DNA of 53,975 nt from Clostridia bacterium. GTDB taxonomy: Bacteria; Bacillota; Clostridia; Oscillospirales; CAG-382. Both the position numbers and the translations under genes were made by a program. Below, in pieces: positions 1-53,975 of the stretch (its first letter is position 1; every line of letters starts with the position of its first letter). The stretch covers positions 1-53,975 of the forward strand of contig JAFZDO010000031.1 of the NCBI GenBank assembly GCA_017561145.1, in the 5' to 3' direction. The notes under the pieces are model-generated. The model ran no database searches, was not told where the DNA came from, and worked only from the letters and a program-made list of their open reading frames with translations.

Positions 1-65
1 GAACTTTTTAGGGTAATAACAAAAGCATATTAAGTGTTTATCACGACGGTTTGTAAATATCAGAC

Positions 66-100
66 AAAAAGCGTGGGGTGTAAAAACCTCACGCTTTTTT
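66..100. terminator. Bidirectional terminator 3' of rsmE
   Basis: A-rich/GCGTGGGG and CCTCACGC/T-rich arms form a GC-rich hairpin with A and T tracts on both sides. It lies directly after the rsmE stop on the minus strand and would also stop a plus-strand transcript entering from the left. Bases 1-65 show no gene. Confidence 0.8.
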
Positions 101-102
101 CA

Positions 103-840
103 TTAGTTTTCAAGTAAGACGCTGATTGCCGAAAGGACGTAGCCACTTGCCGTTTCGGTGCGGAGTATTCGCTTGCCGAGTCCCGCAAGGGCAATGCCGT
201 TTTCCTTTGCGAGCGCCGTTTCCTTTTCGGAAAGTCCGCCCTCGGGGCCGATAAGGAAGCCGACCGTTTCGCACCTTTCCTTTAAAAGCTCGCGCACGGG
301 GACGGTGCCGTCGCCCTCGTAGCAGATGAAGGAAATATCCTTGCTTGCTATTTCCTTGATCGCATCGTTATAGGAAATAATACCGCGTATTTCGGGAATT
401 ATCGTTCTGCCGCATTGAGCAGACGCCGATTCGCTTATCTTTTTAAGACGCTCGATGCGCTTTGCAAACGCCTTCGCATCGGGACGGGCAACGCAACGCT
501 CGCTCATTACGGCAACGATTTCATAAGCGCCTAATTCGACCGCCTTTTGTATTACGGTATCAAGCTTGTCGCCCTTGGGGAAGCATTGATAGACCGAAAC
601 GCGAAACGGCATTTCGCAATCGTTGTGCTCACTCTCGCCGAGAAGGGCAAAAAGACCGTCGCGGGTGATTTCGGTAATCGTTGCGTTATAGGAATTACCG
701 TGCATATCGCAAATATGAAGACTGTCGCCGACGTTTTTGCGAAGCACGCGGAGAATGTGGTTGGCATCGCTTCCGTCGATAAAAGCCAAACCGTTATCGA
801 TCCTGTCGCTGCCGATATAAATTCGAGGTATAAAAGCCAT
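103..840 (-). CDS. rsmE: 16S rRNA m3U1498 methyltransferase RsmE
   Basis: This cytoplasmic SPOUT-class enzyme transfers a methyl group from S-adenosylmethionine to N3 of U1498 in 16S rRNA. The start at 840 gives the family N-terminus MAFIPRIYIG and has AGGAG about nine bases upstream; an in-frame start 42 bases earlier has no site. The knotted SAM-binding region is visible near the C-terminus as GPEGGLSEKE followed by LGKRILRTETASGYVLSAIS, the RsmE signature. At about 245 residues the length is normal. A minus-strand promoter sits just upstream and a terminator just downstream, so it looks monocistronic here. In many Firmicutes it follows prmA, which is absent. Confidence 0.93.
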   Translation of the reverse strand: MAFIPRIYIGSDRIDNGLAFIDGSDANHILRVLRKNVGDSLHICDMHGNSYNATITEITRDGLFALLGESEHNDCEMPFRVSVYQCFPKGDKLDTVIQKAVELGAYEIVAVMSERCVARPDAKAFAKRIERLKKISESASAQCGRTIIPEIRGIISYNDAIKEIASKDISFICYEGDGTVPVRELLKERCETVGFLIGPEGGLSEKETALAKENGIALAGLGKRILRTETASGYVLSAISVLLEN

Positions 841-870
841 TTTACGCAACTCCTGTTCAAAACTGACATC

Positions 871-899
871 ATTATATACCAAAAACGGCGATAAGTCAA
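871..899 (-). promoter_or_regulatory. Sigma-A promoter of rsmE
   Basis: On the minus strand TTGACT (894-899) and TATAAT (871-876) are 17 bases apart, 31 bases before the rsmE start. Confidence 0.75.
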
Positions 900-938
900 T
901 CGCTGTCGGTTCCTGTCGTACGAAAGTTTAAAATGCTA

Positions 939-967
939 TTGACTTTTTTGGGGGTTGGTTGTAGAAT
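939..967 (+). promoter_or_regulatory. Sigma-A promoter of the DUF1292 gene
   Basis: TTGACT (939-944) and TAGAAT (962-967) with a 17-base spacer, 45 bases before the start at 1012. An 11-base motif GTACGAAAGTT lies at 918-928, just upstream of the -35, and recurs before spo0A. Confidence 0.7.
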
Positions 968-1011
968 ATAAACGCAAATAATGCAAATACTTATTGTGCC
1001 GGAGGTTATTT

Positions 1012-1299
1012 ATGGCAGATAAATTTGACAAAGAAAACGTTTTCACTCTCACCGATGAGGAGGGCAACGAAAGCGAATTCGAGCTTTTGGGAGAGCTTAA
1101 TATTGACGACAATATTTATCTTGCTCTTATTCCGCTTGACGGCGACGAGGATGAATACGTTATCCTTAAGGTAGAAGTCGACGAAAACGGCGACGAGCTT
1201 TTGGTCACTATCGACGATGATGATGAATTCGATAAGGTTGCCGATGCTTTTGAAGATACCTTTATGGGCGAGATCGATCTCGACAGCGCTGAAGAATAA
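1012..1299 (+). CDS. DUF1292 family small acidic protein
   Basis: A 95-residue, very acidic protein of the DUF1292 family, common in Bacillota and of unknown function. The start at 1012 (MADKFDKENVFTLTDEEG) follows GGAGG by six bases, which decides it against an upstream in-frame codon at 994. The pattern fits the family: a short beta-rich core (FTLTDEEGNESEFELLGEL, then YLALIPLDGDEDEYVILKVE) followed by an Asp/Glu-rich tail. No signal peptide or membrane segment is seen. Elsewhere members often sit near yrrK/yqgF and mutS2; here the gene is alone between rsmE and a 6S RNA. Family assignment is firm, function is not. Confidence 0.85.
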   Translation: MADKFDKENVFTLTDEEGNESEFELLGELNIDDNIYLALIPLDGDEDEYVILKVEVDENGDELLVTIDDDDEFDKVADAFEDTFMGEIDLDSAEE

Positions 1300-1330
1300 T
1301 CACTTAAAGAAACAGTATCTTTTTGATACT

Positions 1331-1540
1331 CCAACCTGCGGGGTACGTGCGTCTTTTAACGACCGACGCCTCGTGTAAAAACCCACAAGAAAGAAAGGGA
1401 GCTCATATTCCGCTGTGGTGAAGCAGGCCTCCCGCATGCATTCCGCGTGCGGACGTTGGAAGCACTAAAGCATCGGAGAGGGCACCCACCTGCACAAAGC
1501 AGGGTTTCGTTCTCACGGGGGCACGGCCCATGCGGGGGAT
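1331..1540 (+). ncRNA. ssrS: 6S RNA
   Basis: A non-coding stretch that reads as 6S RNA, which binds the sigma-A RNA polymerase holoenzyme by mimicking an open promoter. The ends pair in register: CCTGC, GGGT and CGTGC at 1335-1350 with GCACG, GCCC and GCGGG at 1521-1535. Inside are the typical conserved blocks GTGGTGAAGCA, GGAAGCACTAAAGC and GGGCACCCACCTG, the last closing a small hairpin with GCAGGGT; these align with the GGTGAGCA, AGCCTTAAA and CACCTTGAACC blocks of the E. coli RNA. A small hairpin (AGTATC/GATACT, 1314-1330) precedes it. The assignment is by eye; a covariance search would settle it. Confidence 0.82.
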
Positions 1541-1560
1541 AAAAACGTATAATTTTTAAG

Positions 1561-1590
1561 AGAATCGGGCATACCGATTCTTTTGACTTT
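1561..1590 (+). terminator. Terminator after 6S RNA
   Basis: AGAATCGG and CCGATTCT (1561-1581) flank a five-base loop and are followed by a T-rich run. It separates the 6S RNA from the peptidase gene, whose start is only about 20 bases on. Confidence 0.7.
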
Positions 1591-1600
1591 TTGGTGGATT

Positions 1601-2743
1601 ATGAAAAACATTTTTGAATTTATCGATAATAACGAACGAAAATTTCTTTCCTTTTGGGAGGATATTTGCAATCTCGAGGGTGTTGCCGAGGACAAGGCGG
1701 CGCTTGATATTGTTGCCGACAAAATACAGGAATTTGCAAGAGATCTCGGACTTTTTGTAAACCGAATCCCCTTTGACGATTGCGGCGATTTTTTGGTTAT
1801 CGATACAAAACAAAACGCAGATAAGGGCGTTTGCTTCCTTGCGCACATGGATACCGTACATAAAAACGGCGCTTTCGGTTATCCGCCCGTTAAAAACGAG
1901 GGAGACCGATTGATAGGCCCCGGTGTTATCGACTGCAAGGGCGGTATCGCTATCGCTTTGCTTGCCATGAAGGCGCTTGAAGCAAACGGATATGAAAACA
2001 ACTGCCGTTTGCTTTTGACCTCCGACGAGGAAATAAGCAACCGTTTGGGCGGCGAAAAGGAAATGGACGTCATCCGCGATTCGGTTAAAGGCTACAAGGC
2101 GGCGTTTAATTGCGAGGTCGCAGGTGTCGGTGAGGTTGTCGTTTCGCGCAAGGGAATATTGCGCTATAAGATGGAAATTTCGGGTATTGCTGCCCACGCC
2201 GGCATTGATTATTTTGCAGGCGCAAGCGCAGTGCGCGAGGCGGCTCACAAGATACTCGCGCTTGAATCGCTCAGCACCGACGGCGGCACGACGTTTAATT
2301 GCGGAATAATCAACGGCGGACAATTGACGAATATCGTCCCCGAAAAATGCGAGATATTTATCGACGTCCGCGTGAAGGACAGAGAAGCGATGCAGGAAGC
2401 GATCAAAACTCTTGAGGCCGAAGCCGAAAAGGTTTACGTTTCGGGCACGAAAACAAGACTTTGCTTTATCAGCAAGCGCGAGCCGATGCTTCGTAACGAG
2501 GACACCGAAAAGCTCTTTTTGCATCTTAAAAATATTTCCGACAAATATTCGCTCGGCAATCTTATCCCCGTCGAAAGCGGCGGCGGAAGCGATTCAGCAT
2601 ATACCCAGCTTGCGGGAGTGCCCAGCGTTTGCGCAGTCGGCGCGACCGGCGATTTTTGCCACACCACGCGCGAATATGCAAATATTTCGTCACTTACGAC
2701 CCGCGCAAAGCTCCTCTCTGCCGCTACTCTCGAAATGAAATAA
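1601..2743 (+). CDS. M20 family metallopeptidase
   Basis: A cytoplasmic zinc-dependent amidohydrolase/peptidase of family M20, about 380 residues, normal for the family. The expected metal ligands are visible: AHMDTVH, GVIDCKGG (bridging Asp), TSDEEISN (catalytic Glu pair) and a late His in GDFCHTTREY. A lid/dimerisation domain lies between (SGIAAHAG through the NGG segment). The Gly-rich SGGGSDSA segment is typical of the C-terminal catalytic lobe. I cannot tell ArgE/DapE-like, dipeptidase or PepT-like specificity. The start at 1601 is preceded by GGTGG only three bases away, a weak site, so the start is less certain than the product. A terminator follows. Confidence 0.87.
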   Translation: MKNIFEFIDNNERKFLSFWEDICNLEGVAEDKAALDIVADKIQEFARDLGLFVNRIPFDDCGDFLVIDTKQNADKGVCFLAHMDTVHKNGAFGYPPVKNEGDRLIGPGVIDCKGGIAIALLAMKALEANGYENNCRLLLTSDEEISNRLGGEKEMDVIRDSVKGYKAAFNCEVAGVGEVVVSRKGILRYKMEISGIAAHAGIDYFAGASAVREAAHKILALESLSTDGGTTFNCGIINGGQLTNIVPEKCEIFIDVRVKDREAMQEAIKTLEAEAEKVYVSGTKTRLCFISKREPMLRNEDTEKLFLHLKNISDKYSLGNLIPVESGGGSDSAYTQLAGVPSVCAVGATGDFCHTTREYANISSLTTRAKLLSAATLEMK

Positions 2744-2750
2744 TGAAAAA

Positions 2751-2782
2751 GCCCTTGTGTTTTTGCACAAGGGCAATTTTTT
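2751..2782. terminator. Terminator between M20 peptidase and lipoprotein gene
   Basis: GCCCTTGTG and CACAAGGGC form a perfect nine-pair stem with a T run on the plus side and an A run on the other. It serves the converging genes on both strands. Confidence 0.85.
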
Positions 2783-2806
2783 GGTATGTTGTAACGTCAG
2801 GGGCGT

Positions 2807-5377
2807 TTATTCTCCCCAAAATATTTCCTGATACTTGGGAATTTCATCTATATCGATTTGGTACCAGTCACTTTCGAGTGGATCGCTTACGGGTATGACG
2901 CTTATATCGTCTTTAGCGACTTCGCAGAATTCAAGAATAGTTCTCATTTCTTCAATGGTTGCGCCATTGTCGAACAGAGCTTGGATTTCTTCATTCGTCT
3001 TCATTCGGTTTGTTCCTATGAGCGCGCCGCAACGGTAACTGCCGTCATCGGTCTGCCACACATAAACCTCCACACCCTTCATACCGTCCAAGCCAAAGTA
3101 TTCGGGGTACTTTTCATAAAGCGGATGCTCGGAGTAGGCGTTGGAATTCTCGTCGATTTCAACTCTTTCAGCGTCAAGCCTTAAGGTTTCGATAAATAAT
3201 GCGTAAACCGCACTGTTGTTCTTTTTGACATCGAGCTTTGTGAACAGCTTTACCGAGCTTCCTGTATCAACGTATGCGGTTATTATTTCGGGGAGTTCAT
3301 TTTCATCTGCTTTAACAAACGCGATGATGAGCGTGTTTTTATCAAACCAATTGCCTGTGTATTTTTCGCTCCATTCGTTGTAAGAGGGAATTTCCGAGGT
3401 GCTTGCGTTAAGTTCTAATCCAAGTCCCTTCAACGCTTGTGTAAAGCTTACAAGCTCCGTCGTGCTGTTGATAATGGCTGCATCGGGTAGCTTTTCGTCC
3501 TTGCCGATGCCTTCAGCCAAGACGGCTTGCGAAACGCTCATATTTATCGGGAACGAATATTTACCGCCGACATAATCGTGTTTTATCCTTATCCAGTAAC
3601 GCAAACCGAGTGCGTCGAAATGTACGGGTTCAAGATATCCTTTCTCCAACGCTTCAAGTAATCTGACCTCGGTACCGTCATCCAACAGCGCAGTTGAGCA
3701 GATGTCACTGTAATCTGCCGTATAAATAAATTTGTCGGTTTCCCAGAAATCTTCTACAACAGTGGGAAACATTGCGTCAGCCGGTGGCTCAATGATATCA
3801 ATAACGCGGCAAGGCGGTATTGTGAGCTTATCGGCAGGCTTTTTATCGTTGTCCCAAGTAACCTCTGCTCCCGTGGCATCAATCTTCATGGTTTCGATAA
3901 ATACTGTATAAACCTGATCGGTTTCGGTGCCCAAGGTTTCTTCCGCCATATATACGGTTACGGTGCCGCCTGTTCTTATATAAGTAAGCTCGGGCTTGGG
4001 CAGATATTCGCTGTCGGCTTCGATCACCGCAACTATAAGAGTGTTCTTTTCAAACCAAGTATCTGTGTATTTTTCCGCCCAATCATAGTAAGAGGGGATC
4101 AACGCGGTGTATTCGTCAATGTTATAGACCTTGTTGCTTACTATATCCTTCGTATAAGCTTTAAGCTCGGATGCGCTGTTGAAGACGTTCGCATACGGGA
4201 AAATACCGTCGTCGCGAAGCTTATCGGTCATAACGGTTTCCCAAGTAAAGCCGCTGAACGGAAAAGCATATTCGGTATCCTTTTCCTCGAACTTAACGCG
4301 TCTGATGTAGTCGAAATCAAAATTATCGAATTCTTCGGGAGTGATATATCCATTTCGGAGCGCATCGACCAAGAGGATCTCTCTTCCGTCGTACATTAAC
4401 GCAAATACCGATTGGCTTTGAATGCAGGGGAAGGAATAAACAAATATATCGTCTTCCCAGAAGGGCTCGACCATTTGGTCGGCAGCTTCGGTTCGGTCAA
4501 TAATGTCGACTACCTTGTTTGCCTGCGAGCTTTCCATTTCGGCGGTGGGGAAGACACGAACGTGTGCCTTGTCGATTGCAAAATGCTCGATAAACGGGCC
4601 TCCGTATGCGCTCGAGTTTCCGTATGTGCTTAGGTTGAAATATTGTAACCATGGCAAATGTTCCGGAACAGCGCCATCGGATAAAATAATTTCCACCCAT
4701 TCCTCACGCGTTAAGGTATCGTTTACGTGCTTGGGTATATAAAACAATGCTGTATCAAGCAATCCGCCGCCCTCTTCGTTAGGCACATCCAAGCCCGTAA
4801 TAAACGCATCGGGAGAAGACAGCGCGGCGAGGCGGTAGACGATAAGCGCGTGGATGCTTTGACACGCGGCAGCGTAGTTTGTATCAATGGCTTGCTTATA
4901 CAGAGGAAATTCGGTAAGAGTACCGTTCATAAAAGGATAGCAGGCGATAAGGTTTCCGTGCATCGAATCGAGCATCGGATTGGAAATAACCGTTAAGGAA
5001 TCATATTCGAAATATATCTTTATCGAATCCTGAATGATATAAAGCACCTCTGCCGATGAAAGCGAAGCTTGCTTGCTTTTGTTTTCCTGCCAGTAATTGT
5101 TGAGATATTCCTCGGTAATGACCGTTATAGATCTGCCGTCCTCGCTTATTTCGGACATATCGGAAAACTTTTTCTGCATGTCGTTTTGTGCGACGGGCGG
5201 GTCCTTCGTTATATTCTCGGGTATGCTTTCGGCAACGGTTTGAGAAACGATATCCATATCGTAATCCTTCGGCTCGCTGTCGTTTTGTGATAATGCTTGC
5301 ATACAGCCTGCGAGAATGAGCATCGACACAATAAGTATCGATACTACTGTTGTTAAAAATTTAAATTCTTTTTTCAC
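2807..5377 (-). CDS. Large secreted lipoprotein with two internal repeats
   Basis: About 856 residues, function unknown. The chosen start is a GTG at 5377 (KKEFKFLTTVV...), behind AGAAAGGAAGG, the same arrangement as in the upstream paralogous leader; the long open frame upstream of it is not a credible N-terminus. Residues 1-25 form a lipoprotein signal peptide ending ILAGC. Two related segments of about 200 residues follow in the second half. Each starts with a PFWEDDIFVY / DFWETDKFIY element, has a TALIPSYYDWAEKYTDTWF / SEIPSYNEWSEKYTGNWF element, then FEKNTLI or FDKNTLI, and ends with VFIETMKIDA / LFIETLRLDA. No enzyme motif was recognised. It lies at the end of a two-component operon, so an envelope sensing or stress role is an inference. 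Confidence 0.75.
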   Translation of the reverse strand: MKKEFKFLTTVVSILIVSMLILAGCMQALSQNDSEPKDYDMDIVSQTVAESIPENITKDPPVAQNDMQKKFSDMSEISEDGRSITVITEEYLNNYWQENKSKQASLSSAEVLYIIQDSIKIYFEYDSLTVISNPMLDSMHGNLIACYPFMNGTLTEFPLYKQAIDTNYAAACQSIHALIVYRLAALSSPDAFITGLDVPNEEGGGLLDTALFYIPKHVNDTLTREEWVEIILSDGAVPEHLPWLQYFNLSTYGNSSAYGGPFIEHFAIDKAHVRVFPTAEMESSQANKVVDIIDRTEAADQMVEPFWEDDIFVYSFPCIQSQSVFALMYDGREILLVDALRNGYITPEEFDNFDFDYIRRVKFEEKDTEYAFPFSGFTWETVMTDKLRDDGIFPYANVFNSASELKAYTKDIVSNKVYNIDEYTALIPSYYDWAEKYTDTWFEKNTLIVAVIEADSEYLPKPELTYIRTGGTVTVYMAEETLGTETDQVYTVFIETMKIDATGAEVTWDNDKKPADKLTIPPCRVIDIIEPPADAMFPTVVEDFWETDKFIYTADYSDICSTALLDDGTEVRLLEALEKGYLEPVHFDALGLRYWIRIKHDYVGGKYSFPINMSVSQAVLAEGIGKDEKLPDAAIINSTTELVSFTQALKGLGLELNASTSEIPSYNEWSEKYTGNWFDKNTLIIAFVKADENELPEIITAYVDTGSSVKLFTKLDVKKNNSAVYALFIETLRLDAERVEIDENSNAYSEHPLYEKYPEYFGLDGMKGVEVYVWQTDDGSYRCGALIGTNRMKTNEEIQALFDNGATIEEMRTILEFCEVAKDDISVIPVSDPLESDWYQIDIDEIPKYQEIFWGE

Positions 5378-5433
5378 TGTTAACACCTTCCTTTCTAAGG
5401 TTACGTTTAAAGTATAAGGTGTGTTTGTCGCCG
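5300..5433. repeat. 134-bp direct repeat, copy 1
   Basis: This segment covers the start region, ribosome binding site and signal peptide of the large lipoprotein gene and also the 3' end of the upstream lipoprotein gene. It differs from the copy at 6249-6382 by three substitutions that I can count; the two are 949 bases apart. Confidence 0.95.
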
Positions 5434-6326
5434 GACTTGATTTGAATGTGGTTAACGAGGTAATCGTTCTCTTGCGAACTGTTATCACTGCCGCTAACGG
5501 TGTTCTGTGCTTTTTCAATGATGTACAAAACCTTGGAATTGATCTGAGTGAACATGCCGTTATAGTACAGTACATTTTGATCAATCCCGAAGTACATCCA
5601 GCCACAGCTGTCCATGGTCGCAAAACGGATACGCCCATCGAAATAGAAGGGTTCACGGTCGACGACACTATCATCAATCCAGCCTTTTCCGTCGTTGTAA
5701 ACCTGACGCAGCAGATCCATATCTCCGTCGGTCAGTCTTGTCCATTCCAACACGGTTGTATCGTAGGTATCTTCTTCCGTAAATTCGAGGGTAGGCTGGG
5801 GGAAAAATTGTATTTTCCCGTAATCCTCATCGCTTGTGCCAAAATGCAGTTCTTTATTATCTGCCACGGCCTTGCTTGAGATACGCTCACTGAAGAAAAG
5901 ATGCTCGTGATCAATACCACAGCCACCGTCTGCAATTTCGCCTTCCTCCGCTGAAACAGGAGGGTCAATGCTTTTAATTACTTCTACAACAAGACAAAGA
6001 TAGTCATTCGTAATTTGCAGAAAGAAATTGGAATGATTGCTATGTTGGGAAACGTCTTCGGTGATTTTGTTTTCTGCGACCTCAACTAAAGCATCGGTGA
6101 TATAAGGCACAAAGCGTACCTGTTCCTCATAGAGTTCTATTATTTCTTTGCTTTTTGGGAGCGTCAGTTTATAAGCGCCGTTTTCTTCGCTTAAACACTG
6201 CGCTAACTCGGGTTGTTCTCCCTCGTTACCCGAAGGATTCTTGGATGCCATACAGCCTGCGAGAATGAGCATCGACACAATAAGTATCGATACTACCGTT
6301 GTTAAAAATTTAAACTCCTTTTTCAC
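5361..6326 (-). CDS. Lipoprotein, shorter paralogous leader
   Basis: A 321-residue secreted lipoprotein with no recognised domain. The start is taken as the GTG at 6326, placed behind AGAAAGGAAGG; an in-frame GTG nine bases earlier is too close to that site. The leader KKEFKFLTTVVSILIVSMLILAGC is identical in protein sequence to that of the downstream lipoprotein because both lie in a duplicated DNA segment. The mature part is acidic, with aromatic-rich strands near the end (FYFDGRIRFATMDSCGWMYF). The last 24 residues (SGDKHTLYFKRNLRKEG...) are encoded by the repeat copy that also carries the next gene's ribosome binding site, so the two genes overlap by 17 bases. That tail may be a by-product of the duplication. 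It follows the histidine kinase gene. Confidence 0.75.
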   Translation of the reverse strand: MKKEFKFLTTVVSILIVSMLILAGCMASKNPSGNEGEQPELAQCLSEENGAYKLTLPKSKEIIELYEEQVRFVPYITDALVEVAENKITEDVSQHSNHSNFFLQITNDYLCLVVEVIKSIDPPVSAEEGEIADGGCGIDHEHLFFSERISSKAVADNKELHFGTSDEDYGKIQFFPQPTLEFTEEDTYDTTVLEWTRLTDGDMDLLRQVYNDGKGWIDDSVVDREPFYFDGRIRFATMDSCGWMYFGIDQNVLYYNGMFTQINSKVLYIIEKAQNTVSGSDNSSQENDYLVNHIQIKSGDKHTLYFKRNLRKEGVNSEKRI

Positions 6327-6382
6327 TGTTAACACCTTCCTTTCTAAGGTTACGTTTAAAGTATAAGGTGTGTTTGTCGCCG
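6249..6382. repeat. 134-bp direct repeat, copy 2
   Basis: Second copy of the leader segment, in the same orientation, holding the ribosome binding site and signal peptide of the shorter lipoprotein gene. It begins 13 bases after the histidine kinase stop. Confidence 0.95.
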
Positions 6383-6395
6383 ACTTTTATCCGAC

Positions 6396-7757
6396 TTATT
6401 GCCGAGTTGTAAAATCGATTACAACCTTCGTGCCTTTACCCAAAGCCGATTCGAAATTTATGGAAGCGTTATGGGAGTCGGCTATCTGCTTGCAAAGCGC
6501 AAGCCCCAGCCCTGCGCCGCCTTCTGCGCGCGAACGGGATTTGTCGGTGCGGTAAAAGGGCTCGGTTATGTGAAGCAGCTGTTCCTCGGTCATGCCTTTG
6601 CCGTTATCCTCGATAACAGCTTTTCCGTCACGGCAGGACAATGTGATTTTTCCGCCGTCCGTGCAGGCCTTTATCGCATTTTCCGTGAGGTTGTAAAAGA
6701 GCATTGAAAGCAACGTTTCGTTACCCGAAACGATGGTTTTTTCGGTATCCAAAATGATTTCTGCGTTAAAATCCTTTGCCTTGAATTGCAGCTTTTCGGA
6801 AACGTCATAAAATATTGATGCAATATCGGTTTCGTCCTTTTTTAATTCGTTTCCGCGAATGTACGCGCTGTCAAGCAAAATTTCGGAAATTTTTTGCAAT
6901 CTTTCGGATTCCGACATAATGTATTTAGCGGCGATGATCCGCTTTTCCTCGGTGGTTGCCGCCTTTTCCAAAAATTCGGCATAGCCGTGAATGCTCGTTA
7001 GCGGTGTGCGAAGCTCGTGCGCCATATTGTCAACAAGCATCTGCTTGCGCTTTGCGTCACGCTCAAGCGTTTCGAACTGCTCGTTTATCTTGTCAAGCAT
7101 CGCGTTGAAGCTTCTTGCGAGAAGCGTAAATTCATCACTGCCTTGCTCTGTTGCTCTTACCGAAAAATCGCCCGATTCGATGATCTCGGTCGTATTGCGA
7201 AGCCGCTCCAACGGGGTTGAAAGCTTTTTGAGGATGAAATAAAGGCAGACCGCCAGAATTATCGAAACCGCCAGCGCCGTGATAACGTAGGTTATCATGA
7301 GCGATTTGAATTCGTCATCGACCGACGAGACGTTTTTGCCGAAAACAAGCTCGTATTCGCCGTTGCATACCGAAGCCGAAATGATGATATGGCGGTCGCC
7401 GTTTATCTCGGTGTGCAAAAGCGAATCGGTCGGCGATTCGATGCTTTCGGTATAATTTTTATACAAGGTGCTTCCGTTTTTATTAAAGGAAAGCATTATA
7501 CCCTTGCTTTTGTAATGCGAGCCGAAGGTCTGCATCAAAAGCGTAGGACTTGCATTTTGGTTCATTTCCATCAGGTCGCTGTAATCTCGCTCGAATGACA
7601 TCGCAACGTAATATTGCTCTGCCGATGCGGTCGCTTCTGCCGATTGAACGTTTTTGCTGTGGGTATATACCGTCAGCGAAAGAACACCGATATTTATACA
7701 GAACAAAAACAGAATAAGCGTGAAGATATAGGTCTTCTGCCAAAATCTCATTTTCAT
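6396..7757 (-). CDS. Sensor histidine kinase
   Basis: A 453-residue membrane histidine kinase, partner of the response regulator gene it overlaps by four bases (ATGA). Order: membrane segment at about 11-30, an extracytoplasmic sensor of about 120 residues, second membrane segment at about 153-176, HAMP linker (LSTPLERLRNTTEIIESGDF), HisKA box MAHELRTPLTSIHGY with the phospho-accepting His at 247, then the HATPase domain with N box NLTENAIKA, G1 box DNGKGM and G2 box GGAGLGLALC. All key residues are present. The sensor domain has no recognised ligand fold. Two lipoprotein genes follow in the same direction and may feed or report to the signal; that is inference. Confidence 0.93.
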   Translation of the reverse strand: MKMRFWQKTYIFTLILFLFCINIGVLSLTVYTHSKNVQSAEATASAEQYYVAMSFERDYSDLMEMNQNASPTLLMQTFGSHYKSKGIMLSFNKNGSTLYKNYTESIESPTDSLLHTEINGDRHIIISASVCNGEYELVFGKNVSSVDDEFKSLMITYVITALAVSIILAVCLYFILKKLSTPLERLRNTTEIIESGDFSVRATEQGSDEFTLLARSFNAMLDKINEQFETLERDAKRKQMLVDNMAHELRTPLTSIHGYAEFLEKAATTEEKRIIAAKYIMSESERLQKISEILLDSAYIRGNELKKDETDIASIFYDVSEKLQFKAKDFNAEIILDTEKTIVSGNETLLSMLFYNLTENAIKACTDGGKITLSCRDGKAVIEDNGKGMTEEQLLHITEPFYRTDKSRSRAEGGAGLGLALCKQIADSHNASINFESALGKGTKVVIDFTTRQ

Positions 7758-8401
7758 ATTTCAAGTCGGTAGCCGGTTTTGTAAACCGTTTGCAAGCGGT
7801 TCGAGATGCCTAACTTTTGGCGCAATCTCTGAACGTGCACGTCGACGGTGCGGCTGTCTCCTTCATAATCGAATTCCCACACGAGATATAAAAGCTTTTC
7901 TCTTGTGAGCGCAAGGTTTCGGTTGTTTATAAATGCCTCCAAAAGGTCGAATTCCTTTGGCTTGAGCATAATTTCCTTGCCGTTTTTAAAAACTCGGCGG
8001 TTGTCGAACATAACCTTTATGCCGTCGAATTCAAAAACGGTCGCCTCGCCCTTTGTTCTGCGAAGCACGGCTTTTACTCGCTCGACAAGCTCGATAATGT
8101 CAAACGGCTTGGTGATGTAATCGTCTGCGCCCTTGCGAAGCCCTTTTATCTTATCGTTCGCAGTCGCCCTTGCCGTGACGAAAATAACGGGCGTGCCCTT
8201 GATATAATCGATAATGTCAAAGCCCGAAAGCTCGGGAAGCATAACGTCGAGTATCAGCATATCGTATTTATTCGCCAACGCCTCGTCAAGACCGCTTTTT
8301 CCGTTAAATTCCTGAAAGCATTCGTGGCCGACAAGCTCGAGATTGAATTTTATAAGATCGCTTATTGCTTTTTCGTCTTCAACTATAAGTATTTTTGCCA
8401 T
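7754..8401 (-). CDS. OmpR-family response regulator
   Basis: A 215-residue DNA-binding response regulator. The receiver domain shows the acidic pocket VEDE, the phospho-acceptor Asp52 in LILDVMLPE, a Thr in FVTAR and Lys98 in DYITKPFD. The C-terminal winged helix of the Trans_reg_C type has the GDSRTVDVHVQRLRQKLG recognition region. The segment between the Asp and FVTAR (SGFDIIDYIKGTPV) is a few residues shorter than usual, but nothing essential is missing. First gene of the operon with the kinase and two lipoproteins. The start at 8401 gives the expected MAKILIVEDE and has GGGGA upstream. Confidence 0.94.
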   Translation of the reverse strand: MAKILIVEDEKAISDLIKFNLELVGHECFQEFNGKSGLDEALANKYDMLILDVMLPELSGFDIIDYIKGTPVIFVTARATANDKIKGLRKGADDYITKPFDIIELVERVKAVLRRTKGEATVFEFDGIKVMFDNRRVFKNGKEIMLKPKEFDLLEAFINNRNLALTREKLLYLVWEFDYEGDSRTVDVHVQRLRQKLGISNRLQTVYKTGYRLEI

Positions 8402-8457
8402 TTCCGAGCATCCCCTTTCAATATTCTTATACTACCGAATTGTTGCCAACTTGTATA

Positions 8458-8490
8458 CAAAAACGACCGTCTTTGCTTAAAAACGGTCGC
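8458..8490 (-). terminator. Terminator of the HAD hydrolase gene
   Basis: On the minus strand GCGACCGT and ACGGTCG pair and are followed by a T run. It isolates the HAD gene from the two-component operon. Confidence 0.8.
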
Positions 8491-8497
8491 AGTGATG

Positions 8498-9076
8498 TTA
8501 TTCGGGCATCATTTCGGTATAATCGTTGATATAGTCAACGCATAATTCCTGTATCTTTTCCTTATTTTCGGCATTTGCTTCGTCGAAAATACCGACGATG
8601 TCATAACCTGCTTTTGCGGCAGTGACAAGGGCATAGTAATTGTCCTCGAAAACCAAGACCTCTTCCTTGGTACAGCCTAATTTTTCGGTCGCAAGGTCGT
8701 AAATGGCAGGGGAATGGCGCTTCGATGTACCGACGTGAGTGCAGTCTACCATAAATTCAAAATAATTATCGAAATCGGGGAAGCGGTCAAAAAAGCCCTT
8801 TGACATTGTGCTCGGGGTATCCGTCGCAATGCACATTCTTATTCCGTTTTCCTTAAGATAGTCCAAAAAATCGATAGCAGTCGGCTTGAAATCGATAACT
8901 GTGGAATATTTTGCCGCCATATATTCGCCGTGGGAGGCATATTGCGACTTATCCTCGCCCGTAAGCGACCACCAATACTGCATCGAATCGACAAGGGTTC
9001 CGTCCATATCGAAGATGAAGGCTTTTTTGTTTTTTATATATTCTTTGTTTTGGTTAAGAATTTCGTAAGGATTCAC
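8498..9076 (-). CDS. HAD-superfamily hydrolase
   Basis: A 192-residue cytoplasmic phosphatase of the HAD superfamily, beta-phosphoglucomutase-like subgroup. Motif I is FIFDMDGTLVDS with the two nucleophile/acid Asp residues, motif II the Thr/Ser in IATDTPS, motif III a conserved Lys (TSKRHSPAIYD region) and motif IV EVLVFEDNYYALVTAAKAG. The cap is small and helical, between motifs I and II. The substrate cannot be read from the sequence. A separate promoter precedes it and a terminator follows, so it is monocistronic. Confidence 0.88.
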   Translation of the reverse strand: MNPYEILNQNKEYIKNKKAFIFDMDGTLVDSMQYWWSLTGEDKSQYASHGEYMAAKYSTVIDFKPTAIDFLDYLKENGIRMCIATDTPSTMSKGFFDRFPDFDNYFEFMVDCTHVGTSKRHSPAIYDLATEKLGCTKEEVLVFEDNYYALVTAAKAGYDIVGIFDEANAENKEKIQELCVDYINDYTEMMPE

Positions 9077-9108
9077 GTTTTTACCTCATAGAGCATTTAA
9101 TATACCGT

Positions 9109-9137
9109 ATAATAACATATATGTGCAAAATATTCAA
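9109..9137 (-). promoter_or_regulatory. Promoter of the HAD hydrolase gene
   Basis: Minus-strand TTGAAT (9132-9137) and TATTAT (9109-9114) with a 17-base spacer, 33 bases before the start. Confidence 0.6.
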
Positions 9138-9178
9138 TAATAAACGAAAAAATTAGAGGGAAAAATGCGAAATAATAC

Positions 9179-9207
9179 TTGAAATGAGCAAAACGGGGTG
9201 ATATAAT
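9179..9207 (+). promoter_or_regulatory. Promoter of asnS
   Basis: TTGAAA (9179-9184), 17-base spacer, TATAAT (9202-9207). Only 33 bases separate it from the asnS start, so there is no room for a T-box leader. Confidence 0.75.
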
Positions 9208-9240
9208 AATAAGAACTAATTTTCGGAGGTATATCGACTT

Positions 9241-10647
9241 ATGGCGATAAAAGAAACCTTAACACGAGTTTGCGATATTTTTTCAAGTCCTGAACAGTTC
9301 GGCGGTAAGACCGTCCGTCTCGGCGGTTGGATAAAGACCATCCGCTCCTCCAATGCGTTTGGCTTTATCGAGCTTAACGACGGTACCTGCTTTAAGAATA
9401 TCCAAATCGTTTTCGAAAGCGAAATTATTGATAATTACAAGGAAATTTCCAAGCTTAATATACCTGCATCCATCATCGCGGAGGGCGTGCTTGAGCTCAC
9501 CCCCGGTGCTAAGCAACCCTTTGAGCTTAAGGCAAAGACTATCGAGGTGACCGGTGAATCTACTCCCGATTATCCCATTCAGCCCAAGCGCCATTCTTTT
9601 GAGTTTTTGCGCTCGGTTGCGCATCTCCGTCCCCGCGCAAACACCTTTAACGCAGTATTCCGTGTGCGCTCGGTTGCGGCACAGGGTATTCACCGCTTCT
9701 TTGCGGATAAGGGCTTCGTTTACGTAAACACCCCCATCATCACCGCAAGCGACTGCGAGGGTGCGGGCGAAATGTTTAAGGTAACCACCCTTGATATGGA
9801 TAATCCTCCCCGTAACGACAAGGGCGAGATCGATTATTCCAAGGATTTCTTCGGCAAGGCGGCAAACCTTACCGTTTCGGGTCAGCTCGAGGCTGAATGC
9901 TTTGCGCTTGCTTATGCAAACGTTTATACCTTCGGCCCCACCTTCCGTGCAGAAAACTCCAACACCGCACGTCACGCGGCGGAATTCTGGATGATCGAGC
10001 CCGAAATCGCATTTGCAGATCTTGACGACTATATGACCCTTGCAGAGGAAATGACAAAGTACGTTATCAGATACGTGCTTGAAAGATGCCCCGCGGAAAT
10101 GGATTTCTTCAACAAGTTTATCGATAAAGGCCTTCTTGACCGCTTGAACGCGCTCGTTAACAGCGACTTTGTCCGTGTAAGCTATACCGAAGCGGTTGAA
10201 ATTCTTAAGAACAGCGGCGTTAAGTTCGACTATCCCGTTGAATGGGGTTGCGACCTTCAGACCGAGCACGAGCGTTATCTTACCGAAACCGTATTCGGCA
10301 AGCCTACCTTCGTAACCGACTATCCCAAGGAAATCAAAGCGTTCTATATGCGCCTTAACGACGACGGCAAGACCGTTGCGGCGGCAGATATGCTTGTTCC
10401 CGGTGTCGGCGAGCTTATCGGCGGCTCGCAAAGAGAAGAACGTCTTGACCTTCTCGAAGCACGTCTTGCAGAGCTCGGACTCAACAAGGAAGACTATTGG
10501 TGGTATCTTGACCTTCGCCGTTACGGTGGCGTAAAACACGCAGGCTATGGCTTGGGCTTCGAGCGTCTTATTATGTATATCACCGGTATCACCAACATCC
10601 GCGACGTTGAACCCTTCCACAGAACAACCGGCAGCGCTGAGTTTTAA
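9241..10647 (+). CDS. asnS: Asparaginyl-tRNA synthetase
   Basis: Charges tRNA-Asn with asparagine using ATP. At 468 residues it has the normal class IIb layout. The N-terminal OB-fold anticodon domain covers about 1-120 ([24 protein letters not shown]). The class II core has motif 1 around [22 protein letters not shown], motif 2 around [25 protein letters not shown] and motif 3 in [15 protein letters not shown]. The Asn-specific ending [16 protein letters not shown] supports AsnRS over AspRS. GGAGG lies 11 bases before the ATG, slightly long. An ammonia-dependent asparagine synthetase (asnA) occurs elsewhere in the window. Confidence 0.97.
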
Positions 10648-10776
10648 GAAAACCCAAAAACACTTATGTTTTCGGGGAAAAACGCATGTCGCGGATTTTT
10701 ATATAATTTTTATTGTATAACTCAACTGCGGGGAAGCCGCATTATCGTAATAACCTTATAAAGAGGTATCCTTAAA

Positions 10777-12021
10777 ATGAACAAGAAACAACAGTTGATC
10801 GAACAATTTGAAAAATATAAGGCAATGGGTCTTAAGCTCGATATGTCGCGCGGTAAGCCCTCGGCAGAGCAGGTTTCCACAATGGAACGTCTTCTTACTG
10901 CGGTAAAGACCAATGAAGAATGCTTTTCCGAAACCGGAAGCGACTGCCGTAACTACGGCGGTCTTGACGGCATTAACGAAATGAAGCGTCTGCTTGGTGA
11001 AATGCTCGGCGTAGGCTCCGACCATATTATCGTCGGCGGTAACTCGAGCTTGAACCTTATGTACGATACGGTTGCACGCTGCATGCTTCACCCTGTTGAA
11101 GACGGCTGTAAGCCTTGGTCGAAATATGAGCAGATCACCTTCCTTTGTCCCGTGCCCGGCTATGACAGACATTTTGCTATCTGCGAATTTTTCGGTATCA
11201 AAATGATCAATATTCCTCTTAACGAGGACGGCCCCGATATGGATATGGTCGAAAAGCTCGTTTCGACCGATGAAACCGTAAAGGGTATGTGGTGTGTGCC
11301 CAAGTATTCCAATCCCTCGGGTTATACATATTCCGCAGAAACCGTTCGCAGAATAGCTTCGATGAAGCCTGCGGCAAAGGATTTCCGCGTGTTCTGGGAT
11401 AATGCTTACGTGCTTCACGATCTTACCGATCTTCCCGATGAGCTTGTCGAAATTTTCTCGGAGGCCGAAAAATACGGTAACGAGGATATGTTCTTTGAAT
11501 TTGCATCCACCTCAAAGATCACCTTCCCCGGCTCGGGTATCTCCTGCATCGCCGCAAGCCCGCGCAATATCAAGCGCATCCTTAACGCGTTGAAGATCCA
11601 GACCATCGGCCACGATAAGCTCAATCAGCTCCGTCACTCGCGCGTGTTCAAGTGCTATGACGATATCGTTGCGCAGATGAAGGTTCACATGAACATCATC
11701 CGCCCCAAGTTCCAAATCATTTACGAAGCGTTTGAAAACGGATTTGAGGGCTATGATAACGTTACCTGGACCATCCCCAACGGCGGTTACTTCTTCTGTC
11801 TTTCGCTCCCCAACGGCACCGCAAAACGAACCGTTGAGCTTTGCAAGGAGGCAGGACTTATCGTTACCCCCGCAGGCGCGATGTTCCCCTACGGCATCGA
11901 CCCCGAGGACAGTAAGCTTCGTATCGCTCCCACCTTCCCGTCTTGTGAAGAGCTTGCCGTTGCCGCCGACCTTTTGACCGTCTGCGCTCGTCTTGCTATC
12001 GAAGAAAAATACGGCGAATAA
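10777..12021 (+). CDS. PLP-dependent aminotransferase, AspT type Ic
   Basis: A 414-residue fold-type I aminotransferase of the type Ic aspartate aminotransferase group, recognised by the N-terminus KLDMSRGKPSAEQ and overall length. The internal-aldimine Lys lies in ASTSKITFPGSGISC. WCVPKYSNPSGYTYS carries the substrate-binding Asn-Pro, and FWDNAYVLHDL the Asp and Tyr that contact the pyridine ring. Amino-group transfer between aspartate or alanine and 2-oxo acids is the expected chemistry; exact substrates are not decidable. Between asnS and this gene (10648-10776) is an imperfect hairpin without a T run and AT-rich promoter-like DNA. A terminator follows. Confidence 0.88.
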   Translation: MNKKQQLIEQFEKYKAMGLKLDMSRGKPSAEQVSTMERLLTAVKTNEECFSETGSDCRNYGGLDGINEMKRLLGEMLGVGSDHIIVGGNSSLNLMYDTVARCMLHPVEDGCKPWSKYEQITFLCPVPGYDRHFAICEFFGIKMINIPLNEDGPDMDMVEKLVSTDETVKGMWCVPKYSNPSGYTYSAETVRRIASMKPAAKDFRVFWDNAYVLHDLTDLPDELVEIFSEAEKYGNEDMFFEFASTSKITFPGSGISCIAASPRNIKRILNALKIQTIGHDKLNQLRHSRVFKCYDDIVAQMKVHMNIIRPKFQIIYEAFENGFEGYDNVTWTIPNGGYFFCLSLPNGTAKRTVELCKEAGLIVTPAGAMFPYGIDPEDSKLRIAPTFPSCEELAVAADLLTVCARLAIEEKYGE

Positions 12022-12035
12022 TTAAATATGCATAA

Positions 12036-12066
12036 GAAAAAAGCTTGCCCGATAAGGCAAGCTTTT
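12036..12066. terminator. Bidirectional terminator after aminotransferase
   Basis: AAAGCTTGCC and GGCAAGCTTTT form a ten-pair stem with A and T flanks, between converging genes. Confidence 0.85.
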
Positions 12067-12073
12067 CTGTTTA

Positions 12074-13696
12074 TTACTTATGAAACCACATGGGGTCGAC
12101 GAATATTCCGTCGATAGAAACGGCATAGTGAAGAACGGTTTTGCCGTTGGTAAAGCCGCTTTGTCCCGCAATTCCGATAATTTCGCCGTCGGTAAGAGTA
12201 TAACCGACACGGACGTTAAGGGCTTCAAGGTGATAATAATAGGTGTAAATACCGTAGCCGTGATAAACAACGACTGTGTTGCCCGTAGGTGCAAGATTGC
12301 CGCTGAAAACGACCTCGCCTGCTTGCGCGGAACGTACCGAGGTGCCCTCCGCAAGCTCGTAAACCACGCCCTCGCAAACGCGCTCGCCCGTGTCGCCCGT
12401 TGTGTTGGCAGAGCCGAGGTTCACGGGTTGACCGTAGGTGAATACGGGGGTGTTGTTTTTGTTTACGGGCAAATGCAATTCGCTTTCTGCATAATTGAAA
12501 TAATCGGTTTCGGGTCGATTTTCGGTCGCGCCGGAAAGTGCCGTTTTGAATTCGTCCATCTTTTCGGTCGAGAGCATCGAGAAATATTGCTCCTCGGTCA
12601 CTTCGATCGGGGTCCAAGCCGCATTCTTGCGCTCGGTGAGGACGATATCCTGTTTGACACTGCCGACGCCGGTGGTGATTTCAAGCGAATGAAGACCTAC
12701 GCCGTTTGAAAGTCCGACAGGCAAAAGTGCAACGCCCTTGCTGTATTCGGTGATGCCGAATCCGATCTGAGGGATATTCATCGAGGTTTTTATACCGATA
12801 GCCTCGTCGTTATTAAGGTGGGTAGCATCGACAACTATAACCTCGCCGAGCGAAAATTCGTTTTTGGGTATCTCGACGATTGCGGGGATATCGTAAAGTA
12901 TTTTGAATTTGTACTTAGCCTTGCCCGATGCCTGCGCGCCGTTCAATTCGCTCCATTCGACCGAGAAGGATACGTCGAGAAGGGTATCGAACGAAAGGTC
13001 AAGCTCGGAAATGTCGCGGATCTCATAAACGCTTCCGTTATCCGCAACGTATGAAATATCGGTCATTTCATAGGGGAGAATTTCATCGTCGGGTGCAAAG
13101 GAGAGCTTGTTTTCAAGTCCTTTGAGGATGATATAGGTTTCGTCTCCTTTTGCGGTTTCGGCAGGCTCGTATTTATATTCGTTTCCGTCGGTCTTGAAAT
13201 ATTTCCATTCGCACTCTATCGGGTTGACGGTATATTTGTTATCGCCGCTGATGACCGAAAGCGAGGGCATAAAATAATCGGCGTAAAGATAATCGAACTC
13301 GCTGCGCAAAAGAAAGCTTTTTGCAGTTTCGGTATCGAGGACAAAATATTTTCCGTCGGGGTCGATAAGCAGACAGCCCGAAAGGTTAAGCGAGGGGTAA
13401 AAGCGGTATTCGTTGGGGGAATCGCCCGAATAAAGGGTTATCAGAACCGGCAATTCCTTTGAAACGTCGCGCATCGGCGTTTTTATCGGGAGCGCGTTTT
13501 TGCACATATCCACGAAGAACGCCACTTCCTCTTCGGTCTTGAAGAAGACCTCGTCGGTATTGGGAGCATCGAGAGTGACGCTGTCGACACTATCAAGCGA
13601 GGTGTAATATATCAAAAAGCAAAGGATGACTGCAAGCGGCAGACAGAAAAACGCCACAAGCCAACCGTTGCTTTTTTTGTTTCGGTAACGTGCCAT
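12074..13696 (-). CDS. Membrane-anchored LytM/M23-like protein, degenerate site
   Basis: About 540 residues. The start at 13696 (MARYRNKKSNGW) has GGAGG eight bases upstream, which excludes an earlier in-frame codon. Residues 10-30 are a single membrane anchor (LVAFFCLPLAVILCFLIYY), putting the rest outside. A long unrecognised central region precedes a C-terminal LytM fold (about 440-540) with EGTSVRSAQAGEVVFSG, VVVYHGYGIYTYYYHL and GEIIGIAGQSG. The zinc ligands of active M23 enzymes are partly gone: the first His and Asp region reads CEGVVYELA, and the HLH pair is VLHY. It is probably a non-catalytic LytM protein, as known for EnvC-like regulators and some sporulation proteins. Nearby gerA makes an envelope or spore role possible but unproven. 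Confidence 0.8.
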   Translation of the reverse strand: MARYRNKKSNGWLVAFFCLPLAVILCFLIYYTSLDSVDSVTLDAPNTDEVFFKTEEEVAFFVDMCKNALPIKTPMRDVSKELPVLITLYSGDSPNEYRFYPSLNLSGCLLIDPDGKYFVLDTETAKSFLLRSEFDYLYADYFMPSLSVISGDNKYTVNPIECEWKYFKTDGNEYKYEPAETAKGDETYIILKGLENKLSFAPDDEILPYEMTDISYVADNGSVYEIRDISELDLSFDTLLDVSFSVEWSELNGAQASGKAKYKFKILYDIPAIVEIPKNEFSLGEVIVVDATHLNNDEAIGIKTSMNIPQIGFGITEYSKGVALLPVGLSNGVGLHSLEITTGVGSVKQDIVLTERKNAAWTPIEVTEEQYFSMLSTEKMDEFKTALSGATENRPETDYFNYAESELHLPVNKNNTPVFTYGQPVNLGSANTTGDTGERVCEGVVYELAEGTSVRSAQAGEVVFSGNLAPTGNTVVVYHGYGIYTYYYHLEALNVRVGYTLTDGEIIGIAGQSGFTNGKTVLHYAVSIDGIFVDPMWFHK

Positions 13697-13709
13697 TAAT
13701 ATTCCTCCA

Positions 13710-13725
13710 ACGTCGCAAACGACGT
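13710..13725. promoter_or_regulatory. Palindrome next to RBS of the LytM-like gene
   Basis: ACGTCG, four-base loop, CGACGT: a perfect six-pair inverted repeat immediately upstream of the GGAGG at 13704-13708 (as read on the minus strand). It could be an operator or an mRNA hairpin affecting translation. No T run follows, so it is not a terminator. Confidence 0.4.
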
Positions 13726-13836
13726 ATAAATACATAATATTACAATTTTATTTTATATCATCGCAGGGCTTTAGTCAATAGTTTTTTCTCGTTTGGAATT
13801 TCCGTTTTCAGGGAATAATCATTTCGAGGTGACTGT

Positions 13837-15240
13837 ATGGATAATTCGTTTGACAATTTTAAAAACACCGTAACAAATATTTTCGTCGATTGTGAGGATT
13901 TCGTATGCCGTGAATGTGTAAAGGACGGCGGACGGTTTGCCTTGATGTTTATCAAGGGCATTACCTCGAGAGATTTCATTTCCGAACGGCTTCTCCGCCC
14001 CTTGCAGCATACCGATATTGATAATTTCAACGGCGATTTCGGAAGCCTTATCGAAAGCCCCAATCTGTCAACGCCGAAGGATGCGCAGTCTGCGGCACAA
14101 TCGGTTGCTATCGGCGAGGTTTTGCTTATTGTAGAGAGCAGAAACGGTTTTTTTGTAACTCTTGCAAACGCTCAGCAGACCCACGGCAGAAGCATCGACG
14201 AGCCCGACAGCGACGTTACTGTGCGCGGCCCGAAGGCAGGCTTTGTCGAGGATGCCGAAACGAACATGGCGCTTATACGAAAATATATCCGTACTCCCGA
14301 TCTGAAGTTTGTCCGATTTGCCGTCGGCGACGTATCGCAAACAAAGGTTATAGTTTCTTACGTTTCCGGCAGGGCGAAAACGCAACTGGTCGAGGATATC
14401 AAACAAAAAATAGCAAATACAGCGGCAACGGCGATAACCGACAGCTTTAATATTTCGATGCTTCTTGACGGTAGCAAAAGTCGATTTCTTCCGACCTGCG
14501 GAAGCACCGAAAAGGTCGATAAGCTTGCATCGAAGCTTATGTCGGGCAGAGTTGCGATAATAGTCGACGGCAGTCCCTTTGTGCTGACAGTGCCGTTTGT
14601 GTTTGCCGAAAGTCTGCAATCTGCCGACGATTATATCCACACGCCCTATTATGCAACCTTTATCCGAGCATTGCGGCTTGTTGCGTTCGTTTCGGCAATT
14701 TTTGCTCCCGCCATCCTTTGCGCTTTGGTAAGCTTTGATTACGCTCAAATGCCGCCAAGCCTTTACGGCATAATTACAGAATCGCGAAAGGATATTCCGC
14801 TTTCCTTCTTTTGGGAGGTGGTCGCGGTATTACTGCTTTTCGAAATACTTCGCGAGGTCGGAGTGCGAATGCCGCGCTCGGTCGGCGATGCGGTGGGAAT
14901 AGTCGGCTCGATCATACTCGGCAACACGGCGGTCGAGGCAGGGATAGTTTCGTCGGTAGGCGTTATTACCGTTGCGTTTTCGGCGGTTTGCGCCTTTATC
15001 ACGCCCGCGTATATGTACGTTATAGTTATCGCGCGGATCGTTTCGCTTTTGCTCGCCGAAATATTCGGTATTTACGGGCTTGGTCTTGCCGCAAGCGTTC
15101 TGATATTGATGCTCTGTGCAAAGGACAGCTTCGGTACGCCTTATCTTTTTCCGCTCGCTCCGTTCAATAAAAAGGGGATGCAGGACTTTATACTTGCGAT
15201 GCCGAAAAAAACGCTTGGCAGAAGGGAGCTCGACGAATGA
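13837..15240 (+). CDS. GerA-family spore germination protein (A subunit)
   Basis: A 467-residue inner-membrane germinant receptor A subunit. The soluble N-terminal domain (about 1-260) precedes a membrane domain. The diagnostic stretch is SGRVAIIVDGSPFVLTVPFV followed by ESLQSADDYIHTPYYATF, then four to five hydrophobic segments from about 280 to 430 and a short cytoplasmic tail. Length is close to B. subtilis GerAA. The start at 13837 has GAGGTGA upstream. The next gene begins inside its stop (ATGA). A normal gerA operon has B (about 365 residues) and C (lipoprotein) genes; neither is recognisable here. Expression in the forespore under sigma-G is expected from the family, but no promoter was identified with confidence. 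Confidence 0.9.
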   Translation: MDNSFDNFKNTVTNIFVDCEDFVCRECVKDGGRFALMFIKGITSRDFISERLLRPLQHTDIDNFNGDFGSLIESPNLSTPKDAQSAAQSVAIGEVLLIVESRNGFFVTLANAQQTHGRSIDEPDSDVTVRGPKAGFVEDAETNMALIRKYIRTPDLKFVRFAVGDVSQTKVIVSYVSGRAKTQLVEDIKQKIANTAATAITDSFNISMLLDGSKSRFLPTCGSTEKVDKLASKLMSGRVAIIVDGSPFVLTVPFVFAESLQSADDYIHTPYYATFIRALRLVAFVSAIFAPAILCALVSFDYAQMPPSLYGIITESRKDIPLSFFWEVVAVLLLFEILREVGVRMPRSVGDAVGIVGSIILGNTAVEAGIVSSVGVITVAFSAVCAFITPAYMYVIVIARIVSLLLAEIFGIYGLGLAASVLILMLCAKDSFGTPYLFPLAPFNKKGMQDFILAMPKKTLGRRELDE

Positions 15241-15884
15241 CCGCGTTTTGTGCTTTGTTGCCGCTTGCGGCGGTCTTTGTTTCGCTCTCCTTCGGCGGCG
15301 GAACAACGCCGTTCGTTTTGTTGCAGACGGTAGTTCTTTTGCCGTTGGTAAAAGGATGCAAGGCATCCGCCTGCCGTGCGCTGATACCTTTGTTTCTTTT
15401 ATCGTCGTTCTTGCGGTTTTCGTCGCTTTTCTTCGTTTCAAAGGGTGCCTTATCGCCCGTCGGAGCGATCTTTTTCTCGCTGATATGTCTTGCAGTCTCA
15501 TGCATGGCGGCGTTCAGAGAGAATGCGGCACTTCGGTTTGCAACGCCATTGCTCTTTGTGGCGATCGCATTTGCGTTGTTTACGGTTGCGGTTTCGTTTC
15601 CGCCTGCCTTGCGAACGGTTCTCGGCAAGCCGACGGTAATCGAGGCTGTTGCTTCATTCGTGTGTCCGATCTCTGCCTGTCTTGCGTTTGCGAGTGTTGC
15701 AGATATGCACCGTTTAAAACGCGTATACGCATTGACTTGGGGACTTTTGCTTTGCGCTGCCTTCGTTATTTTAGAATCCGAAGGTGCGGAATTTGCATTT
15801 CTCAGCGTGCCGCTTGCGATTTTGGTTGCTTCGGTTGAAATAAAAGCGTTGTTAAAGGGCATTAAAGGTGTCCTGCGCGAATAA
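15237..15884 (+). CDS. Small polytopic membrane protein after gerA
   Basis: A 215-residue hydrophobic protein with about six predicted membrane segments, translationally coupled to the gerA gene by an ATGA overlap. No family recognised. It holds the place of a GerB permease but is far shorter than that family (about 365 residues), and I see no convincing GerB motif. It may be a shortened permease or a lineage-specific partner of the germination protein. The ORF is intact, with no sign of a frameshift joining it to a neighbour. Confidence 0.75.
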   Translation: MTAFCALLPLAAVFVSLSFGGGTTPFVLLQTVVLLPLVKGCKASACRALIPLFLLSSFLRFSSLFFVSKGALSPVGAIFFSLICLAVSCMAAFRENAALRFATPLLFVAIAFALFTVAVSFPPALRTVLGKPTVIEAVASFVCPISACLAFASVADMHRLKRVYALTWGLLLCAAFVILESEGAEFAFLSVPLAILVASVEIKALLKGIKGVLRE

Positions 15885-15897
15885 TATTTATTCGGTG

Positions 15898-16491
15898 ATG
15901 AAATTTATGCTGTTAACAAAAAAGAAAAGCTTTTGTATTGAGGATGCGGTTATAAAAAGGGAAGTGACCGACGAGGGGATATGCCTTGTGAGGATAAATC
16001 TGCGCTATCCCGAACTTGTTTGCGGAAAAAAGGATTGTATGCAGCTTTTCGCTAAGGATCTTTACAAAAACATCGCGGTATCGTTCGAAGGCTATGCCGC
16101 AAACGAGCTTATGAAAAAGGCAAAAGAGGCATACTGTGCAAACCCCGAGGAGTTTGTCCCCTTTTCTGCCTTGATGAAATACGAAATAACTCGGCTTGAC
16201 GAAAAATATCTGTCGGTAATTACCGACCTTTCGGTCTGCGACGGAGTAAATCCTCCGAATACCGAACGCAAAACGCAGGTTTGGGAAAGGAATTTCGGCA
16301 CAAAATGCAAGGCGCATTATTTTATGCCGAAAAAGGAGCTGTTGAAGGGACTTTCAAGCCTTTTAAGCAGGGAGGAATTAAAGAAGCTCGACCTCGAGCT
16401 GTTCGTGCTTCGCGATGAGGATATGGAATTTTTCCTCCGCGAAGACGGTAAATACCGCTCGGTAAGGCTGATGCTGCAAAAAAACGATTGA
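15898..16491 (+). CDS. Hypothetical protein, third gene of gerA cluster
   Basis: About 197 residues, no signal peptide, function unknown. ATGs at 15898 and 15907 are both possible; GGTG stands nine bases before the second. It begins within 14 bases of the preceding stop, so it is probably cotranscribed with gerA. Alternating strands and a late segment (YEITRLDEKYLSVITDLSV followed by a charged helix region) faintly resemble the DUF3298/RsiV C-terminal domain, but I would not assign it. There is no lipobox, so it is not a standard GerC lipoprotein. Confidence 0.65.
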   Translation: MKFMLLTKKKSFCIEDAVIKREVTDEGICLVRINLRYPELVCGKKDCMQLFAKDLYKNIAVSFEGYAANELMKKAKEAYCANPEEFVPFSALMKYEITRLDEKYLSVITDLSVCDGVNPPNTERKTQVWERNFGTKCKAHYFMPKKELLKGLSSLLSREELKKLDLELFVLRDEDMEFFLREDGKYRSVRLMLQKND

Positions 16492-16507
16492 AAAAGTAAT
16501 ATTTTTC

Positions 16508-16536
16508 TTTACTTTTCGGAAAGAGTTTGATATTAT
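16508..16536 (+). promoter_or_regulatory. Promoter of the oxidoreductase gene
   Basis: TTTACT (16508-16513), 17-base spacer, TATTAT (16531-16536); 38 bases before the start at 16574. Confidence 0.6.
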
Positions 16537-16573
16537 TGTATTGTAAAAACATTCCGAAAAGGAGCTTTAGATT

Positions 16574-17629
16574 ATGGAACAGATCCGCATTGCTATACTC
16601 GGTCAGGGCAGAAGCGGCCGCGATATCCACGGCTTGCATCTTAAAAAGGACACCGAACGCTTTAAGGTCGTTGCGGTAGTTGATCAAATGGAGATCCGTC
16701 GCGAAAGAGCCGCAAAGGAATACGGCTGTGACGTTTATGCCGACTATAAGGAAATTTTGAACCGCGACGATATCGATCTTGTCGTAAACTCGCTTCCCAG
16801 TAATTTCCACTTTGCAGTAACAAAGGATCTTTTGGAGCACGGCTTCAACGTTCTTTGTGAAAAGCCCTTCGTTCCCACCGTCGAAGAATATGATATTCTT
16901 GTTTCTCTTGCAGAAAGCAAGGGACTTAAGCTTCTTGTTTTCCAACAAAGCCGCTTTGCTAACTATTTCCTTAAGGTAAAGGAAGTTATCGCGTCGGGCG
17001 AATTGGGAAGGATCGTTCACATCGGCATTCAGTTCAACGGCTTTGCAAGACGTTGGGACTGGCAGTGCTGTCTTGATCTTAACGGCGGTAACCTTGCAAA
17101 CACAGGCCCTCACCCGCTTGACCAAGCGCTTAACCTTTTGGATTATTATGACGGAATGCCTACCGTATTCAGCCACATGGACCGTTGCAACACCTTCGGT
17201 GATGCCGAGGACTATTGCAAGCTTATCCTCAAAGCGCCCAACAGACCTATTATCGACCTCGATATCTCCTCCTGCGATGCTTATCCCGCATATACCTATA
17301 AGGTAGAAGGCACACGCGGTACCCTTAAGGGCACTATGGCGCATATCGATTGGAAGTTCTTTAAGGAAGAAGAAGCACCCGAACAGCACCTTATTCGCGA
17401 ATCGCTCACAATGGGCGAGGAAAAGCTTCCCGCATACTGCGGCGAAACTCTTACCTGGTATGAAAAATCCTGGGACGGCGACCCTCAGGCACCCTTCATT
17501 GCGGCTGTTCAGACCTATTACGATCAAATCTATGCCCTCTTTACCGAAGGCAGAGAACACGATATCAAGCTTTATCAGGTTCGCCAACAGCTCGCAATAA
17601 TCCGCGAAGCACATAATCAGAATTTTTAA
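16574..17629 (+). CDS. Gfo/Idh/MocA family oxidoreductase
   Basis: A 351-residue NAD(P)-dependent dehydrogenase of the Gfo/Idh/MocA group. The N-terminal Rossmann fold has the dinucleotide loop ILGQGRSGRDIHG and the nucleotide-pocket motif CEKPF, whose Lys belongs to the catalytic set; the substrate domain follows. TGPHPLDQALNLLDYY carries the His/Asp region of the active site. Substrates in this family are sugars or inositols, and which one cannot be told. GGAG lies nine bases before the ATG. It is the only metabolic gene between the germination and sigma-factor loci and has its own promoter and terminator. Confidence 0.9.
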   Translation: MEQIRIAILGQGRSGRDIHGLHLKKDTERFKVVAVVDQMEIRRERAAKEYGCDVYADYKEILNRDDIDLVVNSLPSNFHFAVTKDLLEHGFNVLCEKPFVPTVEEYDILVSLAESKGLKLLVFQQSRFANYFLKVKEVIASGELGRIVHIGIQFNGFARRWDWQCCLDLNGGNLANTGPHPLDQALNLLDYYDGMPTVFSHMDRCNTFGDAEDYCKLILKAPNRPIIDLDISSCDAYPAYTYKVEGTRGTLKGTMAHIDWKFFKEEEAPEQHLIRESLTMGEEKLPAYCGETLTWYEKSWDGDPQAPFIAAVQTYYDQIYALFTEGREHDIKLYQVRQQLAIIREAHNQNF

Positions 17630-17642
17630 TTATTAATGAGAA

Positions 17643-17672
17643 AGCAGGACGGTTTTTCCGCCCTGCTTTTTT
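17643..17672. terminator. Bidirectional terminator
   Basis: AGCAGG-ACGG and CCG-CCCTGCT pair around a T-rich loop, with T run on the plus side; it sits between the oxidoreductase and the converging anti-sigma gene. Confidence 0.8.
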
Positions 17673-17673
17673 G

Positions 17674-19167
17674 TTATTCGTAAATAACCTCCGACCGTTC
17701 ATTATAGGGGAAGCTGCATATTATTCCGTCGTTACCGATGAGCCCGCAAAGCTCGTCACGCTCCAAAACGGTTCCGCTTCCGTCGGTATTTACAACGTAA
17801 TACGTATCGTCCTCGACGTATGACCAATCATCGCATAATAAGGTCCAATATATTCTTACAATAGCGTATACCTTGCCGTTGTGCTTGACGTATTTACCCA
17901 TAACGCACCTCGAGCCCAATTCAAGCTCATCGGCGTTTTCGGTGTGCGGAGGCTTAAGTGAATCGTAGTCAAGATTGGCTATAAACCGTCCGATGTCGGG
18001 CGCGTTTTTTATATCCTCTTCGGTAAAACGAACGCCCGAATCCTCGTTCTGCTCGTAAGGATTCGTGGTAAGGTAGAACGATTCGTTGGTGAAAAATCCG
18101 TTTATGATACGTACGAACCTTGTTGAGTCAACCGAAAATTCGCGCTGTGCGAAATATCCGTTTTCAAACGGCTTTACGTATTTGAAAACCTCCTTAGAAC
18201 CCTCGGCGTTGAAGTCGGTTTCGTGAACGAAACGGTGGTTGGAGTATGGACTTGCGTTATTGGAAGCGTATGCTCTCAACGCTTCGACGGTTTCTTCAAG
18301 CGAATTGTTTTGCTTAACGGGGCAATCGTATTCGTTTTGTATTTCACCCTGCATATAATATTTGAGAAAATGATTTTTTTCGCCCTCAAAGCCCTTTTTG
18401 TCGAAAAGACTTATATCGCATTTGCTTCCGTTATAAGCAATGACACTACCTTCCATAGTATGGTCAAAAACAAGGTTTTCAAATGCTTCTACCCGCTTCT
18501 TATCACGGTTTACAATAGCCGTTTCGCCTACACCTGCCTGACGGAATGCGAAAATGATATCCTCATATTCACGCAGGTCGGGTTCTCTTGCTCCGTGCAG
18601 GAGATAGTATAATTCGTCGGGTACGTTTTCTCCGACTATAACCTCTTTTACCCTGAGCTTCAGCACTCGGTAGCCCCATTTTGAATCGTAATTCCCGGGA
18701 TAGCAATAGGTGTCGGGCATAAAGTCCTCTACCGATGCAACTACCAGCATTCCGTTGGTGTATGCCATATCCCAAAAGTATGCAGGCTCGTTGCTCGAGC
18801 CCGATTGCGTAGGATCGTTGATTATCTTGTCGTAATTATCAATAAATACCGAATCGTCTTCGCCGATGACGTAATTACCGTCGTTTTGAATCGGCGGCTT
18901 CGGTTCGTCGGAGGTATCGGGCGCAGAACCGACCGATAAAGCGTCGGATACGTCCGTGCTCGGTATTTGCGGGGTATCGTTACCGCTGTATATTGCCGCA
19001 AGCATTGCTCCTGCAATCACGCAAAAGCAGGCGGCGAACGCGGTTATCTTTAAGATCATCGGTTTAAGGGTGCGCTTTTGTGACAGCTTTTTATCTATCC
19101 TGTCATAGCGCATAAGCAATTCGTCGTCGATATTGCCTACCGATTTAATAAAAAGTCTTTTGCTCAT
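17674..19167 (-). CDS. Putative anti-sigma factor with large ectodomain
   Basis: A 497-residue single-pass membrane protein overlapping the ECF sigma gene by ATGA, the usual arrangement for a cognate anti-sigma factor. Residues 1-38 form a charged cytoplasmic segment (GNIDDELLMRYDRIDKKLSQ) that would bind the sigma factor, 40-62 a membrane helix (ILKITAFAACFCVIAGAMLAA), and the remaining 430 residues an outer domain with no recognised fold. The Ser/Asp/Pro-rich stretch after the helix looks like a linker. There is no zinc-binding ZAS motif. Function as anti-sigma is inferred from position and topology. Confidence 0.75.
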   Translation of the reverse strand: MSKRLFIKSVGNIDDELLMRYDRIDKKLSQKRTLKPMILKITAFAACFCVIAGAMLAAIYSGNDTPQIPSTDVSDALSVGSAPDTSDEPKPPIQNDGNYVIGEDDSVFIDNYDKIINDPTQSGSSNEPAYFWDMAYTNGMLVVASVEDFMPDTYCYPGNYDSKWGYRVLKLRVKEVIVGENVPDELYYLLHGAREPDLREYEDIIFAFRQAGVGETAIVNRDKKRVEAFENLVFDHTMEGSVIAYNGSKCDISLFDKKGFEGEKNHFLKYYMQGEIQNEYDCPVKQNNSLEETVEALRAYASNNASPYSNHRFVHETDFNAEGSKEVFKYVKPFENGYFAQREFSVDSTRFVRIINGFFTNESFYLTTNPYEQNEDSGVRFTEEDIKNAPDIGRFIANLDYDSLKPPHTENADELELGSRCVMGKYVKHNGKVYAIVRIYWTLLCDDWSYVEDDTYYVVNTDGSGTVLERDELCGLIGNDGIICSFPYNERSEVIYE

Positions 19168-19745
19168 AAATTCATTCCCTCCTCGTTCAGCTTTTGTGAA
19201 AGCTCGGTCTTTATCGCCTTTATTTCCTTGTTTACCGAGGATTCACTGCAATTAAGCTTGCTTGCGATATCCTTAACGGGCATTGCAAAGTAATAACGAC
19301 TAATAAAAACGTAAAGTCTTTTGTCGGAGGTCTGCTTTAAGTAGTCGCTGATAATTCTTCCTATTTCTCTCGCTTCCATTTCCTCGTCGGGCGTTTTGCC
19401 GGTCGAAACGAAGCCCTCAAAATCGTCAAGGGAATCGGAAATTTCAGCGGGTATGCGTTTGGAGCGTTTGGCTTCGTCATAGCGGTCGAATGCCAGATTG
19501 CGCGTTATCTTTGCGAGAAACAGCTTTAATATCTTGGGCACTTTGGGCGGTATTGCGTTCCATGTGCGGTAATAGGTGTCGTTTAAGCATTCGTCGCAAT
19601 CGGCATCGTTGTGCAATACGTTGTAAGCGACCGAGAAAAGATACTGACGGTATTTTCGGTCGGTTTCGCTTATTGCCGTCTCGTTACGGTCGAAATAAAG
19701 CTTGATTATCGCTTCGTCGGATAAAATGTTTTTATCACCGTTCAT
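19164..19745 (-). CDS. ECF sigma factor
   Basis: A 193-residue extracytoplasmic-function sigma-70 factor. Region 2 is at about 24-90 (YLFSVAYNVLHNDADCDECL followed by NDTYYRTW); region 4 is at about 120-185 with helix-turn-helix PVKDIASKLNCSESSVNKEI. The linker is acidic. The preceding intergenic DNA contains a CGTC element typical of ECF -10 regions, but I could not match a -35 at proper spacing, so autoregulation is only possible. RBS AGGAGG lies seven bases before the ATG. Released by the membrane protein encoded downstream, it would answer an envelope signal. Confidence 0.92.
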   Translation of the reverse strand: MNGDKNILSDEAIIKLYFDRNETAISETDRKYRQYLFSVAYNVLHNDADCDECLNDTYYRTWNAIPPKVPKILKLFLAKITRNLAFDRYDEAKRSKRIPAEISDSLDDFEGFVSTGKTPDEEMEAREIGRIISDYLKQTSDKRLYVFISRYYFAMPVKDIASKLNCSESSVNKEIKAIKTELSQKLNEEGMNL

Positions 19746-19916
19746 TAAAACACCTCCTGTTTTGTGAGAGCTCTACACTCTATAAGACGGCAAAAATGCA
19801 AAAAACTGTAAGTTATTTCACATTTTATCACAACAAAATAAAAAAATAAACCGTTATTGATTCTTTTGCATAAAATGGTTACAAGGTAGGTCATTATATA
19901 TACGGAGTGATATGTT

Positions 19917-20948
19917 ATGGAATATTTTGCGGCAGGTAATACGCGAAACGGCTTTAAATCGCTTTTTGATGAATGCTTTAAAAACGTCACAAGACTTTTT
20001 ATACTTAAAGGCTCAAGCGGTTGCGGAAAATCGACCTTTATGCGGCGTATCGCCGGTCGATCCGAACAGTTAGGCTATACGACCGATATTATACGCTGTT
20101 CTTCAGACCCCGACAGCTTAGACGGTGTGATAGTTCACGGGCTGAATTTTGCCGTCGCGGACGGCACTTCTCCGCACGTTATGGACGTTAAATATCCCTG
20201 TGTGCGCGAAAGCATAATAAATATGGGTGAGTTTTGGGATGAACGAAAAATACTTCCGCATAAGGATGAGATAATTGCGCTTACCGATAAAAAGGGCGAG
20301 CATTACAAAAACGCATACCGATGCCTTTCGGCAATGGGAAATGCCGAGGATATAAAGAGGCAGATCGTTCAAACGTCGGTAATTTCCGATAAATGTGACG
20401 AAACTGTTTTTTCGATAGCCGAAAGTGCAATAGAGGGTCATGGGGATGAAACAAGGCTTTTTACTTCGGCGTTTACCTCGAACGGAATAAAAACGCTTCC
20501 CACCTTCGGTAAGGTTAAAAGACTTTACCGCATAAGCGGTTACGCGTCGTTCCGTGTTTTGAATTCGCTTTACGGGATCGCGCGTGAAAGAGGTGCCGAA
20601 ACGACCGTTTCGCTTGCAACGCCCGATCCGTCGATGCCCGATTCGCTTTATTTTCCCTCGACGGGTGTGCTTGTTACAATGCTTCAAAATCCGCCGTGCG
20701 ATTCGTTTGAGGAAGAAAAGAGTGTTTCCTGTGCAAGGTTTACAAACGCAGATATTTTGTCGGGATGCCGTGTGCGTTTGCGCGGTCTTGACAGAATAAT
20801 AACCGAGCTGTCGAACGAGGCAAAAGCAGAGCTTTCCCGTGCGAGAGAAAGCCACGACCGTATCGAAAGCATTTATATAGGAGCGATGGATTTCAGTCTT
20901 CTGGACGAATATACGCTTTCGTTTATAAAAAGGCTTTTCGGGGAATAA
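19917..20948 (+). CDS. PRK06851-type P-loop ATPase
   Basis: A 343-residue protein matching the PRK06851 family of Clostridia and Bacilli, which normally carry two tandem P-loop domains; role unknown. The first half is typical: MEYFAAGNTRNGF, Walker A GSSGCGKST at 32-40, then CSSDPDSLDGV and DVKYPCVRESIINMGEFWDE. In the second half the same fold is recognisable from RLFTSAFTSNG onward, but the Walker A position reads ISGYASFRV and lacks the Gly-Lys-Ser/Thr, so that domain probably does not bind nucleotide in the usual way. A CATTATA element upstream resembles a sporulation sigma -10, but the spacing to GCATA is 19 bases and I do not rely on it. Confidence 0.8.
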   Translation: MEYFAAGNTRNGFKSLFDECFKNVTRLFILKGSSGCGKSTFMRRIAGRSEQLGYTTDIIRCSSDPDSLDGVIVHGLNFAVADGTSPHVMDVKYPCVRESIINMGEFWDERKILPHKDEIIALTDKKGEHYKNAYRCLSAMGNAEDIKRQIVQTSVISDKCDETVFSIAESAIEGHGDETRLFTSAFTSNGIKTLPTFGKVKRLYRISGYASFRVLNSLYGIARERGAETTVSLATPDPSMPDSLYFPSTGVLVTMLQNPPCDSFEEEKSVSCARFTNADILSGCRVRLRGLDRIITELSNEAKAELSRARESHDRIESIYIGAMDFSLLDEYTLSFIKRLFGE

Positions 20949-20993
20949 AGGCAGGTTGACTGTCATATATATCAACCGAGAGGATTGATATAT

Positions 20994-21434
20994 ATGGAAC
21001 GAACAAAAAGATCAAACCCAACAAACGCTAACGAAAAAAGCTTTCTTTTGCCGTCTGTTATCGGCGGGCTTATCGGTTTGGGCGTAACGGTTGCGCTTTT
21101 GCTTGTTTTGCCGTTTTTGGTTTTGGGATTCGATGACCCTAATTCCTTCGTTTTGCCGTCGGTATGCCTTTGCACGTTTGCGGGAAATTCGGTCGGGGGA
21201 TTTGTTTCGGCTTTTAAAAGCAATAATATTATCGCAACTACGCTTATTTCCTTGGCGACCGCTGTTTTACCTATAATTTTAATTTCGTTTTTTGTTTCGG
21301 GCAGCTTCAGCCTTGTATCTGCGGTCGCGGTATTGCTTTCTGCGGTCGTAGGAAACGCTCTTTCCGCGTTTGCGGTAACGAAATTTTCAAAAAGCAAAAA
21401 ACGAAAAATGAAAAACGTTATGAAAAGACGTTAA
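20994..21434 (+). CDS. TIGR04086-type four-helix membrane protein
   Basis: A 146-residue integral membrane protein with four hydrophobic segments (about 18-46, 52-74, 80-102 and 106-128) and a basic C-terminus. Pattern and size match the TIGR04086 family of unknown function. The ATG at 20994 is preferred over a TTG nine bases upstream because GAGAGGA sits at the right distance. It lies between the ATPase gene and a DtxR-type regulator, with which no functional link is evident. Confidence 0.7.
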   Translation: MERTKRSNPTNANEKSFLLPSVIGGLIGLGVTVALLLVLPFLVLGFDDPNSFVLPSVCLCTFAGNSVGGFVSAFKSNNIIATTLISLATAVLPIILISFFVSGSFSLVSAVAVLLSAVVGNALSAFAVTKFSKSKKRKMKNVMKRR

Positions 21435-21502
21435 CAAATAATACCTTGATTTTCGTTTACCCTTATGTTATCATATAGAAAATAAATGGTAAGGGGAAAG
21501 CG

Positions 21503-21865
21503 ATGAAGCTCTTGGAATCGGGCGAAATGTATCTCGAAACGGTATACGTTTTGTCAAAGGAACTTACAACGGTCCGTGCGATCGATATATGCGACTATCG
21601 CGGTGTTTCAAAGCCGAGCGTTTCGCGCGCAGTCGGTCTTTTGAAAGAGGGCGGTTATCTTAACGTCGGCGCCGACGGCGGATTGACTCTTACAGAGATA
21701 GGTATTTCCGTTGCCGAAAAGATATACGAGCGCCATACCGTGCTTACGAAATATCTCGTTTCGCTCGGCGTTTCGGAGAAAGCGGCTTCCGAGGATGCCT
21801 GTAAGATCGAGCACGTTATAAGCGATGAAACCTTTAAAGCGATAAAAAGCAATTTAAAAAAATAA
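21503..21865 (+). CDS. DtxR/MntR-family metal-dependent regulator
   Basis: A 120-residue iron- or manganese-responsive repressor. The winged helix at about 1-65 reads MYLETVYVLSKE, then ICDYRGVSKPSVSRAVGLLKEGGYL. The dimerisation/metal domain carries ERH (75-77 region) and DACKIEHVIS, the Cys/Glu/His ligands of the family. There is no SH3-like third domain, so it is of the short MntR/IdeR-lite type. No transporter gene is adjacent, so its regulon is unknown. Confidence 0.9.
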   Translation: MKLLESGEMYLETVYVLSKELTTVRAIDICDYRGVSKPSVSRAVGLLKEGGYLNVGADGGLTLTEIGISVAEKIYERHTVLTKYLVSLGVSEKAASEDACKIEHVISDETFKAIKSNLKK

Positions 21866-21900
21866 AAAGCAGACACGCTTCTCTCGGTCTGTAAATTTAT

Positions 21901-21929
21901 GCACCTGCGTTTTGCGGGTGTATTTTTTT
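21901..21929 (+). terminator. Terminator of the DtxR-type gene
   Basis: CACCTGC and GCGGGTG with a GTTTT loop, then a T run. Confidence 0.75.
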
Positions 21930-22001
21930 ACCTCGAATACAAAATAACCTTTTGCACAAATTAAACTTGATGAAAATCAAAATCAAGACAGGAGGTATTC
22001 A

Positions 22002-23051
22002 ATGAGCGGCAAATTCAACAAAAGGTTCTTTGCCTTGTTGGTTGCTGTTTTGCTCGTATTTACGCTTTCGGCTACCGCAACCGCAAAAACCGATGCGCGC
22101 GAGCTTATACCGGGCGGTATGGCGTTCGGAATAAAGTTTTTCACCGAAGGCTGTGTTGTCATCGGCACAACGGGAGTCGAATCGGCAACGGGTGTCAGCT
22201 CGCCTGCAAAGGACGTCGGTCTGCAAGCAGGCGATATCATAATACGTGCCGGGGGCAGGGAATTCGAAACGGCAGAGGAGCTTGTTGACCTGATAGCGGG
22301 CTGCGGCGGCAGGGATATAGCAGTAGTATATATACGTGACGGAAAGGAAAATAAGGTCGACGTAACGCCCGTGCGCGATAACGAAAGCGGAAAGTACCGA
22401 ATCGGTGTGCTTGTGCGCGATTCGACTGCGGGCATCGGCACTGTTACCTTTATCGACCCGAAGACCAACGATTTCGGAGGCTTGGGCCACGGCGTTTACG
22501 ATTCGGAAAGCGCTATCCTTCTTCCGCTTGCGCGCGGCGCTGTGGTGAACGTGACGATAAACGAGGTAATAAAAAGCTATCCGAACGCACCGGGTGAGCT
22601 TCGCGGCAGCTTCGATAATATAGCCGTCGGCGAGCTTTGGGACAACAGCGAGCAGGGCGTTTTCGGCAACTTTAGCAAGGTACCGGCGACCGACAAAAAG
22701 CCGATTCCCGTAGCAGGCAGGGAAGAGATAACCGAGGGCAAGGCGGCGGTTCTCACAACGCTTGACGGCGGCGGAATAGGGGAATATGGGATCGAGATCG
22801 AGAAGATCTATAAAAGCTCGGGCAACGTTAAAAACTTTCTCATCCGCGTAACCGACCAAGCGCTTCTTGACCGCACGGGCGGTATAGTTCAGGGCATGTC
22901 GGGTAGCCCGATAATCCAGAACGGTAAGCTAGTCGGTGCTGTCACCCACGTTCTCGTTAACGATCCGACGAGAGGCTACGGCATATTTATCGAGAATATG
23001 TTAGAGTCGGCTTACGGGGCAAGCATTGGCTATTATCAGATCGCGGCATAA
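22002..23051 (+). CDS. spoIVB: SpoIVB serine peptidase
   Basis: A forespore-made, secreted S55 peptidase that starts the sigma-K checkpoint by cleaving SpoIVFA across the intermembrane space. 349 residues: signal/anchor segment at 8-30, PDZ domain at about 60-130 (PAKDVGLQAGDIIIRAGG), then the catalytic domain with the His in GGLGHGVYD and the Ser in GMSGSPI (298-304). The closing AVTHVLVNDPTRGYGIFIENML is characteristic. It is shorter than the B. subtilis protein (about 425) but complete. GGAGG lies seven bases before the ATG. In most spore formers spo0A follows directly; here a reverse-strand phosphatase lies between them. Confidence 0.94.
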   Translation: MSGKFNKRFFALLVAVLLVFTLSATATAKTDARELIPGGMAFGIKFFTEGCVVIGTTGVESATGVSSPAKDVGLQAGDIIIRAGGREFETAEELVDLIAGCGGRDIAVVYIRDGKENKVDVTPVRDNESGKYRIGVLVRDSTAGIGTVTFIDPKTNDFGGLGHGVYDSESAILLPLARGAVVNVTINEVIKSYPNAPGELRGSFDNIAVGELWDNSEQGVFGNFSKVPATDKKPIPVAGREEITEGKAAVLTTLDGGGIGEYGIEIEKIYKSSGNVKNFLIRVTDQALLDRTGGIVQGMSGSPIIQNGKLVGAVTHVLVNDPTRGYGIFIENMLESAYGASIGYYQIAA

Positions 23052-23053
23052 CG

Positions 23054-23080
23054 AAAAAAGACGGTTTTGCCGTCTTTTTT
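23054..23080. terminator. Terminator between spoIVB and phosphatase
   Basis: AAAAGACGG and CCGTCTTTT around a TTTTG loop, with flanking A and T runs. Confidence 0.85.
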
Positions 23081-23088
23081 GTTTGCGA

Positions 23089-24255
23089 TCAAATATCGTT
23101 CTTTATCTTTCCGTAATACCAACCGACGATTCCGTTTTTCTTTGCGAGGATACCGCGGTTGGTTTTTCTTATTACCGATAATTCATCACCTGCGTTTACC
23201 TCCAAACGGTGGTCGGTGCAGGAGGATGCTTCGGCTATCTCTCCGACCGAAAGCTTGCTTTGATCCCAGATATAATCGGTGGGTATCCAAAATACTCTTC
23301 CGCTTTTTATATGCTCAATTTCAACGGCGGTTTCTTCGATGTTAAGAATACGCACGTCGTTATCGCCCCAGCAAATATTAACGCTCGTTTCCGAAGCCGA
23401 TTGAGAGTCAAGCGCGATTACCGTATCAAGCCCGTCGTAATAGATATGGCCGATTTCGTTAACGTCGCAATTGATATTCGGCATTATCAGCAAATTCAAT
23501 TGTCCGTCGCGGTTGGTTCCGCAGCCGCCGTCGATGGATATAACGTTTATATCATTGTCAAAATGCGGATTCATATCGCGCGTTTCGCGGTTGTTGTTAA
23601 CAACGGGCCAATGACCGACAATGATATTTCTTTCGAATTTCAAGCCCTTTTCGCGCACGAAATCCAAAAAGCTGTCGAATTTAAGGCATTTGTATCTATT
23701 CTTTTCGCTGTCGGGGATTTTCAAAAATTCTTTTTCCGATTCATAAATTCCGCCGTGTATGAAAATATATTTGTCGGTGACGAGCATTGTGGGAAGCTCG
23801 CGCATAAAATCAAGCTCTGCTTTAAAATGTGTCTTGACCTTGCCAATCAACTCCAAAACCTCTTGAGCTGTCCGAGGTACCTCGCCAAGCTCCCTTGCCA
23901 TTTCGTCAAAAAGCGACGTTCCCAACCAATCGCGCATATAAAACAAATAGTCCAAAAACGGCTTTGCCGAATCGATATCGGTGATGTTATCCAACTGCCA
24001 CAAAAAACGGTAGTCAACGTTTCCCATCAGAACCGTCGCGCGGTTTTCTTCGCACAGCTTCATAAGATAACGTATCACGTTAAGACTGTCCGGTCCTTTT
24101 TCTTCCATATCCCCGATGACTATTAAAAAATCGTCGCCGCCGAAGCCCGCTTTGTCGAGCGCTCTTAACAGATATTCGTAATGACCGTGTATATCGCTTG
24201 CGACCAACACACGGCTTTTTGATGAGTTCATATATAATGTTTTGAAAATTTCCAT
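23089..24255 (-). CDS. PP2A-fold metallophosphatase with C-terminal SH3-like region
   Basis: A 388-residue calcineurin-like phosphoesterase of the PrpE/ApaH/PP2A type. Metal ligands: SDIHGHYE, GDMEEKGPDS (the usual GDxxDRG changed to GDMEEKG), MGNVDYR (GNHE changed to GNVD), then HGG, GHWPV and SIDGGCG. The phosphatase part covers about 1-280. The remaining 110 residues contain two short beta-rich elements, the last (VNAGDELSVIRKTNRGILAKK) like a bacterial SH3. The start at 24255 (MEIFKTLYMNSSKS) is preferred over a TTG ten codons earlier that has no binding site. It could hydrolyse phosphoproteins or dinucleoside polyphosphates. It interrupts the spoIVB-spo0A pair and is transcribed against them. 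Confidence 0.85.
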   Translation of the reverse strand: MEIFKTLYMNSSKSRVLVASDIHGHYEYLLRALDKAGFGGDDFLIVIGDMEEKGPDSLNVIRYLMKLCEENRATVLMGNVDYRFLWQLDNITDIDSAKPFLDYLFYMRDWLGTSLFDEMARELGEVPRTAQEVLELIGKVKTHFKAELDFMRELPTMLVTDKYIFIHGGIYESEKEFLKIPDSEKNRYKCLKFDSFLDFVREKGLKFERNIIVGHWPVVNNNRETRDMNPHFDNDINVISIDGGCGTNRDGQLNLLIMPNINCDVNEIGHIYYDGLDTVIALDSQSASETSVNICWGDNDVRILNIEETAVEIEHIKSGRVFWIPTDYIWDQSKLSVGEIAEASSCTDHRLEVNAGDELSVIRKTNRGILAKKNGIVGWYYGKIKNDI

Positions 24256-24342
24256 ATTTTTATTCCCTATAACGTTCTTGCGCAAATTATATCATGCTTC
24301 AAGAAATATTTCAAGTTAAATCGCCTTGCGTTATATTGCACC

Positions 24343-24479
24343 TTCGACAAAATACGTTGCTTTTCCCCAAGGGATGAATTTTGGGACATTATTTCGACAA
24401 ATGACAATATTCGACAAAATACGACACGAATTTCGTCGAAATGGTCGAAAAAAGTGCGAAAATTGTCGAAAAATCGACA
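24343..24479. promoter_or_regulatory. Array of 0A boxes upstream of spo0A
   Basis: The Spo0A-binding heptamer TTCGACA (complement TGTCGAA) occurs perfectly at 24343-24349, 24393-24399, 24410-24416 and 24464-24470. Near matches such as CGTCGAA, GGTCGAA and ATCGACA fill the gaps. Together they make a dense operator in the gap between the divergent phosphatase gene and spo0A. The whole 354-base gap has no other gene. Confidence 0.85.
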
Positions 24480-24540
24480 AAAAACTCTTGTTTTGTTGTA
24501 CGAAAGTTAAATGAGATTGCGACTTTTTGGGTAAAATCTA

Positions 24541-24570
24541 TTGCTTATGACCGTTTTTGTGTGTTAAAAT
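24541..24570 (+). promoter_or_regulatory. Possible vegetative promoter of spo0A
   Basis: TTGCTT (24541-24546) and TAAAAT (24565-24570) with an 18-base spacer, 40 bases before the spo0A start and downstream of the 0A box array. Confidence 0.5.
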
Positions 24571-24609
24571 ACATTCACGGAAAATAAAATAACAAGGAGC
24601 TACAAGTTT

Positions 24610-25386
24610 ATGGAAAAACCGAGGGTGTTAGTTGCTGATTCTAACAGCGATTTCAGAAATCAGTGTGTGCAAAGTCTTAAACGGCTGGATATAGAGGTTG
24701 TGGCGGAGGCCGCAGACGGTCAGGAAGCGTTTGCAAAGATAGCGAGAACAAAGCCGAACGTCGTTGTGTCCGACCTTTATCTCGGCAAGATCGACGGCGT
24801 CGGTATTATCCGCAGTGCCAAAAAGCAAATGCCTAATGATTTTCCCGCATTTATTATGCTTGCATCGTTTACAAGCCAAAACCTTTTCGAGGAATGCTGT
24901 GAGGCGGGTGCGGCATACTGTATGCTTAAGCCTATCGATTTCAATGCGCTTGCCGACAGAATAAAGCGTCTTGCCGATAAAACACGCCGCCGCGGTAACG
25001 CCAAGGTGCCGGGCAGGGAAGAGGGCGATTTGGAAGCGCAGGTAACCAAGATAATACATCAAATAGGCGTGCCTGCGCACATAAAGGGATACCAATACTT
25101 ACGAACGGCAATAATAATGGCGATAAACGATACCGAAGTGATTAACTCTGTAACGAAGGTGCTTTATCCCACCGTGGCAAAGCAATACGGTACGACAAGC
25201 TCACGAGTTGAACGCGCGATACGCCATGCGATAGAGGTTGCTTGGGACCGAGGCGACCTTGACGTGCTTAATTCCTTTTTCGGCTATACCGTTCAAAATT
25301 CACGCGGTAAGCCGACAAATTCCGAATTTATTGCGATGATAGCCGATAATCTCCGCCTTAAAAACAAGGCGTTTGCGGTGGTATAA
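24610..25386 (+). CDS. spo0A: Sporulation master regulator Spo0A
   Basis: A 258-residue response regulator that, when phosphorylated, starts sporulation. The receiver has Asp10, phospho-acceptor Asp55 in VVVSDLYLG and Lys107 in MLKPIDF. The C-terminal Spo0A_C domain is highly conserved: [38 protein letters not shown] and [17 protein letters not shown], containing the recognition helix. AAGGAG is nine bases before the ATG. A strong 0A box array upstream suggests autoregulation. A terminator follows. Confidence 0.98.
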
Positions 25387-25397
25387 TATTAATGAAT

Positions 25398-25420
25398 GGG
25401 GCGATTTTCGCCCCTTTTTA
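25398..25420 (+). terminator. Terminator of spo0A
   Basis: GGGGCGA and TCGCCCC around a TTT loop, then TTTTTA. Confidence 0.85.
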
Positions 25421-25458
25421 TTTTATATGAAAATGTTTAAAAAATTCGTTTAAACCTA

Positions 25459-25487
25459 TTGACTTTCATAGATATTTGTGTTAAACT
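25459..25487 (+). promoter_or_regulatory. Promoter of the rplU operon
   Basis: TTGACT (25459-25464), 17-base spacer, TAAACT (25482-25487). Confidence 0.75.
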
Positions 25488-25497
25488 CTCATTTGCC

Positions 25498-25579
25498 GCA
25501 TGTATGGGGTTTTTAAAGTTGCGTCAAGAATGCACACCCACTAGGCAGCGAGTCTTATGAAAGGAATTGGTGCTTACAA
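25498..25579 (+). promoter_or_regulatory. Ribosomal protein L21 leader
   Basis: The untranslated leader between promoter and rplU contains GCACACCCACTAGGCAGCGA close to the RBS, which resembles the L21 leader motif of Bacillota (an RNA thought to bind L21 for autoregulation). Recognised by eye from sequence and position; the fold was not computed. Confidence 0.65.
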
Positions 25580-25888
25580 ATGTTTGCAATCGTGGAAACA
25601 GGCGGAAAGCAGTACAAGGTTAGCGAGGGCGATATCATCTTTGTTGAAAAGCTTGGTCTCGAAGAAGGCGCTACCTACACCTTTGAAAAGGTTCTTGCTC
25701 TCTCCGATGAAACCGGTTTCGTTGCAGGTACTCCTACCGTAGCAGCTACCGTTACCGCAAGTGTCGTTAAGAACGGCAAGGGCAAAAAGATTCACGTAAT
25801 CAAGTACAAGCCCAAGAAGGATTCCAAGAAGCACATCGGCCACAGACAGCCCTATACCAAGCTTCAGATCCTCAGCATCTCCAAATAA
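25580..25888 (+). CDS. rplU: 50S ribosomal protein L21
   Basis: 102 residues, the full family length. [18 protein letters not shown] is the canonical start and [15 protein letters not shown] the rRNA-binding end. First gene of the conserved rplU-prp-rpmA set; the leader upstream fits autoregulation. The expected RBS (GAAAGGA) lies about 15 bases upstream, a long spacing often seen in this leader class. Confidence 0.97.
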
Positions 25889-25891
25889 GAG

Positions 25892-26206
25892 ATGACAACC
25901 GCTTCGTTTTTTAAGTCGAACGGAAAATTTTTGAAATTTCGCATCAGCGGTCATTCGGGTTATGCCGAAGAGGGAAGCGATATTGTTTGTGCCGCCGTCA
26001 GCTCGATGGCGATGCTCACGGTAAACAATATTACCGAATCGTTTTCTATCCCCGCAACCGTCGAAGCCGATGAAAACGGCCCTACGATCGATTTCACATT
26101 GGAATCGGACGATGAACGCGGATGCGCACTTATTGAAGGGTTATGGCGCGAATTGTCTGCCCTCTCACACGATTACCCGAAGTTTGTTCGTGTAACCGTT
26201 AAATAA
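25892..26206 (+). CDS. prp: Ribosomal-processing cysteine protease Prp
   Basis: A 104-residue cytoplasmic cysteine protease (YsxB/Prp) that removes the N-terminal extension of ribosomal protein L27. Catalytic pair visible: His21 in ISGHSGYAEEG and Cys33 in SDIVCAAVSS. It lies three bases after rplU and just before rpmA, whose product carries the matching cleavage site. The protein is intact. Confidence 0.94.
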   Translation: MTTASFFKSNGKFLKFRISGHSGYAEEGSDIVCAAVSSMAMLTVNNITESFSIPATVEADENGPTIDFTLESDDERGCALIEGLWRELSALSHDYPKFVRVTVK

Positions 26207-26230
26207 TTTTATCGAAAGGAGCTATAAACC

Positions 26231-26518
26231 ATGCTCAGATTGTCTATTCAGTTCTTTGCACATAAAAAAGGTGTCGGTTCTACCAAGAACGGTCGTGACA
26301 GTGAGTCCAAGCGTCTTGGCGTTAAGAGACAGGACGGTCAGTTCGTAACTGCCGGCAACATTCTTCTTCGTCAGAGAGGCACCAAGATCCATCCCGGCAA
26401 CAACGTCGGCCGTGGCTCCGATGACACCCTTTTCGCACTTATCGACGGTAAGGTTAAGTTCGAACCGATGGTAGGCGGAAGAAAGAAAGTCAGCGTTTAC
26501 GCTGTTAATGCAGACTAG
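26231..26518 (+). CDS. rpmA: 50S ribosomal protein L27, Prp-processed form
   Basis: A 95-residue ribosomal protein whose mature N-terminus reaches the peptidyl transferase centre. The first nine residues MLRLSIQFF are the extension cut by Prp, giving the mature [15 protein letters not shown]. The body ([34 protein letters not shown]) is canonical. AAAGGAGC is well placed before the ATG. A hairpin terminator follows. Confidence 0.97.
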
Positions 26519-26529
26519 TTAAGGTTAAA

Positions 26530-26572
26530 AAGAGCAGTCGGGGTTTTCATCCTGACTACTCTTTTTCTTTTT
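26530..26572 (+). terminator. Terminator or attenuator after rpmA
   Basis: AGAG-C-AGTC-GG and CC-TGACT-A-CTCT form a stem around a T-rich loop, followed by a T run. It lies between rpmA and obgE, so obgE either depends on readthrough or has its own promoter. Confidence 0.7.
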
Positions 26573-26618
26573 TGCTTCGAAAGTTATTAACGAAAAACTC
26601 TATAAGGAGGTTTTCAGT

Positions 26619-27881
26619 ATGTTTATAGATAAGGTTACAATTTACATTAAGGCGGGCGACGGAGGAAACGGCTGCGTTTCGTTCCGCCGCGAAAAGTACG
26701 TTGCCAAGGGCGGTCCCGACGGCGGCGACGGCGGCAGGGGCGGTAACGTTGTTTTCGTCATCGACGAGGGCGAAAATACGCTTCTTAACTTTAAATACCG
26801 TCGCAAATTCGTTGCCGCAAACGGCGGTGACGGTATGTCGAAGAAGTTTTACGGTAAAAGCGCCGAGGATCTCGTTATCCCCGTTCCGCCCGGAACCGTG
26901 CTTCGCGATCCCGAAAGCGGACTCGTTATCCACGATATGTCGGACGGTCTGCCTTATATTGCCGCAAAGGGCGGCAGAGGCGGTTGGGGCAACACCCATT
27001 TCGCAACTCCTACCCGTCAGGTGCCCCGTTTTGCAAAAAGCGGTACGAAGGGCGCTGAGCGCAATATTACGCTCGAGCTTAAAATGCTCGCGGACGTCGG
27101 CTTGGTGGGATTCCCCAACGTCGGCAAATCGACTCTTCTTTCCGAGGTTACCGCGGCGAAGCCCAAAATCGCAAATTACCATTTCACAACACTTGCACCT
27201 AATCTTGGCGTTGTTACGGTTTACGGCAAAAGCTTTGTAATGGCGGACATCCCCGGTCTTATCGAGGGCGCGTCCGACGGCTTGGGCTTGGGTCACGATT
27301 TTCTTCGTCATATCGACAGATGCCGTCTTATATTGCACGTTTTCGATATTTCTGCAAGCGAACGCGAAAATCCGCTTGAGGATATTATCAAGATCAATCA
27401 GGAATTGGAAAAATACAGCGCAGAGCTTGCTTCGCGTCCTCAGATATTGGTTGCAAACAAGATCGACCTCGGCTATTCCGAGGAGCATCTTGAAGAGGTC
27501 AAGCGCTACGCAGATGTTAACGGCTGTGAGCTGTTCCTTATTTCGGGCGGTCTTTCCGAAGGTGTTCCCGAATTGATGAAGGCGGTTTCGGCGAAGCTCC
27601 AAACCCTTCCTCCCATGACCTATTACGAGGAAGAATACGTGGAAATTCCCAAGGAGACCGATATGTCGGTTCACGTCGAGGTCGTCGACGGAGTTTACGT
27701 CGTTACGGGCGAATGGCTCATCCGTCTTTGCAACGATATCAACTTCGACGATTACGAATCGCTTCAGTTCTTCCAACGCGTGCTTCGCGACAAGGGCGTT
27801 ATTCAGGCGCTCGAGGATGCAGGCGTGCAGGAGGGCGACACCGTTTCGATCTACGACATCGAATTTGATTTTATGTATTAA
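26619..27881 (+). CDS. obgE: GTPase Obg/CgtA
   Basis: A 420-residue ribosome-associated GTPase needed for 50S maturation, linked in Bacilli to stress and to the start of sporulation. The Gly-rich Obg domain at 1-160 starts MFIDKVTIYIKAGDGGNGC. In the G domain, G1 is GFPNVGKSTL, G2 lies around TTLAPNLG, G3 is DIPGLIEG and G4 NKID. The OCT domain makes up the last 75 residues. AAGGAGG precedes the ATG. The position after rplU-prp-rpmA is conserved in Bacillota. Confidence 0.97.
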   Translation: MFIDKVTIYIKAGDGGNGCVSFRREKYVAKGGPDGGDGGRGGNVVFVIDEGENTLLNFKYRRKFVAANGGDGMSKKFYGKSAEDLVIPVPPGTVLRDPESGLVIHDMSDGLPYIAAKGGRGGWGNTHFATPTRQVPRFAKSGTKGAERNITLELKMLADVGLVGFPNVGKSTLLSEVTAAKPKIANYHFTTLAPNLGVVTVYGKSFVMADIPGLIEGASDGLGLGHDFLRHIDRCRLILHVFDISASERENPLEDIIKINQELEKYSAELASRPQILVANKIDLGYSEEHLEEVKRYADVNGCELFLISGGLSEGVPELMKAVSAKLQTLPPMTYYEEEYVEIPKETDMSVHVEVVDGVYVVTGEWLIRLCNDINFDDYESLQFFQRVLRDKGVIQALEDAGVQEGDTVSIYDIEFDFMY

Positions 27882-27893
27882 AGCTGACGCTTT

Positions 27894-27926
27894 CCATTGA
27901 AATCACAAGGATTTCAATGGGATTTT
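27894..27926 (+). terminator. Terminator of obgE
   Basis: CCATTGAAATC and GATTTCAATGG form a long stem with a four-base loop, followed by GATTTT. The remaining bases to 28014 hold nothing else recognised. Confidence 0.7.
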
Positions 27927-28014
27927 GGATGTCCGTTCGCAATTATTTTATACTGAAAAGTTTTGAAGGGTATGGGAAACTTTTTCAAAAGCTTCCCGAA
28001 ATAACCGTTGCCGT

Positions 28015-28947
28015 TTACCCCTCGAAAACGCTTTCGATGATCTTATCGCAGCCGTCGGGCGAATATTGCCAACGGTCGATATGGTCGATCTCGGGATATT
28101 CGTAATCGGGAATCGAGCTTTCGCGGTCGATACAATCGATTATTGCCAATTTTACCTTCATACGGTCGGGAATGATATTTTTGATAAACACGGCGGCGCT
28201 TTGACCGACCTGAACGTCGGGGCGCACCTCCGCAAGACCTGCAAGATTGGGTGCAAGCTCAACGAAAACGCCGTATTCCTCGATAGAACGCACAATTCCC
28301 GCGGCAGTCTGCCCCGACGTGAATTTCGAAGCGTTTTCCTCCCAAGTGCCCAATAGCTCTCGGTGTGTAAGGGTGATGCGGCCGAACTCATCGGCGACGC
28401 TTTTTACAACGGCCTTGATCACCTGACCGTTTCTGAATCGGTCGCGCGGGTGTGATATCCTCGAAACCGACATGCAATCGATCGGGAGCAGTGATATTAT
28501 ACCGCAACCGATATCGCAAAAGGCACCGAACGGGTCGAGTCGCGTTATTTTCGCTTCTATAACGTCGCCCTTGGATAATTCGCTTATCTTCTCGCGCATA
28601 CAGTCACGCTGTGCATCACGGCGCGAGCATATCGCTATCGTTTCACCGCGTTCGTTTTTGTCGATGCCCTTGACCTTAAAGCAGACAGGCTTGCCGACGC
28701 GTGAGATTATCGCAATATCCTTTTCGGGCAAGCCCTTTGCGGTGTAAACGCACTCGTTGCGCGGAATGATTCCTTCGATATCGCCGATCTTAACGTGTAA
28801 ATGGCGGTCGTGGTCGCAAAGATAACCGATGCCCTCGAGTATCAATCCGCCGTTCATTGCAGAGGATAGTGTGTCTACGTTTTGTGTGAAATATCGGTTC
28901 TTCTCGGTTTTCAGCAATTTACCTTCGTAGCTGTATTCCTGCTTCAT
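28015..28947 (-). CDS. S1-domain RNA-binding protein (ribosomal protein S1-like)
   Basis: A 310-residue protein with about three S1 RNA-binding domains. The first, at about 35-115, is divergent. The second, at about 125-200, has the classic order KGDVIEAKITRLDPFGAFCDI. The third, at about 210-280, reads SGQTAAGIVRSIEEYGVFVEL. It resembles the shortened S1 or RpsA-like proteins of Clostridia, which bind mRNA or the ribosome; whether it is the functional S1 here cannot be said. AGGAG is nine bases before the ATG. It is divergent from prfA. Confidence 0.85.
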   Translation of the reverse strand: MKQEYSYEGKLLKTEKNRYFTQNVDTLSSAMNGGLILEGIGYLCDHDRHLHVKIGDIEGIIPRNECVYTAKGLPEKDIAIISRVGKPVCFKVKGIDKNERGETIAICSRRDAQRDCMREKISELSKGDVIEAKITRLDPFGAFCDIGCGIISLLPIDCMSVSRISHPRDRFRNGQVIKAVVKSVADEFGRITLTHRELLGTWEENASKFTSGQTAAGIVRSIEEYGVFVELAPNLAGLAEVRPDVQVGQSAAVFIKNIIPDRMKVKLAIIDCIDRESSIPDYEYPEIDHIDRWQYSPDGCDKIIESVFEG

Positions 28948-29009
28948 AATAAAATTCGCTCCTTAAACTTTAAGTCCTTGTTTGATTATATAAAACAGGA
29001 GGTCAAACT

Positions 29010-30077
29010 ATGCTTGATAAACTTTCGCAAATCGAAAAAAGATATCTTGAAATTGAAGAAAAGCTTTCTTCCCCCGAGGTTATGAACGATCTTGAGGGAT
29101 ATAAAAAGTTTATGAAGGAATATAAAAACCTCGTTCCCATTGTCGAAAAATTCCGCGAATACAAGGCGGCGCTTACCGACATTTCGGATGCCGAGGAAAT
29201 TCTTTCCATCGAGGATGATGCAGAATTGCGCGCACTTGCCGAGGAACAAAAGGACGAGGCACGCGCAAAGCTCGAGCCGCTTATGGACGAGCTGCGCATT
29301 TTGCTTCTTCCCAAGGACCCCAACGACGACAAGAACGTTATCGTTGAAATTCGCGGCGGCGCGGGCGGCGAGGAGGCATCGCTCTTTGCGGCGGTTCTTT
29401 ACAGAATGTACAATATGTATGCAGAATCGTCGGGCTTTAAAACCGAGCTTTTGAGTGCAAACGAAACCGAGCTTGGCGGATTCAAAGAGGTTTCCTTTAT
29501 GATCGAGGGCGAGGGCGCATATTCTCGCTTTAAGTTTGAAAGCGGCGTTCACCGTGTTCAGCGTGTGCCCGAAACCGAGGCGCAGGGAAGAATCCAGACC
29601 TCCACAGCAACCGTCGCGGTATTGCCCGAGGTCGAGGACGTAGATTTCGAGCTTAATATGGACGAGCTTGAAATTACCCGTCACCGTTCTGCAGGTGCGG
29701 GCGGTCAGCACGTAAACAAGACCGAATCTGCGGTTCGTATCATTCACATTCCTACCGGTATTACCGTTGACTGTCAGGACGAGCGCTCGCAGATCAAGAA
29801 CAAGGATAAGGCGCTTAAAATTATGAAAAGCCGTCTTGCGGACATGTATAACCGCGAAAAGGAACAGGCAGTCGCAAGCGAGCGCCGTGCACAGGTTGGC
29901 ACGGGTGATCGAAGCGAAAGAATACGTACCTATAACTATCCTCAGGGCAGAATCACCGACCACAGAATCGGCTTTACCATCCACTCGCTCGAAAATTTCT
30001 TGAACGGCAAGATGGACGATATGGTCGACGCGCTTATCCAAGCAGACCGCGCAGAAAAGCTTAAAGCAGGTCTTTGA
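29010..30077 (+). CDS. prfA: Peptide chain release factor 1
   Basis: Recognises UAA and UAG and releases the peptide. 355 residues, normal length. The catalytic GGQ is in HRSAGAGGQHVNKTESAVR; the IRGGAGGEEASLFAA segment and RVPETEAQGRIQTSTATVAV are canonical RF1. AGGAGG is seven bases before the ATG. prmC, a common neighbour, is absent. A terminator follows. Confidence 0.97.
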   Translation: MLDKLSQIEKRYLEIEEKLSSPEVMNDLEGYKKFMKEYKNLVPIVEKFREYKAALTDISDAEEILSIEDDAELRALAEEQKDEARAKLEPLMDELRILLLPKDPNDDKNVIVEIRGGAGGEEASLFAAVLYRMYNMYAESSGFKTELLSANETELGGFKEVSFMIEGEGAYSRFKFESGVHRVQRVPETEAQGRIQTSTATVAVLPEVEDVDFELNMDELEITRHRSAGAGGQHVNKTESAVRIIHIPTGITVDCQDERSQIKNKDKALKIMKSRLADMYNREKEQAVASERRAQVGTGDRSERIRTYNYPQGRITDHRIGFTIHSLENFLNGKMDDMVDALIQADRAEKLKAGL

Positions 30078-30089
30078 TTTAGAATTACG

Positions 30090-30126
30090 GAGCATTTCAA
30101 ATTTGTTGAGATGCTCTTTTTCTTTT
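30090..30126 (+). terminator. Terminator of prfA
   Basis: GAGCATTTC and GAGATGCTC pair over nine bases, followed by a T-rich run. Confidence 0.85.
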
Positions 30127-30128
30127 TG

Positions 30129-30157
30129 TTGACATAATTCGCGCTTTATGGTAAGAT
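30129..30157 (+). promoter_or_regulatory. Promoter of the glucosaminidase gene
   Basis: TTGACA (30129-30134), 17-base spacer, TAAGAT (30152-30157), 38 bases before the start. Confidence 0.75.
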
Positions 30158-30194
30158 TAAAATGTCATAATTTCACGAAAGGGGCACAAAGCCT

Positions 30195-32921
30195 TTGAAA
30201 TCTTTACGGATAATTTCATTTCTTCTCGTTGCGGTGATGCTTTTTGCGGCACTTGCTATGCCGTTTTCGGTCTCTGCGGCGATAGATTTATCGAATACAA
30301 GCCTTAATACGGTGCAAAAATATTACGTCCGTCTTATAGGCTCGCTTGCGAGGGCTGATTATTATCAGACCGACGTTTTGGCGTCGGTAACCGTATCGCA
30401 GGCGGTATACGAGGGCGGATGGGGAAGATATTCGCTTCCCGTGGGCGGCAACAACCTCTTCGGCATCAAGGCGTACAGCACTTGGGGCGGAATGGTTTAC
30501 GACCAAAGGACCTCGATGCTCTATGCATCCTACGAGGATTTCGTGCTTGCAACCGGTCAGTCCCACGTAAACACCATTTCTGCTTGGCGTGCGCATAAAA
30601 ACTGGGCGGAAAGCGTTTCGGTGCACAGTAATCTTTTCATTCAGGAAAGCAAGTATGCGGCGGTTATCGGCGAAAAGGATTACAAAACAGCCGCAAGGGA
30701 GATCGTAAAGGCGGGCTATTGCGATGACGACGGCTATGCAGATACCGTTATCAAGCTTATCGAGCAATACGGTCTTACCGAATACGACGATCTTACCCCC
30801 GATGCCGACGGCGTCGTTGCGGTTACCACCGACCCCGAACGTAAATATTTGGAGATCGGCGAAACCTATAGCGTTCCGCTTACCTATTATCCTGCCGATG
30901 CAAGCGCATCCTCGGTCGTCTGGGCAAGCGATAACGAATCGGTAGCAACAGTTGATGAATTTGGCAACGTGACCGCGCTTTCACACGGTATGACTCTTAT
31001 CACCGCGACGCTTGCAAACGGAAGGGAAGCCTGCCTTATCGTCTACGTCGATTGCAATGCGACTGTTATCGATAAGGACGCAGACATATATCAAACTCCC
31101 TCGGCGGAGGCTCAGACCAACGGCAAGATCTACCGCGGAACGGCAATGAAGGTAACCGACGAAACGGTTTATTCCGATTCCGACGGGAATAAATTCTACA
31201 AGGTTGAGGGACTTAACAGCAAGGGCGAATACGTCCGCGGCTATGCCCTTGCCGAATATATTTACATAGCAAAGCGCTACGTCAAGGATATCACCGTCGT
31301 AAAGGACGATATCACCATAAAGCCGGGCGACAAATATGCGGTAAGAACGGTAATTTCGCCTGCCGATGCGGTCGATACTCAGCTTATCTGGTCGAGCGGC
31401 AACGAATCGGTAGCGACCGTTGACGAAAACGGCGTTATCACCGCAGTTGCATTTGGCGAAACCACCGTAAAGGCAATGGCGGTAGGCGGAAAAGAGCGCG
31501 TTATCAAGGTGACTGTCGCTCCGTTTTACAAGGAATATAAGGGCATTGCGACCTCTTACGAGACCTTGGTGGTCAGAGCCGAGCCGAATCCCGACGCATC
31601 AAGAGTCGGCACCGTTGATTTCCTTACTGAGGTTACGGTCATCGGTGAACCCGACGGAATCTGGTATAAGATAAGCGGAAAGAATTCGAAGGGTACCGTT
31701 ATCAGCGGTTATTCCAATTCCTCGTATATCCGCTTGGTTGAAGATAATTACAAGATCACCTATGCGACCGCGAGTGACTCGATACGCGTTTACAAGGAAT
31801 GCGATACAAGCTCGATGACCTACGGCGTTCTGGCAAGCGGCAGTAAATATGCAATAATTGCAGATGCCGAGGGCAATTGGGACTATATCGTAGGGCTTAA
31901 AAATCCGAGTGACCTTACAGCGATCCACGGCTATGCGGATCTTACTGCGGCGCCTATCCTTCCTCCCATCGAGGGCGACGATACAGAACCGACTACCGGC
32001 TACGTAGCGATAACCCTTAGCGATCTTAACGTGCGCAAGGGCGCGGGAACAAGCTATGATTCTGTCGGCAGATTTGCAAAGGATACAAGAATAACCGTTA
32101 TCGGCGAAGCCGAAAACGGCTGGTACCGTGTTTATGGAAAGGGAACCGACGGCAAGGAAATAAGCGGCTATTCCTCTGCAAGCTATATAACGCTTCTCTA
32201 TTACGGCAGAGTCGATGCTACAAGCCTTAACGTAAGAAGCGAGCCCAACGGCGCGGTTGTTGGTCAGTTCAAGAATAACGAAGACATTATAATTATCGGC
32301 GAAGCGGTTGACGGCTGGTATGCAGTTGAAAGCAAGGACGGAACACTTAAGGGCTATTGCTCGGCGGATTATATCGTAAAGGGCAATCGCGTTGAAACCA
32401 CCGTTCAGCTTCCCAACGATCCCGAGGATCCGGTCGATCCTCCCGACGATCCCGACGATCCCGACGATCCCGACGATCCCGTTGTTCCTCCCGAGGACGA
32501 GGAATTTACCGTGACCGATGAAAGACTTTCGATCTCGTCGGGCGTGCTTAACGGTGTGGCACTCAAAACCACAGTAAAGGAAATAAAGAGCAGCTTTACC
32601 GGTAAATTCACTATCGTAAACGCATTGGGCGAAGCGCTCAAGGACGAGGATTACGTCGGAACGGGCTGCAAGATAATCGTTACCGAAAACGGTAGCAGCT
32701 ATACCGCGGCAACGTTTTTGATAATGGGCGATATCGACGGCGACGGTAAGGTTTCGACTTATGACTATGTCCGCGTAAAACGCCACTTTATGGGCACGCT
32801 TAAGCTTGAGGGAGTTTACCTTAAAGCCGCGCTTCTCAGCGGCCGCGACAAGGTGACTGTTGCCGATTACGTGCTTGTGAAACGCATTTATTTCGGAACA
32901 TATACGCTTCCGATGGCTTAA
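30195..32921 (+). CDS. Secreted multidomain glucosaminidase with SH3, Ig-like and dockerin-like parts
   Basis: A 908-residue exported peptidoglycan hydrolase. The start is a TTG at 30195 behind AAAGGGG. Order: signal peptide 1-28; N-acetylglucosaminidase domain about 35-195 with the catalytic Glu73 in SQAVYEGGWG; a Big2-type Ig domain about 205-280 (SDNESVATVDEFGNVTALS); an SH3-like domain to about 360; a second Big2 domain to about 440; several bacterial SH3 repeats to about 735 (LNVRKGAGTSYDSVG, LNVRSEPNGAVVG); an Asp-Pro-rich linker about 740-770; a beta-rich module; and a dockerin-like end at about 850-905 with GDIDGDGKVSTYDYVRVKR and a shorter second half DKVTVADYVLVKR. There is no LPXTG anchor. 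Cell-wall binding by SH3 is expected. The dockerin-like end suggests docking to a cohesin elsewhere, which is inference. Confidence 0.88.
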   Translation: MKSLRIISFLLVAVMLFAALAMPFSVSAAIDLSNTSLNTVQKYYVRLIGSLARADYYQTDVLASVTVSQAVYEGGWGRYSLPVGGNNLFGIKAYSTWGGMVYDQRTSMLYASYEDFVLATGQSHVNTISAWRAHKNWAESVSVHSNLFIQESKYAAVIGEKDYKTAAREIVKAGYCDDDGYADTVIKLIEQYGLTEYDDLTPDADGVVAVTTDPERKYLEIGETYSVPLTYYPADASASSVVWASDNESVATVDEFGNVTALSHGMTLITATLANGREACLIVYVDCNATVIDKDADIYQTPSAEAQTNGKIYRGTAMKVTDETVYSDSDGNKFYKVEGLNSKGEYVRGYALAEYIYIAKRYVKDITVVKDDITIKPGDKYAVRTVISPADAVDTQLIWSSGNESVATVDENGVITAVAFGETTVKAMAVGGKERVIKVTVAPFYKEYKGIATSYETLVVRAEPNPDASRVGTVDFLTEVTVIGEPDGIWYKISGKNSKGTVISGYSNSSYIRLVEDNYKITYATASDSIRVYKECDTSSMTYGVLASGSKYAIIADAEGNWDYIVGLKNPSDLTAIHGYADLTAAPILPPIEGDDTEPTTGYVAITLSDLNVRKGAGTSYDSVGRFAKDTRITVIGEAENGWYRVYGKGTDGKEISGYSSASYITLLYYGRVDATSLNVRSEPNGAVVGQFKNNEDIIIIGEAVDGWYAVESKDGTLKGYCSADYIVKGNRVETTVQLPNDPEDPVDPPDDPDDPDDPDDPVVPPEDEEFTVTDERLSISSGVLNGVALKTTVKEIKSSFTGKFTIVNALGEALKDEDYVGTGCKIIVTENGSSYTAATFLIMGDIDGDGKVSTYDYVRVKRHFMGTLKLEGVYLKAALLSGRDKVTVADYVLVKRIYFGTYTLPMA
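32442..32477 (+). repeat. Four tandem 9-bp repeats in linker
   Basis: CCCGACGAT is present in four exact head-to-tail copies, encoding the Pro-Asp-Asp linker of the glucosaminidase. Copy-number change would alter linker length in frame. Confidence 0.95.
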
Positions 32922-32967
32922 AAGCTTAAAATAACAAGAAAAATGTGCTTTTATTTGCAAAATAATA

Positions 32968-32996
32968 TTGACTTTTCGTGTTAAAAAAGCTAAACT
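32968..32996 (+). promoter_or_regulatory. Promoter of fba
   Basis: TTGACT (32968-32973), 17-base spacer, TAAACT (32991-32996), 48 bases before the start. Confidence 0.75.
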
Positions 32997-33044
32997 AACT
33001 ATGCATGAAATTAATATGTAATATATATCAAAGGAGATTTCAAA

Positions 33045-33980
33045 ATGCCTCTCGTATCAACAAAAGAAATGTTTGAAAAAGCTTATAAGGGCGGTTATGC
33101 TATCGGTGCTTTCAATGTTAACAACATGGAAATCATCCAGGGTATTACCGAAGCTGCTAAAGAAGAAAACGCTCCCCTTATTCTTCAGGTTTCTTCCGGC
33201 GCAAGAAAATACGCTAACCACACCTATCTCGTAAAGCTCGTTGAAGCTGCAATTCAGGAAACCGGTCTTCCTATCGCACTTCACCTTGACCACGGCGACA
33301 CCTTCGAACTTTGTAAGTCCTGCATCGACGGCGGCTTTACCTCCGTTATGATCGACGGTTCTCACCACTCCTTCGAAGATAACATCGCTCTTACCAAGCA
33401 GGTAGTTGAATATGCACACGCTCACGGCGTTACCGTTGAAGGCGAACTTGGCCGTCTCGCAGGTATCGAAGATGCAGTTAACGTTTCCGAAAAGGACGCT
33501 TCCTACACCGATCCCGATCAGGTACAGGAATTCGTTGAAAAGACCGGCGTTGACTCCTTGGCAATCGCTATCGGTACTTCCCACGGCGCATACAAGTTCA
33601 AGCCCGGTCAGAAGCCCCAGCTCCGCTTCGACATCCTCGAAGAGGTTGAAAAGAGACTTCCCGGCTTCCCGATCGTTCTTCACGGCGCTTCCTCTGTAAT
33701 TCCCGAATACGTTAACATCATCAACGCTAACGGCGGTAGAATGCCCGACGCTATCGGTATTCCCGAAGATATGCTCCGCAAGGCAGCTTCCATGGCAGTA
33801 TGTAAGATCAACATCGACTCTGACCTTCGTCTTGCAATGACCGCTGCTATCCGCGAACACTTCGCTCAGAGCCCCGAACACTTCGACCCCAGACAGTACC
33901 TCAGCCCTGCACGTGCTAACATCAAGTCTCTCGTTAAGCACAAGCTCGTTAACGTTCTCGGCTGCAACAACAAGGCATAA
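33045..33980 (+). CDS. fba: Class II fructose-bisphosphate aldolase
   Basis: Cleaves fructose 1,6-bisphosphate into glyceraldehyde-3-phosphate and dihydroxyacetone phosphate. A 311-residue zinc enzyme. The zinc and catalytic motifs are IALHLDHGDTFE, the Glu in VEGELGRLAG, GTSHGAYK and VLHGASS, with KINIDSDLR near the phosphate site. Codon use is biased to preferred codons and the RBS AAAGGAG is strong, as expected for an abundant glycolytic enzyme. Own promoter and terminator. Confidence 0.97.
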   Translation: MPLVSTKEMFEKAYKGGYAIGAFNVNNMEIIQGITEAAKEENAPLILQVSSGARKYANHTYLVKLVEAAIQETGLPIALHLDHGDTFELCKSCIDGGFTSVMIDGSHHSFEDNIALTKQVVEYAHAHGVTVEGELGRLAGIEDAVNVSEKDASYTDPDQVQEFVEKTGVDSLAIAIGTSHGAYKFKPGQKPQLRFDILEEVEKRLPGFPIVLHGASSVIPEYVNIINANGGRMPDAIGIPEDMLRKAASMAVCKINIDSDLRLAMTAAIREHFAQSPEHFDPRQYLSPARANIKSLVKHKLVNVLGCNNKA

Positions 33981-33994
33981 TTTTGCTTAATTTT

Positions 33995-34027
33995 AACCTG
34001 CGGAGCATTCCTCCGCAGGTTATCTTT
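33995..34027 (+). terminator. Terminator of fba
   Basis: AACCTGCGGAG and CTCCGCAGGTT form an 11-pair stem with a CATTC loop, followed by ATCTTT. Confidence 0.85.
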
Positions 34028-34119
34028 ATAATTCGAAAAAATTTTCGTATTTTTATAAGGATTTTTCGCTTTTCGGTTGTATAATAGGTAGAACACCTAT
34101 TTAAGAAAGGAAAGTTGCC

Positions 34120-34944
34120 ATGAACGGAAAGAACCGATGCAGGATCTTAAAGGATATTCGCAAAAAGATCGCTGAAGAAAACGATATTGAATATATCACC
34201 ACTGAATGTAAATACCAAGGCGACTGCCCCGGTACCTGCCCGAAATGTGAATCGGAGGTCAGATACTTGGAGCGCGAGCTTGAACGCAAAAGAGGTCTCG
34301 GCAAAAGGGTTGCGATCGCGGGCATCGCCGCCGGCGTGACCGCGACGGCTACGGGCTGTACGAGTGACGTTTTTTCGCTTTTTAATGGCGATACGCTCCA
34401 AGGCGAGACGGAATATCAAGGCGTTCCTGTTGCCGAATATTCGCAAAACGAAAACAGTATTAAAAACGAAAGCGGCGTTTCCGATGTATCTATGCAAGGC
34501 GATATTGTAATGGTAGACGGCGAAATGCCCGATACAATGGGAGTGGAACCCGAAATATCGGAAGAAGAAACGAAGACCGCAGGCATTTTACCGCCCGAAG
34601 ATTCTATGCCCGAAATAACCAACCCATATCCCGACATAATGGGTGATTATGCAGTTTTTTACCTTCCCATAGAGGATGCGGTAAATATGACCGAAGCCGA
34701 AATAATGAAGGAGCTTGTGAACTGGTCGCGTAAATATATCGATTACGGATGGCGCGAAAATATTACCTACCGTTATGCAAACTCGACTCTTTATATGACC
34801 GATGACGGCAGATATATCGAGGTGTTCTTTGACGAAGACGGCTTTTGCAAAAGCGTCAATGTTTTCGAGGAAGAGCTAATGGGCGAGGAAGAGCTAATGG
34901 GCGAGCCGAGTGTTGTAGAACCGCTTATGGGTGATATGCCGTAA
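34120..34944 (+). CDS. Cys4-motif protein with hydrophobic segment and Met-Gly repeats
   Basis: 274 residues, function unknown. Residues 1-62 form a charged domain with C30-x5-C36-x3-C40-x2-C43 (ECKYQGDCPGTCPKCESEV), a pattern suited to a metal or Fe-S cluster, followed by helix RYLERELERKR. Residues 63-79 are hydrophobic, ending ATATGC at 80, which could be a weak lipobox, so the rest may be exported. The remainder is acidic, with a folded-looking part at 180-250 and five Met-Gly motifs: PDTMGVE, PDIMGDY, EELMGEE, EELMGEP, EPLMGDM. The stop overlaps the radical SAM start by one base (TAATG). I believe similar Cys-motif proteins occur in gut Clostridia and Bacteroidota, but I know no function. 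AAGGAAAG is well placed before the ATG. A TATAAT lies at 34080-34085. Confidence 0.8.
   Translation: MNGKNRCRILKDIRKKIAEENDIEYITTECKYQGDCPGTCPKCESEVRYLERELERKRGLGKRVAIAGIAAGVTATATGCTSDVFSLFNGDTLQGETEYQGVPVAEYSQNENSIKNESGVSDVSMQGDIVMVDGEMPDTMGVEPEISEEETKTAGILPPEDSMPEITNPYPDIMGDYAVFYLPIEDAVNMTEAEIMKELVNWSRKYIDYGWRENITYRYANSTLYMTDDGRYIEVFFDEDGFCKSVNVFEEELMGEEELMGEPSVVEPLMGDMP
34867..34902 (+). repeat. 18-bp tandem duplication encoding EELMGE units
   Basis: The unit GAGGAAGAGCTAATGGGC is present twice head to tail without mismatch and encodes two EELMG segments near the C-terminus of the Cys4-motif protein. The identity at DNA level points to a recent duplication. Confidence 0.95.
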
Positions 34945-35567
34945 TGACAATGAATCAAGCACCGTTTATTGCAATATCGCGTCACAGAATACAAACCGAC
35001 GGGGAAGGGGTAACCACGCTTTGCGGCTTTTACGGATGTCCGTTAAGATGTAAATATTGCATCAACCCCCAATCCTTCCGCGATAATACGAAAAAGCTTC
35101 TTCACACGCCCGAATCGCTTTACAATGCGGTGAAGCTTGACGATATTTATTTTCTTGCCACAAACGGCGGAGTTACCTTCGGCGGAGGCGAGCCGCTTCT
35201 TTATGCCGATTTTCTCAAGGAATTTCGTTCTCTTTGCGGTGAAAAATGGCACCTTTGCGCCGAAACGAGCCTTAACGTAAACAGCGAAGCAGTCGAGCTT
35301 GCTTCTTCGGTCATCGATCATTTTTACGTCGATATCAAGGATATGAACGGCGAAATATATGAAAGCTACACGGGTAAAAGCAACGACAGGGTTATCGAAA
35401 ACCTTAAATTGCTACTGTCCTTGACCTCTCCCGACCGAATAACCGTTAGAATTCCGCTTATAAAGGATTTCAACACCGAATCCGACCGTCAAAAAAGCGT
35501 TGAGACGCTTAAAGAAATGGGATTTACCAAATTCGATCTTTTTAACTATATTATCAAGAGGAAATAA
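34944..35567 (+). CDS. Radical SAM protein, PFL-activase-like
   Basis: A 207-residue cytoplasmic radical S-adenosylmethionine enzyme. The [4Fe-4S]/SAM site is CGFYGCPLRCKYC, whose last three Cys form the CxxxCxxC motif. TDGEGVTTLCGFYG corresponds to the DGPGIRT segment of glycyl-radical-enzyme activases, GGVTFGGGEPL is the SAM-binding GGEP motif, and PLIKDFN matches the activase PLIPGFN. It is shorter than typical activases (about 250-300), with no ferredoxin insert and no SPASM or B12 domain. No glycyl radical enzyme is encoded in the window. One-base overlaps with both neighbours suggest coupled translation and a partner or substrate next door. Confidence 0.88.
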   Translation: MTMNQAPFIAISRHRIQTDGEGVTTLCGFYGCPLRCKYCINPQSFRDNTKKLLHTPESLYNAVKLDDIYFLATNGGVTFGGGEPLLYADFLKEFRSLCGEKWHLCAETSLNVNSEAVELASSVIDHFYVDIKDMNGEIYESYTGKSNDRVIENLKLLLSLTSPDRITVRIPLIKDFNTESDRQKSVETLKEMGFTKFDLFNYIIKRK

Positions 35568-36208
35568 TGTATAATTATATTCTGTTCGACCTCGACGGAA
35601 CGTTGACCGATCCCGGACGCGGCATTACCAATTCGGTTGCCTATGCGCTTAACAAATTCGGTATCGACGTTGCCGATAAAACAGAGCTTTATAAATTTAT
35701 CGGTCCGCCCTTGACCGATTCGTTCGAGAAATATTATGGCTTTTCGAGCGACGAAGCAATCATCGCCGTTGAATACTACCGCGAATATTTTAAGCCCAAG
35801 GGAATTTACGAAAACGAGATATATCAAGGCGTGCCCGAGCTTCTTAAGGCATTGAAGGAAAACGGAAAAACCGTTATCCTTGCTACAAGCAAGCCCGAAA
35901 TCTTTGCAATCGAAATACTTAAATATTTTAAGCTCGACAGCTATTTCGATTTTGTTGCAGGAGCAACGCTCGATAAATCGAGAACAAAAAAGGGCGACGT
36001 TATCGCTTATGCGCTCAACAGCTGTAATATCACCGACAAAAGTGACTGCCTTATGGTCGGCGACAGAGAGCAGGATATCAGGGGTGCGATAGCAAACGGA
36101 ATCGATTCGCTTGGTGTCCTTTACGGCTACGGCGATATTGCCGAGCTATCAAACGCAAAAAGCACCTATATCGCCAAAACGGTTGAAGATATTATTAAGT
36201 ATGTGTAA
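35567..36208 (+). CDS. HAD phosphatase, phosphoglycolate phosphatase-like
   Basis: A 213-residue HAD hydrolase of the Gph/PpaX group. Motif I is ILFDLDGTLTDPG, motif II the Thr/Ser of ILATSKPE, motif III a Lys in the SRTKKGDVI region and motif IV CLMVGDREQDIRGA. An alpha-helical cap lies at about 18-90. The start overlaps the radical SAM stop (TAATG), so it is the third gene of this coupled set. Substrates could be phosphoglycolate, pyrophosphate or 5'-nucleotides. A repair or detoxification role for the preceding enzyme is conceivable but unsupported. Confidence 0.88.
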   Translation: MYNYILFDLDGTLTDPGRGITNSVAYALNKFGIDVADKTELYKFIGPPLTDSFEKYYGFSSDEAIIAVEYYREYFKPKGIYENEIYQGVPELLKALKENGKTVILATSKPEIFAIEILKYFKLDSYFDFVAGATLDKSRTKKGDVIAYALNSCNITDKSDCLMVGDREQDIRGAIANGIDSLGVLYGYGDIAELSNAKSTYIAKTVEDIIKYV

Positions 36209-36212
36209 AAAT

Positions 36213-36250
36213 AAGAGTGCACTTTTTCAAGAAAGTGCACTCTTTGTTTT
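36213..36250. terminator. Bidirectional terminator
   Basis: AAGAGTGCACTTT and AAAGTGCACTCTT form a perfect 13-pair stem with T-rich flank, between the HAD gene and the converging ABC permease gene. Confidence 0.9.
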
Positions 36251-36956
36251 ATTCCTGCGAGAATATTCTGTTTTTGCGGTAGGAAACGACAAACAGTAAA
36301 GTGAATATCACCAAGCTGGCAATTATCACCCCGAAGGAAAACCAAAGCCCTTGTGTGTTGCCGCTGTAAATTGAACCGATAACCTCTTTCACCTGCTGTG
36401 TATACCAATATTTCGTCACAACGGTTGCAGAAGGGTACAGCATTCCGATAAGCGGCACAAAGCCGTTTAATATCGAAATGAGGTTAATGAACATCACTGC
36501 GTTTGTTCTGCTGTTTTTTCGCAGTGATATCGAGCAGGCAAGCATAACTGTAAGAAGACAGCCGAGCATGGTCGAAAGGAAGAAATACATCAAACCGATT
36601 CCGTCCATACCGCCGACAACGCCCATAAGCAATGTCGTTGCGCCCGATATGCTGAGCATAAACAAAGCGATTGCGATTATGTATTCCAAGGGTCTGACCG
36701 ATGCTAAAGTTAATGCGCGCAAGGCTCCGCCGTTTTTATCTTCTCTTACAAGATTGTTTACGGTAAGCATAGGCGACGAGCCGACAAACATCGGTGTGAG
36801 AGTTGATACCATAATGAACTTTTCGCTTTCATCGCCCGAAAGCGAAAACATCATTGCCATTAACGGATAAATTACAGATTGAAAAACAACCGAACGTAAA
36901 GCGTTTTTATCGGCAAACTGCTTCTTGTAAACCGCTTTTATCCTTCTAAGCTTCAT
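36249..36956 (-). CDS. ABC-2 type transporter permease
   Basis: A 235-residue permease with about six membrane segments, typical of ABC-2 exporters. It overlaps the ATPase gene by 11 bases, so the two form one transporter. The cytoplasmic N-terminus KLRRIKAVYKKQFADKN precedes the first helix. The substrate is unknown; drug, peptide or lipid export are all possible for such small regulator-linked pairs. Third gene of the XRE-ATPase-permease operon. Confidence 0.85.
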   Translation of the reverse strand: MKLRRIKAVYKKQFADKNALRSVVFQSVIYPLMAMMFSLSGDESEKFIMVSTLTPMFVGSSPMLTVNNLVREDKNGGALRALTLASVRPLEYIIAIALFMLSISGATTLLMGVVGGMDGIGLMYFFLSTMLGCLLTVMLACSISLRKNSRTNAVMFINLISILNGFVPLIGMLYPSATVVTKYWYTQQVKEVIGSIYSGNTQGLWFSFGVIIASLVIFTLLFVVSYRKNRIFSQE

Positions 36957-37803
36957 TAACGTCGACGCCTCCCTTCGCTATTTTCAAAAACACGTCTTCA
37001 AGGCTCGGCTCGGAAGAATGGAGCGATTCGATGCTGCCGCTTTTTAACAATTCGCAAATCTCATCGGCGGATTTTTCGTCGGTGTTGAATGTTTTTTTGC
37101 TTCCGTCCTTTAAAATAGCGATTATCTTTTTGTCTGCGTTATATTTCAGGCAAATATTGAACGGAGTGTCGATTTCAATTGCGGTGCCGTTGTTAATAAG
37201 CATTATTCTGTCGCAAAGCTTATAAGCCTCGTCCATTTTGTGTGTTGTCAGGAATATCGTAGTGCCGTCTTTTTTCATATCAAGCAGAAGCTCGTGTATA
37301 TCCGCTTTTGCGGCAGGATCGAGTCCGCTTGTCGGCTCGTCGAGGAAAAGTATTTTCGGCTTGTGCAACACCGCCCGCGCAATGGCAAGGCGTTGGCGCA
37401 TACCCTTTGAATATTGAAACGCTTTTGTTTTATTATTCGGATCGAGCCCTACTGAATTTAAGGCGGTTGCGATATTTTCTTTTCCTATGCCGTAAATATC
37501 TGCATAAATAGCAAGATTGTCATATCCCGTCAAGCGCTCGAAAAGACCTAACGTATCAAAAACGATACCCATAGAGAGATAAAATTCATCGTTTGGATCG
37601 GAAGATGCGAGTCCGCAAACAAAGGCTTCGCCGCTGTCGGCCTTAATCTGACCGGTGAGAATGTTGAGCAAGGTAGTCTTGCCTGCGCCCGACGGACCGA
37701 TGAGTCCGAATATTTCGCCCTCGGCGACCGAAAACGAGACTTCGTTTAAAACCTTATTTTCGCCGAAGGCTTTGCTTATTTTATTTGCCTTGATAATATA
37801 CAT
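36946..37803 (-). CDS. ABC transporter ATP-binding protein
   Basis: A 285-residue ATPase. Walker A is GPSGAGKTTLL, the Q-loop follows, the signature is YSKGMRQRL (the usual LSGGQ changed to YSKGM, normal for this export subfamily), Walker B is ILFLDEPTSGLDP and the switch His lies in LTTHKMDE. The C-terminal 60 residues form the extra domain of exporter ATPases. It energises the permease encoded downstream and lies directly after the XRE regulator gene. Confidence 0.94.
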   Translation of the reverse strand: MYIIKANKISKAFGENKVLNEVSFSVAEGEIFGLIGPSGAGKTTLLNILTGQIKADSGEAFVCGLASSDPNDEFYLSMGIVFDTLGLFERLTGYDNLAIYADIYGIGKENIATALNSVGLDPNNKTKAFQYSKGMRQRLAIARAVLHKPKILFLDEPTSGLDPAAKADIHELLLDMKKDGTTIFLTTHKMDEAYKLCDRIMLINNGTAIEIDTPFNICLKYNADKKIIAILKDGSKKTFNTDEKSADEICELLKSGSIESLHSSEPSLEDVFLKIAKGGVDVNEA

Positions 37804-37804
37804 T

Positions 37805-38938
37805 TCAATCCCACCAATTTTGTGTGTCGTATTCGCTATCGTTTTTGATGTCCTGCTTTAACTCGTCGGAAAATTTTGCGCAGAATGCTTTTAACATGCC
37901 CATAGTGTTTTCGGGAAGAACGTTGCAGGGGAATTCAATATCTGCAAAAAGCCACGAGCTGTATTTATAGGTTTTTGATCTTCTAATATTATCATATTCG
38001 CTCTTGTGGAAATATGCAAGGGCAAAAAATTCTTTTGCTTTCCTGCGATCATTCATTCTGTCGGCAATGACGGAGCAGGAGGCATAAAGGTCGGATAGAT
38101 CGCTGTGCATCACACCGAAACGTCCGTCGTCGATGACGGTATTATAAACGTTTACGATACTTAAAAGCAGATCGATTGCCTTTTGAGACGAGCGTATTTC
38201 TTTGTCGTTGCCTATAGTCCAGATCGCATTCACCTTTAAATATCTTAAAAACGCGATCATTACCGAGCAACTTATAACGCTGCGCTCTCTTCCGCTTGCG
38301 GCAAGCATCAGCAAAAATTCCTTGCATGAGTCAATGCCTACCTGCTTGTCGGCAAGAGAAATCGCCGCTTGCCCCTGTCCCGTGGCGTTATACAGCGGTA
38401 CGAGATTCAAAACTGCAAAGCCTTTTTGTGAAACACTTGCATCCTCAAGAGTTAAAAGCTTTTCAAAAACAGATATTGATTCGCTGATATACTTGTCATT
38501 TTTGTTGTGATTAATATCGAATTCGGCATATTTGTTGGGAAAAGACACCTTAAGATTGCCATTCTGCGCCAGTTGATTCGCAAGTGCATATCCGAGACAG
38601 TAAAGAATATCGGCGTCGGCAGGGAACTCCTTTGCGGCATCGCGAAGGAAATCGATAATTTCACTGTTGTCACAGTCGGCTTTTATCTCTGCCTCAGCCT
38701 TCCTTAAAATTTCGTTTTTTCTGTGCTCGCGCTCGCCGTTATAGCCGAAAAGCTCGTCGATAGTAACGTGAAAATAATTAGCGATGGAGGGAATAAGCGT
38801 CATGTCGGGGAAACCGCCGTTAGCCTCCCAACGGGATACCGCCTGACTTGTAACCGATAGCGCGTTCGCAAGGTCTTCTTGCGTTCTTCCGTCGCGCTTG
38901 CGCAGCTGTTTTATTTTTTCGCCTAAGTTAATTTGCAT
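37805..38938 (-). CDS. XRE-family regulator with long C-terminal domain
   Basis: A 377-residue regulator. The helix-turn-helix at about 8-62 reads GEKIKQLRKRDGRTQEDLAN and LSVTSQAVSRWEANGGFPD. The rest is helical, without a named domain but resembling the TPR-like sensors of such proteins. The start at 38938 follows AAGGAAA; an upstream in-frame start lies in the promoter. Being first in the operon, it probably controls the ABC transporter encoded behind it. Confidence 0.88.
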   Translation of the reverse strand: MQINLGEKIKQLRKRDGRTQEDLANALSVTSQAVSRWEANGGFPDMTLIPSIANYFHVTIDELFGYNGEREHRKNEILRKAEAEIKADCDNSEIIDFLRDAAKEFPADADILYCLGYALANQLAQNGNLKVSFPNKYAEFDINHNKNDKYISESISVFEKLLTLEDASVSQKGFAVLNLVPLYNATGQGQAAISLADKQVGIDSCKEFLLMLAASGRERSVISCSVMIAFLRYLKVNAIWTIGNDKEIRSSQKAIDLLLSIVNVYNTVIDDGRFGVMHSDLSDLYASCSVIADRMNDRRKAKEFFALAYFHKSEYDNIRRSKTYKYSSWLFADIEFPCNVLPENTMGMLKAFCAKFSDELKQDIKNDSEYDTQNWWD

Positions 38939-38972
38939 ACAAATTTTCCTTTCCGAATTTGTTGTTGCCTTT

Positions 38973-39001
38973 ATTATATCGGATGCTTTGCAGATATTCA
39001 A
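38973..39001 (-). promoter_or_regulatory. Promoter of the XRE-ABC operon
   Basis: Minus-strand TTGAAT (38996-39001), 17-base spacer, TATAAT (38973-38978), 35 bases before the start. Confidence 0.7.
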
Positions 39002-39050
39002 TTATCAATTCATTGTTTTAAATCCAAGCATTGCTTGAGTTTTGGCTGTT

Positions 39051-39076
39051 GAAAAAGGACCGTCGAGGTCCTTTTA
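39051..39076 (-). terminator. Terminator after the cysteine desulfurase gene
   Basis: AAAAGGACC and GGTCCTTTT pair around a TCGAC loop and run into T residues on the minus strand. Confidence 0.85.
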
Positions 39077-39080
39077 AAAT

Positions 39081-40190
39081 TTATATTGTTTTACAAAAGC
39101 TTTCGACCGTTTTTGCGATATAACCGATCTCTTCTTCGGTGTTCTCGTGCGAGAGCGAAAAGCGCATGGAGGATAATGCATCCTCGTCGCTGATGCCCAA
39201 GGCTTTTAAAACACGGCTCGGTGCTTTGTCGTTCGAATTACAAGCCGCGCCGGTTGAAGCGCAAATACCCTTACCGTCAAGGTGCAAAAGCATTGCCTCG
39301 GCGCTTATTCCTTTAAACGTGACGTTGATTATGCCGTCACTTCGGTTACCGCCGTTAAGGATAACGTTTTGAAGCTTTAAAAGTCTGTCGGACAGACTTT
39401 TTGAAAGCTTTGACACGTATTCCTTTCGTTCGTCAAGGTGCGTGCAAGCGTCCTTTAACGCGGCAGAGAGTGAAGCGATGCCGATTAAATTTTCGGTACC
39501 TGCGCGGAGCTTATTTTCTTGAGCGCCCCCGAAGATTAACGGTCTTGCACTTATATCTTCGCGGATATAAAGCGCGCCGACACCCTGCATACCGCCGAAT
39601 TTATGCGCCGAAAGCGAGAGCATACCTACGTTCATTTTATTAACGTCGATATTTAAATGTCCGATTGCCGCAACCGCATCGGTATGGAAGATAACGCCCT
39701 TTTCCTTACAAAGCGCGCCGATCTCCTTGAGCGGTTGGACAGTACCGATCTCGTTATTGACCGCCATAATGCTTACGATCGCGGTATCGTTATTGATAAG
39801 CGATTTCAGCTCGTCAAGGTTAACAATTCCGTTTTTATCAACGCCGACGGTTTTGATTTCAAAGCCGTGATTTTCCAAATTAAACGCGGTGTTGAAGACC
39901 GAGCTATGCTCGATGCTTGAAATTATTATCCGTTTCTTGCCCGTAAGCGATGCTATATGAAGCGCTTGATTGTTTGCCTCGCTACCGCCCGACGTGAAAA
40001 TGAGATTATCGTTTTCGCTTGCGCCGATAAGCTCTTTTACCGTCTTGCGCGCGGCTCTTATTTTTTGCGATGCGATAATCCCCATATGGTGCGAGCTTGA
40101 GGCGTTACCGCAAAAATCAAGCAGGTCGGTTATTTCTTTCTTTGCCGCTTGGCAAATTTTTGTCGTTGCGGCGTTGTCGACGTATATCAT
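39081..40190 (-). CDS. Cysteine desulfurase (NifS/IscS family)
   Basis: A 369-residue PLP enzyme that takes sulfur from cysteine to form a persulfide for Fe-S cluster or thiolation pathways. MIYVDNAATT is the family start, the PLP Lys197 lies in SLSAHKFGG, and the catalytic loop Cys is C317 in ASTGAACNS. GGAQENKLRAGTEN is a classic motif. There is no iscU/sufU neighbour; instead it follows the pyridoxal kinase and cysteine synthase genes, overlapping the kinase stop by one base. Last gene of the operon. Confidence 0.93.
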   Translation of the reverse strand: MIYVDNAATTKICQAAKKEITDLLDFCGNASSSHHMGIIASQKIRAARKTVKELIGASENDNLIFTSGGSEANNQALHIASLTGKKRIIISSIEHSSVFNTAFNLENHGFEIKTVGVDKNGIVNLDELKSLINNDTAIVSIMAVNNEIGTVQPLKEIGALCKEKGVIFHTDAVAAIGHLNIDVNKMNVGMLSLSAHKFGGMQGVGALYIREDISARPLIFGGAQENKLRAGTENLIGIASLSAALKDACTHLDERKEYVSKLSKSLSDRLLKLQNVILNGGNRSDGIINVTFKGISAEAMLLHLDGKGICASTGAACNSNDKAPSRVLKALGISDEDALSSMRFSLSHENTEEEIGYIAKTVESFCKTI

Positions 40191-41026
40191 TATTTGTTGA
40201 GCAATTCGATAAGATAGGGAATCGCAGTTTCAAACTTTGCGCCGTATTTATGGTTTTCGTCGCCTATTGAATTTTCGATGCAGCGCAAGGTGTAATCTGC
40301 CGCGATGCGTGCCGATTCATATTCATCGTTACCGCGAAGAAGCGCACCCGAAAAAGCACTTGCAAAAACGTCGCCCGTGCCGTGTGTGCCTTGCTTGAAG
40401 CGGCGGTGAGTGTAATGCTTGATGCTGTCACCGATCTTTATAACGACACCCGTCGTATCCTCGTCATAGCCGATGCCGGTAAGCACGACATTCTTCATAC
40501 CGTCCTTGTCGAGCGCTTCAAGAATGCTCATAACGTATGCTTCGTCATAATTTTCCTTATATTCAATGCCGGTGATAAAGCAAGCTTCGGTTATGTTGGG
40601 GATAACGATGTCCGCATTGCGGCAAAGACGCGCCATTTCGCTTGCATAAACCTCGTCAAAGCCGTAATAAAGCTTGCCGTTGTCAGCCATTGCGGGATCA
40701 ACGATCTTAATGCACTTCTTTTTCGCGGAGAAGGTGTTAAAAATATCCGTTACCATATCGATCTGCTTAACAGAACCGAGATAACCTGTGTAGATAGCAT
40801 CGAAATCGATGCCTTCCTTTTGCCAGTGCTCCGAAATTTTGGGAATATCGTCCGAAAGGTCGCGGAAGGTAAAGCCGGTAAATCCGCCCGTGTGGGTAGA
40901 AAGCACCGCCGAGGGGAGAATGACCGTTTCAACACCGCAAGCCGAAAGAATGGGCAACGCTACGGTAAGCGAGCATTGACCAAAGCAGGAAATGTCTTGG
41001 ATGGTTAAAATTCTTTTGTAGTCCAT
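40190..41026 (-). CDS. pdxK: Pyridoxal/pyridoxamine kinase
   Basis: A 278-residue ribokinase-fold kinase that phosphorylates pyridoxal, pyridoxine or pyridoxamine. The start MDYKRILTIQDISCFGQCSL, the substrate loop VLSTHTGGFTG and the catalytic GTHGTGDVFASAFSG with the Asp base support this; NITEACFITG is also typical of the PdxK/PdxY group. It sits between two PLP-dependent enzymes (cysK and the desulfurase), a plausible supply link. The distinction between PdxK and PdxY is not certain. Confidence 0.88.
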   Translation of the reverse strand: MDYKRILTIQDISCFGQCSLTVALPILSACGVETVILPSAVLSTHTGGFTGFTFRDLSDDIPKISEHWQKEGIDFDAIYTGYLGSVKQIDMVTDIFNTFSAKKKCIKIVDPAMADNGKLYYGFDEVYASEMARLCRNADIVIPNITEACFITGIEYKENYDEAYVMSILEALDKDGMKNVVLTGIGYDEDTTGVVIKIGDSIKHYTHRRFKQGTHGTGDVFASAFSGALLRGNDEYESARIAADYTLRCIENSIGDENHKYGAKFETAIPYLIELLNK

Positions 41027-41037
41027 TTTTAAGCTCC

Positions 41038-41967
41038 TTATTCAAACAAAGGCGTCGAAAGGTATCTGTCGCCTCTGTCAGGTAATAAAACAACAATATT
41101 TTTATCTTTGTTTTCTTCGCGTTTTGCGATCTCTATCGCCGCGTGAAGTGCCGCGCCCGATGAAATACCTGCAAGTATGCCTTCTTTTTTGGCAAGCATT
41201 CGAGCCGCATTATAGGATTCTTCCTCGGTAACGCAAATAATTTCGTCGATAACGCTTAAATCAAGCACGCTCGGCACAAATCCTGCGCCGATGCCTTGAA
41301 TACCGTGTGCGCCCGCTTTTCCGCCCGAAAGTATGGGGGAGCCTTTAGGCTCGACGGCGATGATCTGCACGTTTTCGTTTTGCTCCTTTAAATATCTGCC
41401 GACACCCGTGATCGTTCCGCCCGTTCCGACACCCGCAACGAAAATATCAACGCTTTCGTCGCAATCGCGGTAAAGCTCGGGCGCTGTCGTTTCGTAATGC
41501 GCAAGAGCGTTCGCTTTATTGTTGAACTGGTCGGGGATATAGCTGTTTTCGATCTGCGATTGAAGCTCGTATGCCTTTTCGATGCTGCCCGACATACCAA
41601 ATTTTCCGTCGGTAAGCACCAATTCCGCACCGTATGCCGTCATAAGCCTTTTGCGTTCCTCGGACATATTATCGGGCATAACGATGATCACTCTGTACCC
41701 TCTCGGTACCGCAATCGCCGCCAAGGCAATACCCGTGTTACCGCTTGTCGGTTCAATGATAGTTGAGCCCTTTTTTATAAGACCTTGCTTTTCGGCGTGC
41801 TCGATCATATAAAGCGCGGCACGGTCCTTTGCGGAGCCTGCGGGGTTTGCACCCTCGACCTTTGCGATAAGACGGGCTTTGAGATCAAGCTCGTTTTCGA
41901 TGCTTTTAAGCTCGATCGACGGAGTTTCGCCGACCGTTTCGGTTGAATTGTTAAAGGTAAGTATCAT
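41038..41967 (-). CDS. cysK: Cysteine synthase A
   Basis: Makes cysteine from O-acetylserine and sulfide. About 309 residues, a fold-type II PLP enzyme. The PLP Lys is in NPAGSAKDRAA, where the usual Val-Lys is Ala-Lys. TSGNTGIALA and GTGGTITGVGR are the phosphate- and cofactor-binding loops. The ATG at 41967 lies seven bases after the asnA stop without a clear RBS of its own, so translation is probably coupled. Serine acetyltransferase is not in the window. Confidence 0.93.
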   Translation of the reverse strand: MILTFNNSTETVGETPSIELKSIENELDLKARLIAKVEGANPAGSAKDRAALYMIEHAEKQGLIKKGSTIIEPTSGNTGIALAAIAVPRGYRVIIVMPDNMSEERKRLMTAYGAELVLTDGKFGMSGSIEKAYELQSQIENSYIPDQFNNKANALAHYETTAPELYRDCDESVDIFVAGVGTGGTITGVGRYLKEQNENVQIIAVEPKGSPILSGGKAGAHGIQGIGAGFVPSVLDLSVIDEIICVTEEESYNAARMLAKKEGILAGISSGAALHAAIEIAKREENKDKNIVVLLPDRGDRYLSTPLFE

Positions 41968-41973
41968 TTTCAA

Positions 41974-42978
41974 TTAAAGCAGATGAATTTCGTTTTCTCT
42001 GCAGATCTCCATATCCTTTTCTTCCCAACGCGAGGACTGAACCTCGCCGATGTGCGCCTTTCTGAGGAAGAACATACACATTCTCGACTGACCGATACCG
42101 CCGCCCATAGTAAGCGGAAGCTTATTATTGAGCAGTGCTTTATGGAAGGGGAGCGATGCTCTGTCGTTGCAGCCCGAAATTTCAAGCTGTGCTTTAAGCG
42201 TTTCGGCATCAACGCGGATACCCATCGAGGAAAGCTCGAGCGCGATATCAAGCACGGGATAATAAACGAGAATATCGCCGTTTAACGACCAATCGTCATA
42301 GTCGGGCGCACGTCCGTCGTGCTTGTTGCCCGATTTAAGCCTGCCACCTATCTGCATAAGGAAGACCGCGCCGTGCTTTTTAGCCGCCTCGTATTCACGC
42401 TGCTTGGGTGTGAGGTCGGGATATTCGTCCTCAAGCTCCTGCGCGGTGATAAAGGCGATCTTTTCGGGGAGTAATCTGCCGAGGAAGGGATAATCGTAGG
42501 CGATATATATTTCGGTGTGGATAAGTGCGGTGTATATCTGCTTGACGGCACGCTTCAAGGTGTCAAAGCAGCGTTGCTCTGCCGTGATGACCTTTTCCCA
42601 GTCCCATTGGTCGACGTAGACCGAATGGATATTATCGGTATCCTCATCGCGACGTATTGCGCTCATATCGGTATAAAGACCCTCGCCCGGCTCGAAGCCG
42701 TATGCATCAAGCGCCATTCTCTTCCATTTTGCAAGCGACTGAACGATTTCGTTGTTGCCGTTCATGCCCTTGATATCGAACGCAACCGGACGTTCAACGC
42801 CGTTGAGGTTGTCGTTAAGACCGCTGTCCGCATCAACGAAAAGGGGCGCGGATACACGGGTGAGATTGAGCTGTATTGCAAGGTCGCGCTCGAAAAAGTC
42901 CTTGACCTTTTTAATGGCAACCTCGGTCTGGCGGATATTTAATGCGGGCTTATAGCCCTTCGGTACTGTAACAGACAT
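41974..42978 (-). CDS. asnA: Aspartate-ammonia ligase AsnA
   Basis: Ammonia-dependent asparagine synthetase, 334 residues, a class II tRNA-synthetase paralogue. IRQTEVAIKKVKDFFERDLA is the N-terminal signature; YTDMSAIRRDEDTDNIHSVYVDQWDWEKV and the Gly-rich LTMGGGIGQSRMCMF are the ATP/aspartate motifs. It starts six bases after the tvp38 gene with AGGGATAA as RBS. Together with asnS in the same window it feeds asparagine to translation. Confidence 0.96.
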   Translation of the reverse strand: MSVTVPKGYKPALNIRQTEVAIKKVKDFFERDLAIQLNLTRVSAPLFVDADSGLNDNLNGVERPVAFDIKGMNGNNEIVQSLAKWKRMALDAYGFEPGEGLYTDMSAIRRDEDTDNIHSVYVDQWDWEKVITAEQRCFDTLKRAVKQIYTALIHTEIYIAYDYPFLGRLLPEKIAFITAQELEDEYPDLTPKQREYEAAKKHGAVFLMQIGGRLKSGNKHDGRAPDYDDWSLNGDILVYYPVLDIALELSSMGIRVDAETLKAQLEISGCNDRASLPFHKALLNNKLPLTMGGGIGQSRMCMFFLRKAHIGEVQSSRWEEKDMEICRENEIHLL

Positions 42979-42984
42979 AATTTA

Positions 42985-43794
42985 TTATCCCTTTGTGATT
43001 TTTGTTTTGTGTTTTTCGGTTCTGCTTTTAAGCTTTTCGAGTATCTTTTTGTAAAGCAACAATCCGATGACGGAAACGGCACCGGTAATTGCAAAAAGCA
43101 GTATTGCGCCGAGATAGTTTTTATTGACCAGAAATTCGCCGCCGATCGTCGATGTTACTATCGACGGGATTCTTGCAAGAGTTGAAATAACTATAAAATT
43201 GGAAATTTTGATCTTGGTAAGCCCAAAGAAGAAGATAAGCGGATCCTTGGGGGTGCCGGGGATCATATAGAGCAGAAAAACGAAGGTCGAAAGCTTTTTT
43301 TCGTTGTTGATAAACTTTAATTCGTTTATCTTTTCCAACGGTACGAAAAGCTCTACCGCACGAACGCCGAGCTTTTTGACGAACAGCAGAATTACCCATG
43401 CCGCCAAGGCGCTTCCGAGCATACACAAAACCGTTCCGCCGAACCAGCCGAAGCAAAGCCCCATGCCGACCTCAACGAATTCGCCGGGTATCGGCGAAAC
43501 GACGACCTGAAGCATCTGTATGCCGAATGCGACCAGCCATCCCCAGCTTCCGTAGCCTTTTATCATTTCCTTGAAGTTTTTGGCTGTGTCTTCGATACCG
43601 CCTTCACTTTCAAGCGATTTGAATATTACTTCTGTAAGATAAACAGCCAACCAAATGAACAATGCCACTGCGATAAGCACAGAAACGATCGCAATTATCT
43701 TTTTCCGTTTTTTCAGCTTCGCCTGATGAACGTCCGATCCCAAAGCCTCTGCTTCGGTCGTCTCCTTCTTTTCAGGTTCAAGATTTTTATTCAT
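42985..43794 (-). CDS. TVP38/TMEM64-family membrane protein
   Basis: A 269-residue DedA-like integral membrane protein with about five hydrophobic segments. The family region VVSPIPGEFVEVGMGLCFGW followed by GGTVLCMLGSALAAWV is clear, as is MIPGTPKDPLIFFFGLTKI. A charged cytoplasmic N-terminus precedes the first helix at about 34-54. The family is linked to lipid scrambling or transport and membrane homeostasis. It heads an operon with asnA, cysK, pdxK and a desulfurase, with no obvious mechanistic reason. Confidence 0.88.
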   Translation of the reverse strand: MNKNLEPEKKETTEAEALGSDVHQAKLKKRKKIIAIVSVLIAVALFIWLAVYLTEVIFKSLESEGGIEDTAKNFKEMIKGYGSWGWLVAFGIQMLQVVVSPIPGEFVEVGMGLCFGWFGGTVLCMLGSALAAWVILLFVKKLGVRAVELFVPLEKINELKFINNEKKLSTFVFLLYMIPGTPKDPLIFFFGLTKIKISNFIVISTLARIPSIVTSTIGGEFLVNKNYLGAILLFAITGAVSVIGLLLYKKILEKLKSRTEKHKTKITKG

Positions 43795-43830
43795 TAAAGC
43801 CTCTTATAAGTATAAATTTAGACATTATAA

Positions 43831-43859
43831 ATTATACTCGTGCTTTATGCGCTTGTCAA
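43831..43859 (-). promoter_or_regulatory. Perfect consensus promoter of tvp38-asnA operon
   Basis: Minus-strand TTGACA (43854-43859), 17-base spacer, TATAAT (43831-43836): both hexamers are exact, 37 bases before the start. Confidence 0.9.
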
Positions 43860-43885
43860 TAAAAAAAGAATACAAAACAACTGCA

Positions 43886-46243
43886 TTATCTATGGTTTTT
43901 GCAATTTTTCGCAAGTTTTGACCGCGTTTTGCCGTCGGGCAATCCCGTCGGCTCGAGCCCTTGATTTAATTGCCATTCCGCAAGGGCGCGTCTTGTTCTT
44001 AATCCGAACATCGGTCCGTTGCCGACGTTTATACCGTTTCTCTTCATGATCTCCTTAAGCTCGCTTACCTTTACGTGCTCCTCTTTCCCAATCTCATCAA
44101 AGATGAAGGAAGCAACCGATGCGGCGCTGTCGGACGGCAGACAGTTGTTTTCGACGGCGGCATAGATATAGTTTACAAGCAGCCAGGTGCTTTCGTTTAC
44201 GGTGCCTGTATCGGTAAGCCCGAATATCCGCTGCAGAGCAGATACGCTTCCTGCCGTTTTCGACCCGTAGAGGCCGTCGATTGTAAGCTGACCGATATAG
44301 GGAATGGCCGTGTGAATGCGGTTTATCCGTTCCTGAATATACCGAACGTTTTCGCCGCTTGAGCCTATCGTAAGCGTCGTGCCCGCAAAATCGCGCACGC
44401 CGTTGCTTGTCATCGTCGCAAATATGCAATTGCTCGCAACTGATAAATATATTTCGTTGATCTTGTTCCAAAGCCGACTGTCGATGCCTTTGGCGGCATT
44501 GTATCCGAAAAGATTTGCGAATTCGGTTACAGCGCCTTGGGTTTTACTGCCGTAAATGCCGTCTGCTACAAGCTCGGGAATGGTTAAAAACACGTTGTTT
44601 ATCACGTTTAAGGCTTCTTGGATATATTTTACGTATTCACCCCGAGCGCCTACCGAAACAACGTAATCGGGATAGGGCACGGTATTAAGCGAAGGCTCGG
44701 GCTCTTGTACGTTATCGAGCGTGCCGTTGTATATCGAAACGATATCCGCCCAGGTTCTTTCGTCCACTATACCCGTCGGCTCGAGTCCGTATGCACTTTG
44801 AAACGATACAACGGCGCGTTGGGTATCGTTTCCGTAAATGCCGTCAAGCGTCGGGCTTTGAACGGCAGAATTGAATCGGCTTATTCTTTGCAGATAAAAC
44901 TGTATCTCCTGCACCTCCGAGCCGCGCGAATAGAGCTTCAGCGGGCTTCCTGGATAGAGCTGTTGATTGTAGGCGGCGCGTTGCCCCTCACTCGTCAGCT
45001 CGCCCAAGCGCTTTACCGAGGTGTAGATCTGCGATATTCTGTACCATGTCGCGCGGTCGACCGTTCCGCTTATCGGGAGTATAAAAAGCCGTTGGAATTC
45101 GCGCACGGTTTCCTGCGTTTGGCTATCGTATATTCCATTCACGGCAATCAACGGAAGCTGAGGGAAGTTTATGGCAATTCTGTTCAATTGCTCCTGAATT
45201 ATCCTCACGTCCTCGCTTTGTGCCCCTAAAGTGAGCGGAGCACCGGGGTAGGATTCCTCGGGCGTGCGGATATCGTTGGTTTCGGCGATCCTTATATCGC
45301 CGTAATAGAAGCCGAGAATGTCCTCGCTCGTTTGACCGTCGTTAGCCAATGCGACGGTGCCCCATTGCGAAAGCCCCGCGCAGGTGCTCGTCGTGCCGTT
45401 GCAATAGGATGCAAAAAGCGGAGAAACGGTGTTTGGCCGAACGATGTACTGATTGAAGATATCGTCTACGACCTCGCTTATCTCGTCGAAAATGTTTCTG
45501 CCGTAAACAAACGCTTGGTCGAATGCGGTCGAGTTCGTTATATCAAAATCATATCCTCGGCTTCTGTACCATTCGGTGTAGATGCGATTGAGCGCAAGCG
45601 ATATCTGTGCGGTAATATTCGCCTCTAACGATTGGCGCGGCCAAGTGGGATATATTTCACTGCTCGCTACGTTTTTTATGTAGTCTGCAAAGGGAAGAGT
45701 CACGTTTTGTGCCTCTTCGTCGGGGGATCCGAGGTGGACGGTTACCGTTTCGGGGATAAAAACGCCCTCTCCGATAATTATTGCGGGGATAGCATCACCG
45801 TTGATTATTTGCGAAACCGTCGGCGAGGCTCCCGACGAAGGGCCGTCGGTGCGTAAAATATGCTCGGGAATTTGTATCACTATCGTTCTTTCGTCATCGG
45901 GGTCGGTAACTCCTTCGGGAAGCGGTATGAGCTGTATCGGCAAATGCGTGCTGCTTCCCTCAAAAAGCTGTACTCCGTCGATTTCGGTTTTGTAGCTGCC
46001 CTCGGCACGGATAATTACGTTGTAAAGCGAATAGGGAAGTGGGGATCCGATATCGCTGTCGAGCGAAAGACTTTTAGGCGGAGCTTCAAGCGTCGCGGTG
46101 CGCGAAACACCGCTGTTTACGGCGGTGAGAAATTCATAAAATACGGTTTCGTTTTGCATATTGGTAACGGTTATCGAGCCGTTATTGATGGGAAGTGCGC
46201 CCGTTGCGGTGCGTAAAACAACAATAAGATTGCCCGTCGGCAT
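43886..46243 (-). CDS. sleC: SleC-type spore cortex-lytic enzyme with five PG-binding repeats
   Basis: About 785 residues. The third in-frame Met (MPTGNLIVVLRTATGALPI) is taken as start because AAAGG lies at correct spacing; the start resembles SleC proteins. Residues 1-110 form an N-terminal pro/beta domain. About 185-335 is a SpoIID/LytB-like glycosidase fold with the presumed catalytic Glu in PRQSLEANITAQISLALNR and the closing motif STCAGLSQWGTVALANDG. Peptidoglycan-binding repeats follow at about 340-415, 430-505, 535-605 and 640-710, and a fifth at the C-terminus, each with DGIYG...TQ or similar. The family degrades spore cortex at germination and is stored as a zymogen cut by Csp proteases, not encoded here. 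Bases 43795-43885 hold only the neighbouring promoter. Confidence 0.87.
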   Translation of the reverse strand: MPTGNLIVVLRTATGALPINNGSITVTNMQNETVFYEFLTAVNSGVSRTATLEAPPKSLSLDSDIGSPLPYSLYNVIIRAEGSYKTEIDGVQLFEGSSTHLPIQLIPLPEGVTDPDDERTIVIQIPEHILRTDGPSSGASPTVSQIINGDAIPAIIIGEGVFIPETVTVHLGSPDEEAQNVTLPFADYIKNVASSEIYPTWPRQSLEANITAQISLALNRIYTEWYRSRGYDFDITNSTAFDQAFVYGRNIFDEISEVVDDIFNQYIVRPNTVSPLFASYCNGTTSTCAGLSQWGTVALANDGQTSEDILGFYYGDIRIAETNDIRTPEESYPGAPLTLGAQSEDVRIIQEQLNRIAINFPQLPLIAVNGIYDSQTQETVREFQRLFILPISGTVDRATWYRISQIYTSVKRLGELTSEGQRAAYNQQLYPGSPLKLYSRGSEVQEIQFYLQRISRFNSAVQSPTLDGIYGNDTQRAVVSFQSAYGLEPTGIVDERTWADIVSIYNGTLDNVQEPEPSLNTVPYPDYVVSVGARGEYVKYIQEALNVINNVFLTIPELVADGIYGSKTQGAVTEFANLFGYNAAKGIDSRLWNKINEIYLSVASNCIFATMTSNGVRDFAGTTLTIGSSGENVRYIQERINRIHTAIPYIGQLTIDGLYGSKTAGSVSALQRIFGLTDTGTVNESTWLLVNYIYAAVENNCLPSDSAASVASFIFDEIGKEEHVKVSELKEIMKRNGINVGNGPMFGLRTRRALAEWQLNQGLEPTGLPDGKTRSKLAKNCKNHR

Positions 46244-46287
46244 AAGCATCATCCTTTTTAGCGTATTCTTTACAGTATATGCAAAAA

Positions 46288-46322
46288 CAAAAAACCGCTA
46301 TGCTTTTTTGCATAACGGTATT
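46288..46322 (-). terminator. Terminator of the ABC exporter operon
   Basis: ACCGTTATGC and GCATAGCGGT form a ten-pair stem on the minus strand, then a T run. It separates the exporter genes from sleC. Confidence 0.85.
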
Positions 46323-46326
46323 TGTG

Positions 46327-48213
46327 TTAACTGTTTTTAAGCAATGCTTTGTCCTGCTGGAGCTTATAAAGCTCGTAATATCTGCCTTTTTTCTCCAAAA
46401 GCTCTTGGTGGGTGCCGCTTTCGATTATCTCGCCGTGGGATAGATAAATTATTCTGTCGGCGTTGCGGATGGTCGAAAGACGGTGTGCCACGATAAGGAG
46501 CGTACCTATATTCATCAGCTTTTCAAGAGAATCCTGAATAAGAATTTCGGTTTCGGTATCGATGTTCGCCGTCGCCTCGTCGAGGATCATAATTTCGGGC
46601 TTGTGGATTATCGTTCTTGCAAACGAGATAAGCTGTCTTTGTCCTGCCGAGAAGTTTGCGCCGCGCTCCATAACCTCCTCGTCAAGCCCCTTGGGAAGCT
46701 TTTCGATAAGCTTGTCGGCGTTTACGTATTTGCAAGCTTCGTTCACCTCGTCGTCGCAAACGTTTTCCTTGCGAAGCAGAATGTTCGAGCGTATCGTGCC
46801 CGAAAACAGAAATACGTCCTGGAGCATCTGGCCGAAATGCTTGCGAAGTGAGGATATCTTTATTTTGCGGATATCGATCCCGTCAATCAAAATTTCGCCC
46901 TTTTGTATGTCGTAGTTGCGGCAAATAAGCGAAAGGATCGTCGTTTTGCCCGAGCCGGTAGAGCCGCAGAAGGCAACGGTTTCGCCTGCCTTTACCTTAA
47001 AGGAAACGTCTTTAAGCACCCATTCCTCGCCCTCGTAAGCAAACCAAACGTTGCGGAATTCGATATTGCCCTCGACGGTTTCCAATTCTATCGCATCGTC
47101 GGCATTGACGATTTCGGGCTTGATATCCATAACCGTGAAAATCTTTTCTGCCGAAGCGAAAGCCGATTGCAGCCAGTTGAATTGCTCGGCAAGCGATTGG
47201 ATGGGGTTGAAGAATTTCGTGATATACATATAGAACGAAACGAGCACGCCGCTTGAGACCGTTTGTCCCATAAATTCGATATTTTTGATATATCCGCGGC
47301 CGCCCAAATACAAAAGGCAAAGAACAGAGGTGATATAAAGCATATATACCATCGGTCTGAAAATGCCGAAAACGAATATCTGACGGTGCTTAGCAGATTT
47401 GAGCTTGTTGTTTTTTGCGTTGAATTCCGCCATTTTGCGGTCTTCGCGGTTAAATATCTGAATTATCTTCATTCCCGAAAGGTTTTCGGAAAGGAAGGTG
47501 TTGATATCGGTCGTGCCGTCCTTTACCTCGCGGTATGCCTTGCGCGAGAATTTGCGGAAGATGACCGTAAACAGCGCAATAAACGGAGCGAAGCAAAGCA
47601 CCATAAGCGTAAGGCCGTAATTGAGCATAAGCATCGCGCCGATAACGCCGAAGATAACGAAAACGTTCTTTAAAAGGTTTACGAGAATGTTTGTGAAAAG
47701 CATCGATATCGCGTTGGTATCGTTGGTAACGCGTGTTACAAGCTTGCCGACGGGCATTGTCGTAAGCTGTCCGTGCGAAAGCGATTCGATGTGGATAAAA
47801 AGGTCCTCGCGAAGCGCCGAGAGGATTTTTTGACCGGTTTTCTGCAAAATTATCGCCTGCAGATAGGTACAGATAAGAGAAACGATAAGAATACCCGCGT
47901 AAACGAGAACGTAGCTTATAAGCTCGCTCGGCAGAAAATCGCCCTTTATCGTTTCCTCGATATTACCCACGAGAGTAGGGGAGATGATATCGTAGGAGAT
48001 CGAGAAAAGCATTATCAGAAATACCGCGACAAAGCTTTTTGCGTGTGGCTTTGCATAAACGAATAATCGCTTGATAAGCTCGGAATCCTTCATATTGCGG
48101 TCAAAGCCGATGGCCTCCTTGCGGTCCTTAATGGTGCAGAAGGCAAAAATGAATATCGCCGACATCAAGCCGATAACACCGCCGACGACTAACAAGGGAT
48201 AAAATTCATACAT
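46327..48213 (-). CDS. ABC exporter half-transporter B
   Basis: A 628-residue MsbA-type half-transporter. There is an extra N-terminal membrane segment (1-25, LLVVGGVIGLMSAIFIFAFC) before the six-helix core. The nucleotide-binding domain from about 385 has Walker A GSTGSGKTT, Q-loop QMLQDVFLF, signature FSAGQRQLISFAR (Ser-Ala-Gly-Gln in place of Ser-Gly-Gly-Gln), Walker B MILDEATANID and a His in AHRLST. It follows its partner gene by 16 bases. Heterodimeric exporters of this type move drugs, lipids or peptides; the substrate is not evident. Confidence 0.93.
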   Translation of the reverse strand: MYEFYPLLVVGGVIGLMSAIFIFAFCTIKDRKEAIGFDRNMKDSELIKRLFVYAKPHAKSFVAVFLIMLFSISYDIISPTLVGNIEETIKGDFLPSELISYVLVYAGILIVSLICTYLQAIILQKTGQKILSALREDLFIHIESLSHGQLTTMPVGKLVTRVTNDTNAISMLFTNILVNLLKNVFVIFGVIGAMLMLNYGLTLMVLCFAPFIALFTVIFRKFSRKAYREVKDGTTDINTFLSENLSGMKIIQIFNREDRKMAEFNAKNNKLKSAKHRQIFVFGIFRPMVYMLYITSVLCLLYLGGRGYIKNIEFMGQTVSSGVLVSFYMYITKFFNPIQSLAEQFNWLQSAFASAEKIFTVMDIKPEIVNADDAIELETVEGNIEFRNVWFAYEGEEWVLKDVSFKVKAGETVAFCGSTGSGKTTILSLICRNYDIQKGEILIDGIDIRKIKISSLRKHFGQMLQDVFLFSGTIRSNILLRKENVCDDEVNEACKYVNADKLIEKLPKGLDEEVMERGANFSAGQRQLISFARTIIHKPEIMILDEATANIDTETEILIQDSLEKLMNIGTLLIVAHRLSTIRNADRIIYLSHGEIIESGTHQELLEKKGRYYELYKLQQDKALLKNS

Positions 48214-48229
48214 ATCCGTCTACCCCCCT

Positions 48230-50005
48230 TTACATTCCCGACTCAAGGTCGTTAAGGCGCTGAAGCTCGACCATATTGCGGTAATCCGCACAGCGCGCGA
48301 TAAGCTCGGCGTGCGGTCCGACGTCGACTATTTTGCCGTCGTCGATAAAGATTATCTTGTCCATGCCCTCGATGGTTGTGATTCTGTGGGCAATAAGTAT
48401 CGTGGTTTTGCCCTTGCGCGTTTCTTTAAGGTTTTGAAGAATGACCTTTTCGGTCTTGACGTCTACCGCCGAAACCGAATCGTCGAGAATAAGTATTTCC
48501 GCATTCTTCATCAAAGCTCTCGCGATCGAGATACGTTGCTTTTGTCCGCCCGAAACGGTAACGCCTCGCTCACCCAAAACGGTTTGGTATTTTTCGGGGA
48601 ATTCGTCGATATTACCGTGTACGTCGGCAAGTATTGCCGATGCCTTTATCGATTCGGCATCGTTGCTGTCCGATGCAAAGGCGATATTTTCTGCGATAGT
48701 GTCGCTGAAAAGGAAGTTGTCCTGCGGTACGTATGCCGCGTGGTCGCGTACCGATTTTATCGGAATGGTGTTAATATCGTGTCCGTCGATAAAGACCGTG
48801 CCGTCGGGCACGTTATAGGTGCGCAGGATCAGATCGGCAATGGTTGTTTTGCCCGAGCCGGTACGTCCGACGATGCCGACGTTTTCGCCTGCGTTTATTT
48901 TAAACGAAACGCTGTTAAGCACGTCGTAATCGCCCGAGGGGTAACGGAAGGTAAGGTTTTTGAATTCGATATCGCCCTTTATCGTTTCGGGCGCGATAAC
49001 GTCTTCGCGGTCTGCAATTTCGGGCTTTGCATCGAGCAATTCACCGATACGGTTAAGCGAAGCCTTGCCGCGTGAGTTCATTTCGATAAGCTGAGAAACC
49101 GCCATGATCGGCCAGACGATCGCGCTGAAATAGCCGATGAATTCAACCAACATACCTGCATCGAAGTCGCCCGTGTAAACCAAATATCCGCCGTAGCCGA
49201 GGATAACGCAAACTACCGATTCGACAAGCAAGGTAACGCAAACGGTGAGCTTGACCGAAAGCTTTGTGTATTCGATATTCGCATCCTCGTTTTGCTTGTT
49301 CAGCTTGCGGAATGCAAGCAATTCCTTTGCTTCCTTGACAAACGCTTTTATTACCGCGATGCCGGCAAAGCTTTCCTGAGAGAAATCCGAAAGTGCCGAA
49401 AACGCCTCTTGGCGCTTTTGCCACTTTAAGGTCATATATCTGCTGAGTATCATACCGCCGATAAGCATTATTGCCATCGGTATCATCGAAAGACCAGTAA
49501 GCACGGGGTCCATTTTGAACATCTTGACGATCGAAAGCGCGCCGAGAAGCAGCGCGTCAAAGAACATCATAATGCCCATGCCGAAGCAGTCCTGAACGGT
49601 TTCAAGATCGTTGGTAAACAGCGACATAAGGTTGCCGACCTTGTTGTGCTGATAGTAATCCTGACCAAGCTCGCGGCAACGGTCGAACATTCTGTTGCGA
49701 AGGTCGGTTTCGATTCTTATACCGCTTCCGAAAAAGCAGATTCTCCATAAAAATCTGCCGAAGATCATTGCAACGATAACGAAAAGGAGCGGTCGGCATA
49801 TCTCGTCAAGCAAAAAATCCATATCGAAGGCTTGCTTCACGCCGTCGACGACAACAAAGCCCTCGTTAACGCCGTTAATTACCGTGCGGTAAAGCTCGGG
49901 CAGTACAAGCTGCATATAGTCGACAAGCACAAGCGAAAGTATGCCGAGTAAGAGCAGGGGAGAGTATTTAAGATAATATTTGTTTATGTGTCTTCCGAAA
50001 AGCAT
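48230..50005 (-). CDS. ABC exporter half-transporter A
   Basis: A 591-residue half-transporter. The start at 50005 (MLFGRHINKYYLKY) follows AGGAGA; an earlier frame start lies inside the GNAT gene. Six membrane helices to about 320, then the ATPase: Walker A GRTGSGKTT, signature VSGGQKQRISIAR, Walker B ILDDSVSAVD and His in AHRITT. Walker B carries Asp-Asp instead of Asp-Glu after the hydrophobic strand, so this site is likely the degenerate one of a heterodimer, with the partner's Asp-Glu providing hydrolysis. Confidence 0.92.
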   Translation of the reverse strand: MLFGRHINKYYLKYSPLLLLGILSLVLVDYMQLVLPELYRTVINGVNEGFVVVDGVKQAFDMDFLLDEICRPLLFVIVAMIFGRFLWRICFFGSGIRIETDLRNRMFDRCRELGQDYYQHNKVGNLMSLFTNDLETVQDCFGMGIMMFFDALLLGALSIVKMFKMDPVLTGLSMIPMAIMLIGGMILSRYMTLKWQKRQEAFSALSDFSQESFAGIAVIKAFVKEAKELLAFRKLNKQNEDANIEYTKLSVKLTVCVTLLVESVVCVILGYGGYLVYTGDFDAGMLVEFIGYFSAIVWPIMAVSQLIEMNSRGKASLNRIGELLDAKPEIADREDVIAPETIKGDIEFKNLTFRYPSGDYDVLNSVSFKINAGENVGIVGRTGSGKTTIADLILRTYNVPDGTVFIDGHDINTIPIKSVRDHAAYVPQDNFLFSDTIAENIAFASDSNDAESIKASAILADVHGNIDEFPEKYQTVLGERGVTVSGGQKQRISIARALMKNAEILILDDSVSAVDVKTEKVILQNLKETRKGKTTILIAHRITTIEGMDKIIFIDDGKIVDVGPHAELIARCADYRNMVELQRLNDLESGM

Positions 50006-50006
50006 A

Positions 50007-50495
50007 TTATTCTCCTGTTTTCTCGAAAGCAATGCGTTCATCGCCCGATTCGAGATAAATTATTCCGCATTTTTGAAAGCCGTATTTCAAAAGCGCACGC
50101 TGCATCGGAATATTGTCCTTGTGAGTGTCGATGCGGAGGTGGTTGTTTTTGGACATCCCGAAATCAAAGCATTTCTGCGCGATGCCCTTGCCGTGTGTTT
50201 TCATCGCAATGCGGTGGATGACGTAATAATCGGTATCGCTTATCCAGCTTCCGTAATCTATTCTGCCATAGGTGACGTCGGGACCCTTGAAAAGACAGAA
50301 AACACCCAATATTTCGTTTTCTTCCTCGTAAACAAAGCAGTTGCCGTTGCTTATGTCGTGCTCTATCAGCTCGAGCGACGGATAATTGCCCGTCCATTGA
50401 TGCATATTTCCGCTTGCACGCATAAACAACTTTGCGCTTTCGTAGATGTCTTTTATAAGGCGGATTTCCGCAATTTTTGCGTTTCTTATCGTCAT
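50007..50495 (-). CDS. GNAT-family N-acetyltransferase
   Basis: A 162-residue acetyltransferase. The start at 50495 (MTIRNAKIAEIRLIKDIY) follows GGGTGA and excludes an earlier frame start. The acetyl-CoA segment is IAMKTHGKGIAQKCFDFG, a weak form of the Q/RxxGxG/A loop, and LRIDTHKDNIPMQRALLKYGF is the usual C-terminal block. The acceptor is unknown. It ends one base before the exporter gene start, so it shares the operon; a role in modifying an exported compound is only a guess. Confidence 0.85.
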   Translation of the reverse strand: MTIRNAKIAEIRLIKDIYESAKLFMRASGNMHQWTGNYPSLELIEHDISNGNCFVYEEENEILGVFCLFKGPDVTYGRIDYGSWISDTDYYVIHRIAMKTHGKGIAQKCFDFGMSKNNHLRIDTHKDNIPMQRALLKYGFQKCGIIYLESGDERIAFEKTGE

Positions 50496-50511
50496 CAAAT
50501 CACCCCAGCAT

Positions 50512-50540
50512 ATTTTAAAACGGAGAGTCTTTTTTGTCAA
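50512..50540 (-). promoter_or_regulatory. Promoter of the GNAT-ABC operon
   Basis: Minus-strand TTGACA (50535-50540), 17-base spacer, TAAAAT (50512-50517), 17 bases before the start. Confidence 0.75.
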
Positions 50541-50547
50541 GTAACTA

Positions 50548-50576
50548 TTGCAAATAAAAGGAAAGAATGTTATACT
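50548..50576 (+). promoter_or_regulatory. Promoter of the ECF S-component gene
   Basis: TTGCAA (50548-50553), 17-base spacer, TATACT (50571-50576), divergent from the GNAT promoter. The leader is 33 bases, too short for a vitamin riboswitch. Confidence 0.7.
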
Positions 50577-50609
50577 TAATATAATGTTTTTATTAAGAGG
50601 GAGATAGTT

Positions 50610-51158
50610 ATGGCAAAAGGAAAAAACGTTGCGTTGGCGCGGCTTTTATATTCTTCTATGTTTCTTGCGCTCGGGTTGCTGCTTCCGTTTCTTACGATGC
50701 AGATACCGACGATAGGCGCATCGCTTTGCCCGATGCATTTTGCGGTAATGCTGTGCGGCTTTATCTGCGGGCCGACTTGGGGAATGGCGGTCGGATTTAT
50801 TACCCCGATTTTAAGGTCTATGCTTTTCGGAGCTCCCATTGCTATAGTGCCCAATGCGCTTGCGATGGCGTTTGAGCTTGCGACCTATGCTTTTGTTGCG
50901 GGCATCCTTTACAAAAAGCTGAATAAGAACATTTTCTATACCTTTATTGCCCTTATCACCGCGATGGTTGCTGGCAGACTTGTCTGGGGTGCGGTCATGT
51001 TCGTGCTTATACTTGCAAATCAAGCCGCAGGCGAGATCGGATTTTCGCTTATCTGGAGCGCAACCGTAATCCAAAGCATACCCGGAATAATCCTTCAGCT
51101 TGTTGCAATACCTCCGATAATCACGGTCTTGCGCAAAAACCGCTTGATGTTAAACTAA
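50610..51158 (+). CDS. ECF transporter S component
   Basis: A 182-residue substrate-binding membrane subunit of an energy-coupling factor transporter with about five to six helices. LLPFLTMQIPTIGASLCPMHFAVMLCGFICGP followed by GFITPILRSMLFGAP is typical of the vitamin/precursor S components, and the Ala-rich motif AxxxA at the first helix fits docking to EcfT. Substrate is not decidable. EcfT and the ATPases are not in the window, so it would share the general module. GGGAG lies before the ATG. Confidence 0.85.
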   Translation: MAKGKNVALARLLYSSMFLALGLLLPFLTMQIPTIGASLCPMHFAVMLCGFICGPTWGMAVGFITPILRSMLFGAPIAIVPNALAMAFELATYAFVAGILYKKLNKNIFYTFIALITAMVAGRLVWGAVMFVLILANQAAGEIGFSLIWSATVIQSIPGIILQLVAIPPIITVLRKNRLMLN

Positions 51159-51180
51159 ATTACAAATCAGGAGATCAACT

Positions 51181-52743
51181 ATGAAAAAACGCATTTTCTC
51201 GCTTCTCCTTGCAGCTCTTTTAGTGCTTCTTTGCATTGCCGTTTCGGGATGTAAAGAGCCTATAGAAAGCCAAAACTCCTCCGTTTCGTCCGAAAGCGGC
51301 GCACAAAGCGGTACGGACGAGAGCTCGTCGGATTTGGCTCAGGGCAGATTTTACGGACTTGACATTCCCGAATCGCTTGATTTCGGCGGAAAAACCGTTA
51401 AGGTATTGACTACCGGTACCGCCGCAAGCCCCACAACTCACCAGATCCAGCCCAACAATAACGAGCAATATAACGCAGAAAACACCAATGCTGTCCTTTC
51501 CACCTGTGAGGAATGCACGCGTTTGGTTGAAGAAGAGCTTAACGTGACGGTTGAAGAAGAAATGGTTTACACCTGGTCGCGCTACGGCGGCGATATGTAT
51601 AAGCGTATCGTAACCGATGCGATGAGCGGTACCGCGGATTATATCTTTGCGATGCCCTGCTCTATCGAAGCAAGCATGCTTTCCATCGACGGACTTCTTC
51701 ACGATCTTAATACCGTGCCGAATATCGACCTTTCTCGTGAGTGGTGGTGCCACGAATTCAACGAAGGCGTGACCGTTGACGGAAGCACCTATTTCGCAAT
51801 AAGCGATATCGGAACAGTAAGCAAGCAGGCGACACTTTTCGTTGCGTTCAACAAGAAGATGGCGGATTCCTATAAGCTTGCCGAAAAGTACGGCTACAGC
51901 TCGCTTTACGCAATGGTCGACGATAAGGCGTGGACTCAGGACGTTATGTTCGAAATGGCAAAATCGGTTTATCAGGACGTTAACGGCAACAACGTTCGCG
52001 ATCGTGGCGATATCAACGGTCTTGCAGGTCAGGACGGCGCGGTCTATAACTTCCTCACCGCGGCAGGCGAAAAGATAATTTCTATCGAAAACGGTTATCC
52101 CGAGCTTACCGTTTACAACGAGAGAGCAATTAATATCATTGAAAACGCTCAGGAATATTTGCAAGACCCTCAGGGCGGCTTTATTTCTGCAAACGATTAT
52201 TTCAACGTAAGCCAGGTTCCCGTGCGCGATGTGATCGTGCCCGAATTCAAGGCGGACAGATTGCTGTTCTTTATGGATGCGATCATGAACCTTGACCTTA
52301 TCCGTGATATGGAAAGCGATTTCGGCGTGCTTCCCACTCCTTTGTACGACGAGCATCAGGAGGGATATTCCTCGCAGATCGGCTGCTGGTCGACAAACTG
52401 TATCGTTATTCCCAATTTCGTTCAGGGCGAAAGCCTTGATCTTGCAGGCTACTTTATCGAGGCACTTTCGGCGGTTTCGCACAAAAAGCTCAACCCCGTT
52501 TATTACGAGCAGACGCTTCAATACCAGATCTCGCGCGATGACGATTCGATGAGAATGCTCGACATTATTTTCGATACCCGTACCTGCGAGCTCGCGGAAA
52601 TTTACCACCTCGGCATTTACGATACCGTATGCGGTATGCTTAAAAAGCCTGTCGGCACCTTCGCTTCGGAATACGACGCGATCGATGAGATCACAGCCGA
52701 CGCTATCGCAGAAATAGTGGATTCTTATAAAAACCAGAAATAA
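51181..52743 (+). CDS. Extracellular solute-binding lipoprotein
   Basis: A 520-residue lipoprotein of the family 1 solute-binding type. The signal ends CIAVSGC at about residue 24, followed by a Ser-rich linker. The mature part has two-lobe features: FGGKTVKVLTTG, DYIFAMPCSI and DVNGNNVRDRGDINGLAGQ, the latter common in large carbohydrate- or peptide-binding members. No permease or ATPase gene is near, so it may serve a distant transporter. It starts 22 bases after the S-component gene with AGGAGA as RBS and ends at a terminator. Confidence 0.85.
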   Translation: MKKRIFSLLLAALLVLLCIAVSGCKEPIESQNSSVSSESGAQSGTDESSSDLAQGRFYGLDIPESLDFGGKTVKVLTTGTAASPTTHQIQPNNNEQYNAENTNAVLSTCEECTRLVEEELNVTVEEEMVYTWSRYGGDMYKRIVTDAMSGTADYIFAMPCSIEASMLSIDGLLHDLNTVPNIDLSREWWCHEFNEGVTVDGSTYFAISDIGTVSKQATLFVAFNKKMADSYKLAEKYGYSSLYAMVDDKAWTQDVMFEMAKSVYQDVNGNNVRDRGDINGLAGQDGAVYNFLTAAGEKIISIENGYPELTVYNERAINIIENAQEYLQDPQGGFISANDYFNVSQVPVRDVIVPEFKADRLLFFMDAIMNLDLIRDMESDFGVLPTPLYDEHQEGYSSQIGCWSTNCIVIPNFVQGESLDLAGYFIEALSAVSHKKLNPVYYEQTLQYQISRDDDSMRMLDIIFDTRTCELAEIYHLGIYDTVCGMLKKPVGTFASEYDAIDEITADAIAEIVDSYKNQK

Positions 52744-52754
52744 GAAAATGAACG

Positions 52755-52787
52755 AAAAAATCAGGTTCAAAGCGAACCTGATTTTTG
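52755..52787. terminator. Bidirectional terminator
   Basis: AAAAATCAGGTTC and GAACCTGATTTTT: 13 pairs with a five-base loop, between converging genes. Confidence 0.9.
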
Positions 52788-52794
52788 TTATTCG

Positions 52795-53658
52795 TTAGAT
52801 CTCAACAAGCTCGTATTCCTTACTGCCTATGCCGAGCTTTGCGGCGGCATCGACGGTAAGAATTCCGTTGCGCGATTCGATTCTTTCGATAAGATGCGCC
52901 TTTCCGGGATCGTCGCATGCATAAACAAGGTCAAGACAAGCCATATCGATAGCAACGGGGTCGGTAGAAGCAAGCATGCCGATGTCGGCAATGCAGGGAT
53001 CCTCGGCAACCGCACAGCAGTCGCAATCGACCGACATGTTTTTCATAACGTTGATATAAACGATCTCGTTTTTGAAGTAGTCAACGACCGATTTAGCCGC
53101 GTCCGCCATCGATTCAAGGAAGGAATCGTGGTCGGCGGTCCAGATCTTTTCGGGCTCGCCCGCGCCGTGGATATATGCCTTGCCGAAGGAGGAAGCAACG
53201 CCGATCGAAAGCTGCTTGAGTGCTCCGCCGTAGCCGCCCATCGGGTGTCCCTTAAAGTGGGAAAGCACGAGCATTGAATCGTAGTTGACGATATTTTTAC
53301 CGACGTAGTTTTTCTTAATGCATTTGCCCTCGGGAATATCAAGCTCAAGGTCGGGTCCCCCGGCATCAAGCAGATCAAATTCAAAATATTTGCTCCAACC
53401 GTGATCTGCAAGCGTTTTTATATGCTTTTCGGTGGTGTTTCGCGTTCCTTCGTAAGCGGTGTTGCATTCAACCGCAGTGCCGCCCACCGTGCTTATGATC
53501 GGTTCCCAAAAATCGGGGCCTAAAAAGTTTTGGTTGCCCGGTTCGCCCGAGTGGAGCTTTATCGCAACTTTGCCTTTAAGCTCTTTTCCGACGAGATCAT
53601 AAAGCTCTGTAACCTTGTTAGGGTCAAGACTGCGAGTGAAAAATACCTTGGATTTCAT
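52795..53658 (-). CDS. DUF362 family protein
   Basis: A 287-residue protein of the DUF362 family, of unknown function, often linked to Fe-S chemistry. VAIKLHSGEPGNQNF is the start of the family core, VLSHFKGHPMGGYGGALKQLSIGV the diagnostic block, and IGMLASTDPVAIDMACLDLV the C-terminal one. The usual ferredoxin domain is missing; the only Cys cluster is SVDCDCCAVAEDPC, which could bind metal. A perfect -35/-10 promoter lies upstream, so expression may be high. Confidence 0.88.
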   Translation of the reverse strand: MKSKVFFTRSLDPNKVTELYDLVGKELKGKVAIKLHSGEPGNQNFLGPDFWEPIISTVGGTAVECNTAYEGTRNTTEKHIKTLADHGWSKYFEFDLLDAGGPDLELDIPEGKCIKKNYVGKNIVNYDSMLVLSHFKGHPMGGYGGALKQLSIGVASSFGKAYIHGAGEPEKIWTADHDSFLESMADAAKSVVDYFKNEIVYINVMKNMSVDCDCCAVAEDPCIADIGMLASTDPVAIDMACLDLVYACDDPGKAHLIERIESRNGILTVDAAAKLGIGSKEYELVEI

Positions 53659-53691
53659 AAAACGTCCGTCCTTAATATTAATATCGGCAAT

Positions 53692-53720
53692 ATTATACCT
53701 TGTATGACATTTTCTGTCAA
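53692..53720 (-). promoter_or_regulatory. Consensus promoter of the DUF362 gene
   Basis: Minus-strand TTGACA (53715-53720), 17-base spacer, TATAAT (53692-53697); both exact, 33 bases before the start. Confidence 0.9.
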
Positions 53721-53757
53721 CCGTATGAAAAAAATAAACGGAATTTTAAAAATAGTA

Positions 53758-53786
53758 TTGACATCAAACTCGGTTTATGATAATAT
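53758..53786 (+). promoter_or_regulatory. Promoter of the tRNA genes
   Basis: TTGACA (53758-53763), 17-base spacer, TAATAT (53781-53786), 26 bases before tRNA-Leu. Confidence 0.8.
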
Positions 53787-53812
53787 ATTCGAGCGGGTTA
53801 CGCATCGGTTAT

Positions 53813-53901
53813 GCCGGAGTGGCGGAATTGGCAGACGCCCTGGACTTAAAATCCAGTGAGGTTTACCCCTCGTACCGGTTCGAGCCCGGTTTCCGGCACC
53901 A
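53813..53901 (+). tRNA. tRNA-Leu (anticodon UAA), CCA encoded
   Basis: Acceptor GCCGGAG pairs with TTCCGGC (last pair G-T). Anticodon stem CTGGA/TCCAG encloses CTTAAAA with anticodon TAA at 53847-53849. The long variable arm (GAGGTTTACCCCTC) is that of a class II tRNA. The T arm is CCGGTTCGAGCCCGG, followed by ACCA. Confidence 0.97.
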
Positions 53902-53936
53902 TTTATGTAATCAATCAAAATCAATAAATTCTATAT

Positions 53937-53975
53937 CGCGGAGTAGAGCAGTTGGTAGCTCGTCGGGCTCATAAC
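53937..53975 (+). tRNA. Initiator tRNA-Met (CAU), truncated by window end
   Basis: CGCGGAGTAGAGCAG, then GGTAGCTCGTCGGGCTCATAA, matches the 5' half of bacterial initiator tRNA: position 1 is C and the anticodon stem has three G on its 5' side before CTCATAA. The rest lies beyond the window. Confidence 0.88.

Follow-up and report, generated by a model that had tools for sequence, protein, structure and literature searches.

Gene organization of the locus

The window comprised the whole analysed stretch of 53,975 nucleotides. On its forward strand, three open reading frames were found at the positions given in the initial annotation, with TAATG at both gene junctions, so that each start overlaps the preceding stop by one base. 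The first (34120..34944) encodes a lipoprotein-like protein of 274 aa with a cysteine-rich leader, here termed Cys5; it was assigned from the ORF and from relatives with a radical SAM (rSAM) gene directly downstream, and curated family searches returned no known family for it. The second (34944..35567) encodes a short rSAM enzyme of 207 aa, which resembles the activases of glycyl radical enzymes (GRE) and has no ferredoxin insert, as judged by Pfam, NCBIfam and alignment to the PFL-activating enzyme (PFL-AE). The third (35567..36208) encodes a HAD-family, phosphoglycolate phosphatase-like protein of 213 aa with a strong Pfam match (PF13419, 4.8e-31). The phosphatase had been proposed as the third gene of the module. 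This was rejected, as a HAD gene next to the pair was seen, among the matches listed, in the window and in just 3 of 17 Bacillota relatives; the HAD gene is a local passenger.

The Cys5 protein

The Cys5 domain (residues 1-61; 34120..34302, forward strand) was delimited with alignments A1 and A3 and an AlphaFold2 model. The C-x5-C-x3-C-x2-C motif noted earlier is present (C30, C36, C40, C43), but a fifth cysteine, C7, had been overlooked. All five cysteines are invariant in 21 of 21 alignment rows, as are G34 and G38, and the triplet G38-T39-C40 is retained in enzyme-fused and C-terminal versions of the domain. The model, calculated from 22 rows, shows two helices (3-20 and 41-59) with the cysteine loop in between, C7 on helix 1 and C43 near the beginning of helix 2 (mean pLDDT 74.6, pTM 0.57; signal-peptide part mostly below 50). 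The domain probably binds metal. Assignment to a known curated family was rejected. Among zinc ribbon and ferredoxin families, only weak matches to Pfam PF08274 were obtained (12 of 21 rows, best E 0.0023; 14.9 bits for the window row at a cut-off of 30.8). NCBIfam gave weak matches only (best E 0.0031), and the best hit in a PDB sequence search had an E of 0.65.

Directly behind the domain lies a hydrophobic, signal-peptide-like segment (34303..34359, forward strand; direct reading and homologue patterns), which ends in a lipobox-like ATG-C with C80 at codon 34357-34359, in agreement with the earlier description. By loose patterns and with related rows kept, 113 homologues were typed as 84 lipobox-like, 23 AxA signal-peptidase-I-like and 6 neither. 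Two kinds of cleavage site at one position point to a signal peptide rather than a plain anchor. The window protein and the 84 homologues typed as lipobox-like by the loose pattern thus carry the lipobox cysteine of lipoproteins behind a hydrophobic segment. Lipoprotein signal peptides normally start with a short, positively charged n-region; here, the Cys5 domain of about 60 residues stands before the hydrophobic segment. A cysteine-rich domain at the front of a predicted signal peptide is an unusual layout.

The remainder of the window protein is an acidic tail (34360..34941, forward strand; 194 aa, 44 D+E and 9 K+R) with the five Met-Gly motifs reported initially. Across homologues, the part beyond the segment varies and consists of TonB_C, CarboxypepD_reg-like or BACON domains or of short acidic tails; all 7 Bacteroidota proteins that were scanned had such a domain, in one case below cut-off. 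Precursor lengths range from 119 to 346 aa (two pieces of the broken gene L008 excluded). Median identity among 16 Bacillota proteins was 0.69 for the Cys5 domain and 0.29 for the tails.

The radical SAM enzyme

The description of the second gene product as a short rSAM protein with activase features was supported. It matches Pfam Radical_SAM (1.1e-19) and is closest to GRE activases, yet stays below the cut-off of every activase family listed (TIGR02494, the best, 130 bits at a cut-off of 174; TIGR02493, 90 bits at a cut-off of 232). TIGR02494 was matched by 26 of 26 members of the Cys5-linked rSAM family. Translation may start at the second ATG (34950), which is level with the ORF starts in three relatives (L002, L004, L014). 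The CxxxCxxC motif (C32/C36/C39) is invariant in 26 of 26 rows. The nearest solved structure by sequence is the PFL-activating enzyme 3c8f (2.1e-27), with whose Asp16 and Asn38 the residues D19 and N41, also invariant in 26 of 26 rows, align. In simulations described in part of a study of PFL-AE, Asp16 and Asn38 keep the substrate glycine and a residue close to it in place (PMC9326890). Since the other activase of the own genome has the same D and N, anchors of the D19/N41 type mark the whole activase family and, being shared with ordinary activases, are alone no proof of glycine chemistry. The motif DGxGxR is a signature of GRE activases. Its arginine is absent from the family alignment rows and from L060-L066, L068 and L070, and is present only in a pair with fused genes (L067/L069). 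The Cys5-linked enzymes also have none of the ferredoxin-type motifs seen in the other activase of the own genome.

A GRE was not found in the window, as stated initially. The own genome (68% complete) contains one Gly_radical (Pfam) match, located on another contig and overlapped by its own activase of 298 aa with ferredoxin-type motifs. Scanning of 57 Cys5 loci with the motif R-[VIL]-[ASCT]-G-[YFW] gave four matches, none GRE-like by eye, so that no GRE partner was recognised beside the pair; the control L137 was detected. An unrooted tree was built from 70 rSAM sequences, with two poorly filled rows and with activases from the fetched loci only; one branch (support 100/97) separated 51 Cys5-linked enzymes from 19 other activases of the class, and midpoint rooting placed the two fusion enzymes on the side of the activases. 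It is therefore most improbable that the enzyme acts as a conventional activase on a GRE encoded at another site, with the Cys5 proteins as regulators or coincidental partners: GRE activases are the nearest families, TIGR02494 is matched by all 26 members and the PFL-AE anchors are conserved, but no GRE was recognised by motif in the 57 loci, the GRE of the own genome has an activase of its own, the branch separates the two groups, and the presence of the enzyme tracks that of Cys5, as described below.

Distribution and pairing of the two genes

Clostridia and Bacteroidales share the Cys protein and the short rSAM enzyme as a conserved pair. Genome contigs were scanned with the first 83 residues of the Cys protein, which recovered at least 45 Cys5 loci in Bacillota and Bacteroidota. 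In all 17 Bacillota loci among the matches listed, Cys5 is immediately followed by the rSAM gene. Of the 28 Bacteroidota loci listed, 10 contain the rSAM gene, which in 9 of them is upstream of Cys5; several loci are cut short by contig ends. Seven of seven further class members of the usual architecture show the same adjacency. Of 18 Bacteroidota loci without rSAM, 17 were searched genome-wide (L035 was omitted, apparently being from the same assembly as L034). An rSAM family member was present elsewhere in 13 of the 17 genomes (at least 196 bits); of the remaining four, three gave nothing and one only a 78-bit activase.

Profile searches were carried out in three genome sets. The own class (391 genomes) contains Cys5 in 12 genomes from 8 of 223 genera, and the rSAM family in exactly those 12, at 176.9-338.7 bits; any match at 1e-30 was obtained in 77 genomes, and the 65 others have activases that all score 130.5 bits or less. 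In Bacteroidia (295 genomes), both genes occur in the same 2 genomes. In the family Muribaculaceae (149 genomes), Cys5 was found in 45 genomes, rSAM (at least 233 bits, one match of 116.8 bits being excluded) in 43 and both in 42, with Cys5 only in G765, G817 and G857 and rSAM only in G764; the G765 locus contains a short fragment of rSAM (L111). Rows from the centre genomes G000, G002 and G009 were part of one or both profiles, and the blind shared counts are therefore 11, 1 and 41. Co-occurrence across genomes, which the initial annotation had named as a check of its proposal, was near-perfect (12 of 12 in the class, 2 of 2 in Bacteroidia, 42 in Muribaculaceae). Cys5 without the rSAM family was found in 3 of 149 genomes of Muribaculaceae and in 4 of 21 genomes of the genome-wide search that covered the Bacteroidota loci, perhaps due to genome incompleteness. 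The idea that the Cys protein is the partner or substrate of the enzyme stands in its genomic part, in view of this co-occurrence and of the neighbourhood in all 17 Bacillota loci listed.

Up to six Cys5 genes were counted in Muribaculaceae genomes versus one or two rSAM genes, as would be expected for a shared tag on several substrates. A plasmid search yielded one record, from Segatella copri, in which the genes of two Cys5 proteins, both annotated as energy transducer TonB, precede the rSAM gene. The pair is also carried by Bacteroides faecalis (L019), a cultured commensal. Phage carriage of the pair was rejected: 18 pattern matches were obtained in viral_contigs, none of which was confirmed. 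For a third partner gene, 749 ORFs of at least 70 aa (longest non-overlapping) from 56 loci were compared all against all. No cluster besides Cys5/rSAM, which are merged into one cluster by the fusion proteins, occurred in more than 8 of the 56 loci.

Fusions and other architectures

The most telling observation is the fusion of both partners. In two genomes (G028 and G135), the rSAM enzyme ends in a C-terminal Cys5 domain, giving proteins of 306 and 315 aa. Each fusion gene is immediately followed by a small gene whose product looks like a normal lipoprotein without Cys5 and has a related motif in its tail, SLMGIPTTP or VVGMMIAP. Cys5 can thus sit on either enzyme or substrate, and the lipoprotein tail is kept. 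In two other genomes (G037 and G072), Cys5 is located at the end of a protein of 333-347 aa, behind a TLGLIADP or TLGVLVDGP stretch, and the rSAM gene follows. Export is not universal, since these two proteins have no evident signal peptide. Each unusual architecture is represented by two genomes, and the motif resemblance in these four was judged by eye. The earlier suggestion of a recognition leader fits with the position of Cys5 ahead of the signal-peptide-like segment and with its transfer to the enzyme in two genomes.

The glycine motif of the tails

At least five Met-Gly were reached by 21 of 20,000 shuffles of the window tail. The narrow Met-Gly motif was nevertheless dropped for the broader Phi-x-G-[DE]-Phi. 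A recurrent glycine motif in the tails is real, but it is wider than the initially proposed Met-Gly: in window-like Clostridia the glycine is frequently preceded by M, and elsewhere frequently by E, Q, V, L or A. Proline often follows the motif.

For counting, the form [LMIVY][EMQDR]G[DE][VIMPL] was defined after inspection of a first set of 55 tails and then tested on 56 other tails. Left out were L008 (a broken gene in two pieces), L071 (which duplicates L014), two tails not longer than 20 aa and the four loci of other architecture (L067-L070). In the window tail, the glycine codons of this motif are at 34498-34500, 34519-34521, 34900-34902 and 34930-34932. The first 55 tails contained 54 occurrences in 30 tails, where 2.8 were expected. 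Among the further tails, 11 matches were found in 8 of 8 Clostridia tails (composition-keeping shuffles: mean 0.4, maximum 3) and 22 matches in 20 of 48 Bacteroidia tails (mean 2.5, maximum 8). The latter are not fully independent, since they hold relatives of one another and some are close kin of first-set tails (one genome supplied both L107 and L030); thinned among themselves to 30 tails, they gave 13 matches versus 1.3 (maximum 5). Motif density per 1000 aa was 17 in Clostridia tails, 2.6 in Bacteroidia tails and 0.24 in 379 neighbour ORFs, including rSAM enzymes. Many Bacteroidota tails are without the prespecified motif; within Bacteroidia, where it is weaker, it was present in 15 of 38 tails of the first set and in 20 of 48 of the further ones.

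In a scan of 27 Clostridia tails without a preset motif, Phi.G.Phi was found in 26 (8.9 expected), Phi.G[DE] in 25 (10.2 expected) and G.Phi.P in 17 (4.2 expected); two patterns had a slightly higher z, each in just 4 tails.

Proposed function

We consider the chances slightly better than even that the pair is a modification system for exported proteins, in which a cytosolic rSAM enzyme acts on precursors, Cys5 serves as the recognition module and the motif glycines are the likely sites. The enzyme would recognise its precursors physically through the N-terminal, putatively metal-binding Cys5 domain and would abstract a hydrogen; the most likely source is the glycine alpha-carbon in the Phi-x-G-[DE]-Phi motifs of the tail. 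This would leave some form of backbone modification. The precursor would then exit by the general export route, and signal peptidase II (lipoproteins) or I (secreted proteins) would cut behind the hydrophobic segment and remove Cys5. What reaches the outside would then be the modified tail alone, in some proteins together with a folded domain such as TonB_C. Besides its role in recognition, Cys5 may carry an auxiliary metal site. This mechanism fits best with the multiplicity of Cys5 proteins per enzyme, the expected removal of Cys5 and its swap onto the enzyme. A more specific version is a tentative one, which we hold to be rather doubtful: a GRE-activase-type enzyme, guided by the removable metal-binding Cys5, would put radicals on several glycines of exported non-enzyme lipoproteins. 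The outcome on the outer surface, in both phyla, might be a lasting radical, a cleavage, a crosslink or a hydroxylation, and is regarded as equally doubtful.

Alternatively, Cys5 could be an accessory subunit that provides an auxiliary iron-sulfur cluster or delivers electrons in place of the ferredoxin insert of larger GRE activases, the real substrate being a different molecule. The C-terminal fusions in two genomes, the five invariant cysteines and the enzyme without the ferredoxin-type motifs of the other activase would suit such a role. We regard it as unlikely, because an accessory subunit is not expected in up to six copies for one or two enzymes and needs no common tail motif; moreover, the signal-peptide-like segment on nearly all Cys5 proteins should remove or tether the domain, and no other neighbour family (ORFs of at least 70 aa) was found in more than 8 of 56 loci.

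The tail motif itself could be a side effect of disordered lipoprotein linkers rich in acidic residues and proline, and no enzyme site. The tails are indeed strongly acidic, and the motif is degenerate and missing from many Bacteroidota tails, but shuffles that keep this composition gave 0.4 matches (maximum 3) versus 11 in the further Clostridia tails and 2.5 (maximum 8) versus 22 in the further Bacteroidia tails. Such an origin of the motif is thus improbable.

There is, in our estimation, little likelihood that the Cys5 domain itself is modified (e.g. at G34, G38 or a cysteine), with the exported tail as mere cargo. These glycines and the cysteines are invariant (21 of 21 rows), and fused and C-terminal copies of the domain retain G38-T39-C40; invariant glycines can, however, be structural, export would throw away the modified part, and the recurrent glycine motif of the tails would be left unexplained.

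Comparison with known systems

No description of the Cys5/rSAM pair was found in the open-licence literature. By analogy, the proposed modification system would resemble GRE activation in its enzyme and the bufferins in its route. With PFL-AE and other GRE activases (3c8f/3cb8, TIGR02493, TIGR02494), the window enzyme shares the common rSAM core, DGxG and the Asp16/Asn38 anchors. It differs from them in that no GRE partner was found alongside, the arginine of DGxGxR is absent outside the fusion pair, its scores are below the listed cut-offs and it is tied to Cys5 proteins.

The anaerobic sulfatase-maturing enzyme is a cytosolic rSAM enzyme that modifies export-bound proteins at a short motif, converting Cys or Ser to formylglycine. 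The enzyme proposed here would likewise act in the cytosol on export-bound proteins; unlike it, the sulfatase-maturing enzyme is of the SPASM type and works without a leader domain.

Bufferins and oxazolins are described, in the part of the source used here, as RiPPs that are modified by MNIO enzymes and whose precursors have Sec signal peptides, which is highly unusual for RiPPs; about 16% of Buf2 are predicted lipoproteins, and the enzyme gene is accompanied by that of a partner protein (PMC12452194). As far as that part of the source goes, both systems have a precursor with a signal peptide (predicted in our case) and a partner-type gene alongside the enzyme, whereas bufferins depend on a non-haem iron enzyme class with cysteine chemistry in the core, and no Cys5 domain ahead of the signal peptide is mentioned for them there (PMC12452194). 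For rSAM-modified RiPPs of Bacteroidales, the part of the publication used here reports a transporter in 7 of 9 selected clusters and a SPASM domain in the rSAM enzyme studied in detail; there, the rSAM gene adjoins substrate genes, as it adjoins the proposed ones in our loci, and recognition is of the leader type, which is proposed for Cys5 (PMC10352776). In contrast to these RiPPs, the system here is without SPASM, without a conserved transporter neighbour, and has precursors of 119-346 aa. An rSAM gene beside substrate genes and leader-type recognition are also features of ranthipeptides and epipeptides. In accordance with RiPP systems, the putative modifying enzyme is encoded beside or co-occurs with the proposed precursors. 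RiPP precursors are typically short, with about 100 aa or less, and the Cys5 precursors (two L008 pieces excluded) are longer.

The pair presents a clear, testable enzyme-substrate pairing. If the proposal is correct, the GRE-activase fold also serves a purpose other than enzyme activation, and in gut Bacteroidales and Clostridia a group of exported proteins carries an undescribed backbone modification. The proteins affected would number up to six per genome in the family Muribaculaceae and include at least two annotated as energy transducer TonB. For anaerobic gut bacteria of two phyla, the pairing suggests an undescribed chemical modification of exported proteins.

Glycyl radical enzyme and other genes of the genome

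The genome of the Clostridia bacterium encodes a glycyl radical enzyme and its activase on contig C14 (locus L137, positions 2448-5502), the activase gene overlapping the end of the enzyme gene. RVSGW is present at the likely radical site of the former, and ferredoxin-type cysteine motifs are present in the latter. In the window, cysteine-desulfurase-like and pyridoxal-kinase-like genes, assigned by eye only, abut end to start on the minus strand (39081-41026).

Variants and distribution of the module

Proteins of 333-347 aa that end in the Cys5 domain were encoded at L068:4228-5229 and L070:4139-5182, in each case with the radical SAM gene overlapping downstream; a scan of the L068 protein gave no Pfam match. 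At L008:6001-6504, the Cys5 gene is broken by an in-frame stop inside the cysteine motif region, and the radical SAM gene of this locus is open throughout. The interruption may reflect a pseudogene or a MAG sequencing error. Matches to the radical SAM family in two Bacteroides genomes (G005:C61:189236 and G006:C106:12671) contain one TAA each, which may mark a degraded gene or the end of the frame.

The Segatella copri plasmid NZ_CP137558.1 (93 kb; locus L002) was typed as non-mobilizable despite annotated relaxase and MobC genes. The module is located next to these genes, and this setting on the plasmid hints at horizontal spread.
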